In this document: positions 1-64,000 of the stretch, one piece after another
Layout of the letters: every line of letters starts with the position of its first letter
Numbering within the stretch: the first letter of the stretch is position 1
Source: a virus
Length of the DNA stretch: 64,000 nucleotides
IMG/VR virus record: IMGVR_UViG_3300049491_001102
Location: 1-64,000 of that record
Strand: one strand, 5' to 3'
The notes under the pieces: model-generated
Told to the model about the DNA's origin: nothing
The model's input: only the letters and a program-made list of their open reading frames with translations
Database searches by the model: none
Position numbers and translations under genes: made by a program

Positions 1-327
1 TTGCCCCGGTGGGGGTTCTCGGCGCGTGGCTTTGGGTCGGCGCGCTCGTGCTGAGACTGTTCTGCGCTAGTCGACCCATTTGGGTGGGTTGGGTGCGCGA
101 ACGGCTAGGATTTGGTTTTGTGCCCACGCACGAGCACGGCTTTTTGGGTGCGATGTGCATGGCGCTTGAACATGTCCGCGGGTCGGCCCACGTCTGGGGT
201 TCATGCTGGGCTTGCCGAGCGATTCGCCGATCGGGAGTTATCGCTTGCCCATTTTCGCGTGGGCGTTAACATCGACCCCGCTTGCGGGGTCGATTCTTGG
301 GGGAATTCGCTTGTGTGCCCAAAACGC
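1..327. other. left-edge stretch without a recognised gene
   Basis: No reading frame here has convincing coding character. The G+T-rich top strand gives short open frames of 70-106 codons in several registers, with no ribosome site and no recognisable protein. The only clear structure is the perfect hairpin at 271-294 and the terminator that begins at 328. Confidence 0.5.
271..294. repeat. perfect 11-bp inverted repeat
   Basis: Arms ATCGACCCCGC and GCGGGGTCGAT are separated by TT, so the folded RNA would have a very GC-rich stem closed by a CUUG-type loop. No T-run follows on either strand, so it is not a classical terminator. It could be a transcript-end stabiliser or a protein site. Confidence 0.6.
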
Positions 328-361
328 AAAAAGGACGGGGCTTTTTGGGCCGCCGTCCTTT
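328..361 (-). terminator. intrinsic terminator of the left-arm operon
   Basis: The stem AAAGGACGG/CCGTCCTTT (9 bp, loop of 14) is followed on the minus strand by a T5 run. It lies about 20 bases past the stop codon of the 383-853 gene and would end the leftward transcript. Confidence 0.75.
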
Positions 362-382
362 GTTCGAGGTTTTTGGGTTCGC

Positions 383-853
383 CTAGTCGTCGCCGAACGA
401 TCCGCTGCTGCTATCTGAACTTGAATCGGTGAAGCTGTCCGCAACCGTGCTCGCCACGTCGCAAAGCGTTTCGGCCACGCTGGCGATGAACGATTCGCGT
501 GTGGGCGAATCGGCAAGCGCGTCAATATCCGGCAAGATGCTCGCGAGGTTGGCCATGTCGAACCCTGTCAAGGTTTGGCTCTCAGCCGGTGGGCGTGGGC
601 GTTCGGGTTCGCTCACGCTGCGCTCAAGCCTTGGCGAGGTCGACACCGCGGCGAATACGAGCACGGCCACATCGGCGGCGCGCTCATAGGTCGGGTTTCG
701 CCAAAGCAGGGCGAGAGCATCGTCTAGGCGGGATCGCTGCTCGCCGTAGGTGTCTCGTCGCCAATTTGTGCTCTCGGTGTTCTCGGTCAAACGGCTGGCA
801 ATCATGCTAAGCCAAGTTTCCGCGGTCTTGAGTCTTTCGTCTGCGCTATGCAT
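383..853 (-). CDS. hypothetical protein, left-arm family A
   Basis: A 156-residue protein of unknown function. Residues about 40-70 (an LDDAL segment, then YERAADVAVLVFAA) match the corresponding part of the 171-residue protein at 2624-3139 (EKAADVANYAFM), so the two are paralogues. The last 20 residues are almost only Ser, Asp and Gly, an acidic disordered tail. The ATG at 851-853 has no ribosome-binding site. It sits 6 bases after the TATTATA box of a class-2 promoter, so translation may be leaderless. It is the last gene of the leftward array and is followed by a terminator. Confidence 0.75.
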   Translation of the reverse strand: MHSADERLKTAETWLSMIASRLTENTESTNWRRDTYGEQRSRLDDALALLWRNPTYERAADVAVLVFAAVSTSPRLERSVSEPERPRPPAESQTLTGFDMANLASILPDIDALADSPTRESFIASVAETLCDVASTVADSFTDSSSDSSSGSFGDD

Positions 854-856
854 TGT

Positions 857-885
857 CGTTATAATAGCGTTGCATGACGAAAGTT
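857..885 (-). promoter_or_regulatory. class-2 promoter (AACTTT...TATTATA)
   Basis: On the minus strand AACTTT (885-880) is followed after 11 bases by GCTATTATA. The same spacing is found at eight other sites in this window. The ATG of the 383-853 gene begins 6 bases after TATTATA. Confidence 0.7.
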
Positions 886-909
886 ATCGTTTTTAGCTTC
901 GTTGGCTTT

Positions 910-1155
910 TCAGCGCCCTATAATGTCGCGAAGCCATGCGCGGCGTGCAAAGAACTTGGCACGCGTTGGGAGTTCTCGCCGCTTCTCGCCCCAAGCTAGC
1001 CGCACACACTCGGCTATCGCGTCCGTTTCGCTGAACAGCGCAGGGAGTGGCCGCGCCGTGTGTTCATGCTCGAAAATACTTTCGCGAGTCAAAACGTAGA
1101 TCTCGCCCTCGCTATCGGCACAAACAAGAAATTGTCGCGCTCTTGCCGTTGTCAT
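910..1155 (-). CDS. hypothetical protein, tandem paralogue (family B)
   Basis: An 81-residue protein of unknown function. It aligns along most of its length with its upstream neighbour at 1152-1388: FLVCADSEGEIYV against YIVCATYYGETYV, then PLPALFSE against PLPPARFSE and ECVRLAW against QCVRLGL. It is therefore one copy of a tandem duplication. The start codon overlaps the stop of that neighbour (ATGA), which implies translational coupling. No membrane segment or known motif is visible. Confidence 0.7.
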   Translation of the reverse strand: MTTARARQFLVCADSEGEIYVLTRESIFEHEHTARPLPALFSETDAIAECVRLAWGEKRRELPTRAKFFARRAWLRDIIGR

Positions 1156-1388
1156 TTCTTACGGCTGATCCGCTTGACGTAGTAAACCGCGGTCTCGTCA
1201 AAGCTTGGCGGTTTGGGATCCGCCAATCCCAAGCGCACACACTGCGCTTGCGCACCCGCTTCGCTGAACCGTGCGGGTGGCAGTGGGTTCGTCTTCTCAT
1301 GCACGAAGTAGTCGCCATCACACCAAACGTAGGTTTCGCCGTAGTACGTTGCACACACGATGTAACGGCGCCTTTTATCCGTTACCAT
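1152..1388 (-). CDS. hypothetical protein, tandem paralogue (family B)
   Basis: A 78-residue unknown protein starting MVTDKRRRYIVCATYYGE. This ATG was chosen because the longer frame would run into the neighbouring gene and the homology to the 81-residue copy begins here. It is rich in aromatic residues (YYGETYVW) and keeps the PLPPARFSE and CVRLGL blocks of the family. The 73-residue protein at 1390-1611 has a similar opening (YVACEWITAAGEVY) and may be a more distant third copy. Confidence 0.7.
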   Translation of the reverse strand: MVTDKRRRYIVCATYYGETYVWCDGDYFVHEKTNPLPPARFSEAGAQAQCVRLGLADPKPPSFDETAVYYVKRISRKK

Positions 1389-1389
1389 G

Positions 1390-1611
1390 CTATTTCGCGA
1401 GCATCCAATCGTAAAAAGCCATGATATCGCTTTCGGCGAGCGTGTACTTTGCCCATGCGTCGCCACCTTCCTTGGCAAAGTTGGCGGCCGCTTCTTTCGC
1501 ATAGGTTTGGGCTTGCTCTCTATTCATGAGCGCAAGATCGTACACTTCACCCGCGGCTGTAATCCACTCACAAGCAACGTAAAGGCGCTCGGGAAGATTT
1601 GAAGCACTCAT
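1390..1611 (-). CDS. hypothetical protein, possible distant family B member
   Basis: A 73-residue unknown protein. The start MSASNLPERLYVACEW was taken because its ATG overlaps the stop of the upstream gene at 1608 (ATGA), while a longer frame would sit inside that gene. The first 25 residues resemble the family B proteins next door. A helical Ala-rich middle (REQAQTYAKEAAANF) follows. Confidence 0.65.
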   Translation of the reverse strand: MSASNLPERLYVACEWITAAGEVYDLALMNREQAQTYAKEAAANFAKEGGDAWAKYTLAESDIMAFYDWMLAK

Positions 1612-1817
1612 AGCGTGCCCTCGTTTCGCCGCGCTACCTCTTCGATGTGATGATCCATCACGGCCGTGTGTGGCATCTCGGTCGTGAAGGGGAAGCAACA
1701 CCCGCCCGTGACACACGCGTGACCCTCGATCGCCGCGGGCTCGGGATAGTAGCTAGGAGCCGGGCAAACGCCCGTATGCACAAAAAGCTTGATCGCTAGA
1801 ATGATCGCGTCTCTCAT
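1608..1817 (-). CDS. hypothetical small protein with hydrophobic N-terminus (family C)
   Basis: A 69-residue unknown protein with a short hydrophobic start (MRDAIILAIKLF) and a Cys at position 18 that could be a lipid-attachment or disulfide cysteine. It resembles the 85-residue protein at 3163-3420 (MDQAILLAILML, then a Cys and a conserved xGYxxxxxxD region), so it is probably a paralogue. It is coupled on both sides by ATGA overlaps. Confidence 0.6.
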   Translation of the reverse strand: MRDAIILAIKLFVHTGVCPAPSYYPEPAAIEGHACVTGGCCFPFTTEMPHTAVMDHHIEEVARRNEGTL

Positions 1818-2179
1818 GTTTCTACTTTCTTCGTCGCGCTAGTTCGCATTGCAAAGTTAGCTTGCCGCCTAAGCCCTTGCACCATGCCAGTGCGTAGGAT
1901 TGGCAAGGGAACGCCGCTTTCCACTCCAAAATCAACTTCGAAAGCCCAATAAGGCGGGTAATCGTGTGTGATCTCGGGAAATGTAACGCCGCGCAAGTTT
2001 AGGATCTCGTCGATCACTTCGTCGTCGGCGATCGCATCGACAATCTTGAGCGTTTCTTCGTGCGTTAGCTCTAACGCGTCCGCTAAGCACCGAACGACGC
2101 CAGGTTGCCCGCGAAGGTACTCGGCACGCGCTTGGGTATAGCCGTCGTCTGTATCGCTCGTGATTTCTTCGTCTTTCAT
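1814..2179 (-). CDS. hypothetical protein, family D module
   Basis: A 121-residue unknown protein. Its first 60 residues (YTQARAEYLRG, then LELTHEETLKIVDAI, then EVIDEILNLRG) match a segment near residues 200-245 of the 336-residue protein at 5198-6208 (YVHARADYLRE, LERDAVTALVDRI, QAVDELLELRD). The rest differs, so this is a shared mobile module of predicted helices rather than a whole-gene duplication. It is the first gene downstream of a class-1-like promoter at 2189-2217 (SD-like GCGGG before ATG). Confidence 0.7.
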   Translation of the reverse strand: MKDEEITSDTDDGYTQARAEYLRGQPGVVRCLADALELTHEETLKIVDAIADDEVIDEILNLRGVTFPEITHDYPPYWAFEVDFGVESGVPLPILRTGMVQGLRRQANFAMRTSATKKVET

Positions 2180-2188
2180 CCCGCTTTC

Positions 2189-2217
2189 TTTGTACAGGAC
2201 AAAAAGAGCGAGTGCAA
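2189..2217 (-). promoter_or_regulatory. class-1 early-type promoter (variant)
   Basis: On the minus strand, GCTTTCTAAGT leads into TTGCAC, a 17-base spacer and TACAAA. The upstream block and -35 match the other class-1 promoters of the left arm. The -10 element differs from the usual TAAGTT. Confidence 0.55.
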
Positions 2218-2267
2218 GACTTAGAAAGCAAAAAGTTCTCTTCTAACAGTTACGCGTGCGGTTTTGT

Positions 2268-2564
2268 TCACGCGGGAGGCGGGGTGCACGACCCCGGCAA
2301 CCCGTTCGCAGTCCGCTCGGCTGGTGTGAGCTCAAGCCACGCGATCGTCCAAGACTCGGCAATGCTCGCGAGGTTGGCATGCAACACCGCGCGCACGATT
2401 GCGCCCGAAAGGACACCCAACGGGAGCGTGAGCACGATCGGGAGCCAAACAAGCTGATAGGGCTCTTGCCCGGGGATTTCGACCCACACGTCGCCAAGTA
2501 AGCCAACCGTGGTGAATTTGAAAAAACCGCAATTCGGGGTTTGAACGAGGTACTCCACGACCAT
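2268..2564 (-). CDS. small membrane protein
   Basis: A 98-residue protein of unknown function. The ATG at 2564 has a GGGG ribosome site 5 bases upstream and is preferred over a TTG 7 codons earlier. Residues about 40-65 (VWLPIVLTLPLGVLSGAIV) form a strong membrane helix, and a shorter hydrophobic stretch lies near the N-terminus. The C-terminus is Pro-rich. It probably sits in the host inner membrane. Confidence 0.6.
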   Translation of the reverse strand: MVVEYLVQTPNCGFFKFTTVGLLGDVWVEIPGQEPYQLVWLPIVLTLPLGVLSGAIVRAVLHANLASIAESWTIAWLELTPAERTANGLPGSCTPPPA

Positions 2565-2623
2565 CAAACCCCGAACACGGCGCAAATATTGCGCGAGTTT
2601 TGTCCTATTGCCGAGCGCGGCGC

Positions 2624-3139
2624 CTAGGCTCGCTCTTGGATCAATCCTTGACGATCGATTAGCCCGACGCCTTCGAACTCAAGCGCTCGCGTATCGTCCG
2701 GAGCCGCAACAAGGTATTTGACGAGTTGCTCGCGGGTTAGCTTTGTGAATATTTCGATCCACTCCCCGCGCTTGAGCACCCGCAAACCCTGATAGTACAC
2801 CCAACGAAATCGGTAGGAATTAAGCGTTACAAATGGACTTTGCGCCGTCTCTTGCTCGCACATGCTATCCGTGTGCGCTCGCACGCATTTCCCTTCTTTT
2901 TGCGCACGCAAGAGCTCGGCACGCATAAACGCATAGTTTGCGACGTCGGCGGCCTTTTCAACCGTTGGAAAATCTTCCATGTCCGAAAGCGCCCGCTCAA
3001 GCAATCGAGTGCACTCACCTAACGGCATCCCTCGCCAGCCGGTGCGGCCGTAGTGATCCATTGCGAATTTTATCCGTTTCAACATGGCGTATTGCCATGA
3101 AAAAACAGCGCTTGTTTGTTCTTCCCTTGTCATTGTCAT
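2624..3139 (-). CDS. hypothetical protein, left-arm family A
   Basis: A 171-residue unknown protein and the longer paralogue of the 383-853 product (shared CTRLLERAL and VEKAADVANYAFM). The C-terminal half (RFRWVYYQGLRVL, then EIFTKLTREQLVKYLVA) is absent from the short paralogue and may be a second domain. ATG at 3139 follows an AAGAGACGAAC ribosome site typical of the left arm. A second ATG two codons later is possible. Confidence 0.75.
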   Translation of the reverse strand: MTMTREEQTSAVFSWQYAMLKRIKFAMDHYGRTGWRGMPLGECTRLLERALSDMEDFPTVEKAADVANYAFMRAELLRAQKEGKCVRAHTDSMCEQETAQSPFVTLNSYRFRWVYYQGLRVLKRGEWIEIFTKLTREQLVKYLVAAPDDTRALEFEGVGLIDRQGLIQERA

Positions 3140-3162
3140 TTGTTCGTCTCTTACACTCGGGT

Positions 3163-3420
3163 TTATTTCAATGTCCCTTTGAACGGCGCCGGTTTGCGCC
3201 GCTTCTCTTCGTCTTTGCGAAGTCGGCGAACTGATCGGCGGATGTCGCCCGCGGTGATGTTTTTGGTCGTTGGGATAGCGCAGCGATCGGTGCTGTCGAG
3301 GATCGGGATGCTCGCGTAACCCGTGATTTCGCCCTCTTTAGGTGTTGGATAGCCGTTTTCGCTCGTGCAAATGTTGAGACGGCCCAACATGAGGATTGCG
3401 AGTAGGATTGCTTGATCCAT
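3163..3420 (-). CDS. hypothetical small protein (family C)
   Basis: An 85-residue unknown protein with a hydrophobic N-terminus (MDQAILLAILMLG) followed by a Cys, and a very basic C-terminus (RRSVRRLRKDEEKRRK). It resembles the 69-residue protein at 1608-1817. Its ATG overlaps the TAA of the upstream gene (TAATG), so it is translationally coupled. Confidence 0.65.
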   Translation of the reverse strand: MDQAILLAILMLGRLNICTSENGYPTPKEGEITGYASIPILDSTDRCAIPTTKNITAGDIRRSVRRLRKDEEKRRKPAPFKGTLK

Positions 3421-3860
3421 TAGTTTGTTCCTTCACTGCTAACGTGGTCTTGCTTGATTGCACATTGTAAAAGGTCCAAAACCGCACCTCTAAACTCCGT
3501 GTTGTAGTTTTGCCCCGCCACATAATGCAACTCATATGGCACACCGCCATAGGCAAAACGGACTTTTTTCGCCTTTATTTGCGCTTGAATCCAAGCCAAT
3601 CCAGCGGATTCAATTTGGTCGGCAAGCCTTTCAATCTCTGGTAACCCGGCTATGGCCGTTTTTAGGTCTTTTTGGTAGTACCTTTCGCCGCTAGGGCCAT
3701 AGTCTCGGCGGTCGATCTCCGGTTCCCGGCGGGCGATCCGAACGAGATCCCAAAGCACGCGACGTTCGGGCGAGTTAGCTCGCGCAACACGGGCAAGTCG
3801 TTGTCGCTCGTGGATCCGTGCCGCTTCTAGTTCCTTAGTTCGAAGTGTTCGTGCTCGCAT
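3420..3860 (-). CDS. hypothetical protein, family E
   Basis: A 146-residue unknown protein. The start at 3860 (MRARTLRTKE) was chosen because the longer frame would extend through the class-1 promoter at 3886-3914, and a GACGAAGC ribosome site precedes this ATG as it does in the paralogue. Residues about 50-140 (PEIDRRDYG, YYQKDL, YVAGQNYNTEFR) match the 124-residue protein at 4704-5078 (PEIDKQDYG, YYHEDI, YVAGQNYATEFR). The strict VAGQNYxTEFR block looks like a functional motif. Mostly helical and basic at the N-terminus. Confidence 0.75.
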   Translation of the reverse strand: MRARTLRTKELEAARIHERQRLARVARANSPERRVLWDLVRIARREPEIDRRDYGPSGERYYQKDLKTAIAGLPEIERLADQIESAGLAWIQAQIKAKKVRFAYGGVPYELHYVAGQNYNTEFRGAVLDLLQCAIKQDHVSSEGTN

Positions 3861-3885
3861 TGCTTCGTCTTTCGTCTGTCTAAGT

Positions 3886-3914
3886 AACTTAGGCGATGTA
3901 AAAACGGATTTCAA
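3886..3914 (-). promoter_or_regulatory. class-1 early-type promoter
   Basis: On the minus strand: TTGAAA (3914-3909), a 17-base spacer, then TAAGTT (3891-3886), preceded by TTTCTAAGAC. The following TAAGTTACTTA is shared with the promoters at 5106 and 6376. It drives the 3860 gene. Confidence 0.65.
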
Positions 3915-3964
3915 GTCTTAGAAAGCAAAAAGTTGCTCTCTAGGAAACAAAGGCGAATAAAGCG

Positions 3965-4285
3965 CTATAGTTTGGCGAAATCGATCTCAAGAGGTTTTTG
4001 CCATTGCGCGCCAATCAAGCGCACGAGTTCACGCCCCGGCACGCGATAGTCGCGTTTATAGTGGAATTGAATCTCAAGAGAAATCGGCCCGTTTTGCGCG
4101 AATAGGCGCAAATATGCGCTTATATCGTCAAACAACGTGTTTTCGTCAATCCCCACGGTATAGAGCGAGCTACCTACCGTTTGCGTGAGCCGCACACCTC
4201 GCACCGCCAGCCAATCCCCAAGCAATAGGCGGCGATACTCCGTTTTATCGGGATCGGCGACAATGTCGGCGATGCTCCGGTTCAT
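3965..4285 (-). CDS. hypothetical protein
   Basis: A 106-residue protein that I do not recognise. The N-terminus is acidic and helical. The middle has alternating hydrophobic and charged residues (ISLEIQFHYKRDYRVPG) compatible with a small alpha/beta fold. The start overlaps the stop of the 4282-4716 gene (ATGA). It is the last gene of the unit that starts at promoter 5106. Confidence 0.65.
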   Translation of the reverse strand: MNRSIADIVADPDKTEYRRLLLGDWLAVRGVRLTQTVGSSLYTVGIDENTLFDDISAYLRLFAQNGPISLEIQFHYKRDYRVPGRELVRLIGAQWQKPLEIDFAKL

Positions 4286-4716
4286 AGGCGCGCCGCCACC
4301 CCGGTGATGCGAGCCAAGACAAACGCTTTGCGAATCGCCGTGCGCGCGTCAATGCTTGACGAGTCCCAAAGTGCGAGCGGATTGTCTGCGAGGATTAGGC
4401 GCACACAAAACGACCGTGGTACGCCGTCGCAAAACTTAAGCGACTGCAAACAAGCATAGCGCAACGCTTCGTCCTCACTCTCGTGCGGACCTTTCTTTGT
4501 GATTGCTTGCGGCGATATGCCAGGAGCATTGCTCATCGCAATGTAGGCCGTGCAACTGGATTGATACAGCGCTAAGAACGTAGCAACGGCCATCACTACA
4601 TTTTCGCGCATGTCAGCGCTGTAGTCCCACGGATGCGAGAGGTTGGCGAGATTGTCCCACACACTAACGATCTTGCCCTCGCCAGCTTGTACGATTTGAA
4701 TCTCTAGAGCGTGCAT
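4282..4716 (-). CDS. hypothetical protein
   Basis: A 144-residue unknown protein with no recognised motif. A hydrophobic run near residues 38-52 (ENVVMAVATFLALY) could be a buried helix rather than a membrane segment. The start overlaps the 3' end of the 4704-5078 gene by 13 bases, in line with the tight packing of this operon. Confidence 0.65.
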   Translation of the reverse strand: MHALEIQIVQAGEGKIVSVWDNLANLSHPWDYSADMRENVVMAVATFLALYQSSCTAYIAMSNAPGISPQAITKKGPHESEDEALRYACLQSLKFCDGVPRSFCVRLILADNPLALWDSSSIDARTAIRKAFVLARITGVAARL

Positions 4717-5078
4717 GATGCCTCGCTATCCGCTTGCGCCTGCATTCTTGCGGCGATCTCAAGCACATCGGCGATCCCGTCGCGAAACTCGGTTGCGTAG
4801 TTTTGACCCGCGACGTATTCGACTCGCCCCGGCTCATATGACGCGTAGCGCACGCGATGCTGCGCTTTCGTGAGATATGACTCAAGCCATGCCTCGCCCG
4901 CGGCTTTGATCTTCTTTGACGCGTTGCGACAGCGTGCAAGATCGGATCGGCACGCTTTTATATCCTCATGGTAGTAGGACAGATCAGAGCCGTAGTCTTG
5001 TTTGTCGATCTCGGGGCGCTCGGATGCGAGGGCTAAAAGTTTTGCGCTTGCGGTGAGTTGCTTCTCTTTGCGGGCCAT
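4704..5078 (-). CDS. hypothetical protein, family E
   Basis: A 124-residue unknown protein, paralogue of the 3420-3860 product. It keeps PEIDKQDYG, YYHEDIK, AWLESYL and YVAGQNYATEFRDG, so about 85 residues are shared. The ATG at 5078 lies behind GAGAGACGAAGAA, and the promoter at 5106-5134 is just upstream. The paralogous genes even share promoter and leader sequence, which suggests duplication of whole transcription units. Confidence 0.75.
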   Translation of the reverse strand: MARKEKQLTASAKLLALASERPEIDKQDYGSDLSYYHEDIKACRSDLARCRNASKKIKAAGEAWLESYLTKAQHRVRYASYEPGRVEYVAGQNYATEFRDGIADVLEIAARMQAQADSEASCTL

Positions 5079-5105
5079 TTCTTCGTCTCTCTCGTGTGCC
5101 TAAGT

Positions 5106-5134
5106 AACTTAGAACGTAACAAAGTCGTTTGCAA
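5106..5134 (-). promoter_or_regulatory. class-1 early-type promoter
   Basis: Minus strand TTGCAA (5134-5129), 17 bases, TAAGTT (5111-5106). Upstream GTTTCTATG and downstream ACTTAGGCACACGAGAG are shared with the promoter at 6376-6404. It drives the 4704-5078 operon. Confidence 0.7.
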
Positions 5135-5197
5135 GACATAGAAACAAAAAAGTTCGCTTCTAAAGATAAGGAGCGAACTTTGCGCTTATTGGCGAAC

Positions 5198-6208
5198 CTA
5201 TGGCAAAAACTCCGCACCATCGCACGGTCGCCAGTCTCGTCGCCCCCAACGCCGCGAGTAGGCGCGAACTTTGCCCGCTCGTCGTCGCAACTGAACATCC
5301 CATCCTGACCAAAGCTTGCTCGGCAACGTGATCGTGTTGGCGTGGCTCATGGCCAACTCAACAAGCGCGTAAGTGGTCATGCTTCGCACCTTACTCAAAC
5401 GCTCGGGACGTTTCTTGTGGGTGCAATCGGGCTGGAAGTACCAGTTTTCGCCCGTGCACTCGCTTGTGTTGTCGCGTAGCTCTAAGAGCTCGTCGACGGC
5501 TTGATCATCGTTGATCCGGTCGACCAACGCCGTAACCGCGTCGCGCTCAAGTCCAAGGTCATAGGCCAGCGACTCCCGCAAATAGTCCGCGCGGGCGTGC
5601 ACATAGCTTGAGTGCTCAAGCTCTGAGTGCAAATCCTCATCAAGCAATCCGTAGCTTTCCAGCCGTTTGAAATGCTCGCATAGTTCACCGGCGTACTCAC
5701 CCCGCACTGCTACCGCACGATATCCGTGCGCGCCCGTGATCTCTTGGTGCCAATAGTTCGCCGGATCTTTCTCGCCGAACTCCTTTAGCATGAATTCGAC
5801 GTTGCTACGCTGAACAGACCCACCGCTGTAATCACCGTATTCGATCGCGCCAAAAGTTACCCAGCGCCCCGCGTCCAGTCCATAGGTTTGCGGGTCAATA
5901 CCACGGCATTGATAATCGGCGGCTTGACCATAGTCGCCGACAATGTGCGCTTGCGCAGCGAAGTTTTGTGCAAACAAGTCGACCACAACATCGCTCACGT
6001 GTTTCACGTGTGTCATGCCGTGATAGGCTGTTACTCGCATCGTTTTACCTTTTTGGTCTACGATGCGATACGACTCCAAAAACTCCGTTACGGTATAAAT
6101 GCCGTCTAGCGTTTGAACCTTGACGGTGCCGTATTGCGTCCACGTGAACTCGTCTTGCATGTGCTCGTCGGTTGCGAGTTCGACGGGCGAAAAGTAGTAG
6201 GTCGGCAT
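5198..6208 (-). CDS. hypothetical protein with family D module
   Basis: A 336-residue protein, the largest of the left arm and of unknown function. The start MPTYYFSPVE at 6208 follows a GAAAGAAAG ribosome site; the longer frame overlaps a small upstream gene. Residues around 200-245 carry the module shared with the 121-residue protein at 1814-2179. The N-terminal 190 residues are rich in Tyr and Gly (YGDYSGGS) with no hydrophobic helix. The C-terminus is basic (LRRRAGKVRAYSRRWGRR), which could bind nucleic acid or phospholipid. Confidence 0.75.
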   Translation of the reverse strand: MPTYYFSPVELATDEHMQDEFTWTQYGTVKVQTLDGIYTVTEFLESYRIVDQKGKTMRVTAYHGMTHVKHVSDVVVDLFAQNFAAQAHIVGDYGQAADYQCRGIDPQTYGLDAGRWVTFGAIEYGDYSGGSVQRSNVEFMLKEFGEKDPANYWHQEITGAHGYRAVAVRGEYAGELCEHFKRLESYGLLDEDLHSELEHSSYVHARADYLRESLAYDLGLERDAVTALVDRINDDQAVDELLELRDNTSECTGENWYFQPDCTHKKRPERLSKVRSMTTYALVELAMSHANTITLPSKLWSGWDVQLRRRAGKVRAYSRRWGRRDWRPCDGAEFLP

Positions 6209-6236
6209 GATCGGCTTTCTTTCTTTCTTGCGAGGG

Positions 6237-6350
6237 TTAGCGAAGCTCAAGTTTCAGTAGATAGAATTCAACGAGCGCGGCCCGTTTTTGTACTTTAGAG
6301 AGTGCCGCTTGCGCGGCGACGATGTGCTTGAGTCGTTGCTCGGCTGTCAT
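6237..6350 (-). CDS. 37-residue small protein
   Basis: A 37-codon frame (MTAEQRLKHIVAAQAALSKV... ending KLELR). The ATG at 6350 follows a GAGAGACAAAGC ribosome site at the same distance from the promoter at 6376 as the start codons of the two family E genes from theirs. That conserved leader is the main evidence that it is translated. Predicted to be one amphipathic helix. It lies directly upstream of the 336-residue gene. Function unknown. Confidence 0.5.
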   Translation of the reverse strand: MTAEQRLKHIVAAQAALSKVQKRAALVEFYLLKLELR

Positions 6351-6375
6351 TGCTTTGTCTCTCGTGTGCCTAAGT

Positions 6376-6404
6376 AACTTAGAGCGATCAGAAACCGTTT
6401 GCAA
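6376..6404 (-). promoter_or_regulatory. class-1 early-type promoter
   Basis: Minus strand TTGCAA (6404-6399), 17 bases, TAAGTT (6381-6376). GTTTCTAAGAC lies upstream, as at the other copies. Confidence 0.7.
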
Positions 6405-6408
6405 GTCT

Positions 6409-6432
6409 TAGAAACAAACTTTTTTGTTTCTA
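6409..6432. promoter_or_regulatory. perfect palindrome, putative operator of class-1 promoter
   Basis: TAGAAACAAA and TTTGTTTCTA are perfect 10-bp arms around CTTT, abutting the -35 side of the promoter at 6376-6404. Degenerate versions (TAGAAA...TTCTA) sit at the same place at 2220, 3919 and 5139. A repressor or activator site is more likely than a terminator because no T-run follows. Confidence 0.5.
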
Positions 6433-6457
6433 CGTTTTAGACCAACCAAAAACGCGC

Positions 6458-6988
6458 CTATATCTCGTCATATGCGCAAGATCCGCACATCCCATGCATG
6501 GCCCGCTGGTAGCTGCAATTGCGAATCGGGCCTTTGCAGACGCGACACCGCGTCGATGTGCTCTCGCGCGGCTCGGCTCGGCCACCGGACTTTCGGGGCG
6601 CAACGTCGCGCGTGCGCTTTTCCTCGCCTACGGCTTCGCATTGCCAACCCCACCCGCGAATACCCAAAACCCGCGTGATCCGTGCCGCCGTGTGTGTGCC
6701 GTCGCGTTTTTCGACTTGCAGCACTTGCCCCTCGCGAGGCTCTTGATCGCTTTGGACGATCACGCCCCAAGCCCCCGAATTCAATTTTCCCCAAGTCGCG
6801 CGGGGTTGCGCCGCGTTTGCCTTGCTGGCGACGAATTTGGGCGCGTTGGCGGGCGCCGGCTTGGCCTTTTGCTTTGGCAAAATCCGATCGACTTCATCTT
6901 GCGCCGCGGTATCGCCCGCGAGCGCACGATTGCAAGTTTGCACGAGTTTGGCGTCGTTATGTGCGATCGCGTCTGAACGTAAATTCAT
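6458..6988 (-). CDS. hypothetical protein with C-terminal zinc ribbon
   Basis: A 176-residue protein. The start MNLRSDAIAHND at 6988 has a GGAAAGAAAG ribosome site like that at 6208, whereas the ATG 9 codons upstream has none. Residues 1-60 are a helical segment with a Lys/Ala/Pro linker. The C-terminal 25 residues contain CRVCKGPIRNC and CGSC, enough ligands for one zinc site. The middle has a small beta-rich region (GQVLQVEKRDGTHTAARI). Function unknown. Confidence 0.65.
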   Translation of the reverse strand: MNLRSDAIAHNDAKLVQTCNRALAGDTAAQDEVDRILPKQKAKPAPANAPKFVASKANAAQPRATWGKLNSGAWGVIVQSDQEPREGQVLQVEKRDGTHTAARITRVLGIRGWGWQCEAVGEEKRTRDVAPRKSGGRAEPRESTSTRCRVCKGPIRNCSYQRAMHGMCGSCAYDEI

Positions 6989-7024
6989 GATTTGTTCTTT
7001 CTTTCCGGTATCCATTACAAAACT

Positions 7025-7528
7025 CTAATCGGACGAACCGACGACTATTGCCTCTAGCAGGTCGCAAAGCAGCGAATTCGTGAGCCCGCTGTCAAGCGAA
7101 TGGCTGTAATCCAAAAGCCGCCGAAACGACTTCAGTGTGTTCACCATTTGCGGCGCGTGGAGATAATCAATCGCCTCGCTGCGCTCAACGGCGCGGATAT
7201 AAGCCCGCACGGCCACGCCCACCGGATCCGTTAACCAGCGCTTAGAGTGGCCTTGCGCCCACGGTTCCTTGTGTTGGCGCCATTGCGCTTCATGGCGCGT
7301 GAGGATAATCGACAGCGACACTTTGCCCGTGATTGCCCGGCCATAGACCACAAGCGGCTCGCTTGAGCGTGGCGGTAGCTTTTCGCCGGGGCGTGGCTCG
7401 CTCGCTTCGATCACGGTAACGAGGTCGCCCGTGGGCGTGGGCTCGACTTGGATTGTCGCCGCAACTTTGGCGGCACGCGGTTTGGGTTGGGTTTTCGTGG
7501 GACGATTGACGCTTTTGCCTACACGCAT
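7025..7528 (-). CDS. hypothetical protein
   Basis: A 167-residue unknown protein. The N-terminal 30 residues are basic and Pro-rich (NRPTKTQPKPRAAK). Residues about 30-80 look beta-rich, and the C-terminal half is helical (YIRAVERSEAIDYL, FRRLLDYSHSLDSGL). It is part of the unit that starts at promoter 8294, with a 10-base overlap with its upstream neighbour. Confidence 0.65.
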   Translation of the reverse strand: MRVGKSVNRPTKTQPKPRAAKVAATIQVEPTPTGDLVTVIEASEPRPGEKLPPRSSEPLVVYGRAITGKVSLSIILTRHEAQWRQHKEPWAQGHSKRWLTDPVGVAVRAYIRAVERSEAIDYLHAPQMVNTLKSFRRLLDYSHSLDSGLTNSLLCDLLEAIVVGSSD

Positions 7529-7839
7529 GGGTTCTCTCCTTTTGCGATCTCGCTAATAAAAAAGCGGGCCAAGCCGATTGCGTCGGCATGAGTGCGCGCC
7601 GTATGGCCGCCTAAATCGGTTTCGGTGCGCCAGTGAACGAAAAAACACCCGAGCCGATATTTGATATCGACCGTTGCCACCTCATAGCGCCCCAACCGGC
7701 CCACAAAAACGCGGTCCACATAACCGCAAGCGAGCTGGTATTCGCTCAAACGATACCGATCCCGGGGATTGAATGGCCGGTGAACTTTATAGTGGACACC
7801 TACAGCCACATCCCGCCAAAGATAGGGTGCTAATTGCAC
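7519..7839 (-). CDS. hypothetical protein
   Basis: A 106-residue unknown protein, rich in Tyr, Arg and Val, with a beta-strand pattern (VFVGRLGRYEVATVDIKY) followed by a helix (DAIGLARFFISEIAKG). No known motif. It overlaps neighbours by 10 bases on both sides. Confidence 0.6.
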   Translation of the reverse strand: MQLAPYLWRDVAVGVHYKVHRPFNPRDRYRLSEYQLACGYVDRVFVGRLGRYEVATVDIKYRLGCFFVHWRTETDLGGHTARTHADAIGLARFFISEIAKGENPCV

Positions 7840-8108
7840 CTGACACCTCGCACCGTGGGCGCGTAGTGTTGTGGCGCGACGTCAAGATAGAGCGCCGAAA
7901 GCCGATCAAGCGCCGTCTGGTACCGACGAAGCGCCCGATAGGCGGCTTCGATCGTGGTGATGCTGGTCTCGTCTGCGATCGCCCGTCCGTAGGTTTCGAT
8001 CGCCAACTCGCGGCTAGCTTTGACCTCGCCCACGAGTCGCGCCGGGGCAAGGTGCAGTGCAATCCGTTGGGCGACGCTTAGGCGCGCCGGTGGGACGGGG
8101 CGGGTCAT
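7830..8108 (-). CDS. hypothetical helical protein
   Basis: A 92-residue unknown protein starting MTRPVPPARLS. The ATG at 8108 overlaps the upstream stop (ATGA). Most of it is predicted helical (VAQRIALHLAPARLVGEVKA, TTIEAAYRALRRYQTALDRL), consistent with a coiled coil. Confidence 0.65.
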   Translation of the reverse strand: MTRPVPPARLSVAQRIALHLAPARLVGEVKASRELAIETYGRAIADETSITTIEAAYRALRRYQTALDRLSALYLDVAPQHYAPTVRGVRCN

Positions 8109-8269
8109 GTCCACCCCCACGCTGCCGACATGGCGTCAAAAGCCGCGAGGTTGGGACCAGCGATGCGCGCGGGCTTGAGCGTCGGCACGGGGCGGATCTT
8201 GTCGGCGATCCGACCTGCGAAAGGGGCGAGGGCAACGATTGCGGTGGAGATAGCAGCGATTAGAAGCAT
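8105..8269 (-). CDS. small membrane-anchored protein
   Basis: A 54-residue protein beginning MLLIAAISTAIVALAPF, one membrane helix or an uncleaved signal, followed by a Pro-rich tail. An in-frame ATG at 8293 would add MSTPKRTA but directly abuts the TAAGTT box of the promoter, so transcripts from that promoter would not contain it. The internal ATG is preferred, with reservation. The leader resembles that of the divergent gene at 8469. Confidence 0.5.
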   Translation of the reverse strand: MLLIAAISTAIVALAPFAGRIADKIRPVPTLKPARIAGPNLAAFDAMSAAWGWT

Positions 8270-8293
8270 GGCGGTTCGTTTCGGTGTGCTCAT

Positions 8294-8322
8294 AACTTAG
8301 ACAATACTTTTTTAGTTTGCAA
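8294..8322 (-). promoter_or_regulatory. class-1 early-type promoter
   Basis: Minus strand TTGCAA (8322-8317), 17 bases, TAAGTT (8299-8294). It drives the 8105-6458 genes and faces away from the copy at 8420-8449. Confidence 0.7.
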
Positions 8323-8419
8323 GACGTGGAAGCGATTCTTTCCACTTGTAAAGGTTGCAAGCTGCGAAAACTGCGCGCAATGTTCAAAAGTACACACGAA
8401 AAAATTCGCTTCCTATACT

Positions 8420-8449
8420 TGCAAGCACAAAAAAATAGAGACTAAGTTA
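8420..8449 (+). promoter_or_regulatory. class-1 early-type promoter (rightward)
   Basis: TTGCAA (8420-8425), an 18-base spacer, TAAGTT (8444-8449). CGCTTCCTATA upstream matches the left-arm copies. The sequence after it (ATGAACACACGGAAACG) nearly repeats that after the divergent promoter at 8294. Confidence 0.65.
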
Positions 8450-8468
8450 TGAACACACGGAAACGGAA

Positions 8469-8756
8469 ATGAAGAAGCAAATCAACTTCCCCCTCGCCCT
8501 CGCAATCCTTGGCGCTCTCCTCATGCTTGCCGCGGCTCTTTTCGCTCTCGCCCCGCAAATCATCCGTCGATGGATTGAAATCCGCGACGCTTGGCATGAG
8601 GCCCAAACGGCCCAAGCCAGCCAGCGGGCGACGCGGGACTATCTTCTAGTCGTGGAAATGGCCGACCGGGCGAATCAGTTGAATGAAAGCCGGCGCGCGA
8701 TAGCGGACAACGAAAAATGGATTGCAAAGCTACGAGCGCAAAAAGTTTTGCAATAG
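8469..8756 (+). CDS. small membrane protein with coiled coil
   Basis: A 95-residue protein. Residues 7-30 (FPLALAILGALLMLAAALFAL) form a membrane helix, followed by about 60 residues of predicted coiled coil (AQTAQASQRATRDYLLVVEM). The topology resembles an inner-membrane spanin or holin-associated protein, but nothing shows that role. The start codon overlaps the stop of a 7-codon leader frame at 8450 (MNTRKRK, ATGA), so it may be translationally coupled. It is the only rightward gene in the first 9.7 kb. Confidence 0.65.
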   Translation: MKKQINFPLALAILGALLMLAAALFALAPQIIRRWIEIRDAWHEAQTAQASQRATRDYLLVVEMADRANQLNESRRAIADNEKWIAKLRAQKVLQ

Positions 8757-9001
8757 GACTTGCGTGGCGGTTGGCGGCGTGTTACGCTAGTATCATGCTA
8801 GTCAAAGTTTCAAACCTAAAACGCACGTATCCGCACCACAATACCTACGCACGCACGAGCGAACCCGCACACGTGAGCATGGACGCACACGCACATGAGA
8901 GCGCACGAGACGAAGTTCTCTTAAAGGACTTTTCCCGCTCAAATTTTTGGGGCCGCCGCGAGCTCACCCGCGCACGTATGCCTGCGCGCGCCGGCGCTTA
9001 A
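8757..9001 (+). other. CGCAC-rich stretch, probably non-coding
   Basis: About 245 bases with many CGCAC and GCACG words on the top strand (8830-8930). A 68-codon frame from ATG 8794 runs through it (MLVKVSNLKRTYPHHN...), but it has no ribosome site and its His/Arg/Ala composition follows the repeats. Together with the AT-rich block that follows it could be part of a replication origin. Confidence 0.35.
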
Positions 9002-9413
9002 AAATTTCCTAATATTCATACATATATTCTATAATATATGTACGAAAGTCTTGTAGACAATCTATATTGATTTCTAAGCTAAATGTGTAGAAAATCTGAA
9101 TAGACTTTGTAGAGATGTTTCTGTGTAAATCCAGATGAAAAACAGTCTGAATTTCTGGCAGAAATAGCGCGCATATTTGGCGGATAAATCTGCCAAGATT
9201 CATCCACATTTCTGGCTAAGATTTGCAGACGAATTCTGGCAGAAAAATCAGAACGAATCTGTACAGGATTCTGTACAGAAACGTGTAGACATTTAGCGGG
9301 CATTTACACTGCAAAACCGTAAAATAATGTCTAAACAAATAGTGGCGCGTGTACGCACCAATCTAATAAATAGAAAAAGAAAAGATTAAAAGAGGAAATG
9401 AAAGAGTAAAGGT
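9002..9413. other. AT-rich palindrome-rich non-coding region, origin candidate
   Basis: A sharp drop in GC in an otherwise GC-rich genome, with no coding frame. It holds many short dyads: TTTCTGGCAGAAA (9152-9164), a second TTCTGGCAGAA (about 9234-9244), an imperfect TTGGC...GCCAA pair (9178-9197), and TCTGTACAG twice, 12 bases apart, the second copy inside palindrome TTCTGTACAGAA (9269-9280). TGTAGA and GCAGA words recur throughout. It separates the leftward left arm from the rest of the genome, a fitting place for a replication origin or regulatory hub. Confidence 0.5.
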
Positions 9414-9414
9414 G

Positions 9415-9446
9415 GCAGTTTACCGCAAAGCTTGCGCATAAACTGC
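9415..9446. repeat. strong two-tier hairpin
   Basis: GCAGTTTA (9415-9422) pairs with TAAACTGC (9439-9446), and inside it CGCAA (9424-9428) pairs with TTGCG (9432-9436). It lies just past the stop codon of the leftward lipoprotein gene at 9455, so it may stabilise or end that transcript. The T-run is poor. Confidence 0.5.
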
Positions 9447-9454
9447 ATACTCAG

Positions 9455-9664
9455 TCATTTGCAGTCACATGTATTGGCCACGTTGGCGGCACGAACTTGT
9501 GGTGTCGAGCACTTAATAGCTCTCATACAGCCTTTGAGCGTGTCATTCGCTTGGGGCCAACAACGAGAATGTTTCATCGCGCACGCCGTCGGGCAGCACA
9601 CCTCTCGGACATCAGATTGGATACAGGCTGTTTCGAGTAGCAGGGCCAAAAGAATGGTCGTCAT
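9455..9664 (-). CDS. cysteine-rich small lipoprotein or secreted protein
   Basis: A 69-residue protein with a signal-like start (MTTILLALLLETAC) that fits a lipobox with lipidation at Cys14. It carries nine further cysteines, including a CC pair and a terminal CDC, which suggests disulfide bonding outside the cytoplasm. The second ATG (9664) lies 5 bases after the TATTAAA box of a class-2 promoter, while the first ATG overlaps the box, so the second is preferred. Possible roles are superinfection exclusion or a lysis accessory, both speculative. Confidence 0.5.
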   Translation of the reverse strand: MTTILLALLLETACIQSDVREVCCPTACAMKHSRCWPQANDTLKGCMRAIKCSTPQVRAANVANTCDCK

Positions 9665-9669
9665 ACTCA

Positions 9670-9695
9670 TTTAATAGCTAAACGCTAACTTTATT
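9670..9695 (-). promoter_or_regulatory. class-2 promoter (leftward)
   Basis: Minus strand AATAAA, 11 bases, GCTATTAAA (9678-9670). Its -35 region overlaps that of the divergent copy at 9687-9712, so the two may compete for one polymerase. Confidence 0.6.
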
Positions 9696-9712
9696 CCACT
9701 CAAGCTATTAAA
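9687..9712 (+). promoter_or_regulatory. class-2 promoter (rightward)
   Basis: AACTTT (9687-9692), 11 bases, GCTATTAAA (9704-9712), then 6 bases to the ATG at 9719. One of the best matches to the consensus. Confidence 0.75.
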
Positions 9713-9718
9713 TGTGGA

Positions 9719-10609
9719 ATGTTTGAGCGCGGGATCCATCGTTTTGAGCTCGACAAGTTTCGGTCTTCGCTCACCACCGATCGAAGCCTTCTCTACACCA
9801 TGGCCACACAACCGGCGAAAAATCCTGATTTCAAGGGACAACCGTACAATCTGCGCCCTTATGGTTCACTCCGGCTAACTGAAGAAGGAGTTCGCGGCTA
9901 TATACCGTCGCGATTGGAGACCTTAGGTAGCATCCAAGTCGAAGCTGTCGGCACACTCTTAGACGTGCTAGCCAACAATGACAGCCAGATGCACTTCAAC
10001 CCAGATGGCGTCGTGGTTTGTCCGCGCGCTCCTGAAAAAGTGCACCACAAACCGATGAAACGTGCCTATGGCTTTCATCTCGGTGATTTGAAGATCAGTG
10101 AAAAAGCGATCCGTTACCATCATCACGCAGCGCTAACCGTAGACGCTTCTGCCGTCTACGCGGCCATCTACATGTTGTATTGCTGGGGATTCATGACTTA
10201 CCAGCCAGACCTCAAAATAACGGCTGAACCGGTCGACTGCCCTACCGTGTTGTTTTTGTTCGGCAAGCATAGTGACACGGATTGGACGAACGATTTGGGC
10301 CAACCAACATGGTTCACCGTGATCCCCGTGCAGCGGGCCTCCTCACCCCCACAATCCAAAAACTGTATTGTTTGTGGCAAGTGGACCACAACAGACACGA
10401 ATTTAGTACCACTATGCAGTAGCGGGTGCAAAATTGACTTTCTTAACTGTAACTTTGTCATTCGCCATTTTGGCGGGCCAATGGGGTACAACACGTGCAT
10501 CATGTGCAATCGTCTGTTCTTACAAGATCGACGCGTTATGCGAGGATCGACTTGTGTCAAAGGATGCTCGTCGAAGTACCAAGAGGATGACCTCCAAGCA
10601 CTAAGGTAA
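9719..10609 (+). CDS. hypothetical zinc-finger protein
   Basis: A 296-residue protein of unknown function. The C-terminal third has two similar zinc-finger-like units, CIVCGKW...CSSGCK (near residues 215-240) and CIMCNRL...CVKGC (near 260-285), each CxxC-Xn-CxxxC as in treble-clef or FCS-type fingers. The first 200 residues have no recognised motif. The ATG has no Shine-Dalgarno sequence and lies 6 bases after a class-2 TATTAAA box, so it may be leaderless. Likely nucleic-acid or protein binding. Confidence 0.7.
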   Translation: MFERGIHRFELDKFRSSLTTDRSLLYTMATQPAKNPDFKGQPYNLRPYGSLRLTEEGVRGYIPSRLETLGSIQVEAVGTLLDVLANNDSQMHFNPDGVVVCPRAPEKVHHKPMKRAYGFHLGDLKISEKAIRYHHHAALTVDASAVYAAIYMLYCWGFMTYQPDLKITAEPVDCPTVLFLFGKHSDTDWTNDLGQPTWFTVIPVQRASSPPQSKNCIVCGKWTTTDTNLVPLCSSGCKIDFLNCNFVIRHFGGPMGYNTCIMCNRLFLQDRRVMRGSTCVKGCSSKYQEDDLQALR

Positions 10610-10611
10610 TT

Positions 10612-10944
10612 ATGACCAACTACAATATCTCGCCCATGCTTCTTCATTTGTCCCAACTTCCAACCAAACGAATAGCCGTCGTAACGATGACGGCGGCACT
10701 CACAAACAACATCTGCAGACAAATAAAAGCGTGCGCCGACAAACACACCCTAATTCCAATCGGTGTGTGCTCTGCCTGCACGGGTCATTATTTCGATGCG
10801 GTAGTTTGCGAGTTTACAACGGATCGAGCCAAAGAATGGTTCGAAAACGAAGTCTACCCGCGAATGTCCACTCCGGGACTAATCTACGAGCTTGTGGTCG
10901 TCCAAAGCGTAATTATTCAAAATGTGCGCGAAGTAGGGGCCTGA
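10612..10944 (+). CDS. hypothetical protein
   Basis: A 110-residue unknown protein starting two bases after the previous stop, with AAGG upstream, so co-transcribed and probably coupled. The pattern (KRIAVVTMTAAL, DAVVCEFTTDRAKEWFENEV, YELVVVQSVIIQNV) fits a small alpha/beta fold. Its 3' end overlaps the convergent methyltransferase gene by 28 bases. Confidence 0.65.
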   Translation: MTNYNISPMLLHLSQLPTKRIAVVTMTAALTNNICRQIKACADKHTLIPIGVCSACTGHYFDAVVCEFTTDRAKEWFENEVYPRMSTPGLIYELVVVQSVIIQNVREVGA

Positions 10945-11507
10945 TTGCCAACAGCATCCCACCCAGGGCTTGCTTCACGTGCAAATAGCTCTAAACGCTT
11001 GAGCGGTCCAAAAAGCTCCTCAATCTTCGTGCGCACCATTGCAGGCTTAGCACTGTGCTCGCGCCGAGACCCAGGAACCTCCTGGGTCACAAATTCACCG
11101 TCGTCCAAAATCCATGGCGTTTGTGCCTCTGTTTGCAGCGGAAATGGTCGCCCACGGCGAACATTCGTGTAGGCCACGACGAATTCTGTTTGCGATTTGA
11201 CCAACGTCGGGCGAGGGCCAACTGCGCCCACAAGTTTGCCCTCATTGGTCGTTTTGACCCAAACATAGGGCATCCCCACGTAACGCCAGCCGAACTTTTG
11301 GCGCCAAAACTCGTGCACGAGCATTTGCTGTGCGAGCAAAGGCGCTGTCACCCATGAAAAAAGGACGAAGCGATCGGCAGTGAACTCTGACCAATCAAAG
11401 TCGCGGATCTGCTCCCAAGACATCGTCTCGTACGGAAGTTTTGCTGTTCCATACGAAGAATAGGGCCAGGGAAAGTCTGCAAGAATAACTTCATACTTTT
11501 CAGGCAT
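10917..11507 (-). CDS. MT-A70-family DNA adenine N6-methyltransferase
   Basis: A 196-residue protein with the MT-A70 architecture. ILADFPWPYSSYGT at residues 8-21 replaces the family's DPPW motif with DFPW; YVWVKTTNEGK follows, and the SAM-site end is LELFAREASPGWDAVGNQ. The HSAKPAMVRTKIEELFG segment is typical of phage and restriction-linked members. It would methylate adenine in DNA, probably to protect phage DNA from host restriction. The Pro-to-Phe change in the catalytic motif may lower or alter activity. No restriction gene is adjacent. Confidence 0.8.
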   Translation of the reverse strand: MPEKYEVILADFPWPYSSYGTAKLPYETMSWEQIRDFDWSEFTADRFVLFSWVTAPLLAQQMLVHEFWRQKFGWRYVGMPYVWVKTTNEGKLVGAVGPRPTLVKSQTEFVVAYTNVRRGRPFPLQTEAQTPWILDDGEFVTQEVPGSRREHSAKPAMVRTKIEELFGPLKRLELFAREASPGWDAVGNQAPTSRTF

Positions 11508-11516
11508 AGTGACGAT

Positions 11517-11771
11517 TTACCGAACTTTTCGTCCTGCCGATACTACAGGAACAAATCGCTTCACAATCTTCTGCTTTGGCGGCCCGTCCCCGAGGTTACG
11601 CCCAATAGCACAGGAAGCATTGCAATAGTAAGAGCTGCCGTTGAGCCTAACCATTGAAGCATTCGATTTACCGCAGTTTGCACAACGAATAAGGGTTCGA
11701 TCAGACTCTGAGATTGTTTCGTGTGTTAGCGTACCAAGCCCGCTATAGTGAACGCTATGGTCTTTATTCAT
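11517..11771 (-). CDS. small zinc-finger protein
   Basis: An 84-residue protein with one CANCGKSN...YCNASC unit (CxxC-X16-CxxxC), the same spacing type as the fingers in the 9719 and 11768 products, followed by a basic tail (PKQKIVKRFVP...AGRKVR). Probably nucleic-acid binding. The start overlaps the stop of the upstream gene (ATGA). Confidence 0.65.
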   Translation of the reverse strand: MNKDHSVHYSGLGTLTHETISESDRTLIRCANCGKSNASMVRLNGSSYYCNASCAIGRNLGDGPPKQKIVKRFVPVVSAGRKVR

Positions 11772-12244
11772 CGGCGAAGCTCTTTTACCACGACAAACGA
11801 TACCAAGCAGTCAACCGTACAAAACCGGATGAGCTGCGCTTCTTCGGTCATTTTTCGAACCAAATCTAACTCTGGAAAAACCGAATCCTTAACAAAGAAG
11901 AACTCTTGGCACTGAAAACACTTCAGTCGAATTTCTTCTGGTCTTTCCACAACGGCAGTGCACATAGGGCAACTCCGCTTTGGGAACATGAACTCAAGTT
12001 GTCGTGACCCAAGGCATAGTTTACATGTATCCCCAAAAGCTCGTTGATACGAGCAAGAAACTTGACAAACCTTCTGCAACGCTAAAAGATCATCCGCTGT
12101 CCATACCACGCGAGCCATCACACCACCATTAATCTCTTGCGCGTAAAACAGCTCAGCACCCTCGTCGAACTGTTTTTCCTGTCTCCGTTCTGCTTCCCAC
12201 TGGTCTCGCGGGAGCCATTTACTCTTTGATGACAGGGTAGACAT
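11768..12244 (-). CDS. hypothetical protein with several zinc-binding motifs
   Basis: A 158-residue protein with CKLC and CPMC in the middle and CFQC...CTVDC near the C-terminus, giving at least two CxxC-based zinc sites. The last unit has the CxxC-Xn-CxxxC form repeated in this neighbourhood. Function unknown. It overlaps the 12219 gene by 26 bases. Confidence 0.65.
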   Translation of the reverse strand: MSTLSSKSKWLPRDQWEAERRQEKQFDEGAELFYAQEINGGVMARVVWTADDLLALQKVCQVSCSYQRAFGDTCKLCLGSRQLEFMFPKRSCPMCTAVVERPEEIRLKCFQCQEFFFVKDSVFPELDLVRKMTEEAQLIRFCTVDCLVSFVVVKELRR

Positions 12245-12593
12245 TGGGCTGCTTCACGAATTCAGCCTGAACATAGGATCCGGCACTCTTCGCCGCAGAT
12301 AATGATTCGACAGCTTGTGGTGACACGCCGTGATAAATGTAAGATCCGCTTGGAAACGTGATGCGAAGTCTCGCGGTCACCCGGTGGTATTCTGCACCCT
12401 TAACATTCGATGATGCAGCTATATTCACGGGCGACCAGAACATCCCATTCAAGTTGCTTATCGCCATGGGGAGCTCAAGGGCCAAATCAAGAGCTTCCTG
12501 CAATGTCATGCGAATGTCTCCGTCTTCTGCACTCGAAATCACAATCGAGCTTTTTGGGAGTGTTTCGCCGCGGAGTAACCGGATTGATGCCAC
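12219..12593 (-). CDS. KTSC-like domain protein
   Basis: A 124-residue protein. The C-terminal half (LRITFPSGSYIYHGVSPQ, then SLSAAKSAGSYVQAEFV) resembles the KTSC domain, a small fold often seen in phage proteins and at the end of some nucleases and tRNA synthetases. The start is GTG at 12593, only 4 bases past TATAAAA of a class-2 promoter and without a ribosome site, so probably leaderless. Confidence 0.6.
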   Translation of the reverse strand: MASIRLLRGETLPKSSIVISSAEDGDIRMTLQEALDLALELPMAISNLNGMFWSPVNIAASSNVKGAEYHRVTARLRITFPSGSYIYHGVSPQAVESLSAAKSAGSYVQAEFVKQPNVYPVIKE

Positions 12594-12597
12594 GTAC

Positions 12598-12623
12598 TTT
12601 TATAGCAAGAGAACAAAAAAGTT
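12598..12623 (-). promoter_or_regulatory. class-2 promoter
   Basis: Minus strand AACTTT (12623-12618), 11 bases, GCTATAAAA (12606-12598). The spacer holds half of a perfect 7-bp dyad (AGAGAAC at 12608-12614, GTTCTCT at 12621-12627), so the promoter may have an operator overlapping its -35. Confidence 0.7.
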
Positions 12624-12625
12624 CT

Positions 12626-13444
12626 CTAAGCGCTCTGCACGTGGTCAAAATCCTGCGATTCCTCATCGCCCTCAAACTCGTCCCCATCGTCGGACAAGAT
12701 GTCTTCTTGAGGAGATGCTTGGCCCACGTCGAAGACTTTCGGAGCTTCAGGTAGCTGCCCACGAGCCTGAGCGCGTGCGAGTCGTGCTGCGCTTCGCCCC
12801 GTGGACTCGATCACTTGCTGCGCTTCTTCGACCGTCATGCCGCCCGCCACCTTTTTGATGTTAGTGGCCTCAGCTACAGCTTGCTGCAGCTCCTGCGCAA
12901 TCCGTGCAGATTCGTTGGCGAAATGACCCGTGTGCATCAAGACACGGAGCAAACTCGCCGCTTCTCGGGGACTCGGACAATAAGCGGGGTCATCCAGCGC
13001 CCGCGAAACGCGAGCGGCTAGCCCGACAGCACCGTTGAGAATGTGGGCTGTGACCGCAAGACCAGCCATTGCATTCGACATAGCGCCACGGACCATTTCA
13101 ACGTTGGCCATCTGCGCTTCCAGTAGTTGACGCTCAACAGACGCCACCATGTCTGTTCGAGACCGCTGATCGGTCTTCATCTTGTCAAGCTCCGTCATAG
13201 CAGCCCGTAGCTCACGAGCGACGGTGTCAGCTATTGGTTCACGAAGATTTCCATCAACTGTGATGCCCTTATCGAAAGCTTTTCGTGCAGTTCCATAACT
13301 TACACCCGCTGATCTTGCTGCCGCCGTATGATCGGTTAGAGACGTCCTGTACGACAGTAGAAGCCGATTAAACTGGTCCTGCGTGACGCGCATCCCACGC
13401 AAACGACCCGAAAAATGTGGCGATTTAACATCGGTTGAGTCCAT
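12626..13444 (-). CDS. hypothetical DNA-binding protein (HTH N-terminus, acidic C-terminus)
   Basis: A 272-residue protein starting MDSTDVKSPHFSG at 13444, 9 bases after an AGGGT ribosome site; a TTG 5 codons earlier is less likely. Residues about 20-60 (LLLSYRTSLTDHTAAARSAG, then VSYGTARKAFDKGI) look like a helix-turn-helix. The middle is long helices, and the C-terminal 30 residues are very acidic. The layout would suit a small terminase subunit or a regulatory DNA-binding protein. The neighbours are not packaging genes, so no role is assigned. Confidence 0.65.
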   Translation of the reverse strand: MDSTDVKSPHFSGRLRGMRVTQDQFNRLLLSYRTSLTDHTAAARSAGVSYGTARKAFDKGITVDGNLREPIADTVARELRAAMTELDKMKTDQRSRTDMVASVERQLLEAQMANVEMVRGAMSNAMAGLAVTAHILNGAVGLAARVSRALDDPAYCPSPREAASLLRVLMHTGHFANESARIAQELQQAVAEATNIKKVAGGMTVEEAQQVIESTGRSAARLARAQARGQLPEAPKVFDVGQASPQEDILSDDGDEFEGDEESQDFDHVQSA

Positions 13445-13570
13445 GCGTTTTACCCTCAATCTGCGGTCACTTGTCTAAAATAGCTGACTTTCACGTTTTT
13501 TCGTGACTGTTCGCAAACCCATGAAAATAGAGCTGTTCTCCATGGTTTTTGCAAGCAAACCTTGACCAAA

Positions 13571-13590
13571 TTTGGGGATCTACCCCCAAA
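13571..13590 (-). terminator. weak hairpin, possible terminator
   Basis: TTTGGGG (13571-13577) pairs with CCCCAAA (13584-13590), just after the stop codon of the 13598-13858 gene on the minus strand. There is little T-run, so termination would be weak. Confidence 0.35.
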
Positions 13591-13597
13591 CTTGCAA

Positions 13598-13858
13598 CTA
13601 CATCGCCGCTTCCGCCTCTTGCGCTTGCCGCTCGCGGTCCTCATTGAAGAGAACGAACTCCACCATGCGGGCATCGGTGACGTAACCTGGGCGCTGGCTG
13701 CGGTCGCGATGCCACTCCATGGTGAGGTCTTTCGCGGGAATGTTGAGTCCTGACGGGTGACGCGTCGGTAGGCAGAACAGACACCATTGCTTCGGCTTTA
13801 CTCCAGGCTCTGAAGCGGTTCCTTTACAATGCGGGCACTTGTTCCATTTGCTGGCCAT
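13598..13858 (-). CDS. small zinc-ribbon protein
   Basis: An 86-residue protein with CPHCKG near residue 8 and CLFC near 26, a compact zinc ribbon, followed by a charged helix (EDRERQAQEAEAAM). It overlaps the 3' end of the clamp-like gene by 35 bases. It could be a polymerase or clamp accessory by context; no function is shown. Confidence 0.6.
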   Translation of the reverse strand: MASKWNKCPHCKGTASEPGVKPKQWCLFCLPTRHPSGLNIPAKDLTMEWHRDRSQRPGYVTDARMVEFVLFNEDRERQAQEAEAAM

Positions 13859-14573
13859 GTTGTCTCACTTCCGTAAAAATGTGCTTGTAGTGATTTGGAG
13901 ACTGTCCACCAAACTCTACGAGTAAAACAGCAGAATCCATGTGACTAAAGTTGAACGTCACAAACCCGGGACAAACTTTTGCCGTCTCCGCCAACTCCTC
14001 CAACACCCGGGGCTGCATCGCCACTTGCGTTGGGGATCCGTGGTTTCCACGCTCGAATAGCGCCCAAAGTTCGTTGTCCGGATTGATCGTCGCATCCGCG
14101 CGATTGGCCAAGGCTTGAATTACGTTTGCATCCTTGTAAGCCAAATTTCTGTTCTCGACCGGCTTACCTTGCAAGATGAATGTGTGATCCATGTCGACTC
14201 GGTCCCAACCCGGGTCCTTTGGCAGCTCACAGTTGATTCGCATCAAGTGAGTTAATCCCTCCTCAAAGCGAAGAAAGACAAAAGTGTCTTTCTTCGACCC
14301 CTTCATCACGTCTTTGAACTTGAGAACTCCCTGCGAAGTCACAAACTCAGTAATGTTGTGCGGAAAAAACGCGGAGTAGTACCCAGCCCGAACGGTTGTC
14401 GCCAGAACTGCGTGCGCTGGCGCAACAGCGGCGATGCTCGTTTCGTTCACATAGATCTTGCCTGCGAAAGGCCCTGCTTTGCCTATTTCGTGCAAATGCA
14501 ACATCTCATCCCTTGAAAGGACAAATGTTGAGTGGAACAAACCGTCTGGCCAAGCAATCGTTTTGAGCATCAT
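13824..14573 (-). CDS. hypothetical replication-block protein, possibly sliding-clamp-like
   Basis: A 249-residue protein encoded between SbcC and a zinc-ribbon gene. It has a beta-rich pattern with repeated strand-helix units (KIYVNETSIAAVAP, FVFLRFEEGLTHLMRIN, SAVLLVEFGGQSPNHYKHIF) reminiscent of DNA polymerase clamp subunits, which phages with a family A polymerase sometimes encode. I see no diagnostic motif, so the clamp idea rests on pattern and location. The start (two ATGs in a row) overlaps the sbcC stop. Confidence 0.5.
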   Translation of the reverse strand: MMLKTIAWPDGLFHSTFVLSRDEMLHLHEIGKAGPFAGKIYVNETSIAAVAPAHAVLATTVRAGYYSAFFPHNITEFVTSQGVLKFKDVMKGSKKDTFVFLRFEEGLTHLMRINCELPKDPGWDRVDMDHTFILQGKPVENRNLAYKDANVIQALANRADATINPDNELWALFERGNHGSPTQVAMQPRVLEELAETAKVCPGFVTFNFSHMDSAVLLVEFGGQSPNHYKHIFTEVRQHGQQMEQVPAL

Positions 14574-16306
14574 GCGGCCACCGGCTTCTTCATAGAGTAG
14601 ATGACGTCTGGCTTGAGTTTGAACTTTAGCTTCTCATTGTGACTGATCACGACAACCGCGCGCTTCTCCGCGACGGATTGGATGAGCTCGATCGCCGCTT
14701 CGACCCCGACATCGTCAACGCCGTCGAAGACTTCGTCGAGCCAGAGGGTGCCAAGCGTGGCCGAGCCGCCATGGATGAGCTCGGTCACTTCGGCGAATCC
14801 AAAAAGGAAAGCCAGGTCCACGCGCAGACGTTCGCCCGTCGACAGGTCAACGTACTCGTCGCCCGCATCCCGCCCGTGAATCTTGAGCGAAATTGCCGAC
14901 TGCGTTGCTTTGGCATCCTCGTCATAAGCTTTGAGCTCAACCCGCAACTTCGGGTCCATAAGCGCCAGCCATCGGTTGGTCACCATTTCGATCGAGCCGA
15001 GAACGTCGCCCAGCAACTGCGCGCGCAAACCTTTGGGACCCAAAAGCCAAGCCCCAGCATTCGCTACGGCAGTTTTGCGCTGCGCATCCGCAAGTTCGGC
15101 TTTCAGCCGGTTCACGAGGTCATTGGCGTCGCGCGATTTCTGGTCGGCCGAAGCCACCAACTCGGTCCATTGCTGCCGATTGGCGGTGTGTTGCAGGTCG
15201 GCTTGTTTGTAATTCGCGATGTCGGCCGCCAACCGAACCCCTTCATTCTGGGTTTCGTTGTACCGGCGGCGCACGTCATCGATGAGAATCTGCAACGCGG
15301 CTCGATCCGCCTCGATGCTGGCTTTGCTCGCCAAATCCTGTGTTTGCGCTGCTACTGCGTTCGTTTGGTGCTGTTGGACGCGACTTTGCGCTGCAGAAAC
15401 CTGCCCTTGCAGGTCGACAACCATCGTTTCGGGAATCGGCTGCGCGCACGTGGGGCAGTTACCCTGCCCCAACAAAGTCACGCGGGCATTTGCTTGGTGC
15501 AGCTCCGAGGCAAACGTGGCTGCATCACCGGATCGCCGGAGCGCGTGCGCATCGATGAGCGCTCGCTGCTGGTCCAAAGGTGCAAACTTGGCACGCAAAG
15601 CTTGCTCCTCCGCCTGCAACTTTGTGCACAAATCCCGCAATTGCTGCAGATCGGTGTCCTCTCCGGGACACACGGGGGCCATCAAGGCCGCTAATCCTTG
15701 CTGGGCATTAGCCACATCGCGAGCCACCACGGCCAACTGATTTTGGGCCACGGCCAGCGCCGCCTGCTTCTCGCCGGCGAGTCGGGCAAACGCTTTTTCC
15801 TTCTCCTGCGCTTTAGCGTGAGCCACCGAGTAATCCCCGACGGCCACCAGCTCCTCAAGCAACGCACGACGCTCACTGTCGAGCGCTTCCGTGAATCGTG
15901 CTGCGCTTTTGCTGCTGAAGTAGCAACACCGTTTCCACACATCAAAGGATCCGTTATCCAGTACAAACTGGTCGAGAGCCTTTGTTGGCGTCGGGAAGCT
16001 CACCGTTTGCCCCCGCAAACTGTAGGTCAACCCCAGGGTTCCGCTCGCGGTGCAAGTGCGCTGCGCATCAAGTCCATCGTATGTCTCGACGCGGACGAGA
16101 CCCTTTTTCTTCGCGACGAAACCTCGATTCCTCCGCGACTTTGGAGCGCGCAAACTGGCGTTGTAAAGCGAGGCAACACCTTCGGGTACCGTCGATTTCC
16201 CAGACCCATTTGGTCCCTCGAACAACGTGATGCCCGTTTCGCCGATCTCAAAGTCGCGATTTTCGTGCACCATGTAATTCTCAAAGTGAACTTTGCGAAC
16301 TCGCAT
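14570..16306 (-). CDS. SbcC/gp46-like recombination nuclease ATPase subunit
   Basis: A 578-residue SMC-type ATPase. Walker A GPNGSGKST lies at residues 31-39, a CPTC zinc hook near 284 between two coiled-coil arms, the ABC signature LSTGERLRVDLAF near 489, and Walker B LWLDEVFDG near 520. With the SbcD-like partner it would process DNA ends for recombination-dependent replication and may degrade host DNA, as T4 gp46/gp47 do. The start is [10 protein letters not shown], whose ATG overlaps the TGA of the SbcD gene. Shorter than bacterial SbcC, as usual for phages. Confidence 0.9.
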   Translation of the reverse strand: MRVRKVHFENYMVHENRDFEIGETGITLFEGPNGSGKSTVPEGVASLYNASLRAPKSRRNRGFVAKKKGLVRVETYDGLDAQRTCTASGTLGLTYSLRGQTVSFPTPTKALDQFVLDNGSFDVWKRCCYFSSKSAARFTEALDSERRALLEELVAVGDYSVAHAKAQEKEKAFARLAGEKQAALAVAQNQLAVVARDVANAQQGLAALMAPVCPGEDTDLQQLRDLCTKLQAEEQALRAKFAPLDQQRALIDAHALRRSGDAATFASELHQANARVTLLGQGNCPTCAQPIPETMVVDLQGQVSAAQSRVQQHQTNAVAAQTQDLASKASIEADRAALQILIDDVRRRYNETQNEGVRLAADIANYKQADLQHTANRQQWTELVASADQKSRDANDLVNRLKAELADAQRKTAVANAGAWLLGPKGLRAQLLGDVLGSIEMVTNRWLALMDPKLRVELKAYDEDAKATQSAISLKIHGRDAGDEYVDLSTGERLRVDLAFLFGFAEVTELIHGGSATLGTLWLDEVFDGVDDVGVEAAIELIQSVAEKRAVVVISHNEKLKFKLKPDVIYSMKKPVAA

Positions 16307-17472
16307 CACAGCACCCCTTTCACGCATTCAAGCACAAATTCTCTAACCTCTTCGCGTGTGACCTCAGGCGGAATTGGAGCTTTGTCGATGTAGCTCCGCA
16401 AAACATCGATTCGCGATGCTGGTTGGGTGGCCGCACGAATCGTCGTCGTCGCGTTCTCCCGCACCACTTCCGCTTGCACGGTCACTTCGCCCGCACGCAC
16501 CCACGAACGCTTCACCATCAAATCGAGAATGCCGCGCGCCGTTTCCTGTTCATCCGGACGCACTTTTGCCGCAACATAAAGCGGTGCGCAATGGTCCAGT
16601 ATTGAGTACGGAACATTCTCGCCTTCATGCGATAGGTCCCAAAGCAACTCCTCCAATTTTGCGAAATCCACGGTGAGCCACCGCGGTCCGGGAATCTCCA
16701 CAAAATGGAACGAATTAGTTGCGGTATCCCACTCGGCCAAGCTGCCGAACCCGGCTAACCCACCGTCGCTAAATCGCACGGGTGCCAACGTGCCAACCTG
16801 CACAACATGCCGTTGCACCGAATCCGTCCACGACCACCGCCGCTGACAATGCCAGTTGCCGGCGACAACACACCGAACATCGTACTTCGCCATCAACCGT
16901 TGGAGTGTGCCGATCGAAACCGAATCGTTGGCACCGTCGAGGTAGTATGGGGTTTGCGTGTCCGAGACCCCCAAGTGAATCATCATCGCCTTGATGCCCA
17001 CAACACCAGCCCCGGCCACACCAGCGTCGAGCATCGCCGATTCCAACCAATCCTCAGCACGGCCGGGTCGGAATGGAATCGAGAAGAGTCGTGCAGATGT
17101 GGGGCCAACTCCAAGATTGGAATGCCCTGGCTTCTCGTGGACGATCGCTACATTTTTGAGCGGCGACAAAGCGTTGTGGTTTAGTTCGCCTGAAGTTTGA
17201 TCGTGATTTCCAACGATGAACTCCCATTGAAGTCTACTATTCAGGATTAAATCCTGCATCGCTGTTTCAATCGCGGGTTCAACCCGATCGTAGTCGAAGA
17301 CATCGCCGGCAACGCAAATGTGCTCGCATCCGTCTTTGCGCGCCCGCTCAACTGCGCGCTGAATTGTGGCGAGCGTATCCCGGCAACGCACATTTAGCCC
17401 GTACACCAAGGGGCCATCCCCAAAGCGAGCATGGTTGCCCACATGGGGATCCGTAAAAAATGCAACCCTCAC
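16306..17472 (-). CDS. SbcD/gp47-like recombination nuclease subunit
   Basis: A 388-residue calcineurin-like metallophosphatase. FTDPHVG (residues 6-12), AGDVFD (near 55) and VGNHDQ (near 87) are the metal-binding motifs, with a later GNWHC motif. It pairs with the adjacent SbcC-like ATPase as an exo/endonuclease complex acting on DNA ends and hairpins. The start is GTG, overlapping the recA stop (GTGA), and its own stop overlaps the sbcC ATG, so recA, sbcD and sbcC are translationally linked. Confidence 0.9.
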
Positions 17473-18692
17473 GCCTCACCTCGCGAGCGCCGTCGCTTTT
17501 GTGCGGGCGCCTCCGATACCTCGCTGGATTCTTCTTGTGGCAAGGGTTCAACGGGTGGGGCAACCGCGGGAACTGACGGGGCAATAAATGCAGCCACCAT
17601 GTCAGCCATGTCCGTTGGCGCACCTGCCCGCGCTGCGCTGCGCTCTCGGGGTGGCGCATCGGGAATCACATCTTCACTCTTTGCCACGATATCCGTGGTC
17701 GCCAGCTTGGCCCGCACTGCCACTTCCAATTGTCCCTGCAATACAGGGTCAGCTTTCAATGCAGCCACAAAGTTCGGCTTGCCGTGAAAGCGGGCAGTAC
17801 CAAATGCGAACCAAGCTCCCGCCTTACCAATGAGTCCGGATTCGACTCCTAACTCGAAACACTCCGCTGCGCGGCAAACCCCAGATCCATAAACAAGATC
17901 GTACTCAGCCTCGCGGAAGGGAGGAGCGACCTTGTTTTTGACGACTTTAACCTTGGTGCGCGACCCCGTTGGGTCCGAATCATCGCCCGCACCCTTAACT
18001 TTTCCAATTCGCCGCACGTCCAATCGGACAGACGCATAAAACTTCAGTGCATTTCCGCCAGTTGTTGTCTCTGGGCTGCCAAACATCACACCAATTTTCA
18101 TGCGAATCTGATTGATGAAGATCAACAATGCCTTCTTTTGACTCACGGGGCCCGTAAGCATCCGCATCGTTTGACTCATCATCCGCGCCTGCAGACCAAC
18201 ATGAGAATCCCCAATATCACCTTCGAGCTCAGCTTTTGGGACCAATGCAGCCACGGAGTCGACCACGATAACTTTGACCTCGCCGGAGTCGATGAGTTTT
18301 TTAACAATGTCGAGGGCTTGCTCCCCGTTGTCCGGTTGCGACAGGATGAGGTTATCCGTGTCCACACCCAGATTTCTGGCATATCGGACATCAAGTGCAT
18401 GTTCTGCGTCAATGAACGCGCACGTGTAACCCTGCGCTTGTGCATCCGCTAACGCTTGCAGACACAAAGTTGTCTTGCCTGACGACTCCGGCCCAAAAAC
18501 TTCGACGATACGACCCATCGGCAAGCCGCCAACCCCGATCGCTGCGTCTACGCCGATTGACCCCGTGGACACCACGTCGAGATTGGCGACGGGTGGCCTG
18601 TCCTTCAACTTGGCGATCGTGCCTATGCCGTACTCTTTGTTGATGGCTGCAAGAATTGCGACCAAACCTGGACTTGTTGCTGTTTGCTTCAT
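17469..18692 (-). CDS. recA: RecA recombinase
   Basis: A 407-residue protein with full bacterial-type RecA features: Walker [10 protein letters not shown] (residues 67-75), FIDAEHALD, Walker [14 protein letters not shown], and LLIFINQIR. Unlike T4 UvsX it looks like cellular RecA. The last 80 residues form a Pro-rich linker and a basic end ([11 protein letters not shown]). It would drive strand exchange for recombination-dependent replication and repair. The start codon lies only 10 bases after a GC-rich hairpin, with the GGAGG ribosome site on the far side of that hairpin. Confidence 0.95.
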
Positions 18693-18694
18693 GA

Positions 18695-18717
18695 ATAAAA
18701 AAGCCCCGTTAGGGGCT
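18695..18717 (-). terminator. hairpin between SSB and recA genes (terminator or start-site bridge)
   Basis: On the minus strand AGCCCC-TAAC-GGGGCT is followed by six T. It looks like an intrinsic terminator for the SSB gene. It also sits between a GGAGG sequence and the recA ATG, and folding it would bring GGAGG to about 9 bases from the ATG. Confidence 0.7.
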
Positions 18718-18746
18718 CCTCCGCTTTTATGGATTCCGGATCAGGT

Positions 18747-19964
18747 TCAGAAGTTGTGCTGGACCGCGGATGGATTTTGCGCGATCTGTTGCGCAAGATT
18801 GTTCATCGGTTGCCCACTGGGCATCTGATACGTTCCAGGCACTGCCGCAGGCTGTACGGGCACTTGAGGTTGCGGCATGTACTGCTGTGGTACCGCCTGA
18901 ACCTGTTGTTGCGGAGGGTACTGGTACTGAACTGCAGGTTGTTGCGCCACCTGCTGCTGATACTGCACTTGCTGTTGCTGCTGTGCGTACGCTTGCTGTT
19001 GCGCCAGATACTGCGCTTGTTGTTGCTGCTGCGCGGCCAGTTGCGCTTGCTGTTGTTGGGCCGCGTATTGCGACGCCGCGTATTGTTGTGCTTGCAGTTG
19101 CGGGTCGGGGGCTTGAAACGCTTGTGCTTGCACTTGGGGCGCCATGTATTGATTGGGAACACCCACACCAACAGTCGGTACCATGCCGCCACCCACTGGT
19201 CCGAGGGCAACACGCGGCGTCGCTGCGCCAAAAGTTTGATCCGCGAGCGCATTCGCTTGATCGAGAGCAAATCCTTCTGCCTCTTTTGTCGCCACAAAAA
19301 TCTGGCGAACAATGACCATTGTCGGCTCGGTCTTCGTAAGCAAGTCGAGCTTGGGTGCGGAGTTCAGCCACGCCAACATCTGCTCATCCGTTTGAGCAAG
19401 ACGCTTCTGACCTTGGTGTGCAATACCAATCTTGTAATCCGTAAACCGCCCAGCTTTGACCTCCAAATACAGGTCATCCCCGTTAAACGGATTCGTGAAG
19501 TCCTGACCGTATTTTTTCACATCGGTACGCAAAGAGTGAAGCTCGTCCATCACTCCTTTGGGGAACGCCCACACTTGAGGACCAAGAGCAGGGGCACCCC
19601 GGTCAATGATGACCCCGAAGCAACGTGGGCGTGGATCATAATCCCGTGCGGCCGCAACATCTTGTGGATTGTCCGACCCGCGAAGCGCGTCTGCCCGGCT
19701 GCATGAAGGACATTCCCCTGTCGCAGCCTTTCGCGGGCAGTTGAAGCTCAGGGGCTTCTTTCCGCCCATGAACTTGTCGAAAAAGTGCTGAAACACGGTC
19801 ACCAACGCCGATTGCCCAGGTGCTCCGGGCAACAAACGGATGATGTACGAGTTGCCAACCTTTGGTTTGAAGTACGCAGCATTTCCCGATGCCACCTTTG
19901 AGTGAGCATCAGTAATTGCGTCGATCGAGAGTCCGCCGAACTGGATTTGTGGTTGAAGATCCAT
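18747..19964 (-). CDS. gp32-like single-stranded DNA-binding protein with Gln-rich tail
   Basis: A 405-residue protein. The N-terminal 230 residues follow the T4 gp32 core, including the zinc site: C76, C85 and C88 with H60 upstream (gp32 has H-x12-C-x9-C-x2-C). It binds ssDNA and coordinates polymerase, helicase and recombinase. The C-terminal 140 residues are unusual: a long Gln/Ala/Pro-rich disordered stretch with many QQQ runs, ending in SAVQHNF rather than the acidic tip used by most SSBs to bind partners. The neighbours are the 171-residue helical protein and recA. Confidence 0.85.
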   Translation of the reverse strand: MDLQPQIQFGGLSIDAITDAHSKVASGNAAYFKPKVGNSYIIRLLPGAPGQSALVTVFQHFFDKFMGGKKPLSFNCPRKAATGECPSCSRADALRGSDNPQDVAAARDYDPRPRCFGVIIDRGAPALGPQVWAFPKGVMDELHSLRTDVKKYGQDFTNPFNGDDLYLEVKAGRFTDYKIGIAHQGQKRLAQTDEQMLAWLNSAPKLDLLTKTEPTMVIVRQIFVATKEAEGFALDQANALADQTFGAATPRVALGPVGGGMVPTVGVGVPNQYMAPQVQAQAFQAPDPQLQAQQYAASQYAAQQQQAQLAAQQQQQAQYLAQQQAYAQQQQQVQYQQQVAQQPAVQYQYPPQQQVQAVPQQYMPQPQVPVQPAAVPGTYQMPSGQPMNNLAQQIAQNPSAVQHNF

Positions 19965-19965
19965 A

Positions 19966-20481
19966 TCAATGTTTTCCGGGTTTCTCGCTAATGAAGGCTT
20001 TGGTCATGTCCGACAGAGCTCGTGGAGGCACAAGATTGCGCATATTCGCGTTGTGTAGGTGCCCAATGTTGGTGAGCATGTCTTTCTTGAATCTGGCCGC
20101 GTCAGCGAGAACTTTCGCTTGCTTCATCCGAACCTCAGAGCGAAGAAGATCTTCACGCAATTCCATATAGGCAGGAGTTGCCTTCAGCATATCGTTCACT
20201 TCATCCATCGACGGTTTGACCAGTCGAATGGAGCCACGTTCCGTGGCGGTCTTACAGGAATTGCGCATCATCTGAAACGTGGTCTCCGCTTGTGCTGTTA
20301 GTTCCTCACGGACCAACATGCGCAAACGAGATTCTTCGGCTTCAAACTGAAGTTTCCTCGCACTGAACGCTTCGAATGCTTCGACATATTGTTCCGACAA
20401 CCGAGCGAAGATTGCCGGCGAACGCTCGAACTCCCCTTCGAGATCGTTCGTGTTGATGTCGAACTCATTTTCCACGCTCAT
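19966..20481 (-). CDS. helical protein next to SSB, possible UvsY-like mediator
   Basis: A 171-residue protein, almost wholly helical and highly charged (ARKLQFEAEESRLRMLVREE, RSEVRMKQAKVLADAARFKK). The location upstream of SSB and recA, the size and the helical content resemble the T4 recombination mediator UvsY, which loads UvsX on gp32-coated DNA. This is an inference. The start is either the ATG at 20481 (1 base after TATTAAA) or GTG two codons later (7 bases after); the latter fits the leaderless spacing of the other class-2 genes. Confidence 0.7.
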   Translation of the reverse strand: MSVENEFDINTNDLEGEFERSPAIFARLSEQYVEAFEAFSARKLQFEAEESRLRMLVREELTAQAETTFQMMRNSCKTATERGSIRLVKPSMDEVNDMLKATPAYMELREDLLRSEVRMKQAKVLADAARFKKDMLTNIGHLHNANMRNLVPPRALSDMTKAFISEKPGKH

Positions 20482-20482
20482 A

Positions 20483-20508
20483 TTTAATAGCTTTCCCCCG
20501 AAATTGTT
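20483..20508 (-). promoter_or_regulatory. class-2 promoter
   Basis: Minus strand AACAAT, 11 bases, GCTATTAAA (20491-20483). It drives the mediator-like gene and probably SSB and recA. Confidence 0.65.
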
Positions 20509-20524
20509 CGCGGCTATGCGGCCG

Positions 20525-23098
20525 CTACGCTGCGAACTTGTACTCTTTCATGGACCCCAATGCTGGTCCCATTTCAAACTCAGCAACCAAGGGGATCTCT
20601 CCAAGGCCACGGGCTTCCATAACAGCCTTCATCAGCTTAGCAGCCTCATCAGCCTCATCTTCTGGTGATTCTGTGTAAATTGCGTCGTGAACTTGTGAGA
20701 TGACAAACGAAGCCAAATCATAATCCTCAAACACATCCACCATTTCACAGATCGCATCGGTAACAATCTCTGCTGAAGATCCTTGTGGGGGCGAATTCAC
20801 AGCCTGTCGTTGCGCAGAAGCAACACGGCCTTGGTCACGACTACCGGCATTACTCAAGTATCTACGTCGCCCAGTATGGCCAAACAGCACATTATTCGTA
20901 AACCCTTGGGCGAGCACAATTGCCTGTTGATGTTTTACCCAGGCATCTAAATCAACGTATAATCCCATAATAGACCTTTTTAGTAATCCAGCCTTAGCAA
21001 CTGTACATTTAAGGTCCTCAGCTAATGACATATCCGACAGACAGTACAAAGTACCAAAGTTCACCTGTTTTGATTCTGACCTGTATTGCTTGATTTGTTT
21101 CGAGTCATATCCCTGCATCACATGCTGCGGAATACCCCAAGCAAGGTCGGATATGAGTTCTGCCGTGCGACGATGCAAGTCCACGCCATCCTTGAAGATT
21201 TGAATCATCACCCTGTCATTTGATAGATATGCTGCTTTTCGATATTCGATCTGTGAATAGTCCGCTTTGATCAATATCTTTCCTGGTGGAGCAACAAAGA
21301 TATTTTGAATCATAGGCCCATAAACCTCGTCACGCATTGGCATGTTTTGGAGGTTTGGCTTGTCACTACTCCAACGTGCAGTCTCAGTCCCTATCGGATT
21401 AAACCTCCCATGGATCCTGCCATCTGGCGTGATGAACTTGAGTAGGGGCAACCCATAACGGTCTCTAATCGTTTGATGGCGCTTATACTCGGAATAAAGC
21501 TCAACAGATGGATGTTTACCCTTCAATGCTTTAATCGCATCGGCATCCACGGATGTATTGCCATTATTACTCAATCCAAGCTTGTTAAAGAACAAATCAG
21601 ACACTTGCGCGGGCGAAGACCACTCGATGTTTCCGTATGCTGAAAGTTTCGATTGCATTTCTGCAATCTTCATTCTCGCATAGGCATCCACAGCGTAAAT
21701 CTGCTGTTTATTTGCAAGGAGGCCGCGTCCCTCAATTTTAGCTATAGTGCGCGGGATTTTACGCATCAACGAACCATAAGTTCGTTTGGCACCTTCATCC
21801 GCCGGCAACTGCACATCAGTCACATTCACGGCTAACAAAGACGATGCGACAGTATCCAGACAGCAATAACGGTTCCGCGTTGGTGCGGCCACCAACCCGT
21901 AAGCGAACGAATCTTCGGCTATCTCTCGATACACAACCGAAGCGGCCAAAGCCCGCGGAAACACACCCCGCAAAACAGCAACATCCGTGGTGGTGTTCTT
22001 GCGCGCCATGGAGATCGCGGTACGAGCCGCTTCCAACGCGTCTTGCATCTCGCGCTTGTGCCCGCCCATGCCGACACTCTCGGCCTGCGACTCCAAGCTG
22101 ACCTCGGCATCCGAGCGCACAAGCTTGCGTCCCAGCATCGAATCTTCTGTGGCGTTCTGCACCTCTGCATGAATTCGGGGGCAAAGCTTTGAGGCGCGAA
22201 TATCCGCTGACAAACCGTGGCCACCTTTGACGATCTTGGGGTTTTCCAAGATCGCGCGCATGGGTGCCACACATCGCTCATCCCCCAATGCATCTCCCCA
22301 CACGAATGCCGTTGTCTCGCCGCGTCGCGTCATCGCGAGCGTATCAACCTGAAAAAACTCCGTGTGCATGTGCCCTGAGAACTCGGTATCGAACACCACA
22401 GCACGCGTAGCGCCCAAGTAGTCACAGGCTGCTTGCGCATCTTCGGGCGTCTCAATTTCGTAGAACTCTGCATCCCACGGTGGTTGTTGTGGCAAGGGTT
22501 CGTTGAAAATCCAGGACAAATCATCCTGGAATTCCTTTGCAAAAAATCGATTGGATGAGAGCGCGTACGCATCCCGCAACATGTACACTGGCGTTTTTGT
22601 CTCGTAGAGATATGCGTATGGCCGCCGCGCTCCGGGGATGTGCAAGCCATCCTTGTTCGGTGTGACCGTTTGCCGGTTCACCACCGCATACGAGGCAGCG
22701 TCACCGAACGTGATGATTTTCGAGGGTTTCAGCGCACGCACCATCGACGCTAAATAGGTGCGACACTGATCGATCTCATCCTTGGTTGGGTACGAGGAAG
22801 CGTGGCACCGCGCTGCGTAAGTGTAAAAAACTGGACCCGAATATTTCTGGGCAATCTCAAAGCGCACCCAAGCACCAACGTCGTCAATGAACGAAATTCC
22901 GCTCACATCGTTGGTGTAATTGGGTGCGCTGCCGATCACGAGCACGCAACCTTGGACGGCATCACCATGTCCTTGGATGCACCGATTGCGCGCATATTGA
23001 TGACGAGAACAACTCGTGCACCCTGGATTCGTGCGCGTGGCCTCCACTGTCTCCAGCGGAACTCGTTTGTCGTTTGGATACAGTGGGAGGCGCTTCAT
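20525..23098 (-). CDS. family A DNA polymerase with N-terminal uracil-glycosylase-like domain
   Basis: An 857-residue replicative polymerase. Residues 25-195 match the uracil-DNA-glycosylase superfamily: CTSC (27/30), C98 and C112 keep the four iron-sulfur cysteines of family 4, but the active-site GEAPG-like motif reads GSAPNYTND. The 3'-5' exonuclease starts at FDTEF (D237, E239). Polymerase motif A DYSQIEYR lies near 612, motif B QVNFGTLY near 679 and motif C QVHDAIY near 803. It copies the phage genome with proofreading. The glycosylase-like part may bind uracil or act as a scaffold. ATG at 23098, just after the stop of the upstream gene. Confidence 0.9.
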   Translation of the reverse strand: MKRLPLYPNDKRVPLETVEATRTNPGCTSCSRHQYARNRCIQGHGDAVQGCVLVIGSAPNYTNDVSGISFIDDVGAWVRFEIAQKYSGPVFYTYAARCHASSYPTKDEIDQCRTYLASMVRALKPSKIITFGDAASYAVVNRQTVTPNKDGLHIPGARRPYAYLYETKTPVYMLRDAYALSSNRFFAKEFQDDLSWIFNEPLPQQPPWDAEFYEIETPEDAQAACDYLGATRAVVFDTEFSGHMHTEFFQVDTLAMTRRGETTAFVWGDALGDERCVAPMRAILENPKIVKGGHGLSADIRASKLCPRIHAEVQNATEDSMLGRKLVRSDAEVSLESQAESVGMGGHKREMQDALEAARTAISMARKNTTTDVAVLRGVFPRALAASVVYREIAEDSFAYGLVAAPTRNRYCCLDTVASSLLAVNVTDVQLPADEGAKRTYGSLMRKIPRTIAKIEGRGLLANKQQIYAVDAYARMKIAEMQSKLSAYGNIEWSSPAQVSDLFFNKLGLSNNGNTSVDADAIKALKGKHPSVELYSEYKRHQTIRDRYGLPLLKFITPDGRIHGRFNPIGTETARWSSDKPNLQNMPMRDEVYGPMIQNIFVAPPGKILIKADYSQIEYRKAAYLSNDRVMIQIFKDGVDLHRRTAELISDLAWGIPQHVMQGYDSKQIKQYRSESKQVNFGTLYCLSDMSLAEDLKCTVAKAGLLKRSIMGLYVDLDAWVKHQQAIVLAQGFTNNVLFGHTGRRRYLSNAGSRDQGRVASAQRQAVNSPPQGSSAEIVTDAICEMVDVFEDYDLASFVISQVHDAIYTESPEDEADEAAKLMKAVMEARGLGEIPLVAEFEMGPALGSMKEYKFAA

Positions 23099-23103
23099 GG
23101 CAT

Positions 23104-24483
23104 CTATGCGGCTGGCAGATTAATTCCGAGCAGTTGCAACGCTGTGTTCACACGACGTTGCACATTGTCTTCCGTCACCGAGGTAACGAATGCGGCCAAC
23201 TGACTCCGGCAAGGGAAAATGATCCGTACAATGTCGGCTTCCGTCTTGGCCATTCCGTTATCAACCAGCCATTTCACCGTGCCGAGCGCCTGCTTAGAAC
23301 TTGCGTGCTCCACTGGTAAACCCGGAATTCCAGGGCCGACGTCTGGGACGGCGGACACAGGTTGTTGGACCTGTTGGGCGGATTGTTGGGGGTAGAACTG
23401 CTGTGGTGCACTTGGTGCGACGTAGGGTTGTTGTACAACGGGCTGCGTCGGCTGGGGCACAAACTGCTGTTGCTGGGGAACTTGTGGCTGTCCAGTAAAG
23501 TTACCAAGCATTCCACCACCAAAGTTATTACCTGTTGGCGCAGGCTGAGCTTGTGGCTGCACTTGGGCCTGGGGCTGCTGCACAAACTGCTGGGGCAAAC
23601 CTTGACCACCAGCCCAATTCGGTAGCGCTTCAGGTGCGGTCATTGCCGGAGTCAACGGCATTCCTGGGTTCACCAGGTTTTGACCAATCATTGGTTGTGC
23701 CAACGGTGCAGGTTGAACCGGCGCGGGGGCAGGTTGTGGCGTGAACTCAGCTAAAACGTCACCCGTGGGCGATATCAACACGCCTTCGCCCATCCCAAAA
23801 TCGAGGTGGATCGCGGGATTGCTGCCGTGCACCGAAGGCATGGCGCGCAAAATCTTCTTGCCTTGAAACTCTTCGCCGGGCGCAAAGTTGGGAGCCTTGG
23901 TCTCAGCGGTAGTTCGCCGGCGGCGTCCCGTCGTTGTGGTCGTCGACTGTGCTTCCGGCTGCGCTGCCGCCTCGGTGGGCGTGCTTGCCAGAAGCTGCGC
24001 GGCGTTGACCCCTGGAACTCCCATGCCAGGCTGCACGGCTGTGGTGGGAGCTGGGGGAACGGTGGCAGTTGGGGGTGGTGTAGGAACTCCGGCCCCTGCA
24101 GCGGCGGCGTAGAGCGCCTCGGTACGACGCTGCACTTCGGCGTGGTGCTCAGGCGCAATCGTGGGTTGCGGCGTCTGAGCAGCAACTTGCGCAGTCGCAA
24201 ACCGAACTGGTTGGACTTCGGGCAGTGGCGCTGCCTCCCCCGCAGCTTCGCGTCGATCGAGTTCTTGGTGCTTGGCGTCGATCGCCCGAGACAACTCAGC
24301 GAGTGAACCTCGAAGTTGCGCAAGCGAATCCAAGCGCTCCAAGATGTCAAACAGAGCACCTGCTTGTGTATGCGTTACATTGCGGATTTCAAGCGTGTCA
24401 CTATCTCGGCGCCACACGACCTCGTGATCGTTTCCCAAGAAAGTAAGCTCCACACCAATGATCGTCATCTTACGTTCAGCCAT
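23104..24483 (-). CDS. hypothetical Pro/Gln-rich protein of the replication block
   Basis: A 459-residue protein. The start MAERKMTIIGVELTF at 24483 overlaps the primase stop by 8 bases. Residues 1-90 are a compact domain with a helix (LERLDSLAQLRGSLAELSRA). Residues 90-370 are mostly disordered and rich in Pro, Gln and Ala, with one ordered island (GKKILRAMPSVHGSNPAIHLDFGMG). The last 70 residues are helical (QALGTVKWLVDNGMAKTEAD). The Q/P-rich part resembles the tail of the SSB, so both may join one replication assembly. Function unknown. Confidence 0.75.
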   Translation of the reverse strand: MAERKMTIIGVELTFLGNDHEVVWRRDSDTLEIRNVTHTQAGALFDILERLDSLAQLRGSLAELSRAIDAKHQELDRREAAGEAAPLPEVQPVRFATAQVAAQTPQPTIAPEHHAEVQRRTEALYAAAAGAGVPTPPPTATVPPAPTTAVQPGMGVPGVNAAQLLASTPTEAAAQPEAQSTTTTTGRRRRTTAETKAPNFAPGEEFQGKKILRAMPSVHGSNPAIHLDFGMGEGVLISPTGDVLAEFTPQPAPAPVQPAPLAQPMIGQNLVNPGMPLTPAMTAPEALPNWAGGQGLPQQFVQQPQAQVQPQAQPAPTGNNFGGGMLGNFTGQPQVPQQQQFVPQPTQPVVQQPYVAPSAPQQFYPQQSAQQVQQPVSAVPDVGPGIPGLPVEHASSKQALGTVKWLVDNGMAKTEADIVRIIFPCRSQLAAFVTSVTEDNVQRRVNTALQLLGINLPAA

Positions 24484-25387
24484 AGTACACTTCTTCTCTT
24501 GTTCGTTTCTCTTGCACTTCCACCGGTTTGTCATTGCCCAAACACGCTAAAGCAGCGCGTCGGACATCATGTGCATCGACATAACGCCGATCGTTGGGGT
24601 CTCGTCCCGGAGGAAGACGAACAGCCCCCACGTAAAAGCCATACAGGCGCATCCGCAATGCAGCACGCCAACCCTCTTCCCAGGCATCACCGTCGAGAAC
24701 AAACGCCAAGGGGCGCTTTGTTTTCTTGAAGACCTCAAACTGTGTGTCAATGGGTTTCCCCCCGCATGTTACGGGGTCTGGCCAATAGAGAATGCCGTCG
24801 CACACGCCCTCCATCACGAGGGCGGGATCGGGTGTGGACACGTAAAGCGCCTGTTCGTTGAACATGCGGTTACGATCCATTCCTTCTGGGTAGCGATACG
24901 GCTCTGGGCACTTTGGAAACCATGTTCTGGCAGTAAATCCCCACCATTCATTTTTGTTGTCTCGGTGCGGAATCACGATCCGAGTGTTGTACCGCCCCGT
25001 TGCGCACGCACCCATTCCCACAGCAATGCGGAGCGCCAAGTCGTATCCACGACCCTCCGCGTACTCGACTGCGCGCGCAAAAGTTTGGGATCGTTCAGCA
25101 CCGCCATAGAGCGGAACGAACCAATCTGGTGCAGTTTTAGACTGGTAGACAGCCGTGTTGACAGTCTGAACATTGGAAGGGACCCAATCCTGCAGTGAAA
25201 TTCGGATGCCGCAACGGAAGCAGCGAAAGTATCCGTAGGGGGCGTAAAACGCGAGACTCTGCCGCCGGTCGGTCTTCCCAACGCGGTCGATGCAAAATGG
25301 GCAGTAAGTCCTAGCCCAGCCCGACGACGCCACTTTCAGTGTTTGGGCAATTCCCTGCGCTGTCGCTTTGATCGTCTTCCAGTCCAT
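24476..25387 (-). CDS. DNA primase (zinc ribbon plus TOPRIM)
   Basis: A 303-residue protein. The zinc ribbon uses C29, C32, C56 and C59 (YCPFC...RCFRC). A TOPRIM fold follows, with ALVMEGVCDGILYW and FVLDGDAWEEG as its metal-binding ends. This is the layout of the primase half of T7 gp4 without the helicase, which is encoded separately at 25679-27028. It makes RNA primers for lagging-strand synthesis. Confidence 0.9.
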   Translation of the reverse strand: MDWKTIKATAQGIAQTLKVASSGWARTYCPFCIDRVGKTDRRQSLAFYAPYGYFRCFRCGIRISLQDWVPSNVQTVNTAVYQSKTAPDWFVPLYGGAERSQTFARAVEYAEGRGYDLALRIAVGMGACATGRYNTRIVIPHRDNKNEWWGFTARTWFPKCPEPYRYPEGMDRNRMFNEQALYVSTPDPALVMEGVCDGILYWPDPVTCGGKPIDTQFEVFKKTKRPLAFVLDGDAWEEGWRAALRMRLYGFYVGAVRLPPGRDPNDRRYVDAHDVRRAALACLGNDKPVEVQEKRTREEVYYG

Positions 25388-25682
25388 CTTCCAACTCCAC
25401 TCCGTTAAACCTGAACCATTGTGTGCGAGTAATCGGACGCGCCTTTAGCAAGAAAAGCTTTGATGCAACAAGAGACCCATTCTTAGGTGGGTAATACGGG
25501 TTCAAGTCATAGTTTATGTGCACAGTTATTAATGCTACGGGCGCAGCATTAATGCACAAATTCTCGACTTTAGAAATAAGATCGTCCTGATTGAGTAGCG
25601 GTACGTGAGGACTAATGTTGAGCACTTTCATTCGACCGTAAAGATTAACGACGATTAGGTCGAGTTGCATCTCTGTAATCAT
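25311..25682 (-). CDS. hypothetical protein between helicase and primase
   Basis: A 123-residue protein. The ATG at 25682 (MITEMQLDLIVVNLYGRM) has a GGGAGGA ribosome site and overlaps the helicase stop (ATGA). Residues 1-90 look like a small alpha/beta domain with a DxNPYYPPK loop. The acidic C-terminus overlaps the start of the primase gene by 77 bases in another frame. Not recognised. A primase-helicase accessory role is only positional. Confidence 0.7.
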   Translation of the reverse strand: MITEMQLDLIVVNLYGRMKVLNISPHVPLLNQDDLISKVENLCINAAPVALITVHINYDLNPYYPPKNGSLVASKLFLLKARPITRTQWFRFNGVELEDGLEDDQSDSAGNCPNTESGVVGLG

Positions 25683-27028
25683 GGAGTCCTCCCTGGTAGT
25701 TGAATAACACTTGGAGCGTTGAATCCTGGAACAGGAGAGTGCATTTGTGGCGCACCCATGCCCGTACACGATGTCAGTCGGCCGAACTGCTGCTCGGTCA
25801 CAACGGGCCCGACAGTTCCCTCTTGACCAGATCGATTTTTGGCAACGTTGAAATAAAAACCCTTCGGAGTCTTGTTCAGCGTTATCCACTGCTGTGAAAG
25901 CCTTGGCTTCCATGCAGACTGACAAAAGTGTGACTTGTCGTAGAACTGCGCAGTTCCCTTATCTTTAGCCTGGGAACCTACCGCGATGACACAATCCTCT
26001 TCCTCAGCGAGAGCGACCATTTCCTCCCACACTTGTTTGTATAGGTCTGTGTTGGCCATATTTTTTAGGACTTGCTCAATCGTGAGTTTATCCCCGTAGT
26101 CTATACTCAGCACACTAACAGGTCGTCCGGTCTGCTGCTTCACTTCCTTGACCCAGAGGCGAATATCACCAACGGTGCATTTACCCTCAAGAAGATACTT
26201 GAGGAACAGTTTACCGTTTGGAACCTTCGCCTGGCGTTGTGCAAAGCGTTTACGGGCCTCGAAATCGTTTCCTTCCACGATTTCGAGGTAGGGAATGTCC
26301 GTCATGTCCCCAAACATGCGGGCGCCCAACTCGGGGATCGGCATTTCGTTGGAGGCATAGAGCGCAATCTCGTCGCGCATCACCGCCCGAATGACGAGTT
26401 GGCTCAAAATCATCGACTTGCCATCGCCGGCCGAACCCAAAAATGTCGTCACCGTGCGCTTGGGCAGACCGCCGCGCAAGAAAGCGTCCAGCTCGGAGCA
26501 ACCCGTGGCAATCCGCGAAGTCGATCGCAATGCGGCGATCTTGGCAAACATCGACGCGTCGAGTTGCTCCCCAACACCAGCGACCAAGATCCCAACTTTG
26601 TCCAACCGCGAAAGCTGTTCAATGACTTTTTGCCGACTTTCACCCTTAAGCGCGGACTCAATCCCCTTTAGCTTGATGCGTGGCTCCATTATCGTTTTGA
26701 ATTGCTCAAGAACGATTTCTGGCTTACGCCGCGGATCATCCATCGTATTCGCAACGTACTCCGAGTACGCGTACGCTTGGTCAATGGTGATTTTCCCGGC
26801 CTGCTTGCACAGAGTGAGAATTTCTTGCCTTATCGCACTGAAAGTTTCGAAAGCTTGGCTTGTACGGTCAAAGTATAGCTTGCAAAGTCCGATGACAAAA
26901 ACAGCTTCTGGAGAGACGAACGCCTCAATCTCGATTACTTTGTCAAGAGTGGCAAAAATGTTCTTGGAAAAGACGCAGTGGTAGACGACTTCGCGCTCGA
27001 ATAGCGCGTCAATGACGTACTTATCCAT
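25679..27028 (-). CDS. replicative DnaB-like helicase
   Basis: A 449-residue RecA-fold helicase. Walker A GSAGDGKSM lies near residue 198, Walker B VLSIDYGDK near 306, and a VGSQAKDKG segment follows as in DnaB-type enzymes. The N-terminal 150 residues are helical, like the DnaB N-domain. It unwinds the fork with the primase encoded downstream. The start at 27028 lies 3 bases after the upstream stop. The C-terminal 30 residues are Pro-rich. Confidence 0.85.
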   Translation of the reverse strand: MDKYVIDALFEREVVYHCVFSKNIFATLDKVIEIEAFVSPEAVFVIGLCKLYFDRTSQAFETFSAIRQEILTLCKQAGKITIDQAYAYSEYVANTMDDPRRKPEIVLEQFKTIMEPRIKLKGIESALKGESRQKVIEQLSRLDKVGILVAGVGEQLDASMFAKIAALRSTSRIATGCSELDAFLRGGLPKRTVTTFLGSAGDGKSMILSQLVIRAVMRDEIALYASNEMPIPELGARMFGDMTDIPYLEIVEGNDFEARKRFAQRQAKVPNGKLFLKYLLEGKCTVGDIRLWVKEVKQQTGRPVSVLSIDYGDKLTIEQVLKNMANTDLYKQVWEEMVALAEEEDCVIAVGSQAKDKGTAQFYDKSHFCQSAWKPRLSQQWITLNKTPKGFYFNVAKNRSGQEGTVGPVVTEQQFGRLTSCTGMGAPQMHSPVPGFNAPSVIQLPGRTP

Positions 27029-27031
27029 GAA

Positions 27032-27871
27032 TCAACCCCACCCCCAACGCCCTTTGCGGATCAAGTCTTCGCGCTGCAAACGATCCGCGTGCCAAGCTCT
27101 TTGAATCGCGTTCACACGCTCCGCGCAATCTTGTGGTGTTTTGGGTAGGACTTTTTTCGCTGCTAAGTCTTCCAGATACAAAATAACACGCTCCGCAAGG
27201 TCCTCGTCCACCGCAACGCCTTGTCGTTGCTCTTCGATGACGCTCTCGATGAGCTTCTCGCGGATAGTCGTCCACATGTATAACCAAACGTCATATTCCT
27301 CGGGCGCGTACGATGAACGACAGAACTGGTGAGCGTAACGATTGGCCTCGTTAATTTGCCAATCTTCTATTACAGGCGGAAAAACGTTCAACAACTTGAT
27401 GTCCCGGAATTTGAACTTCTTGTTTGCATGGTCGACGAGATACGACACGCGAACACGTGCCCACTCGTGCGGCGAGATGCCCTTCTCAGCGAGAAGATCA
27501 AATCGCTCTGCTAACACACTGATTTCAGCCATGGTAATCGTCGTGGGTGACGACCACTTTCCTGATTCAGCTTCGAGTGCGGCCGTATACGCGTTGATAA
27601 GTAAACCGGCTTTTTCTTGCTTGGTAGCGTGAATGCTCAATCGCGGAAACTTTGGGCCTTCAAAAGGCTTGTCGAAGAATGCATACGGACCCCTTGGGTA
27701 CAACTTCCCGATTAAGTCGGTGGCCAAAGCTTTGCGCTGTTCATGAAGCTCACCCAGACGCTTCTGCCGCTCTTTCGCTTCAGGTGACATCTTCTCCCCC
27801 GAAAGCAAATCAGCAAAGGACAAGTTCCTCAGCTCTTCGTCCGTATAAAATGTTTCCTCTTCCGTCGGCAT
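27032..27871 (-). CDS. nested C-terminal product, putative helicase-loader-like protein
   Basis: An internal ATG at 27871 (MPTEEETFYTDEELRNL) with a GGAG ribosome site opens a 279-residue protein in the same frame as the long gene. It lies 16 bases after the TATTAAA of a class-2 promoter and downstream of an intrinsic terminator, so it should be the main product of that promoter. It is helical, with an Arg/Lys-rich end (DRLQREDLIRKGRWGWG). Location just before the helicase suggests a loader; no ATPase motif is visible. Confidence 0.55.
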   Translation of the reverse strand: MPTEEETFYTDEELRNLSFADLLSGEKMSPEAKERQKRLGELHEQRKALATDLIGKLYPRGPYAFFDKPFEGPKFPRLSIHATKQEKAGLLINAYTAALEAESGKWSSPTTITMAEISVLAERFDLLAEKGISPHEWARVRVSYLVDHANKKFKFRDIKLLNVFPPVIEDWQINEANRYAHQFCRSSYAPEEYDVWLYMWTTIREKLIESVIEEQRQGVAVDEDLAERVILYLEDLAAKKVLPKTPQDCAERVNAIQRAWHADRLQREDLIRKGRWGWG

Positions 27872-28849
27872 TGGCTCCGCGTGTGTATTTAATAGTTGGT
27901 CGACGGAAAAGTTATCCGCAGAGTTTTGCGCGACTCCTTGCGGTGATTCCTCGGATTGATCGGGCGGGAGTTCTGAACTTGGCGCAGAAATCTCGGCGAG
28001 GAGTTCTGGTTTTCTGCCCTCTTCGCAAGAAGAGAAAAAAAACGACGGGGCCGGCGAAGCTGGGCCCGTCGTTTCTTCTTCTTCAGAAGAAGAAACACAA
28101 CCATACAACCATACAACCACACTACACGAATTTAGAACGCCGTTCTGAGCGTGATTTTGAAAGCGTACACCCCCATAGCTCAAAACGGGGGGTGAAAGGA
28201 CAGGTGAAAGGACAGGTGAAAGGACAGGTGAAAGGACAGGGTGAAGTTGGGGGGTGAAGTTGGTGTCCACTTCACCGGATCGGCGAAGCTCTTTCACCCG
28301 GCGACGACGAGCGGACCTTGCGTCGTTTTCTGCGGCGGAGTTCTCCCGCCCAAGTGACCATGCACTGACTTGTTGCCCGACGTTTCGCTCGATCGCCAAA
28401 TAGAGCTCCTGAGGAATTAGAACTCTGTCATCCCCTTGTACTTCACCAAAAACACGACGAACGGTTGTCTTCGTCTTAGAAGACGATGCACCGATGTCTA
28501 CAACAAGACCTAATAAACGAAGAGCATTAAGATAGTAGAAGACATTTCTACGTGTCATCGGTTTATCCACACGATCCCGTGTCTTCTCCTCTTTTTGTAC
28601 CTTCTCGTCACGGTCTCGATGTCGTTGCAACCAAAAGGGAAACTTCGCACAAAGGGTGTCGACGCTGTATTGGATGAAGCCCGCGTTATCCCGGGCTTTT
28701 AGCAAGCAGCGCCACAAAACATTCAGATTGCTGCCGATGTAATCGGAGACGCGCCGCGGCGAAATTGCCACCAGGTCCACCCCTTTGGGTGACCAGTTTC
28801 GTGTCAAAATTTCGTTGCCGTAAGCACCAGGGAACGCTAAACTATTCAC
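27032..28849 (-). CDS. winged-helix replication protein, long frame
   Basis: A 605-codon frame upstream of the helicase, probably a replication initiator or helicase loader. The first 170 residues hold a winged-helix-like domain (RRVSDYIGSNLNVLWRCLL; MTRRNVFYYLNALRLLGLVV; TTVRRVFGEVQGD) related to the C-terminus of the 141-residue protein at 29301. A poorly ordered stretch follows, with four VLSP repeats and Glu/Ser/Phe runs; it coincides with an intrinsic terminator and an internal promoter, so the C-terminal part is probably also made separately. GTG 28849 (AAAGAAAG upstream) is my choice of start; a TTG at 28930 lies in a hairpin and is less likely. Confidence 0.65.
   Translation of the reverse strand: MNSLAFPGAYGNEILTRNWSPKGVDLVAISPRRVSDYIGSNLNVLWRCLLKARDNAGFIQYSVDTLCAKFPFWLQRHRDRDEKVQKEEKTRDRVDKPMTRRNVFYYLNALRLLGLVVDIGASSSKTKTTVRRVFGEVQGDDRVLIPQELYLAIERNVGQQVSAWSLGRENSAAENDARSARRRRVKELRRSGEVDTNFTPQLHPVLSPVLSPVLSPVLSPPVLSYGGVRFQNHAQNGVLNSCSVVVWLYGCVSSSEEEETTGPASPAPSFFFSSCEEGRKPELLAEISAPSSELPPDQSEESPQGVAQNSADNFSVDQLLNTHAEPMPTEEETFYTDEELRNLSFADLLSGEKMSPEAKERQKRLGELHEQRKALATDLIGKLYPRGPYAFFDKPFEGPKFPRLSIHATKQEKAGLLINAYTAALEAESGKWSSPTTITMAEISVLAERFDLLAEKGISPHEWARVRVSYLVDHANKKFKFRDIKLLNVFPPVIEDWQINEANRYAHQFCRSSYAPEEYDVWLYMWTTIREKLIESVIEEQRQGVAVDEDLAERVILYLEDLAAKKVLPKTPQDCAERVNAIQRAWHADRLQREDLIRKGRWGWG
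27888..27913 (-). promoter_or_regulatory. class-2 promoter inside a reading frame
   Basis: Minus strand AACTTT (27913-27908), 11 bases, ACTATTAAA (27896-27888). Exact match to the consensus, pointing at the internal ATG at 27871 and the helicase operon. Confidence 0.65.
28035..28074 (-). terminator. intrinsic terminator inside a reading frame
   Basis: On the minus strand AAACGACGGG pairs with CCCGTCGTTT around a GC-rich loop and is followed by eight T. It is encoded in frame as TTGPASPAPSFFF. It would end transcripts from the upstream winged-helix part before the internal promoter at 27888. Confidence 0.65.
28071..28096. repeat. perfect 12-bp inverted repeat next to the terminator
   Basis: GTTTCTTCTTCT and AGAAGAAGAAAC flank TC. 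It adjoins the terminator at 28035-28074 and may act as an anti-terminator or competing fold. Confidence 0.55.
28191..28238. repeat. four tandem 12-bp repeats
   Basis: GGTGAAAGGACA is repeated four times without change. On the minus strand it encodes a PVLS/VLSP tetrapeptide repeat. Simple expansion or a protein-binding iteron are both possible. Confidence 0.8.
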
Positions 28850-28928
28850 GCAAGCAACTTTCTTTAACAGCGAACAGTGCTGCCTTTGAGCATTGGGATT
28901 TGTTAAACAGGGGAAACGTTGTTCGTTC

Positions 28929-28960
28929 AAAAGGGAAAGCCGTGCAGGGCTTTCCCTTTT
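28929..28960 (-). terminator. perfect 13-bp hairpin, probable terminator or attenuator
   Basis: AAAAGGGAAAGCC and GGCTTTCCCTTTT flank GTGCAG. With A/T ends on both sides it could work in both directions. It separates the 28964-29230 regulator gene from the 27032-28849 gene. Confidence 0.7.
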
Positions 28961-28963
28961 ACT

Positions 28964-29230
28964 TTATGGACCATCCGCCGATTTGCCTATTGAAGACCTT
29001 TTGTGGTGTTCATCAGCGTAAAACTCTAATAACTTAATAAAATGCTTTGCTGGTTCCCGGTACCCACAACGCCACTGCTTAACGATATCAACGGACCGTT
29101 CCAGAAGTGCACCAACTTGGGGGCACGTCCAACCGGTTTCCGCCATGATCTCGCGCAATCGAATTGATTGGGGACTCAGTCGTTTCACGGAAACTTGCAC
29201 GTGACACTCATCCACGGGTACGGTGCGCAC
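28964..29230 (-). CDS. small helix-turn-helix protein
   Basis: An 88-residue protein. Residues about 25-70 (RLREIMAETGWTCPQVGALL, then ERSVDIVKQWRCG) form a Cro/C1-type HTH followed by a helix (HFIKLLEFYADEHHK). It could regulate the replication block. The GTG at 29230 is the longest start; GTG codons further in are possible because no clear ribosome site is seen. Confidence 0.65.
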   Translation of the reverse strand: MRTVPVDECHVQVSVKRLSPQSIRLREIMAETGWTCPQVGALLERSVDIVKQWRCGYREPAKHFIKLLEFYADEHHKRSSIGKSADGP

Positions 29231-29300
29231 GCGCTAACCGTACGTCCTTTCACCCGTCTCGTCCACCCGTTCGTCGGGGATTTGCGCTGTGGCGCTCGGG

Positions 29301-29726
29301 TTACGCGAGGTCGAGACGGGCGGCCGCGCCCTGGGGGATCCAGACCGTGTTGCCGGTGACTGCCCCATAAACCCGGCGAACGGTGGCATGCGAACGAAAC
29401 CCAGGTCGAAGGACTCGCGTCAAGCCGAGGTCGTCAACCGCGTGGATGTAGTCGCGCGTTACCCGGTCGGTCACCTGGGTCGTGATGCGGATCCCATCGA
29501 CACCGCCACGCGAGAACCATCGGGGGATCGCAGCGCGGAATTGGAGGTTGGACCAGGCCAGTTCACCATGGTCATCGCGAAGATCGAGCATTCGCAGCCA
29601 AAGCACAATGAGGGCTCTCTTCGTGTTCCGTTGGAGTTTTCGGCGACTCTCGACGACCATTTCAATCGATTCGTCTGGCCATTTTTGAAACGGGATAACA
29701 CTGTTGCTAGCGACTTCAATTTTCAT
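29301..29726 (-). CDS. winged-helix protein
   Basis: A 141-residue protein starting MKIEVASNSVIPF at 29726 behind a GAGGGAA ribosome site. The C-terminal half (DRVTRDYIHAVDDLGLTRVL, then HATVRRVYGAVTGNTVWIPQ) aligns with the winged-helix part of the 27032-28849 product (MTRRNVFYYLNALRLLGLVV; TTVRRVFGEVQGD; IPQ), so the two genes share a duplicated DNA-binding module. The N-terminal part is helical. Probably an initiator-like or regulatory DNA-binding protein. Confidence 0.7.
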   Translation of the reverse strand: MKIEVASNSVIPFQKWPDESIEMVVESRRKLQRNTKRALIVLWLRMLDLRDDHGELAWSNLQFRAAIPRWFSRGGVDGIRITTQVTDRVTRDYIHAVDDLGLTRVLRPGFRSHATVRRVYGAVTGNTVWIPQGAAARLDLA

Positions 29727-29859
29727 GGGGTTCCCTCGTCTTGCCCGCGCGAAAACGTTGTGCTCTGCTGAACGAGCCAGGTTGCTTCCCGTTCGATGGT
29801 CGGCGGGGTCGCGGTGATGCTGCGCGTGTTTTGCTTCTCTCTTCTTCGTCTCGGTGTCG

Positions 29860-29893
29860 GGGGCGGTGCTTCGCAAAGGCACCGCCCCTTTTT
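29860..29893 (+). terminator. rightward intrinsic terminator
   Basis: GGGGCGGTGC (29860-29869) pairs perfectly with GCACCGCCCC (29879-29888), followed by TTTTT on the plus strand. No rightward gene is recognised upstream, so the terminated transcript is unknown. Confidence 0.75.
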
Positions 29894-30287
29894 ATGCTAG
29901 GGTTGCATCAACACACCTGCCGGGCGCGGTCGTAAGTCCAGCTCACTCGGGGGTTTTTTTATTGGTTAGTCGTCCCCTCGTTGATGCCTCAGTTTTCGGG
30001 TCTGGGTACGAATTCGCCGGGCTCGATCGCTGCGGGCGATCTTTTCACAGCGACGACAGCAAAGGATTCGGCGACGAATTTTCTTGCGAATGGTTCGGCT
30101 CATTAGCTCATAGTGGCCTCGTTTTCGTGGGTCCGAATTCTGGAAAATAGTTTGAGGTCAAACTAAACCTCGAGTCTCCGCCGGCGGCGTTCGAGCGGGG
30201 ACTACCCGTATATCCGTAGTTGTACGGGTATAGCACTTATTTCGCTAAACGCGCGGGATTTCGGGTTGCACTTCCGTGTGTAAGCAT

Positions 30288-30302
30288 TAAACTTACAGTT
30301 TA
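30288..30302. promoter_or_regulatory. dyad before PadR-like gene, putative operator
   Basis: TAAACT-TAC-AGTTTA lies 10 bases before the start codon at 30312. A related dyad with the same AGTTT/AAACT half-sites in the opposite order lies at 30149-30164. A site for autoregulation by the PadR-like protein is plausible. Confidence 0.4.
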
Positions 30303-30311
30303 GAGAAAGCC

Positions 30312-30587
30312 ATGCCTTCCCGCGCACCAAAGTTGTCTAAAACGGAACGAAAAATCATCAACATCATTCTGGCCAATCCTGTGGAATGCACGGGGCGCGA
30401 GTTGTTCCGGCTCGCCGCTGGTGAACTGCAAATCGGCACCATTTACACCACGCTGCAACGCATGGAGAGAAAGGGATTTTTGGCGTCCGTGGTGGAAGAG
30501 CGGCGGCCATCGGTGCCCGGAAACTTGCGGCGATTTTACTCAGTTACGTCTTTGGGCCTCCGAACATGCGACATCGCTATGTTCTAG
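30312..30587 (+). CDS. PadR-like transcriptional regulator
   Basis: A 91-residue winged-helix protein. ELFRLAAGELQIGTIYTTLQ is the recognition-helix region, followed by RMERKGFLASVVEERRP and FYSVTSLGLR, the wing and the family's usual YxLTxxG strand. It lacks the long C-terminal dimer helix of full PadR proteins. It is an isolated rightward gene whose end overlaps the convergent 30540-30860 gene by 48 bases. Probable autorepressor acting at the upstream dyads. Confidence 0.7.
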   Translation: MPSRAPKLSKTERKIINIILANPVECTGRELFRLAAGELQIGTIYTTLQRMERKGFLASVVEERRPSVPGNLRRFYSVTSLGLRTCDIAMF

Positions 30588-30860
30588 GCTCGTTTGTAGA
30601 ATTTCAATGAAGTGCAGCATAGCTTGGCGACCCGTAAACACGAGGTACACTTGAGGTTCATCTCGTTGTGCTGGCTCTTGCCCCACTTCATATCCATCTG
30701 GTGCCAAACGGCCCGTGATTTCTGGGTCACCAATTGGTCCCGGGGGCTGTGGTGCCAATAATATCGCGTAATGCTTGTCACCCTGTTGGACCTGGGCCAC
30801 ATAAACGCTACCATGTCCAAATTGAACAGTTGTCTTGTTTCCTTGAATTTCAATACTCAT
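30540..30860 (-). CDS. hypothetical protein
   Basis: A 106-residue unknown protein with a beta-rich N-terminus (VQFGHGSVYVAQVQQGDKHY, then AILLAPQPPGPIG) and a helical end (YLVFTGRQAMLHFIEILQTS). It is the last gene of the helicase/sigma operon. The C-terminus overlaps the PadR-like gene on the other strand. Confidence 0.6.
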   Translation of the reverse strand: MSIEIQGNKTTVQFGHGSVYVAQVQQGDKHYAILLAPQPPGPIGDPEITGRLAPDGYEVGQEPAQRDEPQVYLVFTGRQAMLHFIEILQTSLEHSDVACSEAQRRN

Positions 30861-30869
30861 AGTCTATTC

Positions 30870-32375
30870 TCACGTTGTTGGTAGCGGAATCACGAGTTGG
30901 GTCCCCTGTCCCGTGGGTGCGGCCGCGCTTAGGACTTTTACGTCGTAACCCATCGAACGATAGGCTGCGACACGCTGATCCGAATAATCCTGCAACCACT
31001 TCAACTCCTTTTGGGTGTTCTTGCGGTTGGTCAACGGATTGATGTGCGGCACGGCAACGTCGTAAAACTCGACCACATCGACGGTACCTTTGACGATGTT
31101 GCCGGCAGGATCGCGAATCATTCGCATTCCACGACCCACGAGTTGCAGCGTTTCGATGGTGCTCGCGTTGCCGCGCGCATTCACGACAGTCGCGATTTCC
31201 TCAATGTCGGTGCCGGTCTGCAGCACTTTGGTGGCGACGATGACCTCCGTGGTCAAATCGCGAAGTCGGGCAATCATCGCGTCTTGTTGTTTTTGGGTCA
31301 TGCCCGACCCGCGCATGAACTCCGCTCGAACCCCCATGGCCTTGAGCAACTTCAAGATAGCGAGGCCATGCCCCGCCGTGCGGACGCCAACCAATGCCGG
31401 CTTTCCGGCGGCAGCCGTGAGCTCAGCAATCTTCACGTTGCGCTTGGAGTTCTTGACGATGTTCACCGAATAAACGACCAACGGATTGGCCTTGGGCGCG
31501 ATCGTGTGCTCGACCGGGTGGAATACGACCTTGGGCATAGCGACGTAGCCTTCCGCGATGAGGTCTTCCGCCGGCTTGTAGTAGATGACACGCCCCACAA
31601 GCCCCGTCGCCAACATGTCCCGTCGGTCCCCGCGATCGAGTGCGGTACCAGACATGCCAAAACGCCAATAGGCATTGGTCACATGCTCTGCTACATGGAC
31701 GAAATCGTCGGCGCTCGCCGAATGGAATTCGTCGATGATGAAACCGGTGAATTCGCCTAAAAACTTGCAGGCTTCTTTGTAGTCGGCCTTGAGCCGCTGC
31801 GACAAAGTTTGGAACGTCGCGGTGGTGAACGTGTCGCCAATCGACCATTCGCCGTCGCCGATTCGACCTGCGACATCGCCGGTACGAAGTTCGTAGCGAT
31901 CGGCCGCTTGGTACATCAGCCGGGTTTCTGGTGCGAGAAACAGCCATTTCACCCCTTGAATGGCGCGCGTTAACCCGATCGCACACTCGGTTTTTCCTGC
32001 GCCGGTAACGAGCCGCATGACACCACGCGTCCGCTCGGCACACGTCCAAACCGCCTCTTGCTGGTAATCGCGAAGCCAACCAAGGTCGGCCGACCTGTCG
32101 ACCCAACCGTGCCGCACGCGATGATCTTCAACGGAAATAGAAAACCCACGCTTTTCGCCTTGAACCACCACAAGCGAAGCCAACCCCGTCGGGAAGGACT
32201 TCGACGATTGGTTGAACATGTGGCGCAACGTGTTGAAATCATACTTCAACACGCCGTCCACCATCTTGTACGCATTCGTCGTGTCCTTGAATGCGCAAAA
32301 GTTGATCAGCCAATCCATCTCTTCTTGCGAATCGAAGTCCACAAACGTGTGATGGTTTTCAAGACAAAGCCTCAT
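30870..32375 (-). CDS. UvsW-like superfamily 2 DNA helicase
   Basis: A 501-residue SF2 helicase. Start MRLCLENHHTFVDFD at 32375 overlaps the upstream stop (ATGA). Walker A VTGAGKTE lies near residue 122, motif II DEFH near 213, motif III MSGTALD near 245, and motifs V and VI at TGTDIEEIATVVNARG and QLVGRGMRM. The N-terminal 100 residues are an extra domain, as in T4 UvsW, which unwinds R-loops and branched DNA to switch from origin- to recombination-dependent replication. The location after a sigma-like gene fits such a switch. Confidence 0.85.
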   Translation of the reverse strand: MRLCLENHHTFVDFDSQEEMDWLINFCAFKDTTNAYKMVDGVLKYDFNTLRHMFNQSSKSFPTGLASLVVVQGEKRGFSISVEDHRVRHGWVDRSADLGWLRDYQQEAVWTCAERTRGVMRLVTGAGKTECAIGLTRAIQGVKWLFLAPETRLMYQAADRYELRTGDVAGRIGDGEWSIGDTFTTATFQTLSQRLKADYKEACKFLGEFTGFIIDEFHSASADDFVHVAEHVTNAYWRFGMSGTALDRGDRRDMLATGLVGRVIYYKPAEDLIAEGYVAMPKVVFHPVEHTIAPKANPLVVYSVNIVKNSKRNVKIAELTAAAGKPALVGVRTAGHGLAILKLLKAMGVRAEFMRGSGMTQKQQDAMIARLRDLTTEVIVATKVLQTGTDIEEIATVVNARGNASTIETLQLVGRGMRMIRDPAGNIVKGTVDVVEFYDVAVPHINPLTNRKNTQKELKWLQDYSDQRVAAYRSMGYDVKVLSAAAPTGQGTQLVIPLPTT

Positions 32376-32620
32376 AGCTCTAGCAACTTGGCCATTTCTG
32401 GCCCGAGATGGGTTTTGACTGAATCGTATTGAATGAAAATGGTTTGGCCGAGCTTTTCCGTTTTGACGTGGGCTTCCTCGACCCACTTGTAGATCGCAGA
32501 AGTGGACAACATCACCTTGTCCGCCACGTCCTGAACGGTCCAATACCCCTTCGCCCGCATCCGTGCGACGAGCTGCTCGCGTCGAGTTGCTGCCCGATGG
32601 GCGCGCACAGAATCCGTCAT
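32372..32620 (-). CDS. small helix-turn-helix protein
   Basis: An 82-residue protein. RAKGYWTVQDVADKVMLSTS followed by AIYKWVEEAHVKTEKLG is a MerR/excisionase-type HTH in which the recognition helix is followed by a short wing (GQTIFIQYD). Probably a DNA-binding regulator co-expressed with the sigma-like protein and the helicase. Both ends overlap neighbours by ATGA. Confidence 0.7.
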   Translation of the reverse strand: MTDSVRAHRAATRREQLVARMRAKGYWTVQDVADKVMLSTSAIYKWVEEAHVKTEKLGQTIFIQYDSVKTHLGPEMAKLLEL

Positions 32621-33198
32621 TGAAGCAACTCCTCACGAACCATCGTCAAAAATGTACGCCGGCAACTCCACAGATACCGACGGTTGTGCCCTTGTTGTGT
32701 GAGTTCATGGATGACATCTTTCCGCTCAACACCCATCATTTCTTCTCGGACAATCTGGGCTCCGATTGCACATTTCGGGTATTCACCAGCTAAACGTGCA
32801 ATGACGCGGTCTGCTGCCAACGATATTTCTTTCGTTAGGAAGGCGTCTTCGACGTTGTCCACCGTGGTGGTTGTAGGGTCCAGAACCTTAGTTTGTTCAT
32901 TCAAAGTGCAGTCCGCCCACTCATGTCGATTTTTGTAGATATTGACGTTTCGAATCGCCATAAGTTGGGTGTAGACCACTCGATACAGATACGTTTCTGG
33001 ATAATCCGGTGAAAATCCTTCTGCGAGCTTCATGAGCACCCGCATCCAACCGTGTTGGATAAGATCAGGCTCATCCACAAAGCTCAGCAACCACTCGTTC
33101 TTTCGGCGAAAACTATAGACAGCCTTGAGAATGCAAGATTCTACGGCCTCATGGCTTAGATAGACGTCTGTTCCTGAAATTCTGTATTGCGTACTCAT
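32617..33198 (-). CDS. RNA polymerase sigma-factor-like protein
   Basis: A 193-residue protein with the two conserved parts of a group 4 type sigma factor. Residues about 25-90 (FVDEPDLIQHGWMRVLMKLA, then YPETYLYRVVYTQLMAIRNV) match region 2, which binds core polymerase and the -10 element. The last 70 residues (ISLAADRVIARLAGEYPKCA, then MGVERKDVIHELTQQG, then RRTFLTMVREELL) fit region 4. It would redirect host RNA polymerase to phage promoters, as T4 gp55 does. The class-2 promoters are candidate targets. I see no anti-sigma gene. Confidence 0.7.
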   Translation of the reverse strand: MSTQYRISGTDVYLSHEAVESCILKAVYSFRRKNEWLLSFVDEPDLIQHGWMRVLMKLAEGFSPDYPETYLYRVVYTQLMAIRNVNIYKNRHEWADCTLNEQTKVLDPTTTTVDNVEDAFLTKEISLAADRVIARLAGEYPKCAIGAQIVREEMMGVERKDVIHELTQQGHNRRYLWSCRRTFLTMVREELLQ

Positions 33199-34094
33199 GC
33201 TACACCTCCGAACACTGCAATGACTTCGGTAGCACCAACTGTGTCTTTCTGTGCTTCGATTGTTGCTCGCATAGATTTCAGACGATCTTGCAACGCGTCC
33301 AAGTTTCGGTCGACTGCACCAGCATAAAGCGCAATCTTGTCTTTCATCCCGTCGAGCTTTTTCAATCGCGTTGCAGCCGCGCGTGGTGCCGGTTTGTCGT
33401 TGGTGTTCTGTTCCTGAACGAACTCGACCATGTCATCCATCATGGCCGTGCACTCCTGCATCAGCGCATCGATCACTGCATCGGCAGCACTGGTCACTTT
33501 GAGCGCTGGAATTCGGTACACGCGATGCTTGCTCACCAAGCCCAGAGCATCAGCTAACATGTTCCAATCGGCCTGCTTGGGCTGCGGGACAAAATAGACC
33601 CCGCCAGCTCCACGCATTCGCACGGCCTGATGTCGCTCGGCCGACCAGGTCAGCCACTGGCTCACGTCTTCGGACGTGAAAACGTCCCGCATAGCGACGA
33701 AGGAGTCGATGATCCGCGATCCAAAGTTGATGTTGTCGCGGAGCACCTTCACCGCGTCTTGCCCGTCGGCGGTCTCCGTGAGGCAAAAGATGGCGGCGGA
33801 GCTGAGGTGCAGAGACTCTTCAGTGGTTTTGTCCGCGTCCTCACCGATGACGTGGACCATCGCGCCTTTGCTGCGCACCACGTACCGGTTGCCACCAGCA
33901 TGCCGACATGCCCGGATGAGCAAGTTCTGGGTGCTGGGGGCCATGGGAGCATGGCGCTCCTCGATGCCAACTGCCGCCAAGGCATCGATCAACTTGCCAC
34001 GTTCAATGTGTTGTCCCCCATGGAGGGTCCAATAGGTGATGGCCCCGAGTGCGTCGCCGCCCGCTTGCGGCACGGCAATGTATTGGCTTGACAT
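33195..34094 (-). CDS. hypothetical protein
   Basis: A 299-residue unknown protein starting MSSQYIAVPQAGGDALG (ATG 34094; a TTG two codons earlier is possible). The N-terminal 200 residues are mixed alpha/beta, and the C-terminal 100 are helical (RLKKLDGMKDKIALYAGAVD, NLDALQDRLKSMRATIEAQK). It is first in the operon that continues with the sigma-like protein, HTH protein and helicase. Similar-looking proteins occur in other phages, but I cannot name the family with confidence. Confidence 0.7.
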   Translation of the reverse strand: MSSQYIAVPQAGGDALGAITYWTLHGGQHIERGKLIDALAAVGIEERHAPMAPSTQNLLIRACRHAGGNRYVVRSKGAMVHVIGEDADKTTEESLHLSSAAIFCLTETADGQDAVKVLRDNINFGSRIIDSFVAMRDVFTSEDVSQWLTWSAERHQAVRMRGAGGVYFVPQPKQADWNMLADALGLVSKHRVYRIPALKVTSAADAVIDALMQECTAMMDDMVEFVQEQNTNDKPAPRAAATRLKKLDGMKDKIALYAGAVDRNLDALQDRLKSMRATIEAQKDTVGATEVIAVFGGVA

Positions 34095-34139
34095 AGTCAA
34101 CTTATTACACCTTTTTCACTGGTTACACCAGTTGTGCGT

Positions 34140-34168
34140 AAAAAAAGCGAGAGGAGTCCTCTCGCTTT
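34140..34168 (-). terminator. intrinsic terminator
   Basis: GCGAGAGG and CCTCTCGC flank a 3-base loop and are followed on the minus strand by seven T. It ends the transcript of the 34197-34739 gene. Confidence 0.85.
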
Positions 34169-34196
34169 CGCGCTTAACCGGCGCGCTTGACGCTTA

Positions 34197-34739
34197 TTAC
34201 GCGCTCTTGCTCCGCGTGCGTCGGCCTGCTTTCGCCCCCGTGCCAGCCGGCTTCACCTTGGGAGGATCCGTGGGGCGGCGGAAATGCGAGACCATACCAA
34301 CACCAGAAGCTCCGGTATTGGTGCGCCAACTTACGCTTTGCTTGTCCACGGCAAGAACTTCGAATTCCTGACCGGCAAACGCAGCGTAGGTGGCAGGTGC
34401 CGTATCTCGCAACACAAGCTTCTCGCCCGGCTGAAACACCGTAAGCGTGCGCTTTCGCGAAAGCGGGAAAAATGAGCGTGGCAAGCTTTCCAGGTCTTTG
34501 GCCAAGCCAGCAATCCATGCGGTCGTTTCGGCGATGTCAGACAAGAACTTCGGCTTGTCCACCGAGTTTTTCTCCGCAACTTTCTGTTCAATTCGCTCGA
34601 ACTCCTGTTGGACCTGTTCGACTTCATTCTTAGCCCGTTCCAGGCGCTTGGCCAAACGGATGACCCACGTGACCTTGCGGGCGCGTTTCACTGGGGTGGC
34701 GGTAGTATCGGTGGTGACGGCAGCGGTAGCGGTAGTCAT
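34197..34739 (-). CDS. hypothetical coiled-coil protein
   Basis: A 180-residue protein starting MTTATAAVTTDTTATP (ATG 34739, GAGGAGAG ribosome site). Residues 25-70 form a coiled coil (LAKRLERAKNEVEQVQQEFE). Residues about 110-150 look like a small beta domain (FQPGEKLVLRDTAPATYAAF; EVLAVDKQSVSWRTN), and the C-terminus is basic (KAGRRTRSKSA). Single-gene unit with its own sigma70-like promoter and terminator, so it may be abundant. The Thr-rich start resembles that of the Acb2-like protein. Function unknown. Confidence 0.7.
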   Translation of the reverse strand: MTTATAAVTTDTTATPVKRARKVTWVIRLAKRLERAKNEVEQVQQEFERIEQKVAEKNSVDKPKFLSDIAETTAWIAGLAKDLESLPRSFFPLSRKRTLTVFQPGEKLVLRDTAPATYAAFAGQEFEVLAVDKQSVSWRTNTGASGVGMVSHFRRPTDPPKVKPAGTGAKAGRRTRSKSA

Positions 34740-34760
34740 TGATCTCTCCTCTGTCCAAGG

Positions 34761-34788
34761 ACTATAAACAAACTTCCCGCTTGTACAA
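34761..34788 (-). promoter_or_regulatory. sigma70-like promoter
   Basis: Minus strand TTGTAC (34788-34783), a 16-base spacer, TATAGT (34766-34761), about 20 bases before the start codon at 34739. Confidence 0.55.
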
Positions 34789-34833
34789 GTACGAACCGCG
34801 CACTTACGTGAAAAAGGTTCATCTGCTTTTACA

Positions 34834-34859
34834 AACTTTTCACTCGTTTCACTATTATA
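34834..34859 (+). promoter_or_regulatory. class-2 promoter
   Basis: AACTTT (34834-34839), 11 bases, ACTATTATA (34851-34859), then 6 bases to the ATG at 34866. Confidence 0.7.
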
Positions 34860-34865
34860 GCGCAT

Positions 34866-36122
34866 ATGGACAGTGAGATTCTCCGAGCCACTCTCTTGAC
34901 TCCAGGCCCTTTTGGACGTTGGGGCCTCCCCATCCTTAACTGGGGTCCTCCCGCTGTCGCTAAGACTGCGGAGGTCAACGCCGTTGCCGAGAATATCGGT
35001 TTGCGAGTCGAGACCCTCTTAGGGTCGACACGTCAAGTCGAGGACTTCCTCGGCAATCCCTACTTCCAAGACGTTCAAATCACTGATGGGCATGGACAAG
35101 TTCGTACAGTGAAAGCAACGTCTCATGCGATGCCTGATTGGGCTGTGCGGGCATTTGCTGACCCCTACACGTTGATTCACTTGGACGAGGTCTCGTTGAC
35201 TTCGCAGGAAACACAAAAGGGTTTGCTGCGCTTGGTTCATGAAGGTGTAACGGGCGAAACAGAACTCCCGAAGGTTACGCGTTTTATGGCCAGCGCCAAT
35301 CCAGCGTCAATGGCCAACGGAACATTCGACATGTCGCCGCCGCTTGTTGCTCGTTGGGGCCACGCCATGACCGGTGTGGACAGCCAACTGCAAAAAGTCG
35401 CACTCGATCAATCCTTCGTGCGGAACTGGGCGGATTGGGCGATGAGTTCTGGCGGTGATCGTCCTGCTGGATACGTGCCCGAACCACCAGACTCGCGGGC
35501 CGCCCGGGTCGAAGAAGCTCAGCAGTTCATCATGCAGACGTGGGATTCAGTCTACAAATCTGTACGTGTTGAAGTTTCGGCCTTTATGCTCTCTGCGGCC
35601 GGTGGTGTTGAAGCCTTGCACAACATGCCACCACCAGATGTAATTCGCCCTGGCGTCGCGTGGAATAACCCCAGAATGTGGGAATACGCCATGCGAGCGA
35701 TGGCATGTGCACAGATCCTCAATCTGACTGAAATGCAGCAACACATTTGGGCGGGCATGTTCGTCGGCGAAGGCATGATTGCCAAGTTCAATGCTTTCAA
35801 AAAGGACTTGAACTTACCAACACCGGAGGCATTCCTCACACGACAAGTGAGTTATTCGCACGACCCAATGAAGCTGGACCGCACAATGGCGCTTTTGCTG
35901 TCTTGCTCCAACCACATTTGCGACCCGCAGTGCACCCAAAGCCAAGTCAAGGAAGACACATTCTGGTCGTTCGTGGCAACGCTGGCAAACTCTTGCGGTG
36001 ATATTTGTGCGCCAGCAATCCGCCTGATGGTGAACAAGGGGAAAACGCACAATAAACAAGCAGCATCTGTTCTCGTTCAATTCGCAACGATGTTGCGCGC
36101 CGCCGGTGTTATGAAGATCTAA
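34866..36122 (+). CDS. MoxR-type AAA+ ATPase
   Basis: A 418-residue AAA+ protein. A modified Walker A, WGPPAVAKTAE (residues 27-37), Walker B LIHLDEVSLTS (near 102) and sensor 1 ASANPASM (near 140) fit MoxR/RavA-type ATPases, which remodel protein complexes together with a VWA-domain partner. Here the partner is encoded two genes on (37602-38990). The C-terminal 180 residues are helical with a few Cys. The ATG lies 6 bases after a class-2 TATTATA box and lacks a ribosome site. The phage role is unknown. Confidence 0.8.
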   Translation: MDSEILRATLLTPGPFGRWGLPILNWGPPAVAKTAEVNAVAENIGLRVETLLGSTRQVEDFLGNPYFQDVQITDGHGQVRTVKATSHAMPDWAVRAFADPYTLIHLDEVSLTSQETQKGLLRLVHEGVTGETELPKVTRFMASANPASMANGTFDMSPPLVARWGHAMTGVDSQLQKVALDQSFVRNWADWAMSSGGDRPAGYVPEPPDSRAARVEEAQQFIMQTWDSVYKSVRVEVSAFMLSAAGGVEALHNMPPPDVIRPGVAWNNPRMWEYAMRAMACAQILNLTEMQQHIWAGMFVGEGMIAKFNAFKKDLNLPTPEAFLTRQVSYSHDPMKLDRTMALLLSCSNHICDPQCTQSQVKEDTFWSFVATLANSCGDICAPAIRLMVNKGKTHNKQAASVLVQFATMLRAAGVMKI

Positions 36123-36142
36123 CTGACGGTACCGTGGGATTT

Positions 36143-37033
36143 ATGCGTAAAAAGAATCTAACTGGGATCGCACATCTCACGGTACCGACTGCCTGCTATT
36201 TTTCAAAAACTGGGACTCACACGATCCGGTTAGCAGTGCAGGCGGTTCAGTACACATTCGATAAGAAAAACAAGAGTTCTCATCTTGTAGTGCGATGTTT
36301 AGACATTCCCTGTGCCAAAGATATAGGAGTGGCCAGAGATGTCATTTTCACACTTGAAAAGGTTTCGAACATCAAAACATGTCGAGACCCCGCCTTGAGC
36401 GCACTCATTAACGCTTTGCGCCATGTCCTAGTCGAAGTGGCTGCTAATAAAGGCTTGCTCTCAATACCGCTTGCAACCGATTCGATACCCAAGATTCGTC
36501 AAGAGAACCGGACACAAAGTGTTGGGACTCGATTTGACGCATTGGTCTCGCGTTTGGACCAAGTTTGGATAAAACTCGGTGATTGCTATGGACTCAAGTT
36601 TGCCTCAGGGACAATCCGCTACTCGCCTGGATTGAACCGGATTGTCTTACACTCATCCATCGGTATTATTGCTAAATACGAAGGTAAGCGGTGGGTTTGG
36701 TGCCTAAATCAAGCCCAAAAGTACCACGACTTCATCCATGAGTTGGGAGTCAAGCACGTATGTCTTGCCTGTGATTGTATGTGTAAGAAATCCACGCATA
36801 GTGGAACGAGAAAGCATTTTGAAGCTGTTAAGAGAACAACAATTGACATGCTCAATATGATCTTTCCAATCATACAGCAAGAACGTGGATGTGAGCCTGG
36901 TCCGCTATTTAGTATAGGCGGTAAAAGTATCTTCTTATCTCAAGGCACGCTGTTCGACTACCGGGCACTTAAAGACAGCATCAATAAAAAGGTGCGGGAC
37001 ATTCTCATCGCATCGACTGTACCGAAGACTTGA
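36143..37033 (+). CDS. hypothetical protein between MoxR and VWA genes
   Basis: A 296-residue protein that I do not recognise. ATG 36143 (MRKKNLTGIAHLTV) is preferred over a GTG three codons earlier. It is clearly more AT-rich than the flanking genes, suggesting separate origin. A cluster CLACDCMCKK near residue 210 could bind metal; the rest is alpha/beta. It lies between the ATPase and its VWA partner, so it may be a substrate or adaptor, or an unrelated insertion. Overlaps the convergent gene by 29 bases. Confidence 0.6.
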   Translation: MRKKNLTGIAHLTVPTACYFSKTGTHTIRLAVQAVQYTFDKKNKSSHLVVRCLDIPCAKDIGVARDVIFTLEKVSNIKTCRDPALSALINALRHVLVEVAANKGLLSIPLATDSIPKIRQENRTQSVGTRFDALVSRLDQVWIKLGDCYGLKFASGTIRYSPGLNRIVLHSSIGIIAKYEGKRWVWCLNQAQKYHDFIHELGVKHVCLACDCMCKKSTHSGTRKHFEAVKRTTIDMLNMIFPIIQQERGCEPGPLFSIGGKSIFLSQGTLFDYRALKDSINKKVRDILIASTVPKT

Positions 37034-37499
37034 GAATAGCTAACGCTTGCGCTTCGGGTCGTCCTGGCCAAACAAGGTATCCCAAGTCAAAAGCACCTTT
37101 TGGATGCGCGCACGCAAGAATAGGGTGCGCATCCATCTTCTGTTTAAACTGTCGTACTTCCTGCGCGATCAAGCGTGTGAAGCCATGAACTGCGCCGGAT
37201 ACGTATCCTTGGCCGATTTCGTTTGGCTTAACGACTCGTCCGGCTTGCTCCCATGCGAGTAAGCGGTCGAAAATAACCTCAGCAACTTCGTCGGCAGCCC
37301 AGTTCCGGGGCATCAAGGCTGCGTATCGCGTGTTTGCTACCGTTTCACCTGAGCAGAGCCAAAATAGGCAATCACAGGCGATTGCATCCTGCATGTGCGG
37401 TTCCCAGGCGCGGCGGACTTGGCCGATGTAGAAGTCGCATACGTCTTGGTGCGTCGATAATATGCGCCTACCTCTAACGATTTTGTTTTTGAACGTCAT
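37005..37499 (-). CDS. hypothetical protein
   Basis: A 164-residue unknown protein, the only leftward gene within the rightward block. Helical, with a Trp/Cys-containing first half (RRAWEPHMQDAIACDCLFWL). No known motif. It interrupts the MoxR/VWA neighbourhood and lies back to back with the promoter at 37571. Confidence 0.6.
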   Translation of the reverse strand: MTFKNKIVRGRRILSTHQDVCDFYIGQVRRAWEPHMQDAIACDCLFWLCSGETVANTRYAALMPRNWAADEVAEVIFDRLLAWEQAGRVVKPNEIGQGYVSGAVHGFTRLIAQEVRQFKQKMDAHPILACAHPKGAFDLGYLVWPGRPEAQALAILKSSVQSMR

Positions 37500-37570
37500 A
37501 CGCTTTGTTTGACATCTAGACGTTTTGTTAGCAACAAGCGCCGTATTCGCATTCTCTCACCCCCTGTTCA

Positions 37571-37596
37571 AACTTTATCCGTCCAACGCTATTAAA
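37571..37596 (+). promoter_or_regulatory. class-2 promoter
   Basis: AACTTT (37571-37576), 11 bases, GCTATTAAA (37588-37596). The second ATG (37602) is 5 bases after the box. Confidence 0.75.
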
Positions 37597-37601
37597 TGAC
37601 C

Positions 37602-38990
37602 ATGAACGTCCCAGCGTTAAACCTCACGGTCAGCGGGGTGATGGCTGCTGCCCGCTACAAGGCTTGCAGCATTGCTCCCTATTTTGCGGACGGCTTGCTC
37701 GCCTTGATCCCAATGCCATGCCCCGGTTTTGGGACGTTCGCGGTGTCCGAGCACGGACACCTCATTTACGATCCCGACGTGGTGCTGGCCTGGGGTGTCG
37801 ATGTGGTCTGCACGGTTTACCTCCACGAGTTGCAGCACGTCTTGCGCAACCATGCTCAGCGCGCGCGGTCGCAAGGAGTCAGCGCGGCAACGGCCGATGC
37901 TTGGGGACAAGCCGTGGACGCGGAGATCAACGACGACCTGGTCGCGATGAAGCTTCCATTTCCCGATGGTCGCTGCGTTTTGCCCAGCACGCTGTCCAAG
38001 ACCGCGCCTGATGGTCTCTCGGCCGAAGAATATTACCTGCTCCTGCCGATCGACAATCAAGGATGTCGGCAGCCAAACGGTAAGCCAGGCGTCAACGGTT
38101 CCGGCGGCACCGGCATTCCGCTGCCCCAAGAACCGGACACTTCCGGACCAAATGCTGTCCCGGGCCGAACCCCCGCGGACATGCAGCTCATCCGCAACCA
38201 GTGCGCGGACAAGCTGCAAAAAGCCAAAAATATGGGAAACAATGGGTCTATACCCGGTGGATTCCTGCGTTGGGCTGAAGAGGTATTGGCACCACCTCCT
38301 TACGACTGGAAACAGCACCTGGAAACACGGGCAAACAACGTTTGCGCGTTCGTGCGTGGCAAAAAGAGTCGCACCTACAGCCAGCAATCGCGACGCCAAG
38401 GCATCTATGGCTATGGCTCCGGTGTGCCCGTGGTCGCAGCTCGGCGCAGCCCCATCGTCACAAGTGCCATCATGCTCGATACGAGCGGGTCGATGGATGA
38501 CGACGACATCGCTATGGGTCTCGGCATCATCGGCAAAGTGCTGCAGCACTCCACCGATCGCACGATGTTCCTAAGCTGTGATGCGGCAGTCAACACGCTT
38601 GCGAATGTTCGGTCGCTTGCAGACGTCAAAAAACTAGTTGTCGGTGGTGGTGGTACGGATTTTCGCCCAGGCTTCGCCGCGCTTGCCAAAGATCCACCTG
38701 CGGTGCTCTTCGTGCTCACAGACGGTGATGGTCCAGCACCAGCGCTCAATCACCTCCACACCACAGAAATCGTATGGGTCCTCATCGGGGACCATGCCGT
38801 GATTCCATTCTGCGACAACGCTCGACGGTCCACTGTTCCCTACGGCGAAATCGTGTGGGCTTCCGACGAAGCCCGCAAACGCAATCGCGATGCCGAAGGC
38901 AATCGCAAACGAGTGCTCCCCGAAGTGGCCGACGATGGCGATGGCCAGGATGATGACGACGATGACGATAGTGCTAACGCTACCCCCTAA
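37602..38990 (+). CDS. VWA-domain metallopeptidase-like protein, MoxR partner
   Basis: A 462-residue protein. The N-terminal domain carries HELQHVLRNH (an HExxH zinc motif near residue 74), as in the putative metallopeptidase of DUF2201 proteins. The C-terminal VWA-like domain has the MIDAS start MLDTSGSMDD near 290. The end is a run of Asp. Such proteins are encoded next to MoxR ATPases and may cut or assemble target proteins under ATPase control. The ATG at 37602 is 5 bases after a class-2 promoter box; the earlier ATG at 37596 overlaps the box. Confidence 0.8.
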   Translation: MNVPALNLTVSGVMAAARYKACSIAPYFADGLLALIPMPCPGFGTFAVSEHGHLIYDPDVVLAWGVDVVCTVYLHELQHVLRNHAQRARSQGVSAATADAWGQAVDAEINDDLVAMKLPFPDGRCVLPSTLSKTAPDGLSAEEYYLLLPIDNQGCRQPNGKPGVNGSGGTGIPLPQEPDTSGPNAVPGRTPADMQLIRNQCADKLQKAKNMGNNGSIPGGFLRWAEEVLAPPPYDWKQHLETRANNVCAFVRGKKSRTYSQQSRRQGIYGYGSGVPVVAARRSPIVTSAIMLDTSGSMDDDDIAMGLGIIGKVLQHSTDRTMFLSCDAAVNTLANVRSLADVKKLVVGGGGTDFRPGFAALAKDPPAVLFVLTDGDGPAPALNHLHTTEIVWVLIGDHAVIPFCDNARRSTVPYGEIVWASDEARKRNRDAEGNRKRVLPEVADDGDGQDDDDDDDSANATP

Positions 38991-39082
38991 CCTTCGTGTG
39001 CTGGTGGAGTTCCTCGATCGCAACGAAGCCCATCTTCCTCGCGACGAGAGAACTGCAATCGATGTTAAGGAGATGGACTATC

Positions 39083-39928
39083 ATGACTACCTCGCCCTCC
39101 CCTTGGACAAAATGGCCAATTGTCGGATTGCAAAAACTCTCAGCGATGCTGAGCGCGGCTAAAGCCGCCGTCGTGCCCACGCGTGAAGTTTCATTGCGCT
39201 CTGACCCTGAGCCCTCCATGGTGATGCCGCCTGCTCCTGCATTCATCACCCAAGAGCCCTACGTTCTAGGTTTCGACATTTCACATCATCAAGTTGTCGT
39301 CGAGTTTGAGGCGATGTTTGAGCAGGGCTATCGGTTCTGCTTTCTGAAGGCGACGGAGGGCAACACGTTCCGCGACAAAATGTTCGCCAATCATGCGCAT
39401 CGAGCCCATCAGGCCGGTTTGCACATCGGCGCCTACCATTTCGCCCGTGTGCGTCGAGATGATGATGTGTCTTTTCTCGACCAAGGGATTCGACAAGCTC
39501 GTTTTTGTGCGAAGACCGTCCGCGAATCCGTGCCCAAAGGATGCGCAATTCTTCCCATCGTTCTTGACGTCGAGTGGCATGACTCTTTGAAGACCGGCAA
39601 AATCTTGCCGCCGGAACTCATCACGTTCATTTCTGCTTTCAACCTCGAAATTGAACGACTTGGGTTTAGCGAAATCATCGTCTATACCGGACCGAGCTTC
39701 TATAAGCAGTACATCAAGCGGCCATTGACCTACAAACTTTGGCTTGTTTCAGGGTACAACCGAAAGTTCAAGCCGACGAAGGTCATTCCTGACTGGAATG
39801 CCAATTTTTACCAGTTCTACAACAAGCAACCGGTTCCGCACCGCAACACGGACCGCGGGCTGAACATCGACGTCAACGTCTTCTACGGCACAGAGACAGA
39901 TCTTGCCGGACTTTTACGGCAAGTTTAG
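39083..39928 (+). CDS. GH25-family lysozyme (endolysin)
   Basis: A 281-residue protein. Start ATG 39083 has a clear AAGGAG ribosome site. The first 55 residues are a linker. The GH25 barrel follows: GFDISHHQ (catalytic Asp), FCFLKATEG, IGAYHFAR, IVLDVEW (the DxE pair) and LWLVSGYNRKF. It hydrolyses the MurNAc-GlcNAc bond of peptidoglycan at lysis. No signal peptide is seen, so it would depend on a holin; the holin-like gene is at 47103, outside this operon. A lipoprotein gene follows. Confidence 0.9.
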   Translation: MTTSPSPWTKWPIVGLQKLSAMLSAAKAAVVPTREVSLRSDPEPSMVMPPAPAFITQEPYVLGFDISHHQVVVEFEAMFEQGYRFCFLKATEGNTFRDKMFANHAHRAHQAGLHIGAYHFARVRRDDDVSFLDQGIRQARFCAKTVRESVPKGCAILPIVLDVEWHDSLKTGKILPPELITFISAFNLEIERLGFSEIIVYTGPSFYKQYIKRPLTYKLWLVSGYNRKFKPTKVIPDWNANFYQFYNKQPVPHRNTDRGLNIDVNVFYGTETDLAGLLRQV

Positions 39929-39990
39929 TCATGTGCGGTTTACCTTTTCATCTCCTCGATTGCCTCCCAATCCTTGATACCGTGTTCACC

Positions 39991-40437
39991 ATGCGTTCTG
40001 CACTTCGATCCCTCCCACTCCTCGCTATCTTCTTGTCCTCATGCACGGCGTTGCCGGAGACCGTCGAACCGGATTCTGCACTTGTGCACGCCGTGGTGTC
40101 GGGGATTCACGACGTGGTCGCCACAGCGCATCAAGTTTGGTCGGCACAGCTCAACCTCCGTGTTGATACCTGCCGCAAGCAGTTGCCGCCGGAAACCACA
40201 ACGCGTGAGCAGTTCATCGAATGCCTCAAACCGTTCGATAAGAACGACGTCATCGTCGCCCACCTCAACCGTCTCGTCGAAGTGCAAAAAGCCCTCCGAA
40301 CGGCGGCACTTACCGCGCAAGAGATCCGAGCCAAAGCTCTCGAAGCATTGGCGACCGCACGATTTCTCCTTGATTTGCTGCAAGCCAATCAAGGCGATTA
40401 CGCCCAAATTCAGCGCCTCGAAGCGCTGCTCAAGTGA
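39991..40437 (+). CDS. lipoprotein, lysis-associated candidate
   Basis: A 148-residue protein. MRSALRSLPLLAIFLSSCTA is a lipoprotein signal with lipobox LSSC. The mature part is helical (RLVEVQKALRTAALTAQEIR, KALEALATARFLLDLLQAN) and could span the periplasm as an outer-membrane spanin subunit would, though it is longer than typical Rz1. Location after the lysozyme supports a role in lysis. A longer frame from 39931 is open but would bury the signal. Confidence 0.65.
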   Translation: MRSALRSLPLLAIFLSSCTALPETVEPDSALVHAVVSGIHDVVATAHQVWSAQLNLRVDTCRKQLPPETTTREQFIECLKPFDKNDVIVAHLNRLVEVQKALRTAALTAQEIRAKALEALATARFLLDLLQANQGDYAQIQRLEALLK

Positions 40438-40442
40438 ACTCC

Positions 40443-40694
40443 ATGTCGAACGAAGAGACAAAACAACCCGAGCACCCACAAACTAACGAGCAGAACCTCC
40501 AGGACAAAGTCGATTCCCTGCGGGAAACCGCGAAGAATATGACCCCTGAGAGGCTCGACCGCGCGCTGAAACATGTCATCAGTGCTCTCGCAGACGCACC
40601 AGACAACGAGGCAGAACTTGACCAAGCAAAACGAGATTCTGAACGCATCGATCAGGTATCCAGCGAATACCCGAGCAAAGCTGATAGCGATTGA
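40443..40694 (+). CDS. hypothetical acidic helical protein
   Basis: An 83-residue unknown protein, charged and helical (LQDKVDSLRETAKNMTPERL). It starts just after the lipoprotein stop. Its last third overlaps the kinase frame. Function unknown. Confidence 0.6.
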   Translation: MSNEETKQPEHPQTNEQNLQDKVDSLRETAKNMTPERLDRALKHVISALADAPDNEAELDQAKRDSERIDQVSSEYPSKADSD

Positions 40695-41268
40695 AGGCCC
40701 CGATGGCGCCGGCAAGACAACGGCGTGCGAACTCCTTGCGGCAACGTTAAGTACCGAGCACCGTGAGCTACGCGGCCGCACCATCTTTACACATCAGCCG
40801 GGAACTGTCCTGGGGCCCTATGTGAAGAAGATCGTCACTGAAGGCAAAACAACGGCGGTGGAGGAAGCCACGATGTTTGCCGCCCTCCAAACCATGGTTT
40901 GGTTCGAGTGCGTGCAGCCACCGTCGGACAAATTCTTTGTAACGGACCGTTACTCCATGTCGACGTTTTGCTACCAGTCGGCGCGCCACGACGGGGAGTT
41001 GAACGACATCTTGCGCATCGTTCAAACCGTGCCCCATCCGGATCTCACGATTGTGCTGAGTCCTGATTTCGAAACATGCCAACAACGGATTGCTCAGCGT
41101 GGGCACGGAAACAACTTTGATCGTGATGTAGAGTTGCAGCGTAAAGTTCATCGTCTTTACGAGTTCACGGTCACCGCTCCTGCAGGTGTCTTCGGCGACG
41201 TCGTTTATTGCTTGACCGCTGATGAAGCTGTTGAGCACTTTCTGCGCTATGTCCAATCCGTGGCATAG
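40573..41268 (+). CDS. thymidylate kinase-like P-loop kinase
   Basis: A protein of up to 231 residues. AIEGPDGAGKTTACE is the P-loop, FVTDRYSMSTFCYQ the DR(Y) motif of dTMP kinases, and a LID-like QRIAQRG follows. It would phosphorylate dTMP to dTDP to feed phage DNA synthesis. The first 35 codons overlap the previous gene, so the true start may be further in, although no ribosome site decides it. Confidence 0.75.
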   Translation: MSSVLSQTHQTTRQNLTKQNEILNASIRYPANTRAKLIAIEGPDGAGKTTACELLAATLSTEHRELRGRTIFTHQPGTVLGPYVKKIVTEGKTTAVEEATMFAALQTMVWFECVQPPSDKFFVTDRYSMSTFCYQSARHDGELNDILRIVQTVPHPDLTIVLSPDFETCQQRIAQRGHGNNFDRDVELQRKVHRLYEFTVTAPAGVFGDVVYCLTADEAVEHFLRYVQSVA

Positions 41269-41935
41269 CCTCATCTTTGGGTTTGACCCCGGCACGAAGT
41301 TCGGATGGAGCGTGTTCGTCAATGGCGAACTCGTTGCGTCAGGGACTTTTTTGACGTTTCGGTCAGGCGACCACATTGGTCTGCGCTACAGCAACTTAGT
41401 TTCGTTTCTAACCGAGTTGTTTCATCTCTATGTCATCGATCCTCTCGACACGCTCGTTGGGTACGAAGACATTGATTTCAACATCTTCAAGTCGAAGGAT
41501 AACCTTCGTGTCTACGCTGGCTTGGTGGCAATCATGGAGATGGTGTGCGCGAACTTTGGCCTGAAAGAGATCCGCGGCGTCAACCCTACAACGTTGAAAA
41601 AGCATTCCACCGGTGACGAGAAGGCGACCAAGCAACAAATGCTGCTGGAAGCAATTAGTCGCTTTGATATCCGCGCCCAGTCGGATGACCACGCGGATGC
41701 GTGCCTGATCGGCGCTTACTTTAAGGATTTCCCATGTCCAACAATGGAACCCGCCGTGCAAACTCGTTTCGCAAACAAACAAAAAAAGCGCGAGAGGAAA
41801 GCACGGAAAGCCGCCAAGACAGCGGCAGCGTTACCAAAATTTACGCCTTCGTCACCGATCACGCTGCCTCCCATCCCCTCACCCAAGAAAAGGGCTACGA
41901 GGCAACCGCGGTCACTGAAACTGGTGAAGTCGTAA
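41249..41935 (+). CDS. RuvC-like Holliday-junction resolvase
   Basis: A 228-residue protein. FGFDPGTKFGWSV (N-terminal catalytic Asp), YEDIDFN (Glu) and SDDHADACLIG (C-terminal Asp residues) are the RuvC-type active-site motifs. It would cut recombination junctions before packaging. The last 50 residues are a basic disordered tail, and 200 bases of this region are shared in another frame with the 41734 gene. Start MSNPWHSLIF lies within the end of the kinase gene. Confidence 0.8.
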   Translation: MSNPWHSLIFGFDPGTKFGWSVFVNGELVASGTFLTFRSGDHIGLRYSNLVSFLTELFHLYVIDPLDTLVGYEDIDFNIFKSKDNLRVYAGLVAIMEMVCANFGLKEIRGVNPTTLKKHSTGDEKATKQQMLLEAISRFDIRAQSDDHADACLIGAYFKDFPCPTMEPAVQTRFANKQKKRERKARKAAKTAAALPKFTPSSPITLPPIPSPKKRATRQPRSLKLVKS

Positions 41936-42288
41936 CGACCTTTTTAAGCAACAACGTCTTGGGGCTCAAAGCTGAAGTCAGCGGATTTCCGTTCGGGAAG
42001 ACATACCCAGGCGTTAAAGTCCTTTGGGTCGAAACGCCTGAAGACCATCCCATCGTTTCCGGTTTACTGGAGAAAATTTCAGGCTCTCCGGAGGACGAAG
42101 AAGAAGAACCCGAAGAAGTGGACGAAACAGGGGATACAACCCCAATTGACGTACTTCGGGCACAGGCACATGGGTGCTTTAGTTGTGCACACAAAAACGT
42201 GTGTGCCATCGCTACCAACCCCCTTTTAGAGATCCACAAAATCGTGATCTCAGCTTGTCAAGCGCACGTTTCCGCTGGGGACGATTAA
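41734..42288 (+). CDS. hypothetical protein overlapping the resolvase gene
   Basis: A 184-residue unknown protein. The first 67 codons overlap the resolvase tail in another frame. The conserved-looking part begins at KIYAFVTDHAASHPL. A very acidic stretch (PEDEEEEPEEVDE) and a C-terminal GCFSCAHKNVC cluster follow. The earliest ATG is 41734; the next in-frame starts are far inside. A long double-coded region is unusual. Confidence 0.65.
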   Translation: MSNNGTRRANSFRKQTKKAREESTESRQDSGSVTKIYAFVTDHAASHPLTQEKGYEATAVTETGEVVTTFLSNNVLGLKAEVSGFPFGKTYPGVKVLWVETPEDHPIVSGLLEKISGSPEDEEEEPEEVDETGDTTPIDVLRAQAHGCFSCAHKNVCAIATNPLLEIHKIVISACQAHVSAGDD

Positions 42289-42965
42289 TGGCTTACATCG
42301 ATCAATCCAAACGCGTGGACTGGCTCACGCCTCAACACGTGTTCACCGATTGGGTTTATCCCATTCTCGGCTTCGTCAACCTTGATCCTTGTGGCAATCC
42401 CAAGTCATGCCTTGATGCGGACCATCATTGCTTTGGTGAAACCGCAGGTGACGACGGTATGGCCCTAGATTGGCACCGTGTGGGCGCTGGCAACATCTTC
42501 ATCAATCCGACCTACGGCGAGCGTAAACCAAAGCCGGATCCGCGCCCCTACGTCCCCAAACTTCCGAACTTCTATCCGCTATCCGAGTGGATGGCGAAGT
42601 GCGTCGACGAATGGCGGCTCGGTGCGACTATCTTTGCGGTTTTGCCTGCGGCAACCGATCGCGTATGGTTTCACGATTTGGTGGTTCCTACCGCATCGTT
42701 TTGCCTTTTACGGAAGCGTCTTAAGTTCCGACTGCCCGAAATGGCGCCAGAGGACAACACACAACCTTGCGGCGCCAACACGTTGGTGCTCTGGGCGCAC
42801 AAAGCGGAGCAACACGAACTTTTTAACGAACTACTCAAGAAACACGGATACGTTCACGCTATTAAAAGAAAGGAAGAAAAAGACAATGCAAGTGCAACAA
42901 CACAAATTGACGATCTCACTGAACGGGGTGGAGATCCATTTGATGGATCTCCAACTACTGCCTGA
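42288..42965 (+). CDS. Dam-like DNA N6-adenine methyltransferase
   Basis: A 225-residue protein of the phage DNA N-6-adenine-methyltransferase (Dam) family. The pattern is DWLTPQHVFTDW, FVNLDPCGNP, DDGMALDW, then IFINPTYGE, where the usual NPPY catalytic motif reads NPTY. AVLPAATDRVWFHDLV follows. It would modify adenines in phage DNA, and it is the second adenine methyltransferase in the window. ATG 42288 overlaps the previous TAA (TAATG). No restriction partner is seen. Confidence 0.75.
   Translation: MAYIDQSKRVDWLTPQHVFTDWVYPILGFVNLDPCGNPKSCLDADHHCFGETAGDDGMALDWHRVGAGNIFINPTYGERKPKPDPRPYVPKLPNFYPLSEWMAKCVDEWRLGATIFAVLPAATDRVWFHDLVVPTASFCLLRKRLKFRLPEMAPEDNTQPCGANTLVLWAHKAEQHELFNELLKKHGYVHAIKRKEEKDNASATTQIDDLTERGGDPFDGSPTTA
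42841..42866 (+). promoter_or_regulatory. class-2 promoter (weaker match)
   Basis: AACACG, 11 bases, GCTATTAAA (42858-42866) inside the 3' end of the methyltransferase gene. The next gene starts 19 bases on, with its own ribosome site. Confidence 0.5.
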
Positions 42966-43143
42966 CGTGTTTGGGACAGAAAAGGACAAGATTCGATTTG
43001 TCAGCCAAACAATCACACAAATGGCAAACGACATCGCCCAGCAAGTGTGGGCGATTGGAACTGAAGATGGGTTCTTGGAGGAAGAGCAAAAGAGCATCCT
43101 TGCCGCATTCGATGCTGGTCAGCTTGTAGCCGAAGGATCGTAA
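42886..43143 (+). CDS. hypothetical protein
   Basis: An 85-residue unknown protein (MQVQQHKLTISLNGVEIHLM). ATG 42886 has an AAAGGAAG ribosome site, and its first 80 bases overlap the methyltransferase end. The N-terminal half is beta-rich, the C-terminal half helical and acidic (DGFLEEEQKSILAAFDAGQL). Function unknown. Confidence 0.65.
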   Translation: MQVQQHKLTISLNGVEIHLMDLQLLPDVFGTEKDKIRFVSQTITQMANDIAQQVWAIGTEDGFLEEEQKSILAAFDAGQLVAEGS

Positions 43144-43163
43144 GCTAGTTAACGCCTGTAATA

Positions 43164-43177
43164 AGCTCGTGAGAGCT
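43164..43177 (+). other. RNA hairpin with GNRA-type loop
   Basis: AGCTC and GAGCT flank GTGA, a GNRA tetraloop, two bases before the tRNA-like element. Such loops are typical of structured RNAs. Confidence 0.5.
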
Positions 43178-43179
43178 AC

Positions 43180-43283
43180 GCTGGGGTCGTTTAGCTTGGA
43201 AAGACGAAAGTGTGCGCTTTCCCATTCGCCAATTCTTCATCAGAGCGTCCGCTTTCACGCTGGTTCGATTCCTGCCCCCAGCT
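43180..43283 (+). tRNA. tRNA-like element with abnormal anticodon region
   Basis: The ends pair perfectly (GCTGGGG at 43180, CCCCAGC at 43276-43282). A normal-looking D arm (GTTTAGCTTGGAAAGAC) and a T loop (GGTTCGATTCC, stem with one mismatch) are in place. Between them lie 53 bases instead of the usual 23-39, with a hairpin GAAAG(TGTGCG)CTTTC and a second CTTTC, and no standard 7-base anticodon loop. CCA is not encoded. It may be a degenerate tRNA, a tRNA with an insertion, or a tRNA-like structured RNA. Confidence 0.4.
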
Positions 43284-43363
43284 CTACATGACTGTTAGAC
43301 CAATATTTGCCTGGTACGACCTATGGGTCGGTGTGTTCATCGATAAGCCGAAGAGACGAATTT

Positions 43364-43801
43364 ATGTCTTCCCCATCCCAACAATCGGAATCATCATCGA
43401 GTACGGACGAACAAGCCGTCGAGAAGGCGACGGTCAATCCAGACAAGCTAGCCGAATGCCCTGATGCAAACTTAGCATTGCTAGTTTACTCCCACGGCAA
43501 CGATTGCTTCTGCATTGACGTGTCTTCACACCATTCGCTTGAAGAGTTCGACATCGGTGTTTATGACATAGCTAAGGGTGATTCTGGCGAAATAGACGAC
43601 TTGCGACTTCCTCGGGGGTACTGGGTCGTGTTCTACAATGCGCAATATGTCCCTGCCCATGATTCAGACCAGTGGGTCCTTGTACGTGGGGACTTCATCG
43701 CTACACGACTCGCTACGCTGGAGGAGATTAAAAAGGTCTTCAAAGGTCTTGAACTTGAATTGTTCTACGAAGTTAATCTTCGCGCAGAGGTACCATTTTA
43801 A
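43364..43801 (+). CDS. hypothetical protein
   Basis: A 145-residue unknown protein. A Ser-rich start (MSSPSQQSESSSSTDEQ) is followed by an alpha/beta domain (ANLALLVYSHGNDCFCIDVS, GYWVVFYNAQYVPAHDSDQW). The downstream gene starts at its stop (TAATG). A longer frame from 43307 would come close to the tRNA-like element, so the shorter start is preferred. Confidence 0.65.
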   Translation: MSSPSQQSESSSSTDEQAVEKATVNPDKLAECPDANLALLVYSHGNDCFCIDVSSHHSLEEFDIGVYDIAKGDSGEIDDLRLPRGYWVVFYNAQYVPAHDSDQWVLVRGDFIATRLATLEEIKKVFKGLELELFYEVNLRAEVPF

Positions 43802-44106
43802 TGGATGACCAACTACTTCAAGCACTCTTCACTGAGGTTTTGAAAGTAAAGCCACGACCAATATTAGCCACAATCGGGGAAGCAGTTTCCTGTTGTAGTA
43901 GTGATTTTCGCCAGTTAGACAAAGAGCGTCAAATATGGGCTGAGTTAGCACTCGCCGCATTACGGCACCTTGTGCGTGACGAGAACGCTGGTGATCGCCC
44001 GGACCAAGAAGATATCGATGAGTCCGTCGCTATGCTAAAGCACGTTATTCAACGGGCTAAATCGCGTGCTGAACACAAACCGCTATTTCAACCGGGCACA
44101 CGCTAG
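43801..44106 (+). CDS. hypothetical helical protein
   Basis: A 101-residue unknown protein, helical and charged (KERQIWAELALAALRHLVRD, SVAMLKHVIQRAKSRAEHK). Translationally coupled to both neighbours. No known motif. Confidence 0.65.
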   Translation: MDDQLLQALFTEVLKVKPRPILATIGEAVSCCSSDFRQLDKERQIWAELALAALRHLVRDENAGDRPDQEDIDESVAMLKHVIQRAKSRAEHKPLFQPGTR

Positions 44107-44763
44107 ATGACCACGACAATTGAACGGTCCGCACCTGTCGCTGGTCAACGTTGGAAGCACTACAAAGGCACGGTATACACGGTCGTGTGCATCGCTCAAT
44201 CTACCGCGGATTTAGAAAAGAAACTCGTCATCTACCGTGATGGTGACAAGTCTTACGCGAGACCAATCGAAGAGTTCATGGAGTATGTAGCCGCAATCCA
44301 GAAACCTAGATTCAAACAAGTTTCAGCCGGTGCCCATATCCCATCAAACGTTGACAACCCGCCAATCTGTCCCTACTGCCAAAATGCTGCGCAACTTGTG
44401 CTCGGTGGCCGCATCTATCCCCACCGGTACGACCTTGCAGAGTTGCAAATGTGGCTTTGTTCCCGATGCAACGCTTGGGTTGGCTGCCACAAACCGAGTG
44501 CACATAGCGACGGCACCGTCCCATTTGGCCGACTTGCCAACGCAGAGCTGCGTGGACTCAAGACGCAAGCCCACGCCGCATTCGATCCGCTTTGGAAAAA
44601 TCATGGCATCACGCGAGATGACGCCTACGCATGGCTTGCCGAAGAGCTCGGGTTAGCCAAAGATCTCACGCACATTGGTATGTTTGACGAAGACACGTGT
44701 CGCCGTGTTATCGAACTCTGTATAACCACGGACCCAAGGAAAATTCGTGCTCTCGCAAAATAA
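44107..44763 (+). CDS. DUF1653-like plus zinc-finger (DUF3268-like) fusion protein
   Basis: A 218-residue protein made of two known small domains. Residues 12-60 (GQRWKHYKGTVYTVVCIA, KLVIYRDGDKSYARPIEEF) match DUF1653. Residues 85-175 (CPYCQNAAQLVLGG, LWLCSRCNAWVGCH style, AHAAFDPLWK) match the zinc-finger family DUF3268, with CxxC pairs for metal. Both occur singly in phages and bacteria. The biochemical role of either is not established. The start lies directly after the previous stop. Confidence 0.75.
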   Translation: MTTTIERSAPVAGQRWKHYKGTVYTVVCIAQSTADLEKKLVIYRDGDKSYARPIEEFMEYVAAIQKPRFKQVSAGAHIPSNVDNPPICPYCQNAAQLVLGGRIYPHRYDLAELQMWLCSRCNAWVGCHKPSAHSDGTVPFGRLANAELRGLKTQAHAAFDPLWKNHGITRDDAYAWLAEELGLAKDLTHIGMFDEDTCRRVIELCITTDPRKIRALAK

Positions 44764-44965
44764 GCCAAGCATCTTTTCGGCCGTCGTTGCGGTCACGCTA
44801 ATAGTTGTGCTCGCTTTAGGCATCTATTCAGATTGCTCATTCTCAAAACGATGCGAAGCTGTCGGCGGCATCGTGGCCAAAAGTCACGTTGGAAGCCATT
44901 GTATCGATCGCCGTGTTCTCATTGATGACCAGGTCATGCCCCCACCGCGGGCGCAAGGACCATGA
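44747..44965 (+). CDS. small membrane protein
   Basis: A 72-residue protein with one membrane helix (FSAVVAVTLIVVLALGIYSD) and three Cys after it. GTG start inside the end of the previous gene. Function unknown. Confidence 0.55.
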   Translation: MLSQNKPSIFSAVVAVTLIVVLALGIYSDCSFSKRCEAVGGIVAKSHVGSHCIDRRVLIDDQVMPPPRAQGP

Positions 44966-45141
44966 ACAACAAGAAGCAATCAGGGATGAACGGCTACGGA
45001 CGAAAAATTTGGATGTGCCGCAAAGGATGCTGTTGCAGCATCCCCCACTGGCGCCAAGGCAAGAAGCAGGGTCGGCGCAAAAGCAAAGAAGCAGTGCGAG
45101 ACCAACTAGTCTCCTCTGATCAAAGCCAAGTCACGGAGTAA
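44962..45141 (+). CDS. small basic Cys-rich protein
   Basis: A 59-codon frame. ATG 44962 overlaps the stop of the membrane-protein gene (ATGA). The product is very basic with a CRKGCCCSIPHW cluster that could bind metal and nucleic acid. The end overlaps the convergent 45120-46166 gene by 22 bases. Confidence 0.5.
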   Translation: MNNKKQSGMNGYGRKIWMCRKGCCCSIPHWRQGKKQGRRKSKEAVRDQLVSSDQSQVTE

Positions 45142-46166
45142 GGATCTCCCCAAGCAGCTCGGGTGCCACGATGGTTGCTATCCGAACCTAATGCGATCTG
45201 TGTGATCCCTGCCGCGTCCGCAATCCAGCGACGCACGGGTTCCCCGTCTCGCCATTGCTCCCAAACAACCCGCCAAGTGGGTACCTCGACTTGGAAAAGT
45301 TGGGTTGAACTGCGTTCGTCTTCGGCAACATGACGGACGCCAACTTCTTCAATCACATGAAGAGACCATCGTTTTCCCCCACCGGGCGACATTGAGAAGG
45401 CTGCAAACGTATGTTCTCCCGGGATAAGCATTTTTTCGTGAAGTGCTAACCCACGAGATTCAATACCGGGAGCTTGTCGTGTTAGGCCCAGAGTGCATAA
45501 AGCAACTTCTATGCCACTCTCCCAAAAATGAGTCGTTTCTGGAGAAGTCGCAACAACTTCATTTTCCAAACGGTCAAGGAGTGCTAACGCGTTTGTTAGG
45601 GCTTCTGTTGTTTTAGGGTTTGGATCTTTGACACTTGGGTCTTTAATATGTGCTCGGACAACACTCGCAACGTAATCGCGGGCCAACGCTGTAATTGTCG
45701 GATGCATGTCCGTTGCACACCATTGGGACAAGTCATCTTTCGACCCATAGTGGAAGTCGCGACCATCGAAAACGCCGTAGTAAACCTCACCACGCGAAGG
45801 CGCTATCCAAAAGATCGAAGGGCCTTTAACGTGCCAGAGATAATCGGGTCCGCCGCCGACTCGCCCTGCGTCACCAAAAGCATAGTGTCCGCAAGCTAAT
45901 TCCGTGGCGTCACCAAAGATGAGAACACATCCACCACTAGCACCACGAATGTACGATGTCTTTGTGTTGCAGCGCCATAAAACACCACTTTGACCCCGAT
46001 CCTTTGTGATGATCACTCGACCGTCCAAACCAGTGATGAACCCGCAATTGTTGGGGTCAATGTTTGGTCCGCCAGTACCGATTTTGACGAGTGTGCGGCC
46101 GCGACCCGCTTCGCCGAGTTCAAGTGGGAGGGTCAGGGATTGAGTGTTGTTGCTGAGGAGTCTCAC
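45120..46166 (-). CDS. hypothetical protein downstream of acb2-like gene
   Basis: A 348-residue protein that I do not recognise. The N-terminal 130 residues are Gly-rich and beta-like (GRTLVKIGTGGPNIDPNNCG; GGCVLIFGDATELACG), and the C-terminal part has helices and strands (VRHVAEDERSSTQLFQVEVP). Start GTG behind an AAGG ribosome site. It is the last gene of the leftward unit with the repressor and the Acb2-like protein, so a role in anti-defence or virion decoration is possible but not shown. Confidence 0.65.
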   Translation of the reverse strand: MRLLSNNTQSLTLPLELGEAGRGRTLVKIGTGGPNIDPNNCGFITGLDGRVIITKDRGQSGVLWRCNTKTSYIRGASGGCVLIFGDATELACGHYAFGDAGRVGGGPDYLWHVKGPSIFWIAPSRGEVYYGVFDGRDFHYGSKDDLSQWCATDMHPTITALARDYVASVVRAHIKDPSVKDPNPKTTEALTNALALLDRLENEVVATSPETTHFWESGIEVALCTLGLTRQAPGIESRGLALHEKMLIPGEHTFAAFSMSPGGGKRWSLHVIEEVGVRHVAEDERSSTQLFQVEVPTWRVVWEQWRDGEPVRRWIADAAGITQIALGSDSNHRGTRAAWGDPYSVTWL

Positions 46167-46232
46167 AACGCCTTAACCGGCCCTTGGTGCTGTATCAACA
46201 CCAGGAATCCGGCGAATGCAGTCCGAGAAGAA

Positions 46233-46523
46233 CTACGGGTATTTGTTAGGATTTCGCGCGACGCTAGCGTTGGCGTGAAAGACAGCGGTCTCCACCCCTC
46301 GAATAGCGAGCGTCAAGTCGGCAGACGCTGGGCAGTTGTTCACAAGGAGAAGCGCGAACGCTTTTGCGGCTTCGCGAATGCGATCATAGACTTCCGCCTG
46401 TGACGGCTTTGGTGGGTGATACGTAAAGACGTCGTTCAGGCTTTGTCCTGCGAGAATTGGAGCCGTGGTGGTGGTCGATGGCTGGCCAAAGACGTTGACG
46501 GTAGTTTCGGTGGTGACGGTCAT
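46233..46523 (-). CDS. Acb2-like anti-CBASS cyclic-nucleotide sponge
   Basis: A 96-residue protein. After a Thr-rich start (MTVTTETTVNVFGQPST) the C-terminal 55 residues (YDRIREAAKAFALLLVNNCP, ASADLTLAIRGVETAVFHAN, ASVARN) carry the family pattern of Acb2 (T4 Vs.4 relatives), which binds cyclic di- and trinucleotides and so blocks CBASS effectors. The AxxAxNASxARN-type ending is conserved. It is expressed from a unit controlled by the adjacent Cro/C1-type regulator. The first 40 residues are an extension not needed for the core. Confidence 0.75.
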   Translation of the reverse strand: MTVTTETTVNVFGQPSTTTTAPILAGQSLNDVFTYHPPKPSQAEVYDRIREAAKAFALLLVNNCPASADLTLAIRGVETAVFHANASVARNPNKYP

Positions 46524-46566
46524 GGGAGTCTCTTCTCGGTGTCGTCGAATCCGGCGACTACAGGAA

Positions 46567-46585
46567 TATAGGTCAGCAACCTATA
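46567..46585. promoter_or_regulatory. operator O1 (repressor site)
   Basis: TATAGGT and ACCTATA are perfect 7-bp arms around CAGCA, between the regulator gene and the acb2-like gene. On the minus strand the right arm merges with a TATATT -10 box. Confidence 0.65.
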
Positions 46586-46597
46586 GTCCGCAAGCCC

Positions 46598-46882
46598 TCA
46601 GCGCGCGGGCCGAAGTTTTTCCGCGAAATCCGCGCCCAACTCTTTGCGCATTCGCTCCAACGTCGGCAAAAAGAAACCTGGGTCAACGTTTAGGGCAGCG
46701 CTGAGTCGCGCCAACATCCGACACGATGCATTCATCGTGCCCCGCTCTAAATCGCTGATATGCGATTGTGGAACGCCGGTGGCCTCCGCCAATTCACGTT
46801 GGCTCAGGTCTGCCAGCGTGCGCGCAGCAGTGAGCTTGCGGCCGATTAGAACTGCGAGAGGATCGGGGTCGCGCGAAGGCAC
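46598..46882 (-). CDS. Cro/C1-type (XRE) repressor
   Basis: A 94-residue protein. Residues 10-65 are a canonical HTH (LTAARTLADLSQRELAEATG, VPQSHISDLERGTMNASCR, LARLSAALNVDPGFF). It lacks a C-terminal peptidase domain, so it is a small repressor. The GTG start has no ribosome site and lies 4 bases after a TATTATA -10, like lambda cI made from a leaderless transcript. Matching operators flank the gene (46567-46585 and 46890-46908), so it probably controls itself and the acb2-like gene. Confidence 0.85.
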   Translation of the reverse strand: MPSRDPDPLAVLIGRKLTAARTLADLSQRELAEATGVPQSHISDLERGTMNASCRMLARLSAALNVDPGFFLPTLERMRKELGADFAEKLRPAR

Positions 46883-46889
46883 ACCATAT

Positions 46890-46908
46890 AATAGGGCATC
46901 AACCTATT
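46890..46908. promoter_or_regulatory. operator O2 (repressor site)
   Basis: AATAGG and CCTATT with a 7-base spacer, the same spacing as O1, starting 8 bases upstream of the repressor start and overlapping its -10 region. Confidence 0.65.
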
Positions 46909-46911
46909 AGG

Positions 46912-47106
46912 TCAGCGTGCCGCGGGGAAAATTCGAAAGCTCGCGTCGGTGCCGATTGCTTGTTGGCGCAGTTCGGCGACCCGGCGCAAGGCTTCGTCCT
47001 CATCTTCGAATGTGCTGGCGTCGAGCGTTTCAAAAGCAGGGCGCCAGCTTGCTGTCCGCCCACCCCAGGTGCCATGCACCTGTAGCAGGTAGACGACGTC
47101 GTTCAC
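46912..47106 (-). CDS. hypothetical small protein
   Basis: A 64-residue unknown protein (MNDVVYLLQVHGTWGGRTAS), beta-rich then helical (DEDEALRRVAELRQQAIG). Last gene of the lysis-like unit; start overlaps the holin-like stop. Confidence 0.6.
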   Translation of the reverse strand: MNDVVYLLQVHGTWGGRTASWRPAFETLDASTFEDEDEALRRVAELRQQAIGTDASFRIFPAAR

Positions 47107-47336
47107 GCTTGGTCCTTGTGACCTTGACCCGGCGGGAGCATCACCGCCTTCGCGGCGTCGGAAAGCGAGATGCCTCCGATCGCGGTAGCGGCCAAGATCG
47201 TCACTTGCTCGGCAAGCTTTTCAGCTACGCCATCTTCAAGTCCAAGTCCTAGACGGACAGCAATTAAGCTGATGCCACTTCCGACGAGAACAACGAAGCG
47301 TTTGCTTTTGAGAAGGTCAACAATTGCTTGGATCAT
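47103..47336 (-). CDS. holin-like membrane protein
   Basis: A 77-residue protein with two membrane segments (RFVVLVGSGISLIAVRLGL and VTILAATAIGGISLSDAA), a charged N-terminal helix and a short polar tail. This size and topology are typical of phage holins that release the endolysin. The GH25 lysozyme is encoded elsewhere (39083). ATGA overlaps link it to the genes on both sides. Confidence 0.65.
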   Translation of the reverse strand: MIQAIVDLLKSKRFVVLVGSGISLIAVRLGLGLEDGVAEKLAEQVTILAATAIGGISLSDAAKAVMLPPGQGHKDQA

Positions 47337-47911
47337 TTTCTGGACTTTACGAGATCATCTAGGAAGATCTCAGCTTTGATGTGTTCAGCATTCTTTTCTG
47401 GATAAGGGCGACTCTTGTTCCTACTCCAGGTAACGATGCGATGCTGGTATTCATCGTCAAATTTACTGACAGCCGCTCTAGCCTGTTGAATCTGCTGCTG
47501 GTGCTTATCCAGTTCAACTAACATAGTTACGCTCTGTTGAAGCGCATTTATGTTTTTACCGTTGGTATTAAGCACGTCAATGATTGGTTGCAGCTTAGCG
47601 TCGAGCTTTTCTTCTGTAACGATAGCCTGACTCCACAGAACAAAAGCACCTCCCAATGAAAATGCTAACGCGATCAGCGATAGTATGTTCTTTGGATTAA
47701 GCATAGCTTTTAGCCATGATTCAGGTTTAGACGCTTTTTTGCGCTCTTGGTCGAATACTTCGCCGACCATCGTTGTTATCTTGGGCATCATGTTGTCCAC
47801 GATAAACCCAAGCTGCGCACGAACGCGTGCGTCATCGTTGTCTGTACTAGGTTCTTGTTGAGGTACAGGCATGGTGATCACCCGAAATCGCTTATTTTCT
47901 CCGCGAATCAT
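47333..47911 (-). CDS. membrane-anchored coiled-coil protein
   Basis: A 192-residue protein. A cytoplasmic N-terminal part of about 80 residues is followed by one membrane helix (ILSLIALAFSLGGAFVLW) and about 90 residues of coiled coil (VLNTNGKNINALQQSVTMLV, LDKHQQQIQQARAAVSKFD). Next to a holin-like gene it could be an inner-membrane spanin or lysis regulator. The start MIRGENKRFRV (GGGG upstream) is uncertain; starts at 47923 and 47872 are possible. Confidence 0.6.
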   Translation of the reverse strand: MIRGENKRFRVITMPVPQQEPSTDNDDARVRAQLGFIVDNMMPKITTMVGEVFDQERKKASKPESWLKAMLNPKNILSLIALAFSLGGAFVLWSQAIVTEEKLDAKLQPIIDVLNTNGKNINALQQSVTMLVELDKHQQQIQQARAAVSKFDDEYQHRIVTWSRNKSRPYPEKNAEHIKAEIFLDDLVKSRK

Positions 47912-47975
47912 TGGCATCCCCACACCTAATGATTAACACGGAACAGTCAATCAGTTTGAACAGTATTAGGCCGAA

Positions 47976-48713
47976 CTATGGTGAATTACGAACCAATCCG
48001 CTGGGCGGAATCTGGTCGGCTTTGAGACGCTTCAGGAGTTTATTCAACTTCCGCTGCACCTCATCTACTTCTACTTTGCTAATCGACAATTCTGCTTCTG
48101 CAAGAATTTTTCGATCGTCAGCGGAAAATAGATGGCTTCTCTTGTTAGCCAAAGCTTTCAACTGTTGAGTTTTAGCCACATTCTGCGAGAAGTCGTCTAG
48201 TTTCCGATTGCGAATTGTCGTCGCGTCTTCGGCATCTTTTCGGACTTTCTCTGCGGATCGGATAGCCCCAATCGCTTGTTTCTCCGCTCGCACAGCAGGT
48301 GACAATGCGCGAAGCAATGCTTCTCGTTCTGCTTTATCCCCAAGAAATGTTCTCTTGTTGGCGGCAGCTTGTTTTCTGGCTTTTGTACCAAGATCGTCAA
48401 TTTTGTTCTTCTTATAGAACTTCTTGAGTTTGTTCTTGATGTCTGCCTCGGGCGGTGTAACGAACTGGTCCTTTTTTGCAAGACATCCAACAAGGATACC
48501 CATGAGATTGGGTTCAATGGAGTCATCATCTGCAAAGTGCAGCGGAGCAAAACCTTGAATAGATGAGGAACAATGAGCGCATGACCCAACGACGACAGTG
48601 TTGCATTCGGCACCACTTAGTCGAATAACATCTAGCCGCACTGTGGTTTCTTCATGACAAGCTTGGCATGAGAAAGTCACTGTTCCAGCGTCTTCATTGA
48701 TTTCTGTGATCAT
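47976..48713 (-). CDS. hypothetical protein with zinc ribbon and coiled coil
   Basis: A 245-residue protein. CQACHEE and CAHC near residues 17-46 form a zinc ribbon. Residues 85-235 are a Lys/Glu/Ala-rich helical region (IKNKLKKFYKKNKIDDLGTK, KALANKRSHLFSADDRKIL). It starts behind AAGGA directly after the 48721 fibre-type gene, so it belongs to the tail operon and may be a virion or fibre-assembly protein. Confidence 0.65.
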   Translation of the reverse strand: MITEINEDAGTVTFSCQACHEETTVRLDVIRLSGAECNTVVVGSCAHCSSSIQGFAPLHFADDDSIEPNLMGILVGCLAKKDQFVTPPEADIKNKLKKFYKKNKIDDLGTKARKQAAANKRTFLGDKAEREALLRALSPAVRAEKQAIGAIRSAEKVRKDAEDATTIRNRKLDDFSQNVAKTQQLKALANKRSHLFSADDRKILAEAELSISKVEVDEVQRKLNKLLKRLKADQIPPSGLVRNSP

Positions 48714-48720
48714 ATAATCC

Positions 48721-50379
48721 TTACGGGGTCACAACAACGCGCCCAACGTAGTAACTTGTACCAACACCTGCCCGAGTTGCACCGATAACAGCCCCTTTAG
48801 TGTTTGCAGCGATCAATGCAACACTTGAAATGTTGCTAGTTGCGTCAGCCGTAAATGTGAACGTAGTCGGTGTACTGCCAAAGTTACCGGGGAAGATCAC
48901 GGGGATCGCATAATTTGAGCTACTACCGCTGTCGAGGTCACCACCAGCAACCGCACAGTCATAGCGACGCGATGGTTGTCCGCTTGGAGTGACATCGAAG
49001 TTGAACCCAACAGGATCGCTCGACGTAGACCCCGTTCCCAATCGAATGAGGTTTCCATTCGAATAAGGAGAACGAATGCTGAATATGAACCCACCAGTCA
49101 GACCGCTGCTGAAAGCATCATCATCGAAATATTCCGATGCGGCTGATTCTTGAGCGATCATGGCGAAAATAGAACCCTGGTTCGTATTTCCACCATCGAT
49201 ACTGTGCTTTAAGTTACCGAAGCGGAAATTCTCTTTTCCACCGGCTGTATCAGTCATATTCCACTTACTAGTAGTGGTATTCCAAAACTGATTGATCGTA
49301 AAGCACCAACCGTAATCATCATGCGTGTAGATGCGAATACCCTGATTGCTCGTCGTTGGGCGACGAAACAATGGTCGATACGCAGCGCCTGAAGTTGTCG
49401 TTTGATAGATTGGTGCAACACTCTCGTCGATCTGCTCTTTCGTGACAAACTTCTGCACGATTTCATCGAAAGCTTGTTGAACCGTCCCACCATCGAAAAA
49501 GCTATTGAGTGGCAACAACGGGGAAATACCCGTGATGGTCACTTCTTGCGTTTCAATAATATCCGCTCCGGACTCGCGAACATCCGTTGTCAGCCCACCG
49601 ATAGCTTCAGACATGTTGGCTCCCGCCAACAAATTCGTCCACGCCATTGAATCTGGAACGATGTCGTTGTCGATCGCGGTGCCCGGATGCACACCCGTTG
49701 TACCGGCGATGTGGGCGTTTAGCTGGTCCAACGTGAATTGCATGGCCGTGGGTAAACGACCCGTGCGGACCATCGCCGGTGAAGATGCCGCGAGGTTGAA
49801 GATGTACTGGAAGCGTGAATTCGGTTTGCTTATGACATCCGCCGATTCGATCATCGCGTTTAGGATCTGAGTGGTCCCAAAGCTAAGTTTGACGTCGCCG
49901 ATGAGCAACGCATCGCTGCGCAAAGCTGGGCGTGTGGCCAAGCCTGCAGTGGCCTCAGCTCCTTGGGTGACGATGAACTGGTACCCCTCGTCGTTCACGT
50001 ACAGCACCGGGAGGCCGTTGCCATCAAAACGCTGATCGGTTTGCACTCGCGTGAACTGCACAAAGATCGAGACCCACTTTTCGTTCCCGCTCGACACCAC
50101 GGTCGTCGGCAAGCCGTTGCTGTCCGTGCTCATGTTGAGCGTGACAGAACTCGACATCGCGACGCGGCGTCCTAGTTGGTCGTAACCAATGCCGGGCCCA
50201 CCGATGTCGACGGTCAGGTTGGGGACCGGTGCATGCTGAACGACCGAGTACCCGGTGGTGACCCCGAAGTAGGCTTGGTCCGTCATGATGCGCTGCATGG
50301 CCTCTTCAGCATTCGACTGAAGCTGATCCATGTCGCTCTCACCAACCAACTGCTCAAAATAAAAGTCTAGCCGCTTCAT
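48721..50379 (-). CDS. tail or baseplate structural protein
   Basis: A 552-residue protein following the tail protein I gene, coupled by ATGA. The start (MKRLDFYFEQLVGESDMDQL) is a helical attachment region, followed by beta-rich segments (GPGIGYDQLGRRVAM, KWVSIFVQFTRVQTD) as in baseplate-to-fibre connectors, and a Gly/Ser/Thr-rich C-terminal domain. Probably a tail-fibre or baseplate periphery protein. Confidence 0.7.
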   Translation of the reverse strand: MKRLDFYFEQLVGESDMDQLQSNAEEAMQRIMTDQAYFGVTTGYSVVQHAPVPNLTVDIGGPGIGYDQLGRRVAMSSSVTLNMSTDSNGLPTTVVSSGNEKWVSIFVQFTRVQTDQRFDGNGLPVLYVNDEGYQFIVTQGAEATAGLATRPALRSDALLIGDVKLSFGTTQILNAMIESADVISKPNSRFQYIFNLAASSPAMVRTGRLPTAMQFTLDQLNAHIAGTTGVHPGTAIDNDIVPDSMAWTNLLAGANMSEAIGGLTTDVRESGADIIETQEVTITGISPLLPLNSFFDGGTVQQAFDEIVQKFVTKEQIDESVAPIYQTTTSGAAYRPLFRRPTTSNQGIRIYTHDDYGWCFTINQFWNTTTSKWNMTDTAGGKENFRFGNLKHSIDGGNTNQGSIFAMIAQESAASEYFDDDAFSSGLTGGFIFSIRSPYSNGNLIRLGTGSTSSDPVGFNFDVTPSGQPSRRYDCAVAGGDLDSGSSSNYAIPVIFPGNFGSTPTTFTFTADATSNISSVALIAANTKGAVIGATRAGVGTSYYVGRVVVTP

Positions 50380-52541
50380 GTGGTCAAAATCGTTTCTGTG
50401 CCCAACAGATGGACACCAATGCGCCAGTACGTCTTCGTTCCCGGACCATCATCTCCAGGCGTGCCATTAGGCTCGCGAATACCAACGATATGTTCGTGAG
50501 CACACTTCATGTAGTCCGCGATCTTGAACATAATGTCTCGTTGTTCATCCGTTAAAATCGTCGTTGAGACGATGAAGAATGAATACCACAACGGAGACCC
50601 AATACCAGGACCAATGATTGTGTTGACATTTAGGTTATGAATTCCTATTTGCCAGAAATCACGGTAGTTAAAGATGTCCAATGTGACCTCTACACCAGTG
50701 AAAAAGCGAATAGCGTTTATAACGCCTTCAGCCGTTCCCTTCTGTTTGTAGATAGGGACTAAAATTCTCCCCAATTTTCTCTTCTGAGTCAAAGAGAGGT
50801 CTACGAACAGAAATGGATTCCCGAGGTCAGTTAATATCGCATCAACGAACTGCTCAGGTGCGATGTCAAGGTCTATAATGTCTGTCCAATGGTCTATTTC
50901 ACATAGTAGAAGGTCAACGACATCTTGTAGACATAAAATGAACTTCCGAAGTGGTTGGTCCACCGACGAATCATCATCACGTCGATTCATCTGCGGGATT
51001 TTTTCCCACAAGTTCAATGACCGCCCAGCAGGCGCTATACATCGATATGCTGAGAAATCTGCGAAGTTGGCCGATGCGTTGATAACATTTTCTTGCAGAT
51101 CGTAAGCGTTGTGAACGGTAACGCGATACGTTGCTGCCATTGTCATCTCAATGTCGAGCGCAACGTCTACAGTGTAGCTATTGATGACCGTAACTCCAAT
51201 TGCTTGGAGTGGGACTGCTGGCACTGTTTGGGCTGAGAATGAATAGTATGAAGGGTCATTGATTGACTCAATGACCATAGCTTCACTAAAGAAAACACGG
51301 ACAGTTTTTAGGTCTCTAGCTTGTGCGGACAGAACTGTTGGGTTCTGAACATCCGCCATGTAAAAAACCCAAGTTGTCTCACACTGGGTTATACCCGCTG
51401 TTCCAGAGTTAACGATGACTTCGATTGGCTGTTCTGAAACAAATGGGGCAATAACGTCTAACGGCACAGTGAACAGCAAATCATGAGCATCAGTATCTGG
51501 AACTGTAATGCTGCCGCCCACAAACGGTGCCACCCATGAACCCATGTTATAGGCTATTTGTCCATTAACAATCACTGTTGTGATTGTCAGGTCAATTGGA
51601 ATACCGGATGTGTTTACGATCTCAAATTGAAAGTCCGGACGAGAATGCGGGACTGCAATCTCATTCGGCGGCGGCAACCTATTTCCAATGAAAACTGCAC
51701 TTGGGATTGTATCGAGCTCAATAAAATCGAGATAAATCCCCGGGAGTTCAACAGGTCCTGGTCGTGCAACCGTAACCGCTTGCGCATCAAGTTGAAGCCC
51801 AAGACGAAGCTTCACAGGATCGGGGAGTGTGGTGATGTTGAGCACCACATCATCCAAAGTCGTCGTGTACTTGGTCCCACCATAAAGCAAGTTCTGGTCG
51901 GGAACGGACGGACCCATCGTGTCATCGTCAGCGAAGAATCTCCAGTAGAAGAAGTTTGTTGGTAGCGATGGGGGATACCCACTCTTTAACCGTGGCCAAC
52001 GCGCCTCTCCATGCACACGAACAACTTTGGCGTTGTTCCGCGGTGCTTCCTGATACGTGATTATTCTGTCACCGTAATGCAGGAACGGCCATATTTCGTT
52101 TTTCCTGTCATTACCAAGAACGAACGAATAGTGACCTTGCGTTCCGCTAACTTTGGTCCCCGGAAAATTGAACTTGTATTGAGCCAAACCGCCGACGATT
52201 TGGATGGAAGCCAAAAGTCCGGTTTTAACTGTTGTCAGCCTAACAGCGTTGTTATCCTCGACAGCGATAAGTTCTGGAACTTCAGCTCCGATTACAGCCG
52301 CCACTTCGATCGGGGAAGCAGATGTGATGTCAACGAAATCTATGCTGTCGAACGTCACCGATACAGCATCTGCGCCATTAACACGCAACAGCAGCGTATC
52401 ACCGTCAACAAGTGCATAGTTTCCATCAGACCCAGTAACGACCGTAGCGGGCTGCGGTAGGTCATCCTCAGAGATCACGTGATTTTGCGGGTGAACGCGC
52501 CCTTGGTCGAGACCAAAGCGATAGTCGTACGGTGTTCGCAT
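50376..52541 (-). CDS. tail protein I-like baseplate protein with extra domains
   Basis: A 721-residue protein. Residues about 560-680 (VDAILTDLGNPFLFVDLSLT, LVPIYKQKGTAEGVINAIRF, FTGVEVTLDIFNY) match the phage tail protein I (P2 gpI) domain, which links the baseplate wedge to the fibres. The N-terminal part has a module at 45-125 (LLLRVNGADAVSVTF; FVDITSASPIEVAAV) that is repeated in the 53276-55360 product, then Ig-like strands. Far longer than P2 gpI (about 180 residues). Confidence 0.8.
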   Translation of the reverse strand: MRTPYDYRFGLDQGRVHPQNHVISEDDLPQPATVVTGSDGNYALVDGDTLLLRVNGADAVSVTFDSIDFVDITSASPIEVAAVIGAEVPELIAVEDNNAVRLTTVKTGLLASIQIVGGLAQYKFNFPGTKVSGTQGHYSFVLGNDRKNEIWPFLHYGDRIITYQEAPRNNAKVVRVHGEARWPRLKSGYPPSLPTNFFYWRFFADDDTMGPSVPDQNLLYGGTKYTTTLDDVVLNITTLPDPVKLRLGLQLDAQAVTVARPGPVELPGIYLDFIELDTIPSAVFIGNRLPPPNEIAVPHSRPDFQFEIVNTSGIPIDLTITTVIVNGQIAYNMGSWVAPFVGGSITVPDTDAHDLLFTVPLDVIAPFVSEQPIEVIVNSGTAGITQCETTWVFYMADVQNPTVLSAQARDLKTVRVFFSEAMVIESINDPSYYSFSAQTVPAVPLQAIGVTVINSYTVDVALDIEMTMAATYRVTVHNAYDLQENVINASANFADFSAYRCIAPAGRSLNLWEKIPQMNRRDDDSSVDQPLRKFILCLQDVVDLLLCEIDHWTDIIDLDIAPEQFVDAILTDLGNPFLFVDLSLTQKRKLGRILVPIYKQKGTAEGVINAIRFFTGVEVTLDIFNYRDFWQIGIHNLNVNTIIGPGIGSPLWYSFFIVSTTILTDEQRDIMFKIADYMKCAHEHIVGIREPNGTPGDDGPGTKTYWRIGVHLLGTETILTT

Positions 52542-52542
52542 A

Positions 52543-53274
52543 CTAAGAGGGTGGAACGAATGGTGTTGCCGTCTTTGCGATAGTAATGTGGTCTACTGCG
52601 CCCACAACACCTGGAACAGCGGAATAGAATCCATATCCAGCTCTACCTCCTCCGGTAAGTCCGGGAGTTCCAGAGTTTACACCGAGGGAATCGTCGTTAT
52701 ACGACGCCATTCCGGGGATTGCAGTCCAAACTGGCGCAGTCACTGGATTGACAGCTAGATTGTTCTGATAGCAGTTCAGAATGACGTCACCTGAGGGATT
52801 TACGATGCAATCCAACCGCAGATGAACCCACTCATTGAGCCCAATTTGGGCAGTTGATCGGCGCAGAACACCTGAACTACCCGGAGTGTCATCAGGCAAA
52901 CCGCCAATGATCGTCCCTTTGCGTAGCATGATGTACCCTGGGTCCCCCGCGGATAAACCGATCATGTAGGCAGTGGCGGTAAGAGCATCGTTCGACTGGC
53001 ACTGAATAGCCAAGAACGTGCTCATATTTGCCTCATCACCGATGTAGCGCATGACTGCACCCGTGATTTGTCCACCTTCGCCAGAATCAATTGGGTCAAA
53101 CCCTGCGATTGCACAATAGTTGGCTGTTACTCCAACAACTCCGGAGTTCAAAGCTCTCCAGCCAAAAATATGGCTTGCGCCACCATTTGGCAGTGGCAAA
53201 CCAGCAGTCACTCCACGAGCGACTGAAGCAAGGTCTAAGGAGTTTACGAACTCAAACCAGTCGTCTGCTGCCAT
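52543..53274 (-). CDS. tail-associated lectin-like protein
   Basis: A 243-residue beta-rich protein with the pattern of a concanavalin/LamG-type sandwich (SGEGGQITGAVMRYIGDE; TAQIGLNEWVHLRLDCIVNP; GRAGYGFYSAVPG). It lies within the tail operon, with 1-base gaps to its neighbours, and could bind host surface sugars. Confidence 0.6.
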   Translation of the reverse strand: MAADDWFEFVNSLDLASVARGVTAGLPLPNGGASHIFGWRALNSGVVGVTANYCAIAGFDPIDSGEGGQITGAVMRYIGDEANMSTFLAIQCQSNDALTATAYMIGLSAGDPGYIMLRKGTIIGGLPDDTPGSSGVLRRSTAQIGLNEWVHLRLDCIVNPSGDVILNCYQNNLAVNPVTAPVWTAIPGMASYNDDSLGVNSGTPGLTGGGRAGYGFYSAVPGVVGAVDHITIAKTATPFVPPS

Positions 53275-53275
53275 A

Positions 53276-55360
53276 TTACACCAAAGATGGGTTCCAGTAT
53301 TTGCCAGGCCACTTGTACGATGGCATGACGAAATGATCTTCTACTATACTTATCTCAGACGGGTTCGTCCCGTCAATTTCTACTGTCATTGGTGTTCCCG
53401 GCACTTCTTGCAGTAACACCACGTGGAAAGCAAACTGATACGCTGATGTTTGAACAGTGTTTCCATTGTTTATGTTGGAAACAAGTTCTTGTGCAATAAT
53501 AAACTCTGTGTCGCCCATTTGAGCAACATAAGAGAATCTAATGCCATCTATTGTTACAGAATAAATGTTTCCTACCGTACAAGCGTTGATCAGAATATCG
53601 GTGTGTTCAGGATTAGCAGGACTAAATGTCTCCACTATTCCCGGCTGTGAAAAATCACAGTAATGAAGTTCACGTTCTGGTCCAAGGTCGTCAATGTCGT
53701 AGATATCTCGTTCATTGCCCATAGACGGGATACTCGTCTTGAACCCCCATTCCGTGTTGAACGTCTCTTCTTCAAGTGTATCGCTATTAAACATGGCGAT
53801 AACTTCGTTGAAGGGATCGCCGAGCCACGTAAGAGTCAAACGGACATCCCAGTCCACGACATCGTAATAGTTCGAAGGGTACGGACCTATATTGTACCTG
53901 TAACCATTACCAAATGTCTCCACAACACCTGTAGTGTCAGGATACGTTGTCGTATTAAAAACAACAGCTATAGTTGCCGTTATATCTGTATAAAACGGGA
54001 ACCAGTCCATTGTTTCCCATAGAAACGGCCCATCACCACTCAATCCCCAGAATGCACCTGTGACCGTACTCCCCGAAATATCGCTGGCATCAGTGAACGC
54101 ATCAGGATCGGTACTCGCAGGCCAACCTTTGGCGAACATCTCGTAGGCGGAAGGGAACAGCGAAGGTCCGCTTTCTGCGAATTCAGCCAACTCCCAGCCT
54201 TGCGACAACACCTCCATTGACCACAAACGGGCATACCCGGGGTCGGACTGGCCGCGTGAAATAACGTTGGTGGGAAACCCAAACACCACATTGGCCGCGC
54301 CGCCGATCACTTCGATTGTCGCGATGTCCCCCTGAAGCTGAGGGAACGTCGTCAATACCAGGTAAAAACCGTCCATCACTGCGGTTAGCCCCGTGTTTGC
54401 GGCTTCCAACGCGGCCGATATCTCCGATGCCTGAACATCGTCCATGTCGGCAATCAGGTCGGTACCATCGACGGGAAGAGCAAATGCAAACAAGGCGGCT
54501 GCTGACCCGCCGGAGATCACAACCGTGGACGTGGTGCCATACGATGCGCTGACAATGGACACCGAATCCCCGGGGCCCACAACCGAGAGTGATTGCGTGG
54601 TCGCTGTGTTCACTGCGATCACGACCTCTGCGGCACTGACTGCGGTGATGTCTTGCACGTTGCCCACGCCCGCGGTGGTGGACGCAGTGGTAAATGCACT
54701 GGCTCCTGTTCCACCCAAAATTTGAATGCTCGCCGAATCCCCGAGCAAGTCGGTGACCAACTCAATGCTGCTAGGACCCGTCGGCGCAACCGAGACACCG
54801 AGCAGCGCGAGGCTCAGAACTGCGGCGACTTCAGACTGCGTAGCTGCGGAAATATCCGCAAAGTCCTCTTCGCGGAAAACAACCGTCTTGGACGGGCTTG
54901 TGTTAACTTTAACGATCAACGTTGCACCGTGGTACAGCGCGTACGTTGGGCCAGATGATGAATCTAGAACGAGCTCGTACGCTGTTCCTTGAACCCATTG
55001 GACAGATGTCGTCGGTAAGCCATCAAATGACACATCTAGAGTGTCACTGCCACCAGACATGTCAAATGGACCTGATACACCAGAATTGACGTACCCATGA
55101 GTTCCTGGGTAGAACGCAACGTTGTGCTCAACACCGTTAACAACGATCCTGAGGTTGTACCCGATGCCTAAAGCGTACGGCGACGTATTATTCGCATGTA
55201 ACGTCGGGTACGTGCCTTTTGGTTCTTCAAACGATAAATTGCCGAAACCTGTTGATCCCCCACCACCACCGACGATTGCAGTTCCGGATCCAGAACCTGG
55301 ACCCAACGACCCGAATGCGCCAGAACCGTGGCCATGTGTGATGACAAGAGTGGCAACCAT
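53276..55360 (-). CDS. multi-module tail fibre-like protein
   Basis: A 694-residue structural protein. A Gly-rich start leads to three related modules at about 142-225, 235-300 and 300-370, each built as a [DE]I/V-x-A-x-[ST]xxEVxxA helix followed by a strand of the SIxILGG type. The first is close to the module in tail protein I (GATLIVKVN...FADISAATQSEVAAV against DTLLLRVNG...FVDITSASPIEVAAV). The C-terminal half is beta-rich with many aromatic residues. Probably a fibre or baseplate decoration. Confidence 0.65.
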   Translation of the reverse strand: MVATLVITHGHGSGAFGSLGPGSGSGTAIVGGGGGSTGFGNLSFEEPKGTYPTLHANNTSPYALGIGYNLRIVVNGVEHNVAFYPGTHGYVNSGVSGPFDMSGGSDTLDVSFDGLPTTSVQWVQGTAYELVLDSSSGPTYALYHGATLIVKVNTSPSKTVVFREEDFADISAATQSEVAAVLSLALLGVSVAPTGPSSIELVTDLLGDSASIQILGGTGASAFTTASTTAGVGNVQDITAVSAAEVVIAVNTATTQSLSVVGPGDSVSIVSASYGTTSTVVISGGSAAALFAFALPVDGTDLIADMDDVQASEISAALEAANTGLTAVMDGFYLVLTTFPQLQGDIATIEVIGGAANVVFGFPTNVISRGQSDPGYARLWSMEVLSQGWELAEFAESGPSLFPSAYEMFAKGWPASTDPDAFTDASDISGSTVTGAFWGLSGDGPFLWETMDWFPFYTDITATIAVVFNTTTYPDTTGVVETFGNGYRYNIGPYPSNYYDVVDWDVRLTLTWLGDPFNEVIAMFNSDTLEEETFNTEWGFKTSIPSMGNERDIYDIDDLGPERELHYCDFSQPGIVETFSPANPEHTDILINACTVGNIYSVTIDGIRFSYVAQMGDTEFIIAQELVSNINNGNTVQTSAYQFAFHVVLLQEVPGTPMTVEIDGTNPSEISIVEDHFVMPSYKWPGKYWNPSLV

Positions 55361-56103
55361 TATCCAATCCTAAAGTAACCGCGAGTGTAGTTGATAGCCG
55401 CAGCAGAGGACACAATTTCGTCAACGTTGAATGGTTCAGTATTCAATAAATACGGCCCATCAGCCCCATACGTCATCGATACCTCCGTAATCGTCAATGC
55501 CCCCCGTATATCAAACGATGGTGAATTGTACGTGTTAAGCCACCATGACGATGTTGCCGGGAAAAATCCTGGAGAACGATATTGGGCTGTTAATATTTGA
55601 ATGTCACTCAGTGACATCGTAATGTTTGACTTGAATGGATGGGCTATGCGTCCATTAAAGTAGTTAGAACCACCTGCAACGCTTTGTCCAATCCTGGCAA
55701 CACCAGCAGGTGCAATAGCTCCTAAACTTGGCGGTGAAACTGTCTCAACAATTGCTGTTCCTGGACCCTGACCAACCCCAACGTACAAGTTTGTTCCGTT
55801 GTAGGAGACAACAATTGTATTCCATGTGTTTGCTACAAGCGTTGCAGAAACCGTCGTAGAATCAACTAGGTTGCCCCCGACCCAGTCGATAACTACTCGA
55901 ACTTTAAGTGAACTTTTGCAGATGATGTTTAGAGCGGAAACATTCGTCCCCAAAGCACCGTGACTGTAGATATACGCATTGGACTGTTGAGATGCATCTG
56001 GATAAACAAAAAACTGCATCAACCACCCAGTACCAGGGAGGTCTAAAGCAGCATTGTCCGCAATGGATAGGTATGTTCCTGACCCAGTGAAAAGAGCGGA
56101 CAT
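55360..56103 (-). CDS. LamG/concanavalin A-like lectin protein
   Basis: A 247-residue protein with a LamG-like fold over residues 5-185 (TGWLMQFFVYPDASQQ; VANTWNTIVVSYNGTNLYVG; NYFNGRIAHPF), a pattern common in phage receptor-binding or carbohydrate-binding proteins. ATG overlaps the stop of the upstream gene. Confidence 0.75.
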   Translation of the reverse strand: MSALFTGSGTYLSIADNAALDLPGTGWLMQFFVYPDASQQSNAYIYSHGALGTNVSALNIICKSSLKVRVVIDWVGGNLVDSTTVSATLVANTWNTIVVSYNGTNLYVGVGQGPGTAIVETVSPPSLGAIAPAGVARIGQSVAGGSNYFNGRIAHPFKSNITMSLSDIQILTAQYRSPGFFPATSSWWLNTYNSPSFDIRGALTITEVSMTYGADGPYLLNTEPFNVDEIVSSAAAINYTRGYFRIG

Positions 56104-56595
56104 TTACACCTCCACAAGAGCTGCATTCATCAGATAGGCAAGTCCAACCATTGTATCCCCGACATTGGCACCTGTGCGCCCAACACGTATACGAAATCTG
56201 TCACCAGCAGCAATGCTGCTGATATTTGCCGGTGTCAGCGTTCCAAATGACGTAACGCGTGTTGATGACAGTGTAGACCCAGGCGTATCCGTTATCGGAA
56301 GTAACGTGCCCATCGTCAGTGTATCTGTTCGGTTACCGTTATGAGCCATACGTTCGAACTCGGCAGTCCAACGGCAATTACCGGTAGTTACCGTCCAACT
56401 TGCCCAATAAAGGTATAGAAGGACATTACCCCCTCCGTACCCGTTTGGCATCACACCAGTAAAAATCTGCGTCCAGTCAGCAGCATCTGAAAACGCAGCG
56501 CTCTTGTGTCCTGTTGTCGTTTGAACAACTGGGTAGGAGTTAGATTGGAAAAATGTAGCTGCGTGTCCGTCTGCGGACCAGAGTAGTTTTGCCAT
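56104..56595 (-). CDS. tail structural protein, beta-sandwich
   Basis: A 163-residue beta-rich protein (FSDAADWTQIFTGVMPNGYG; VLLYLYWASWTVTTGNCRW) typical of fibre-tip or head-fibre domains. No gap to the lectin gene. Unknown in detail. Confidence 0.6.
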   Translation of the reverse strand: MAKLLWSADGHAATFFQSNSYPVVQTTTGHKSAAFSDAADWTQIFTGVMPNGYGGGNVLLYLYWASWTVTTGNCRWTAEFERMAHNGNRTDTLTMGTLLPITDTPGSTLSSTRVTSFGTLTPANISSIAAGDRFRIRVGRTGANVGDTMVGLAYLMNAALVEV

Positions 56596-56600
56596 GTGAT

Positions 56601-56927
56601 TTATCCGATGATCTCTTCATTGGAGACTACAACACCGACACCGCGTTCAACTCGAACTGAGGAGTCCGCTTCTTTCAAAGCTTGTTCCTCGGTTTTCTCC
56701 ACCATCTGCAGCATCGACGATAGAAGCTTCGTAAGATATGGGTACGGCATATCTTTGAGTTTTCCTTCTGGGTCACACAATGCACGAACATCGAGGGCTA
56801 AAGCATTGTTGGCAAAAACACGAAGCTCTTCTTGCAGCTCCGGTTTTGTCATCTCCACTGGAAGTGGAACGTTATTGGCGGCCAAGTAGGCAGTAACTCG
56901 CTTGTAGAGTTCGAGATGGTATTCCAT
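56601..56927 (-). CDS. hypothetical helical protein, fibre-assembly candidate
   Basis: A 108-residue helical protein (AYLAANNVPLPVEMTKPELQ, YLTKLLSSMLQMVEKTEEQA) with an AGGGAAG ribosome site. It is encoded directly after the giant fibre, where many phages encode a fibre chaperone. That role is an inference. Confidence 0.6.
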   Translation of the reverse strand: MEYHLELYKRVTAYLAANNVPLPVEMTKPELQEELRVFANNALALDVRALCDPEGKLKDMPYPYLTKLLSSMLQMVEKTEEQALKEADSSVRVERGVGVVVSNEEIIG

Positions 56928-56934
56928 GACTTCC

Positions 56935-59900
56935 CTATGTGATCCTTAGACTTCCGTAGGCTTCAATCTCAAGACCAGCCCATACTGTGTCTGAACCGAT
57001 TGTCTCGACGCTTATAATGTCACCAGCGACAAGAGGTGTTGTTACAAGGTTTGCAGTGATAGTTGTGTTGCCCGAAGTTATAATCGGCAACGAACCGCTG
57101 ATGATTGAAGTTCCATTGGCTTTGATGTCAATGGTCAAGTTTGCGCCAGCAGCCGTGTTCAATCGTGCGCGCATGGTCGCCGGGACCCAGTTCGTCACCG
57201 CTGGGGCGATCGTTTGGCGTGGCGCAGCCGATACCCCGGCACCCGAGTTGTAGTTTGCGGGAACCGAGAAGCAAAAAGTCCCGGGGATGCCTTTGTAAGC
57301 AAGTGCCGTAGCACCAGCGTTCACAAACGGCGCCATACCAGCGCTTCCAGCCTTCGAACTAGGAACGTCCGAAAGCTGGTTAAACGTGCGGATCCAATTC
57401 GATGGTGTTGCCCGCCAGCGCGACGATGCAATGTCGTAGAGCAGGATAACTGCCTCGTTTGGTGCGACGGCCAAATCCTGGCTGTTCGGGCAGAGAATCC
57501 GGTTGATCCCCGACGACGTGACTTCATTCGCGAGTGTAATGATCGATGAACCAACGTTGATGAAGAGTTTGAGGATTGTTCCCGCGGTCGAAGACAGCGC
57601 GCCAAATCCTGTGATGGTTTGGGCCCCCGTGGCTGCTTGGCGGATCACATCCGCAATCGACCAATCCGTGGGTGTGTAGTTATCCGCTTGAGCAGCAAGT
57701 GCCGTGGGTGTGATCGTGTATTGGCCTTGTCCGGCGATTCGATTCCCGCCTAACGCCAACGTGCCCGTCATTGTTCGCGACCCGTCGAGTGGCAACAAGG
57801 CGATGCCACTAATCGACAAAATATTTGATGCTAGCGATTCCCCAATTCCATTGGTCCCGAGAATCTTAGCAAACGGAAGATCGAATCCGTTCTTAGCAAG
57901 GGCAATACCGGTCCCGGAAGCACCGGCATTCGAAGTCGTGTTGACCTCCCCCATCAAGGGGAATGCACGCCACTTCGTCGACGTTGAGTCATAGGATAAC
58001 AACACCGCTCCGCCGGGCCCGACAACAAGATCTGTTCCTCCGGGACATAAGACTTGATTGGCAGTCGCTGACCCACCATTATTGTTGTTGATCGTGAACG
58101 AATCACTCGCATCGGTATTGATGAGGATCTTCCGTGTCGTCAGCAGTCCCGTTGCCAAAAAACCGGTAAACGCTTGGCTTCCCGTGAAGCTAAACCGAAT
58201 AATGTCAGCCTTGTCGAAGTCGGTAGCCGTGTAGTCGTGCTGCGTTGCCGTTATTGTCGCTGGCGATATGAGGTTGTAACCAAGTCTCTTCAACGCGAAC
58301 GCGCCCATGTCCAACTCTGCCGTCATGGCGCGGGAGCCATCACGTGGCAGTAGTGCAGTTGCGTCGAGATTGACTAGCGTGTTCGCAGGAAAACTCCCCG
58401 GGTTGGCAATCGTCAAGCCGCCAAGACCCGCAAGTGTGCGCAGCTCAAAGTCAACGCCTGTCTTTTGGTGGTACAGCCCCACACCAGCGCCGACGTTGCT
58501 CATTGTATTGAACTCGCCAGCCGCCCCGGCACCACCGCCCGCAAGTTGCGATCCAAATTTACCCGCAGGGTAAAACTCCGCTTGGGCCGTGTTGTTCAAC
58601 GCTGTTGCGTTGCCGATAAGGACGAGGCGTGCGCAAAGGACTGCGCCACTTAAAATAGTTGGTACTGCAAACGTATCAGCAGCAATGCCCGCGATGGCAG
58701 CCGCCTTAGTGGTGTAGATCTTCTGACCATAGACCACGCGATACTCCGGGTTGATGCCCCCAGGTACCAAATAAATCCATTGGGTCGTCCATTCCGCTGC
58801 CGCAACAGATTGCAGAGTTCCCGACCCGTTGTCCCACGACCCCGGTGCAATCGAAGTCGCTGCTGCCGTGATGGTGTAGCCCGAGGGAGAACTGGGATTC
58901 CGGTAGACGTAGCGGAACGACGCTGCCGTGGCGGATGCGTCCGTGGTGATCGAAGGATATTCGCGCGCGGTCGAGTAGTTGGCACCCGCCAGCCAACTGG
59001 AACCTGCGGTTTTGTTCAACTGCAGGTTGGCACCATTCGCCGACCAAACATTTCCGCTTAGATTTACAGGACCAAAAATCTCGAAGAATGACGCAAGGTC
59101 AAATCCTTTATTGTAGGCAAGCTGCGTTACCGGTGTGATGTTGTCAATCGACGTATTATTTACGTGACTGATCTTCGCCAACGGCACAATAACGCGTCGT
59201 TGTGCTAAAGTGAACGGTGTCGCTTGTTGCACTATAGATGAGGCTGTGTCTATCCCAATCCATGTTTGTGCATTCGTTGCCAATCCACTAAGCGTTTGTG
59301 AATTGGCCATCCCCCAAGAAATCGGCTGAATAGACGGAGGATTAAGCGTGTGGTCTACGATTTGACCAAAACCGGCAGACACGTCGAAACGTGACGTGAT
59401 AGCGTCAATAGTGACAACTCCACCCGAAATAAGTCCTGTATCTTGGATGACTTGTACATCAAATGGTGAGGATGCTAGCATCAGCATCCACGTATCAATG
59501 GATTTGATGTAACGAAAACGAATTGTACTGTTACGCCTAATAAACTCGGGCCGGTAATTGAAGTTTATAGAAGACGAGAATGTGATGTCAGTGATTTGAC
59601 CTGCTGACTCAATTTCGCACTCGTCACCGTCTTGAAGGCTCGCGCTTACGCTTGGTAAGTTTATTGTGAACGTGGAAATAGACCCGTCATTTGTATTAAC
59701 GACGCGTCCTCCCCTTGGTGATGGAAATGTGTAGCTACCAGCATTAGTAAAAAAAACGTATTCTTGAACGGACCAAAGTGTCCGATACGTTCCGCCGTCA
59801 TTTAACATCAGTTGATTCATATCGGTTGCCCAGTAACGGGCACCATCAATTGATGCGGCTGGAATACTCGCCAGCAAACCGGATGTCAGAAGCTGACCAT

Positions 59901-61668
59901 TGTATTGGCGCCAGTCCGTACCATCCGTAACTTCACCTTGGAGGGTGGACGTGTTGAAATACGTCGACCCAATCGGCAACGAGTTAGCTGCAGGTCGTGC
60001 ACCCGTTGTTCCAAACAGTGGCGTGTATGCGAAAATCTTCCAACCGGTGTTAACCGTGTTGGTTGTTTTCACATAGACCATCAAACGCTCGTTCGCCGCC
60101 GCGTAGTCAAGGCACAAGGACCCCTTGTCCGCTGCGAGCACACCTTCTGGGGTGCCATTGTTGGAGTAGAAGCGCACGTTCCCCGACGTGCCAATCTTCA
60201 ACCCACCATTTTGAGCGATCATCGTCGCCCATTGGTCAGACGACGTTGCTTTGGCCGAAAAGACATCAGTAGCGCCAAAAGCTACGCGGAACAGATCAGC
60301 GGAGAACTCAATCAACTGGTCCGAAATTTCCCATGCATCGGTGGTCGCCAATGTGGCAGCCGGCTGCGTGGATTTTATGGTCAGGAGTTGCGTTGCGTGC
60401 ACCGCTTTGGTGACATGGTTCGCAAACGAGCAACCGATGAGCTTCAACGCTTCCGACTTTGCACACCAAATCCCGTAGCTGTTCGCATCGAACACCACGG
60501 TGTCGCAGGTCAAGTTCATCAACGAGTCGAGAACATCGTTGTCCGTAAAAATACCGCGGGAGTTCCCCGCGATGCGGCAATTCGAAACGCGGTTAGCGAG
60601 TGAAGCTACAGCCGCAAACGTGATGCGCTGGAACTGAACACCACCGCCGGTGAGCGCACCAACGTTTCCGTTGTTCAGGATTTCCGAGTCGAGAAGTTCA
60701 ATGTTGTGCGAGTCGTTGAAGATCAAGCCTGTAGGGAAATCTGAAACTTTGCACGATTGAAACGAGGTCAACGTGTTGTCGAGCGATGGTGACCCCGCAA
60801 TCCTTCCCCGGTACCCCACTGCGGTGCCGGTGTTTTGGCCCCCACCTTTGAGTGCGAGCGCACGGAAATATGTGCCCGCCATGGTGGTGCTGGGCGACAC
60901 ATAGGAGAGAAAGTCCCCCGTGGTCTTTGCGTACCGCAAGATCGACACGGCCGAGCCGGCGCCAACAAAGGCTTCGGTACCCGACAATGTGAGCTCGTTC
61001 GAATACCACTCACCCGGTGGAATGAAGATCGGCAAGCCAGTCGAATTGCTCGCCGCGATTGCGGCTTGAATGGCAATCGTGTTGGCTGTGGCATAGCTGC
61101 CAGACCCTGCCACAGCGCCGAACTTGCGAATGTCGATGATGACCGCGTTGGCGCCACCGACCGCCATGACAAGCTCGTGCCACGACCGAAACCAACCCGT
61201 GTAATCGTAAGTTCCGATTGTTCCGGGGCTCCCGGCGACGAATTCATTATCTTCTGATGCTGCAACAAAAGCAGGACCTGAATTGATAAGAGAGGCTAAA
61301 GGATCAGCCACCTCGTTAAATGCCGGTATGGCTAATCCTGCCGGTGTGCGAACACGGAATAGTCTGGTCGTTACCTCGGACTCATCAGGCAATCCAACAT
61401 TTGTAACGAGACGAATACGGTACGTTCCGGGGCATCCGGCGGTCGGTGTAAACGTCCATACTAATGGATTTCCTGTTACTGCAAGAGTTGGAACAGCGGT
61501 TGTGTCACCGATAGGAATCCAAAGCAAAGAAAACGTTGCAGTGGTTGCGCCAGGATTTGTTGCGGTCAAAGTGACCACAGCACCAGTAGCCAGACCATCA
61601 GATCGCGTCCGGCCGTTTGTTCCGGCAGGAAGGCCAACCTGGTCAATTCGCATTTCCGCAACTGCCAT
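56935..61668 (-). CDS. giant tail fibre or tailspike protein
   Basis: A 1577-residue protein. Residues 1-110 look like an Ig-type attachment domain. Residues about 175-440 are a right-handed beta-helix (IIDIRKFGAVAGSGSYATAN, GLPIFIPPGEWYSNELTLSG and later SFANHVTKA turns), the fold of polysaccharide-degrading or -binding tailspikes. Two long related repeats start near 1106 (LLPRDGSRAMTAELDMGA) and 1290 (LLPLDGSRTMTGTLALGG), followed by a C-terminal beta domain. Probably the host-recognition organelle. Confidence 0.85.
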   Translation of the reverse strand: MAVAEMRIDQVGLPAGTNGRTRSDGLATGAVVTLTATNPGATTATFSLLWIPIGDTTAVPTLAVTGNPLVWTFTPTAGCPGTYRIRLVTNVGLPDESEVTTRLFRVRTPAGLAIPAFNEVADPLASLINSGPAFVAASEDNEFVAGSPGTIGTYDYTGWFRSWHELVMAVGGANAVIIDIRKFGAVAGSGSYATANTIAIQAAIAASNSTGLPIFIPPGEWYSNELTLSGTEAFVGAGSAVSILRYAKTTGDFLSYVSPSTTMAGTYFRALALKGGGQNTGTAVGYRGRIAGSPSLDNTLTSFQSCKVSDFPTGLIFNDSHNIELLDSEILNNGNVGALTGGGVQFQRITFAAVASLANRVSNCRIAGNSRGIFTDNDVLDSLMNLTCDTVVFDANSYGIWCAKSEALKLIGCSFANHVTKAVHATQLLTIKSTQPAATLATTDAWEISDQLIEFSADLFRVAFGATDVFSAKATSSDQWATMIAQNGGLKIGTSGNVRFYSNNGTPEGVLAADKGSLCLDYAAANERLMVYVKTTNTVNTGWKIFAYTPLFGTTGARPAANSLPIGSTYFNTSTLQGEVTDGTDWRQYNGQLLTSGLLASIPAASIDGARYWATDMNQLMLNDGGTYRTLWSVQEYVFFTNAGSYTFPSPRGGRVVNTNDGSISTFTINLPSVSASLQDGDECEIESAGQITDITFSSSINFNYRPEFIRRNSTIRFRYIKSIDTWMLMLASSPFDVQVIQDTGLISGGVVTIDAITSRFDVSAGFGQIVDHTLNPPSIQPISWGMANSQTLSGLATNAQTWIGIDTASSIVQQATPFTLAQRRVIVPLAKISHVNNTSIDNITPVTQLAYNKGFDLASFFEIFGPVNLSGNVWSANGANLQLNKTAGSSWLAGANYSTAREYPSITTDASATAASFRYVYRNPSSPSGYTITAAATSIAPGSWDNGSGTLQSVAAAEWTTQWIYLVPGGINPEYRVVYGQKIYTTKAAAIAGIAADTFAVPTILSGAVLCARLVLIGNATALNNTAQAEFYPAGKFGSQLAGGGAGAAGEFNTMSNVGAGVGLYHQKTGVDFELRTLAGLGGLTIANPGSFPANTLVNLDATALLPRDGSRAMTAELDMGAFALKRLGYNLISPATITATQHDYTATDFDKADIIRFSFTGSQAFTGFLATGLLTTRKILINTDASDSFTINNNNGGSATANQVLCPGGTDLVVGPGGAVLLSYDSTSTKWRAFPLMGEVNTTSNAGASGTGIALAKNGFDLPFAKILGTNGIGESLASNILSISGIALLPLDGSRTMTGTLALGGNRIAGQGQYTITPTALAAQADNYTPTDWSIADVIRQAATGAQTITGFGALSSTAGTILKLFINVGSSIITLANEVTSSGINRILCPNSQDLAVAPNEAVILLYDIASSRWRATPSNWIRTFNQLSDVPSSKAGSAGMAPFVNAGATALAYKGIPGTFCFSVPANYNSGAGVSAAPRQTIAPAVTNWVPATMRARLNTAAGANLTIDIKANGTSIISGSLPIITSGNTTITANLVTTPLVAGDIISVETIGSDTVWAGLEIEAYGSLRIT

Positions 61669-61703
61669 GCCCGGAATGTACCAGGCTTCATGGCCGCGAG
61701 CGA

Positions 61704-63221
61704 CTACATCGGAAGACCTGTTTCACCATCCGTCAACGTTACAGTGCCCAAAACAGGGAACTCAAAGAGTTGCAACTGCAAATCTTCGTGTTCTCCATTC
61801 AGCATGTAATGATGAGGCGAGTCGCCGATTTTGAGCACACCAGTTGATGACTTGATGATATCAGCGATCAACGGGCCTAATAGTGGTATCTCCAAAGACG
61901 GACTTCCATCTGATTTTAAGTCCGCAAAGCCAAACCCAATCTTTGTGTTTGGAGTCCCATCCGGGTTTTTTAATGCGAAGTACGAGTCAAGTGTAGTCCG
62001 AATGGCGTTGCCAACGATAGACGCGATTGTTCCGTATCGACGGAATATCGTGGCATCCACGTTAACTATCTTGTAGACGGGGTCTTCAACGCTTAGCCGA
62101 AATGTGATGGTATGCTTCTTCGTAACAGATACAGCCGTGTAAACAGCATCTTTTAGCGTTTGAGTTGGCAGTCCACCACCATCGGGTACGATGTATAAAA
62201 ACCCGCGATTCTCCGCAACCCCAGGCGCCTGGTCGGACGTCAGCATCAATGCGCGAGCAACCCCAGGAACAAGCTCAGCCTCGATCTCATAATCCTCGCG
62301 CGCGACTACCCGATCGGAAACCCGCAAAGACCTGGGCGCTTGCTCCTTGATTTGCGCCACGGACATGCGGTCTTCGCCGCCGCTCGCTTGCAGTGGATTG
62401 TTAACGCTGACCTGAACGGGGCTCCCCAGCACGTCGGTGAACGTGCCGGGGATGACTTTGATGGTGTTGGCGTCCACGTTCCCCGCCGCACCGCCGCCAA
62501 TCTTGTACCGAGCCACGATGGTGCCCGCAGGAATTTGCCCATTAACGCCATCGCCGAATACAACGCGTGCACGATCGTTTTGGTCCACCACGATGTAGAA
62601 ATCCCGATCGATCGCCGACGAATCCAAGAGGTTGTCCACCTCGGTATATGCGCCGTTGGCTGCCGTGAGGATGATCGAGCCGTCAAGGTAGGGGATCCCC
62701 GCTAGGAAGAATGACTGGTCCGCTAAATTGCTGGAAACGAACGCTTCGTCGTAGTTGGTGGAGTTCTCGACATCCACCATGGCTTGAGGCGGATTAGTGC
62801 CGCCGGGGATCGTCACGTCCGTCAAAATCTGAAACGTCACTGGGTCGGTGACGTCCTGCGTGCGCACAACTTGCTCTGCGGGAATGATGACGTCGTTAAC
62901 TGGAACATCCGCGAGCGTGAGTGTGACCGTTGCTGAAGCTGCGGCCGCACCAGGTACAGAGAAACCAAGCATCTTTGCTAATGCAAGAACGTTGGATCTC
63001 ATTCTCGCATCTGTAAGGCGCGACTCAGCAGCTTGATTATCCATGTAGAAGGATAAAATATCCCCTACGTAGCTCATCAAGCCTTTCAGGATGTTACCGA
63101 AATTGGCAACTGTGTCATTGGACCAATCTGGGAACACACTCTGCGTCAGCAAAGTTAGCCGTGCATAAATGGAGTCATAATCCTTGTCAGTGTAATCAAG
63201 GTTCTGGGGTAAAACTGTCAT
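61704..63221 (-). CDS. baseplate J-like protein
   Basis: A 505-residue protein of the baseplate J family (P2 gpJ, T4 gp6-like). NLDYTDKDYDSIYARLTLLT at the start, ANFGNILKGLMSYVGDILSF, RMRSNVLALAKMLGFSVPGA and the later GTFTDVLGSPVQVSVNNPLQ region are typical. It forms the baseplate wedge with the gp25-like protein encoded just upstream, to which it is coupled by ATGA. Confidence 0.9.
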   Translation of the reverse strand: MTVLPQNLDYTDKDYDSIYARLTLLTQSVFPDWSNDTVANFGNILKGLMSYVGDILSFYMDNQAAESRLTDARMRSNVLALAKMLGFSVPGAAAASATVTLTLADVPVNDVIIPAEQVVRTQDVTDPVTFQILTDVTIPGGTNPPQAMVDVENSTNYDEAFVSSNLADQSFFLAGIPYLDGSIILTAANGAYTEVDNLLDSSAIDRDFYIVVDQNDRARVVFGDGVNGQIPAGTIVARYKIGGGAAGNVDANTIKVIPGTFTDVLGSPVQVSVNNPLQASGGEDRMSVAQIKEQAPRSLRVSDRVVAREDYEIEAELVPGVARALMLTSDQAPGVAENRGFLYIVPDGGGLPTQTLKDAVYTAVSVTKKHTITFRLSVEDPVYKIVNVDATIFRRYGTIASIVGNAIRTTLDSYFALKNPDGTPNTKIGFGFADLKSDGSPSLEIPLLGPLIADIIKSSTGVLKIGDSPHHYMLNGEHEDLQLQLFEFPVLGTVTLTDGETGLPM

Positions 63222-64000
63222 TGGATTGTTCCACTTACGTTAGAGACGATTACACCGCCATCTTTGGCATTAAGCACGTCGTACGTCAGATGTATCTGCA
63301 ATGCATAGCGACCATCCGCATCGAGAGCATATTCGCACTTTGCCGTGAGAATTTTCACCCGCGGCTCATAGTTTCGCAGGGCATCAACAACACGAAGACG
63401 GGCGAGCGCAAGGGTGGCTTCGGTTGCCGGCGCATGCCGAATGCGATCTAAAAGCGAGCCGAACTCTGGCATCCACTCCAACTCGCCGTATCCCTGGCCC
63501 GAACTGCAAATGGTCCCCAGGATTTGTCGAATATTGGCGCCAATTAGCCGGGTTCCTCCCGCATGAGCAAAGTCCCCTTTGCCATCGCGACCGAAGGGCA
63601 AAAGCAAACCCTCGCGCAACTCTTGGGCGACAACCGATGAGCCTATCGTTGCGCCGCGCAGGCTTGATTCGGGAAACGATGTCAGGGGTTTTTGGCCCGC
63701 GAAGGTTGACCATTTCAGGTCCTGCTCGACGATATTCACCCCCGCATCGATCGCCAACACGCGGAGCATCGGAGCTTCCGGCCATTTGCCTGCGCGGAGA
63801 ACTCGAAACCGGTATCCGTTGGTGATTGCGGAAAGCGTGGAGTTTGCCAAGTAGCGCGCCGCAAAAGCGCTGCCGTCGTAAACGACTTCTTGATCTCCAG
63901 ACGAGTAAATTGCGTTTACTGCAATACGAACAAGGTTGTTGTCCGCGTCTGTTACAGAGAACTGTAAAATAGTGTTCTCTGAGACAGCACTGTCAACATT
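63218..64000 (-). CDS. gp25-like baseplate wedge protein, 5' end outside the window
   Basis: 260 codons are visible, and the frame stays open to the right edge. The C-terminal 150 residues are a GPW/gp25 domain: GLLLPFGRDGKGDFAHAGGT, LIGANIRQILGT, WMPEFGSLLDRI and LRNYEPRVKI, a baseplate wedge component. The upstream 110 residues (VSENTILQFSVTDADNNLVR; YRFRVLRAGKWPEAPM, related to a LysM-like join) are an extra domain, so this is a fusion longer than the usual 120-150-residue gp25. A TTG at 63850 is open but would cut this domain. Confidence 0.85.
   Translation of the reverse strand, partial: NVDSAVSENTILQFSVTDADNNLVRIAVNAIYSSGDQEVVYDGSAFAARYLANSTLSAITNGYRFRVLRAGKWPEAPMLRVLAIDAGVNIVEQDLKWSTFAGQKPLTSFPESSLRGATIGSSVVAQELREGLLLPFGRDGKGDFAHAGGTRLIGANIRQILGTICSSGQGYGELEWMPEFGSLLDRIRHAPATEATLALARLRVVDALRNYEPRVKILTAKCEYALDADGRYALQIHLTYDVLNAKDGGVIVSNVSGTIQ

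Follow-up and report, generated by a model that had tools for sequence, protein, structure and literature searches.

A putative replication origin within the linker of an initiator-like gene in large uncultured phages

A predicted initiator gene among replication genes

A gene of 605 codons on the minus strand of an uncultured phage (27032..28849) probably encodes a replication initiator and, to judge from comparative sequence analysis, carries the DNA replication origin in the stretch coding for its own linker. The window (the whole stretch of DNA that was analysed) is the first 64 kb of an IMG/VR record of 111,463 bases. A sequence-only reading had noticed in this single open frame, in order on the minus strand, a 12-bp dyad, a terminator-like hairpin followed by eight T, a promoter, a GGAG ribosome site and an in-frame ATG (27871), and had suggested a nested gene. 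All of these elements are indeed in place. Their most likely main meaning, a replication origin inside an initiator gene, was missed, as were the tandem 12-bp repeats (28190-28263) that are central to the origin reading and had not been recognised as repeats of the DNA.

The frame runs from a GTG at 28849 to a stop at 27032. This start is backed by the alignment with an N-domain-only paralog of about 141 aa (29301..29726, minus strand; 27% identity, E = 7e-10), which matches the profile HMM of the N-domain (E = 2.7e-24) and is a row of the N alignment. The paralog might compete for the repeats described below or regulate the initiator. The 605-aa protein is made up of an N-terminal domain, a linker and a C-terminal domain, and both profile HMMs recognise it (N, E = 1.1e-26; C, E = 1.8e-37), the protein itself being a row in both alignments. 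It has no match in Pfam, PHROG or NCBIfam (the last of these run on the relatives only), and no relatives were retrieved when the single protein was searched against 50,697 phage records, against IMG/VR and against GTDB genomes. The family is thus undescribed in the libraries searched and known from metagenomes only.

The N-terminal part (28264..28849, minus strand) is predicted to be a winged-helix DNA-binding domain. Its AlphaFold2 model (mean pLDDT = 79.8) has the order helix-helix-helix-wing, and its Foldseek matches are weak (E = 0.05-0.5, none at E <= 0.001), mostly to MarR, Fur, PadR and ROK winged helices together with a few Orc/Cdc6 chains; one relative (L199) also matches HTH_36 below the cut-off (E = 0.0019). 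The model of the C-domain is all-helical (mean pLDDT = 81) and has no Foldseek match in the PDB, so that the helicase binding proposed below is deduced from gene position. Over the 192 codons of the linker between them, the coding frame has no stop, whereas the remaining five frames have 5, 8, 10, 8 and 1.

The minus-strand neighbours of the gene encode a RecA/UvsX-like recombinase, DNA polymerase I, a primase, a DnaB-like helicase and a second helicase (30870-32636, minus strand). The DnaB-like replicative helicase lies directly downstream (25679..27028, minus strand; PF03796, E = 6.5e-9; phrog_19, E = 8.6e-32), in a gene order also found in the relatives, and is presumed to be the partner of the initiator. 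GC and AT skews at fourfold sites show no switch at 28 kb that would mark an origin; a signal apparent there in third-position skew disappeared with fourfold sites and was dropped as evidence.

Some other features of the genome were observed along the way. The recombinase (17469-18692, minus strand) is close to cellular RecA (identity up to about 60%), and its best matches include RecA from records resembling bacterial contigs. On the plus strand, an AAA+ gene (34866-36122; weak AAA_5 match) followed by a DUF2201 metallopeptidase/VWA-like gene (37596-38990) recalls the CobS/CobT pair annotated near a sigma factor in Rhizobium phage RHph_N1_10. Past the window, near the end of the record (107168-109916, plus strand), about eight small paralogs of roughly 75-140 aa lie in tandem and share the pattern ...RLFxxxEEAxAExVR.... 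As for the host, a scan of bacterial genomes for the helicase yielded one match only, both short and weak, to a Verrucomicrobiaceae MAG, and thus provided no link to a host.

Conservation of the gene in relatives

Relatives were found by profile searches with DNA polymerase I and then with helicase alignments. L014 and L015, followed by some 25 distinct IMG/VR loci, have an ORF that ends right before the same helicase. These orthologs, about 25 in number, are very divergent but keep the same place upstream of the helicase, as well as synteny with the primase and polymerase I genes. They share the all-helical C-terminal domain, which ends in G(E/R)WxW. Most of them are a single frame composed of the winged-helix N-domain, often trailed by a GG-R-GAGRP motif, a repeat-rich linker of very variable length and the C-domain; according to the profile HMMs, about 20 loci have both domains in one frame. 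In about eight lineages the C-domain is the only gene seen (231-242 aa in most), within a view of about 3-6 kb upstream that leaves room for an N gene elsewhere. Relatives had also been proposed as a place to look for split genes, and one was found: in L187 (1965-3934), an ORF with the N-domain and iterons runs into the beginning of a second gene, which encodes the C-domain (AAATGATAG, an ATGA overlap). L012, whose polymerase I is 72% identical to that of this phage, is on a contig that ends short of the gene.

The coding frame is free of stops in 16 of the 16 fused linkers and the other frames carry many, which argues that the full-length protein is under selection and that no stop was lost by accident. 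Sequence comparison thus indicates that in most relatives the ancestral or selected form is the full-length protein. A recent loss of a stop codon between two genes was considered and rejected, as the fusion is widespread. The junction of two modules suggested by the sequence-only reading is therefore borne out by the stand-alone and split C-domains, whereas the accidental sharing of a frame is contradicted by the open linkers.

Among named, cultured phages with the most similar helicases, those inspected (hairong, nickie, BUCTxx99 and Mel-JY01) have no such gene annotated upstream in the regions covered. Among the relatives, PHROG gave two weak matches, to 'replication initiation O-like' (E = 0.031) and to 'replication initiation protein' (E = 0.018), each in one relative. 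In relatives (L121:5534-7933 and L112:2942-4846), the DnaB-like helicase and also the second helicase carry insertions of the Hint type (intein or homing endonuclease; Pfam Hom_end_hint, E = 4e-15 and 8e-12). The linker of L199 (2008-3975) includes additional sequence in which visual inspection suggests an HNH endonuclease (HIDH...N motif), a likeness that finds no Pfam support.

Iterons and a large palindrome in the linker DNA

The linker contains an iteron array (28190..28263, minus strand) made up of four perfect repeats, GGTGAAAGGACA, with a 12-bp period, and two related ones, GGGTGAAGTTGG (plus-strand spelling). The VLSP repeats of the protein are the translation of these DNA repeats. At up to one mismatch the linker holds five repeat copies, a number reached in 0 of 200 shuffles. 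The array is followed by three 8-bp-phased repeats (ACAACCAT; 28097..28125, minus strand) located between the iterons and the palindrome, in a stretch of 29 bp that is mildly AT-rich (59%).

A nested imperfect palindrome of 97 nt follows (28007..28103, minus strand). The fold of 28005-28105 (-45.8 kcal/mol, z = -5.5) was equalled by none of 200 shuffles. Since these positions form one palindrome, the 12-bp perfect dyad (28071-28096, with a 2-nt centre), the terminator-like hairpin and a third small dyad downstream are best regarded as a single structure, which has no match in Rfam. The hairpin with its T8 tail (TTTTTTTT; 28035..28077, minus strand) is the core of this palindrome. By sequence and by fold it is a GC-rich hairpin followed by a U-tract, as in an intrinsic terminator; its loop and bulge explain why a generic terminator scan missed it. 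Where such a terminator lies within a gene that is being translated, it would be expected to work chiefly when translation falls behind.

Similar features recur in the linkers of the relatives. Compared with dinucleotide shuffles, 11 of 18 linkers have an excess of direct repeats (p <= 0.04) and 15 have a hairpin stronger than expected (p <= 0.05), p-values that serve as guides, since the shuffles ignore codons and the loci are relatives of one another. The linker also holds the strongest hairpin of the gene in 15 of the 18 and, in most relatives, the 60-bp segment of lowest GC. Iterons usually come first, then the GC minimum, then the hairpin (L014, L168, L169, L173 and L194); the A+T-rich stretch after the iterons is clear in many relatives and mild in the window. 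The iterons themselves vary between phages, for example GAAATCAAAGGCACCCCC three times in L014, AATCAAGTCGCC four times plus two related copies in L173 and GCATTCAAGCGACC four times in L201, but have a common core, WTCAAR, which occurs 50 times in 20 linkers, whereas shuffles give 16.6 +- 3.9. The family comparison is weakest in that the iteron-like repeats of the window itself, which read TTTCACCTGTCC, do not have this core.

The relatives thus keep both the open frame and the hairpin; a linker conserved as protein but not as hairpin, which the sequence-only reading had named as evidence against its nested gene, is not what they present. Yet none of them has a run of T after the hairpin, the T-tail being unique to the window. 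The interpretation of the hairpin as a terminator consequently does not extend to the family: a structure kept after the iterons but never with a T-tail more likely has its conserved role in an origin (or in RNA).

An internal promoter and a candidate short product

The predicted internal promoter (AACTTTTCCGTCGACCAACTATTAA; 27889..27913, minus strand) is an exact member of the class AACTTT-N13-TATTAA, of which the 111-kb genome has five exact sites compared with none in 30 first-order random genomes. Nine sites are found at up to one mismatch, spelled AACTTT-N13-TATTA(A/T) or TATAAA: 885, 12623 and 27913 (minus strand) and 9687, 34834 and 37571 (plus strand) in the window, and 95445, 105519 and 105864 (minus strand) in the record. 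All of the eight others have the start codon of an ORF of at least 90 aa 11-41 nt downstream, and several are nearly leaderless, with an ATG 12-13 nt past TATTAA. These sites make the internal promoter credible as a member of a real promoter class of this phage. A search for the exact motif did not find it in the stretches taken from the relatives. A sigma-like ORF (32617-33198; Sigma70_r2, E = 0.13 only) may be the partner of this class.

The ATG at 27871 is 23 nt downstream of TATTAA, in frame, and preceded by GGAG-CCA, a ribosome site at the short spacing of 3 nt. Translation from it would give a candidate nested product of 279 aa (27032..27871, minus strand) consisting of the C-domain alone, as in the stand-alone C-domains of relatives. 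A second in-frame ATG at 27790 (252 aa) has GGGGGAG 3 nt upstream. Because the sites of the class all stand at ORF starts and this ATG is so near, the sequence is good evidence that a gene can begin at 27871, and it is plausible that a C-terminal product has a promoter of its own; the spacing of the ribosome site calls for caution, and the product is regarded as likely rather than certain. No internal start with a Shine-Dalgarno site recurs consistently among the fused relatives, and the short product may therefore be a peculiarity of this phage or not exist. On balance, the sequence tips slightly towards its being made from ATG 27871. The proposal that two products, one long and one short, are separately controlled is accordingly a fair reading as regards the promoter of the class ahead of the ATG, and a plausible one as regards the short protein.

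Proposed mechanism and alternative explanations

Several scenarios may explain this arrangement. Given that its parts and their order are those of phage lambda and that the promoter points away, the gene is read as that of an O-like initiator whose linker region holds the origin. The N-terminal winged helix would bind the iterons encoded in the DNA of its own linker; this binding, with the large palindrome just downstream, would lead to the opening of the origin, and the all-helical C-domain could recruit the phage's own DnaB-like helicase, whose gene is always next. Since the linker needs only to be flexible, it would tolerate non-coding signals in its DNA, which would explain the low-complexity peptide. 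Just past the palindrome and directed away from it, the internal promoter may produce another transcript, which would encode the C-domain by itself together with the helicase, primase and polymerase. It may also activate the origin through negative supercoiling, an effect that promoters downstream of the origin can have in lambda. A more speculative, and rather doubtful, extension is that the terminator and promoter at the origin act as a switch from the full-length initiator, used for origin-dependent starts, to the C-domain with the replisome, used for instance in recombination-dependent replication. If true, one frame would hold two stages of the replication programme.

The short product is less certain than the initiator and its origin. 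The origin could lie in the initiator linker while the promoter is used solely for the replisome genes further down or for the activation of the origin, no short protein being made. The 3-nt spacing of the ribosome site, the lack of a conserved internal start in fused relatives and the activation of the lambda origin by a downstream promoter directed away would all agree with this; nevertheless, the ATG is at a distance from the promoter typical of the class and C-domains do stand alone in relatives, which makes this alternative possible but not the one we favour. Another option does without the origin: two transcription units would share a frame by chance, the N gene ending at a true terminator and the C gene starting from the internal promoter. 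The T8 hairpin and the promoter of the class, placed back to back, would suit such a layout, as would the overlap in L187 and the C-domains found alone, but it seems improbable in view of the 16 open fused linkers and the missing T-tails of relatives, and it leaves the iterons and their shared core unexplained.

About equally improbable is a role of the repeats and hairpin at the RNA level, as an attenuator or a translation-coupled terminator that sets the dose of the initiator, again with no origin. The U-tract of the window fits it, and the hairpins of L014, L173, L179 and L183 are closed by CTTCGG loops, typical of stable RNA hairpins. Yet iterons with a spacing of roughly two turns and a family core, next to a DNA-binding domain, are better suited to DNA binding, and Rfam has no match. 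Finally, the linkers are biased sequences, and low-complexity coding DNA might mimic signals by chance; the shuffle statistics, in the window and across relatives, make this very improbable, as do for the window the fold of the palindrome, the exact promoter sites missing from random genomes and the stop-free linker frame. An origin in the linker of the initiator is thus the reading that we retain.

If correct, it provides large uncultured phages of a broad group, in which the start of replication was previously unannotated, with a predicted initiator and a predicted origin. The iteron sequence turns over fast around a fixed WTCAAR core and both domains persist, which makes the co-evolution of initiator and origin testable. 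The nested promoter likewise makes it testable whether initiators of two sizes are present at different times of infection.

Comparison with known replication systems

The closest parallel is phage lambda, whose origin lies in gene O, with iterons and an AT-rich stretch (PMC3349717), and is activated by a downstream promoter directed away from it (PMC5043065). As in lambda, the predicted initiator has its DNA-binding part (here also predicted) at the N-terminus and the iterons of the putative origin in its own gene; downstream is the gene of the helicase-recruiting partner in lambda and that of the helicase here. The lambda origin responds to transcription that starts at the promoters flanking it on both sides, and the present internal promoter points away from the palindrome. 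There are also differences: this phage encodes its own DnaB-like helicase, its gene contains a large T-tailed palindrome and an internal promoter, and its iterons are direct repeats, whereas those of lambda are themselves inverted repeats. No sequence match to the O family is above threshold (the best is the O-like PHROG hit of one relative mentioned above), so the protein is not filed as an O protein, although it is read as working like one. The lambda-style layout, with the origin in the linker of the initiator, would then recur in a family without detectable similarity to O.

Plasmid pIGRK offers a parallel for the two products, as its RepR and RepR' are a full-length and an N-truncated initiator from one frame (PMC6854812). 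There the short RepR' is obtained through an internal start codon, whereas the phage has a predicted promoter ahead of its candidate internal ATG. The origins of iteron plasmids, similarly, have an array of replicon-specific direct repeats adjoining the initiator gene; in the phage, by contrast, the iterons are inside the coding frame, in the linker of the protein.
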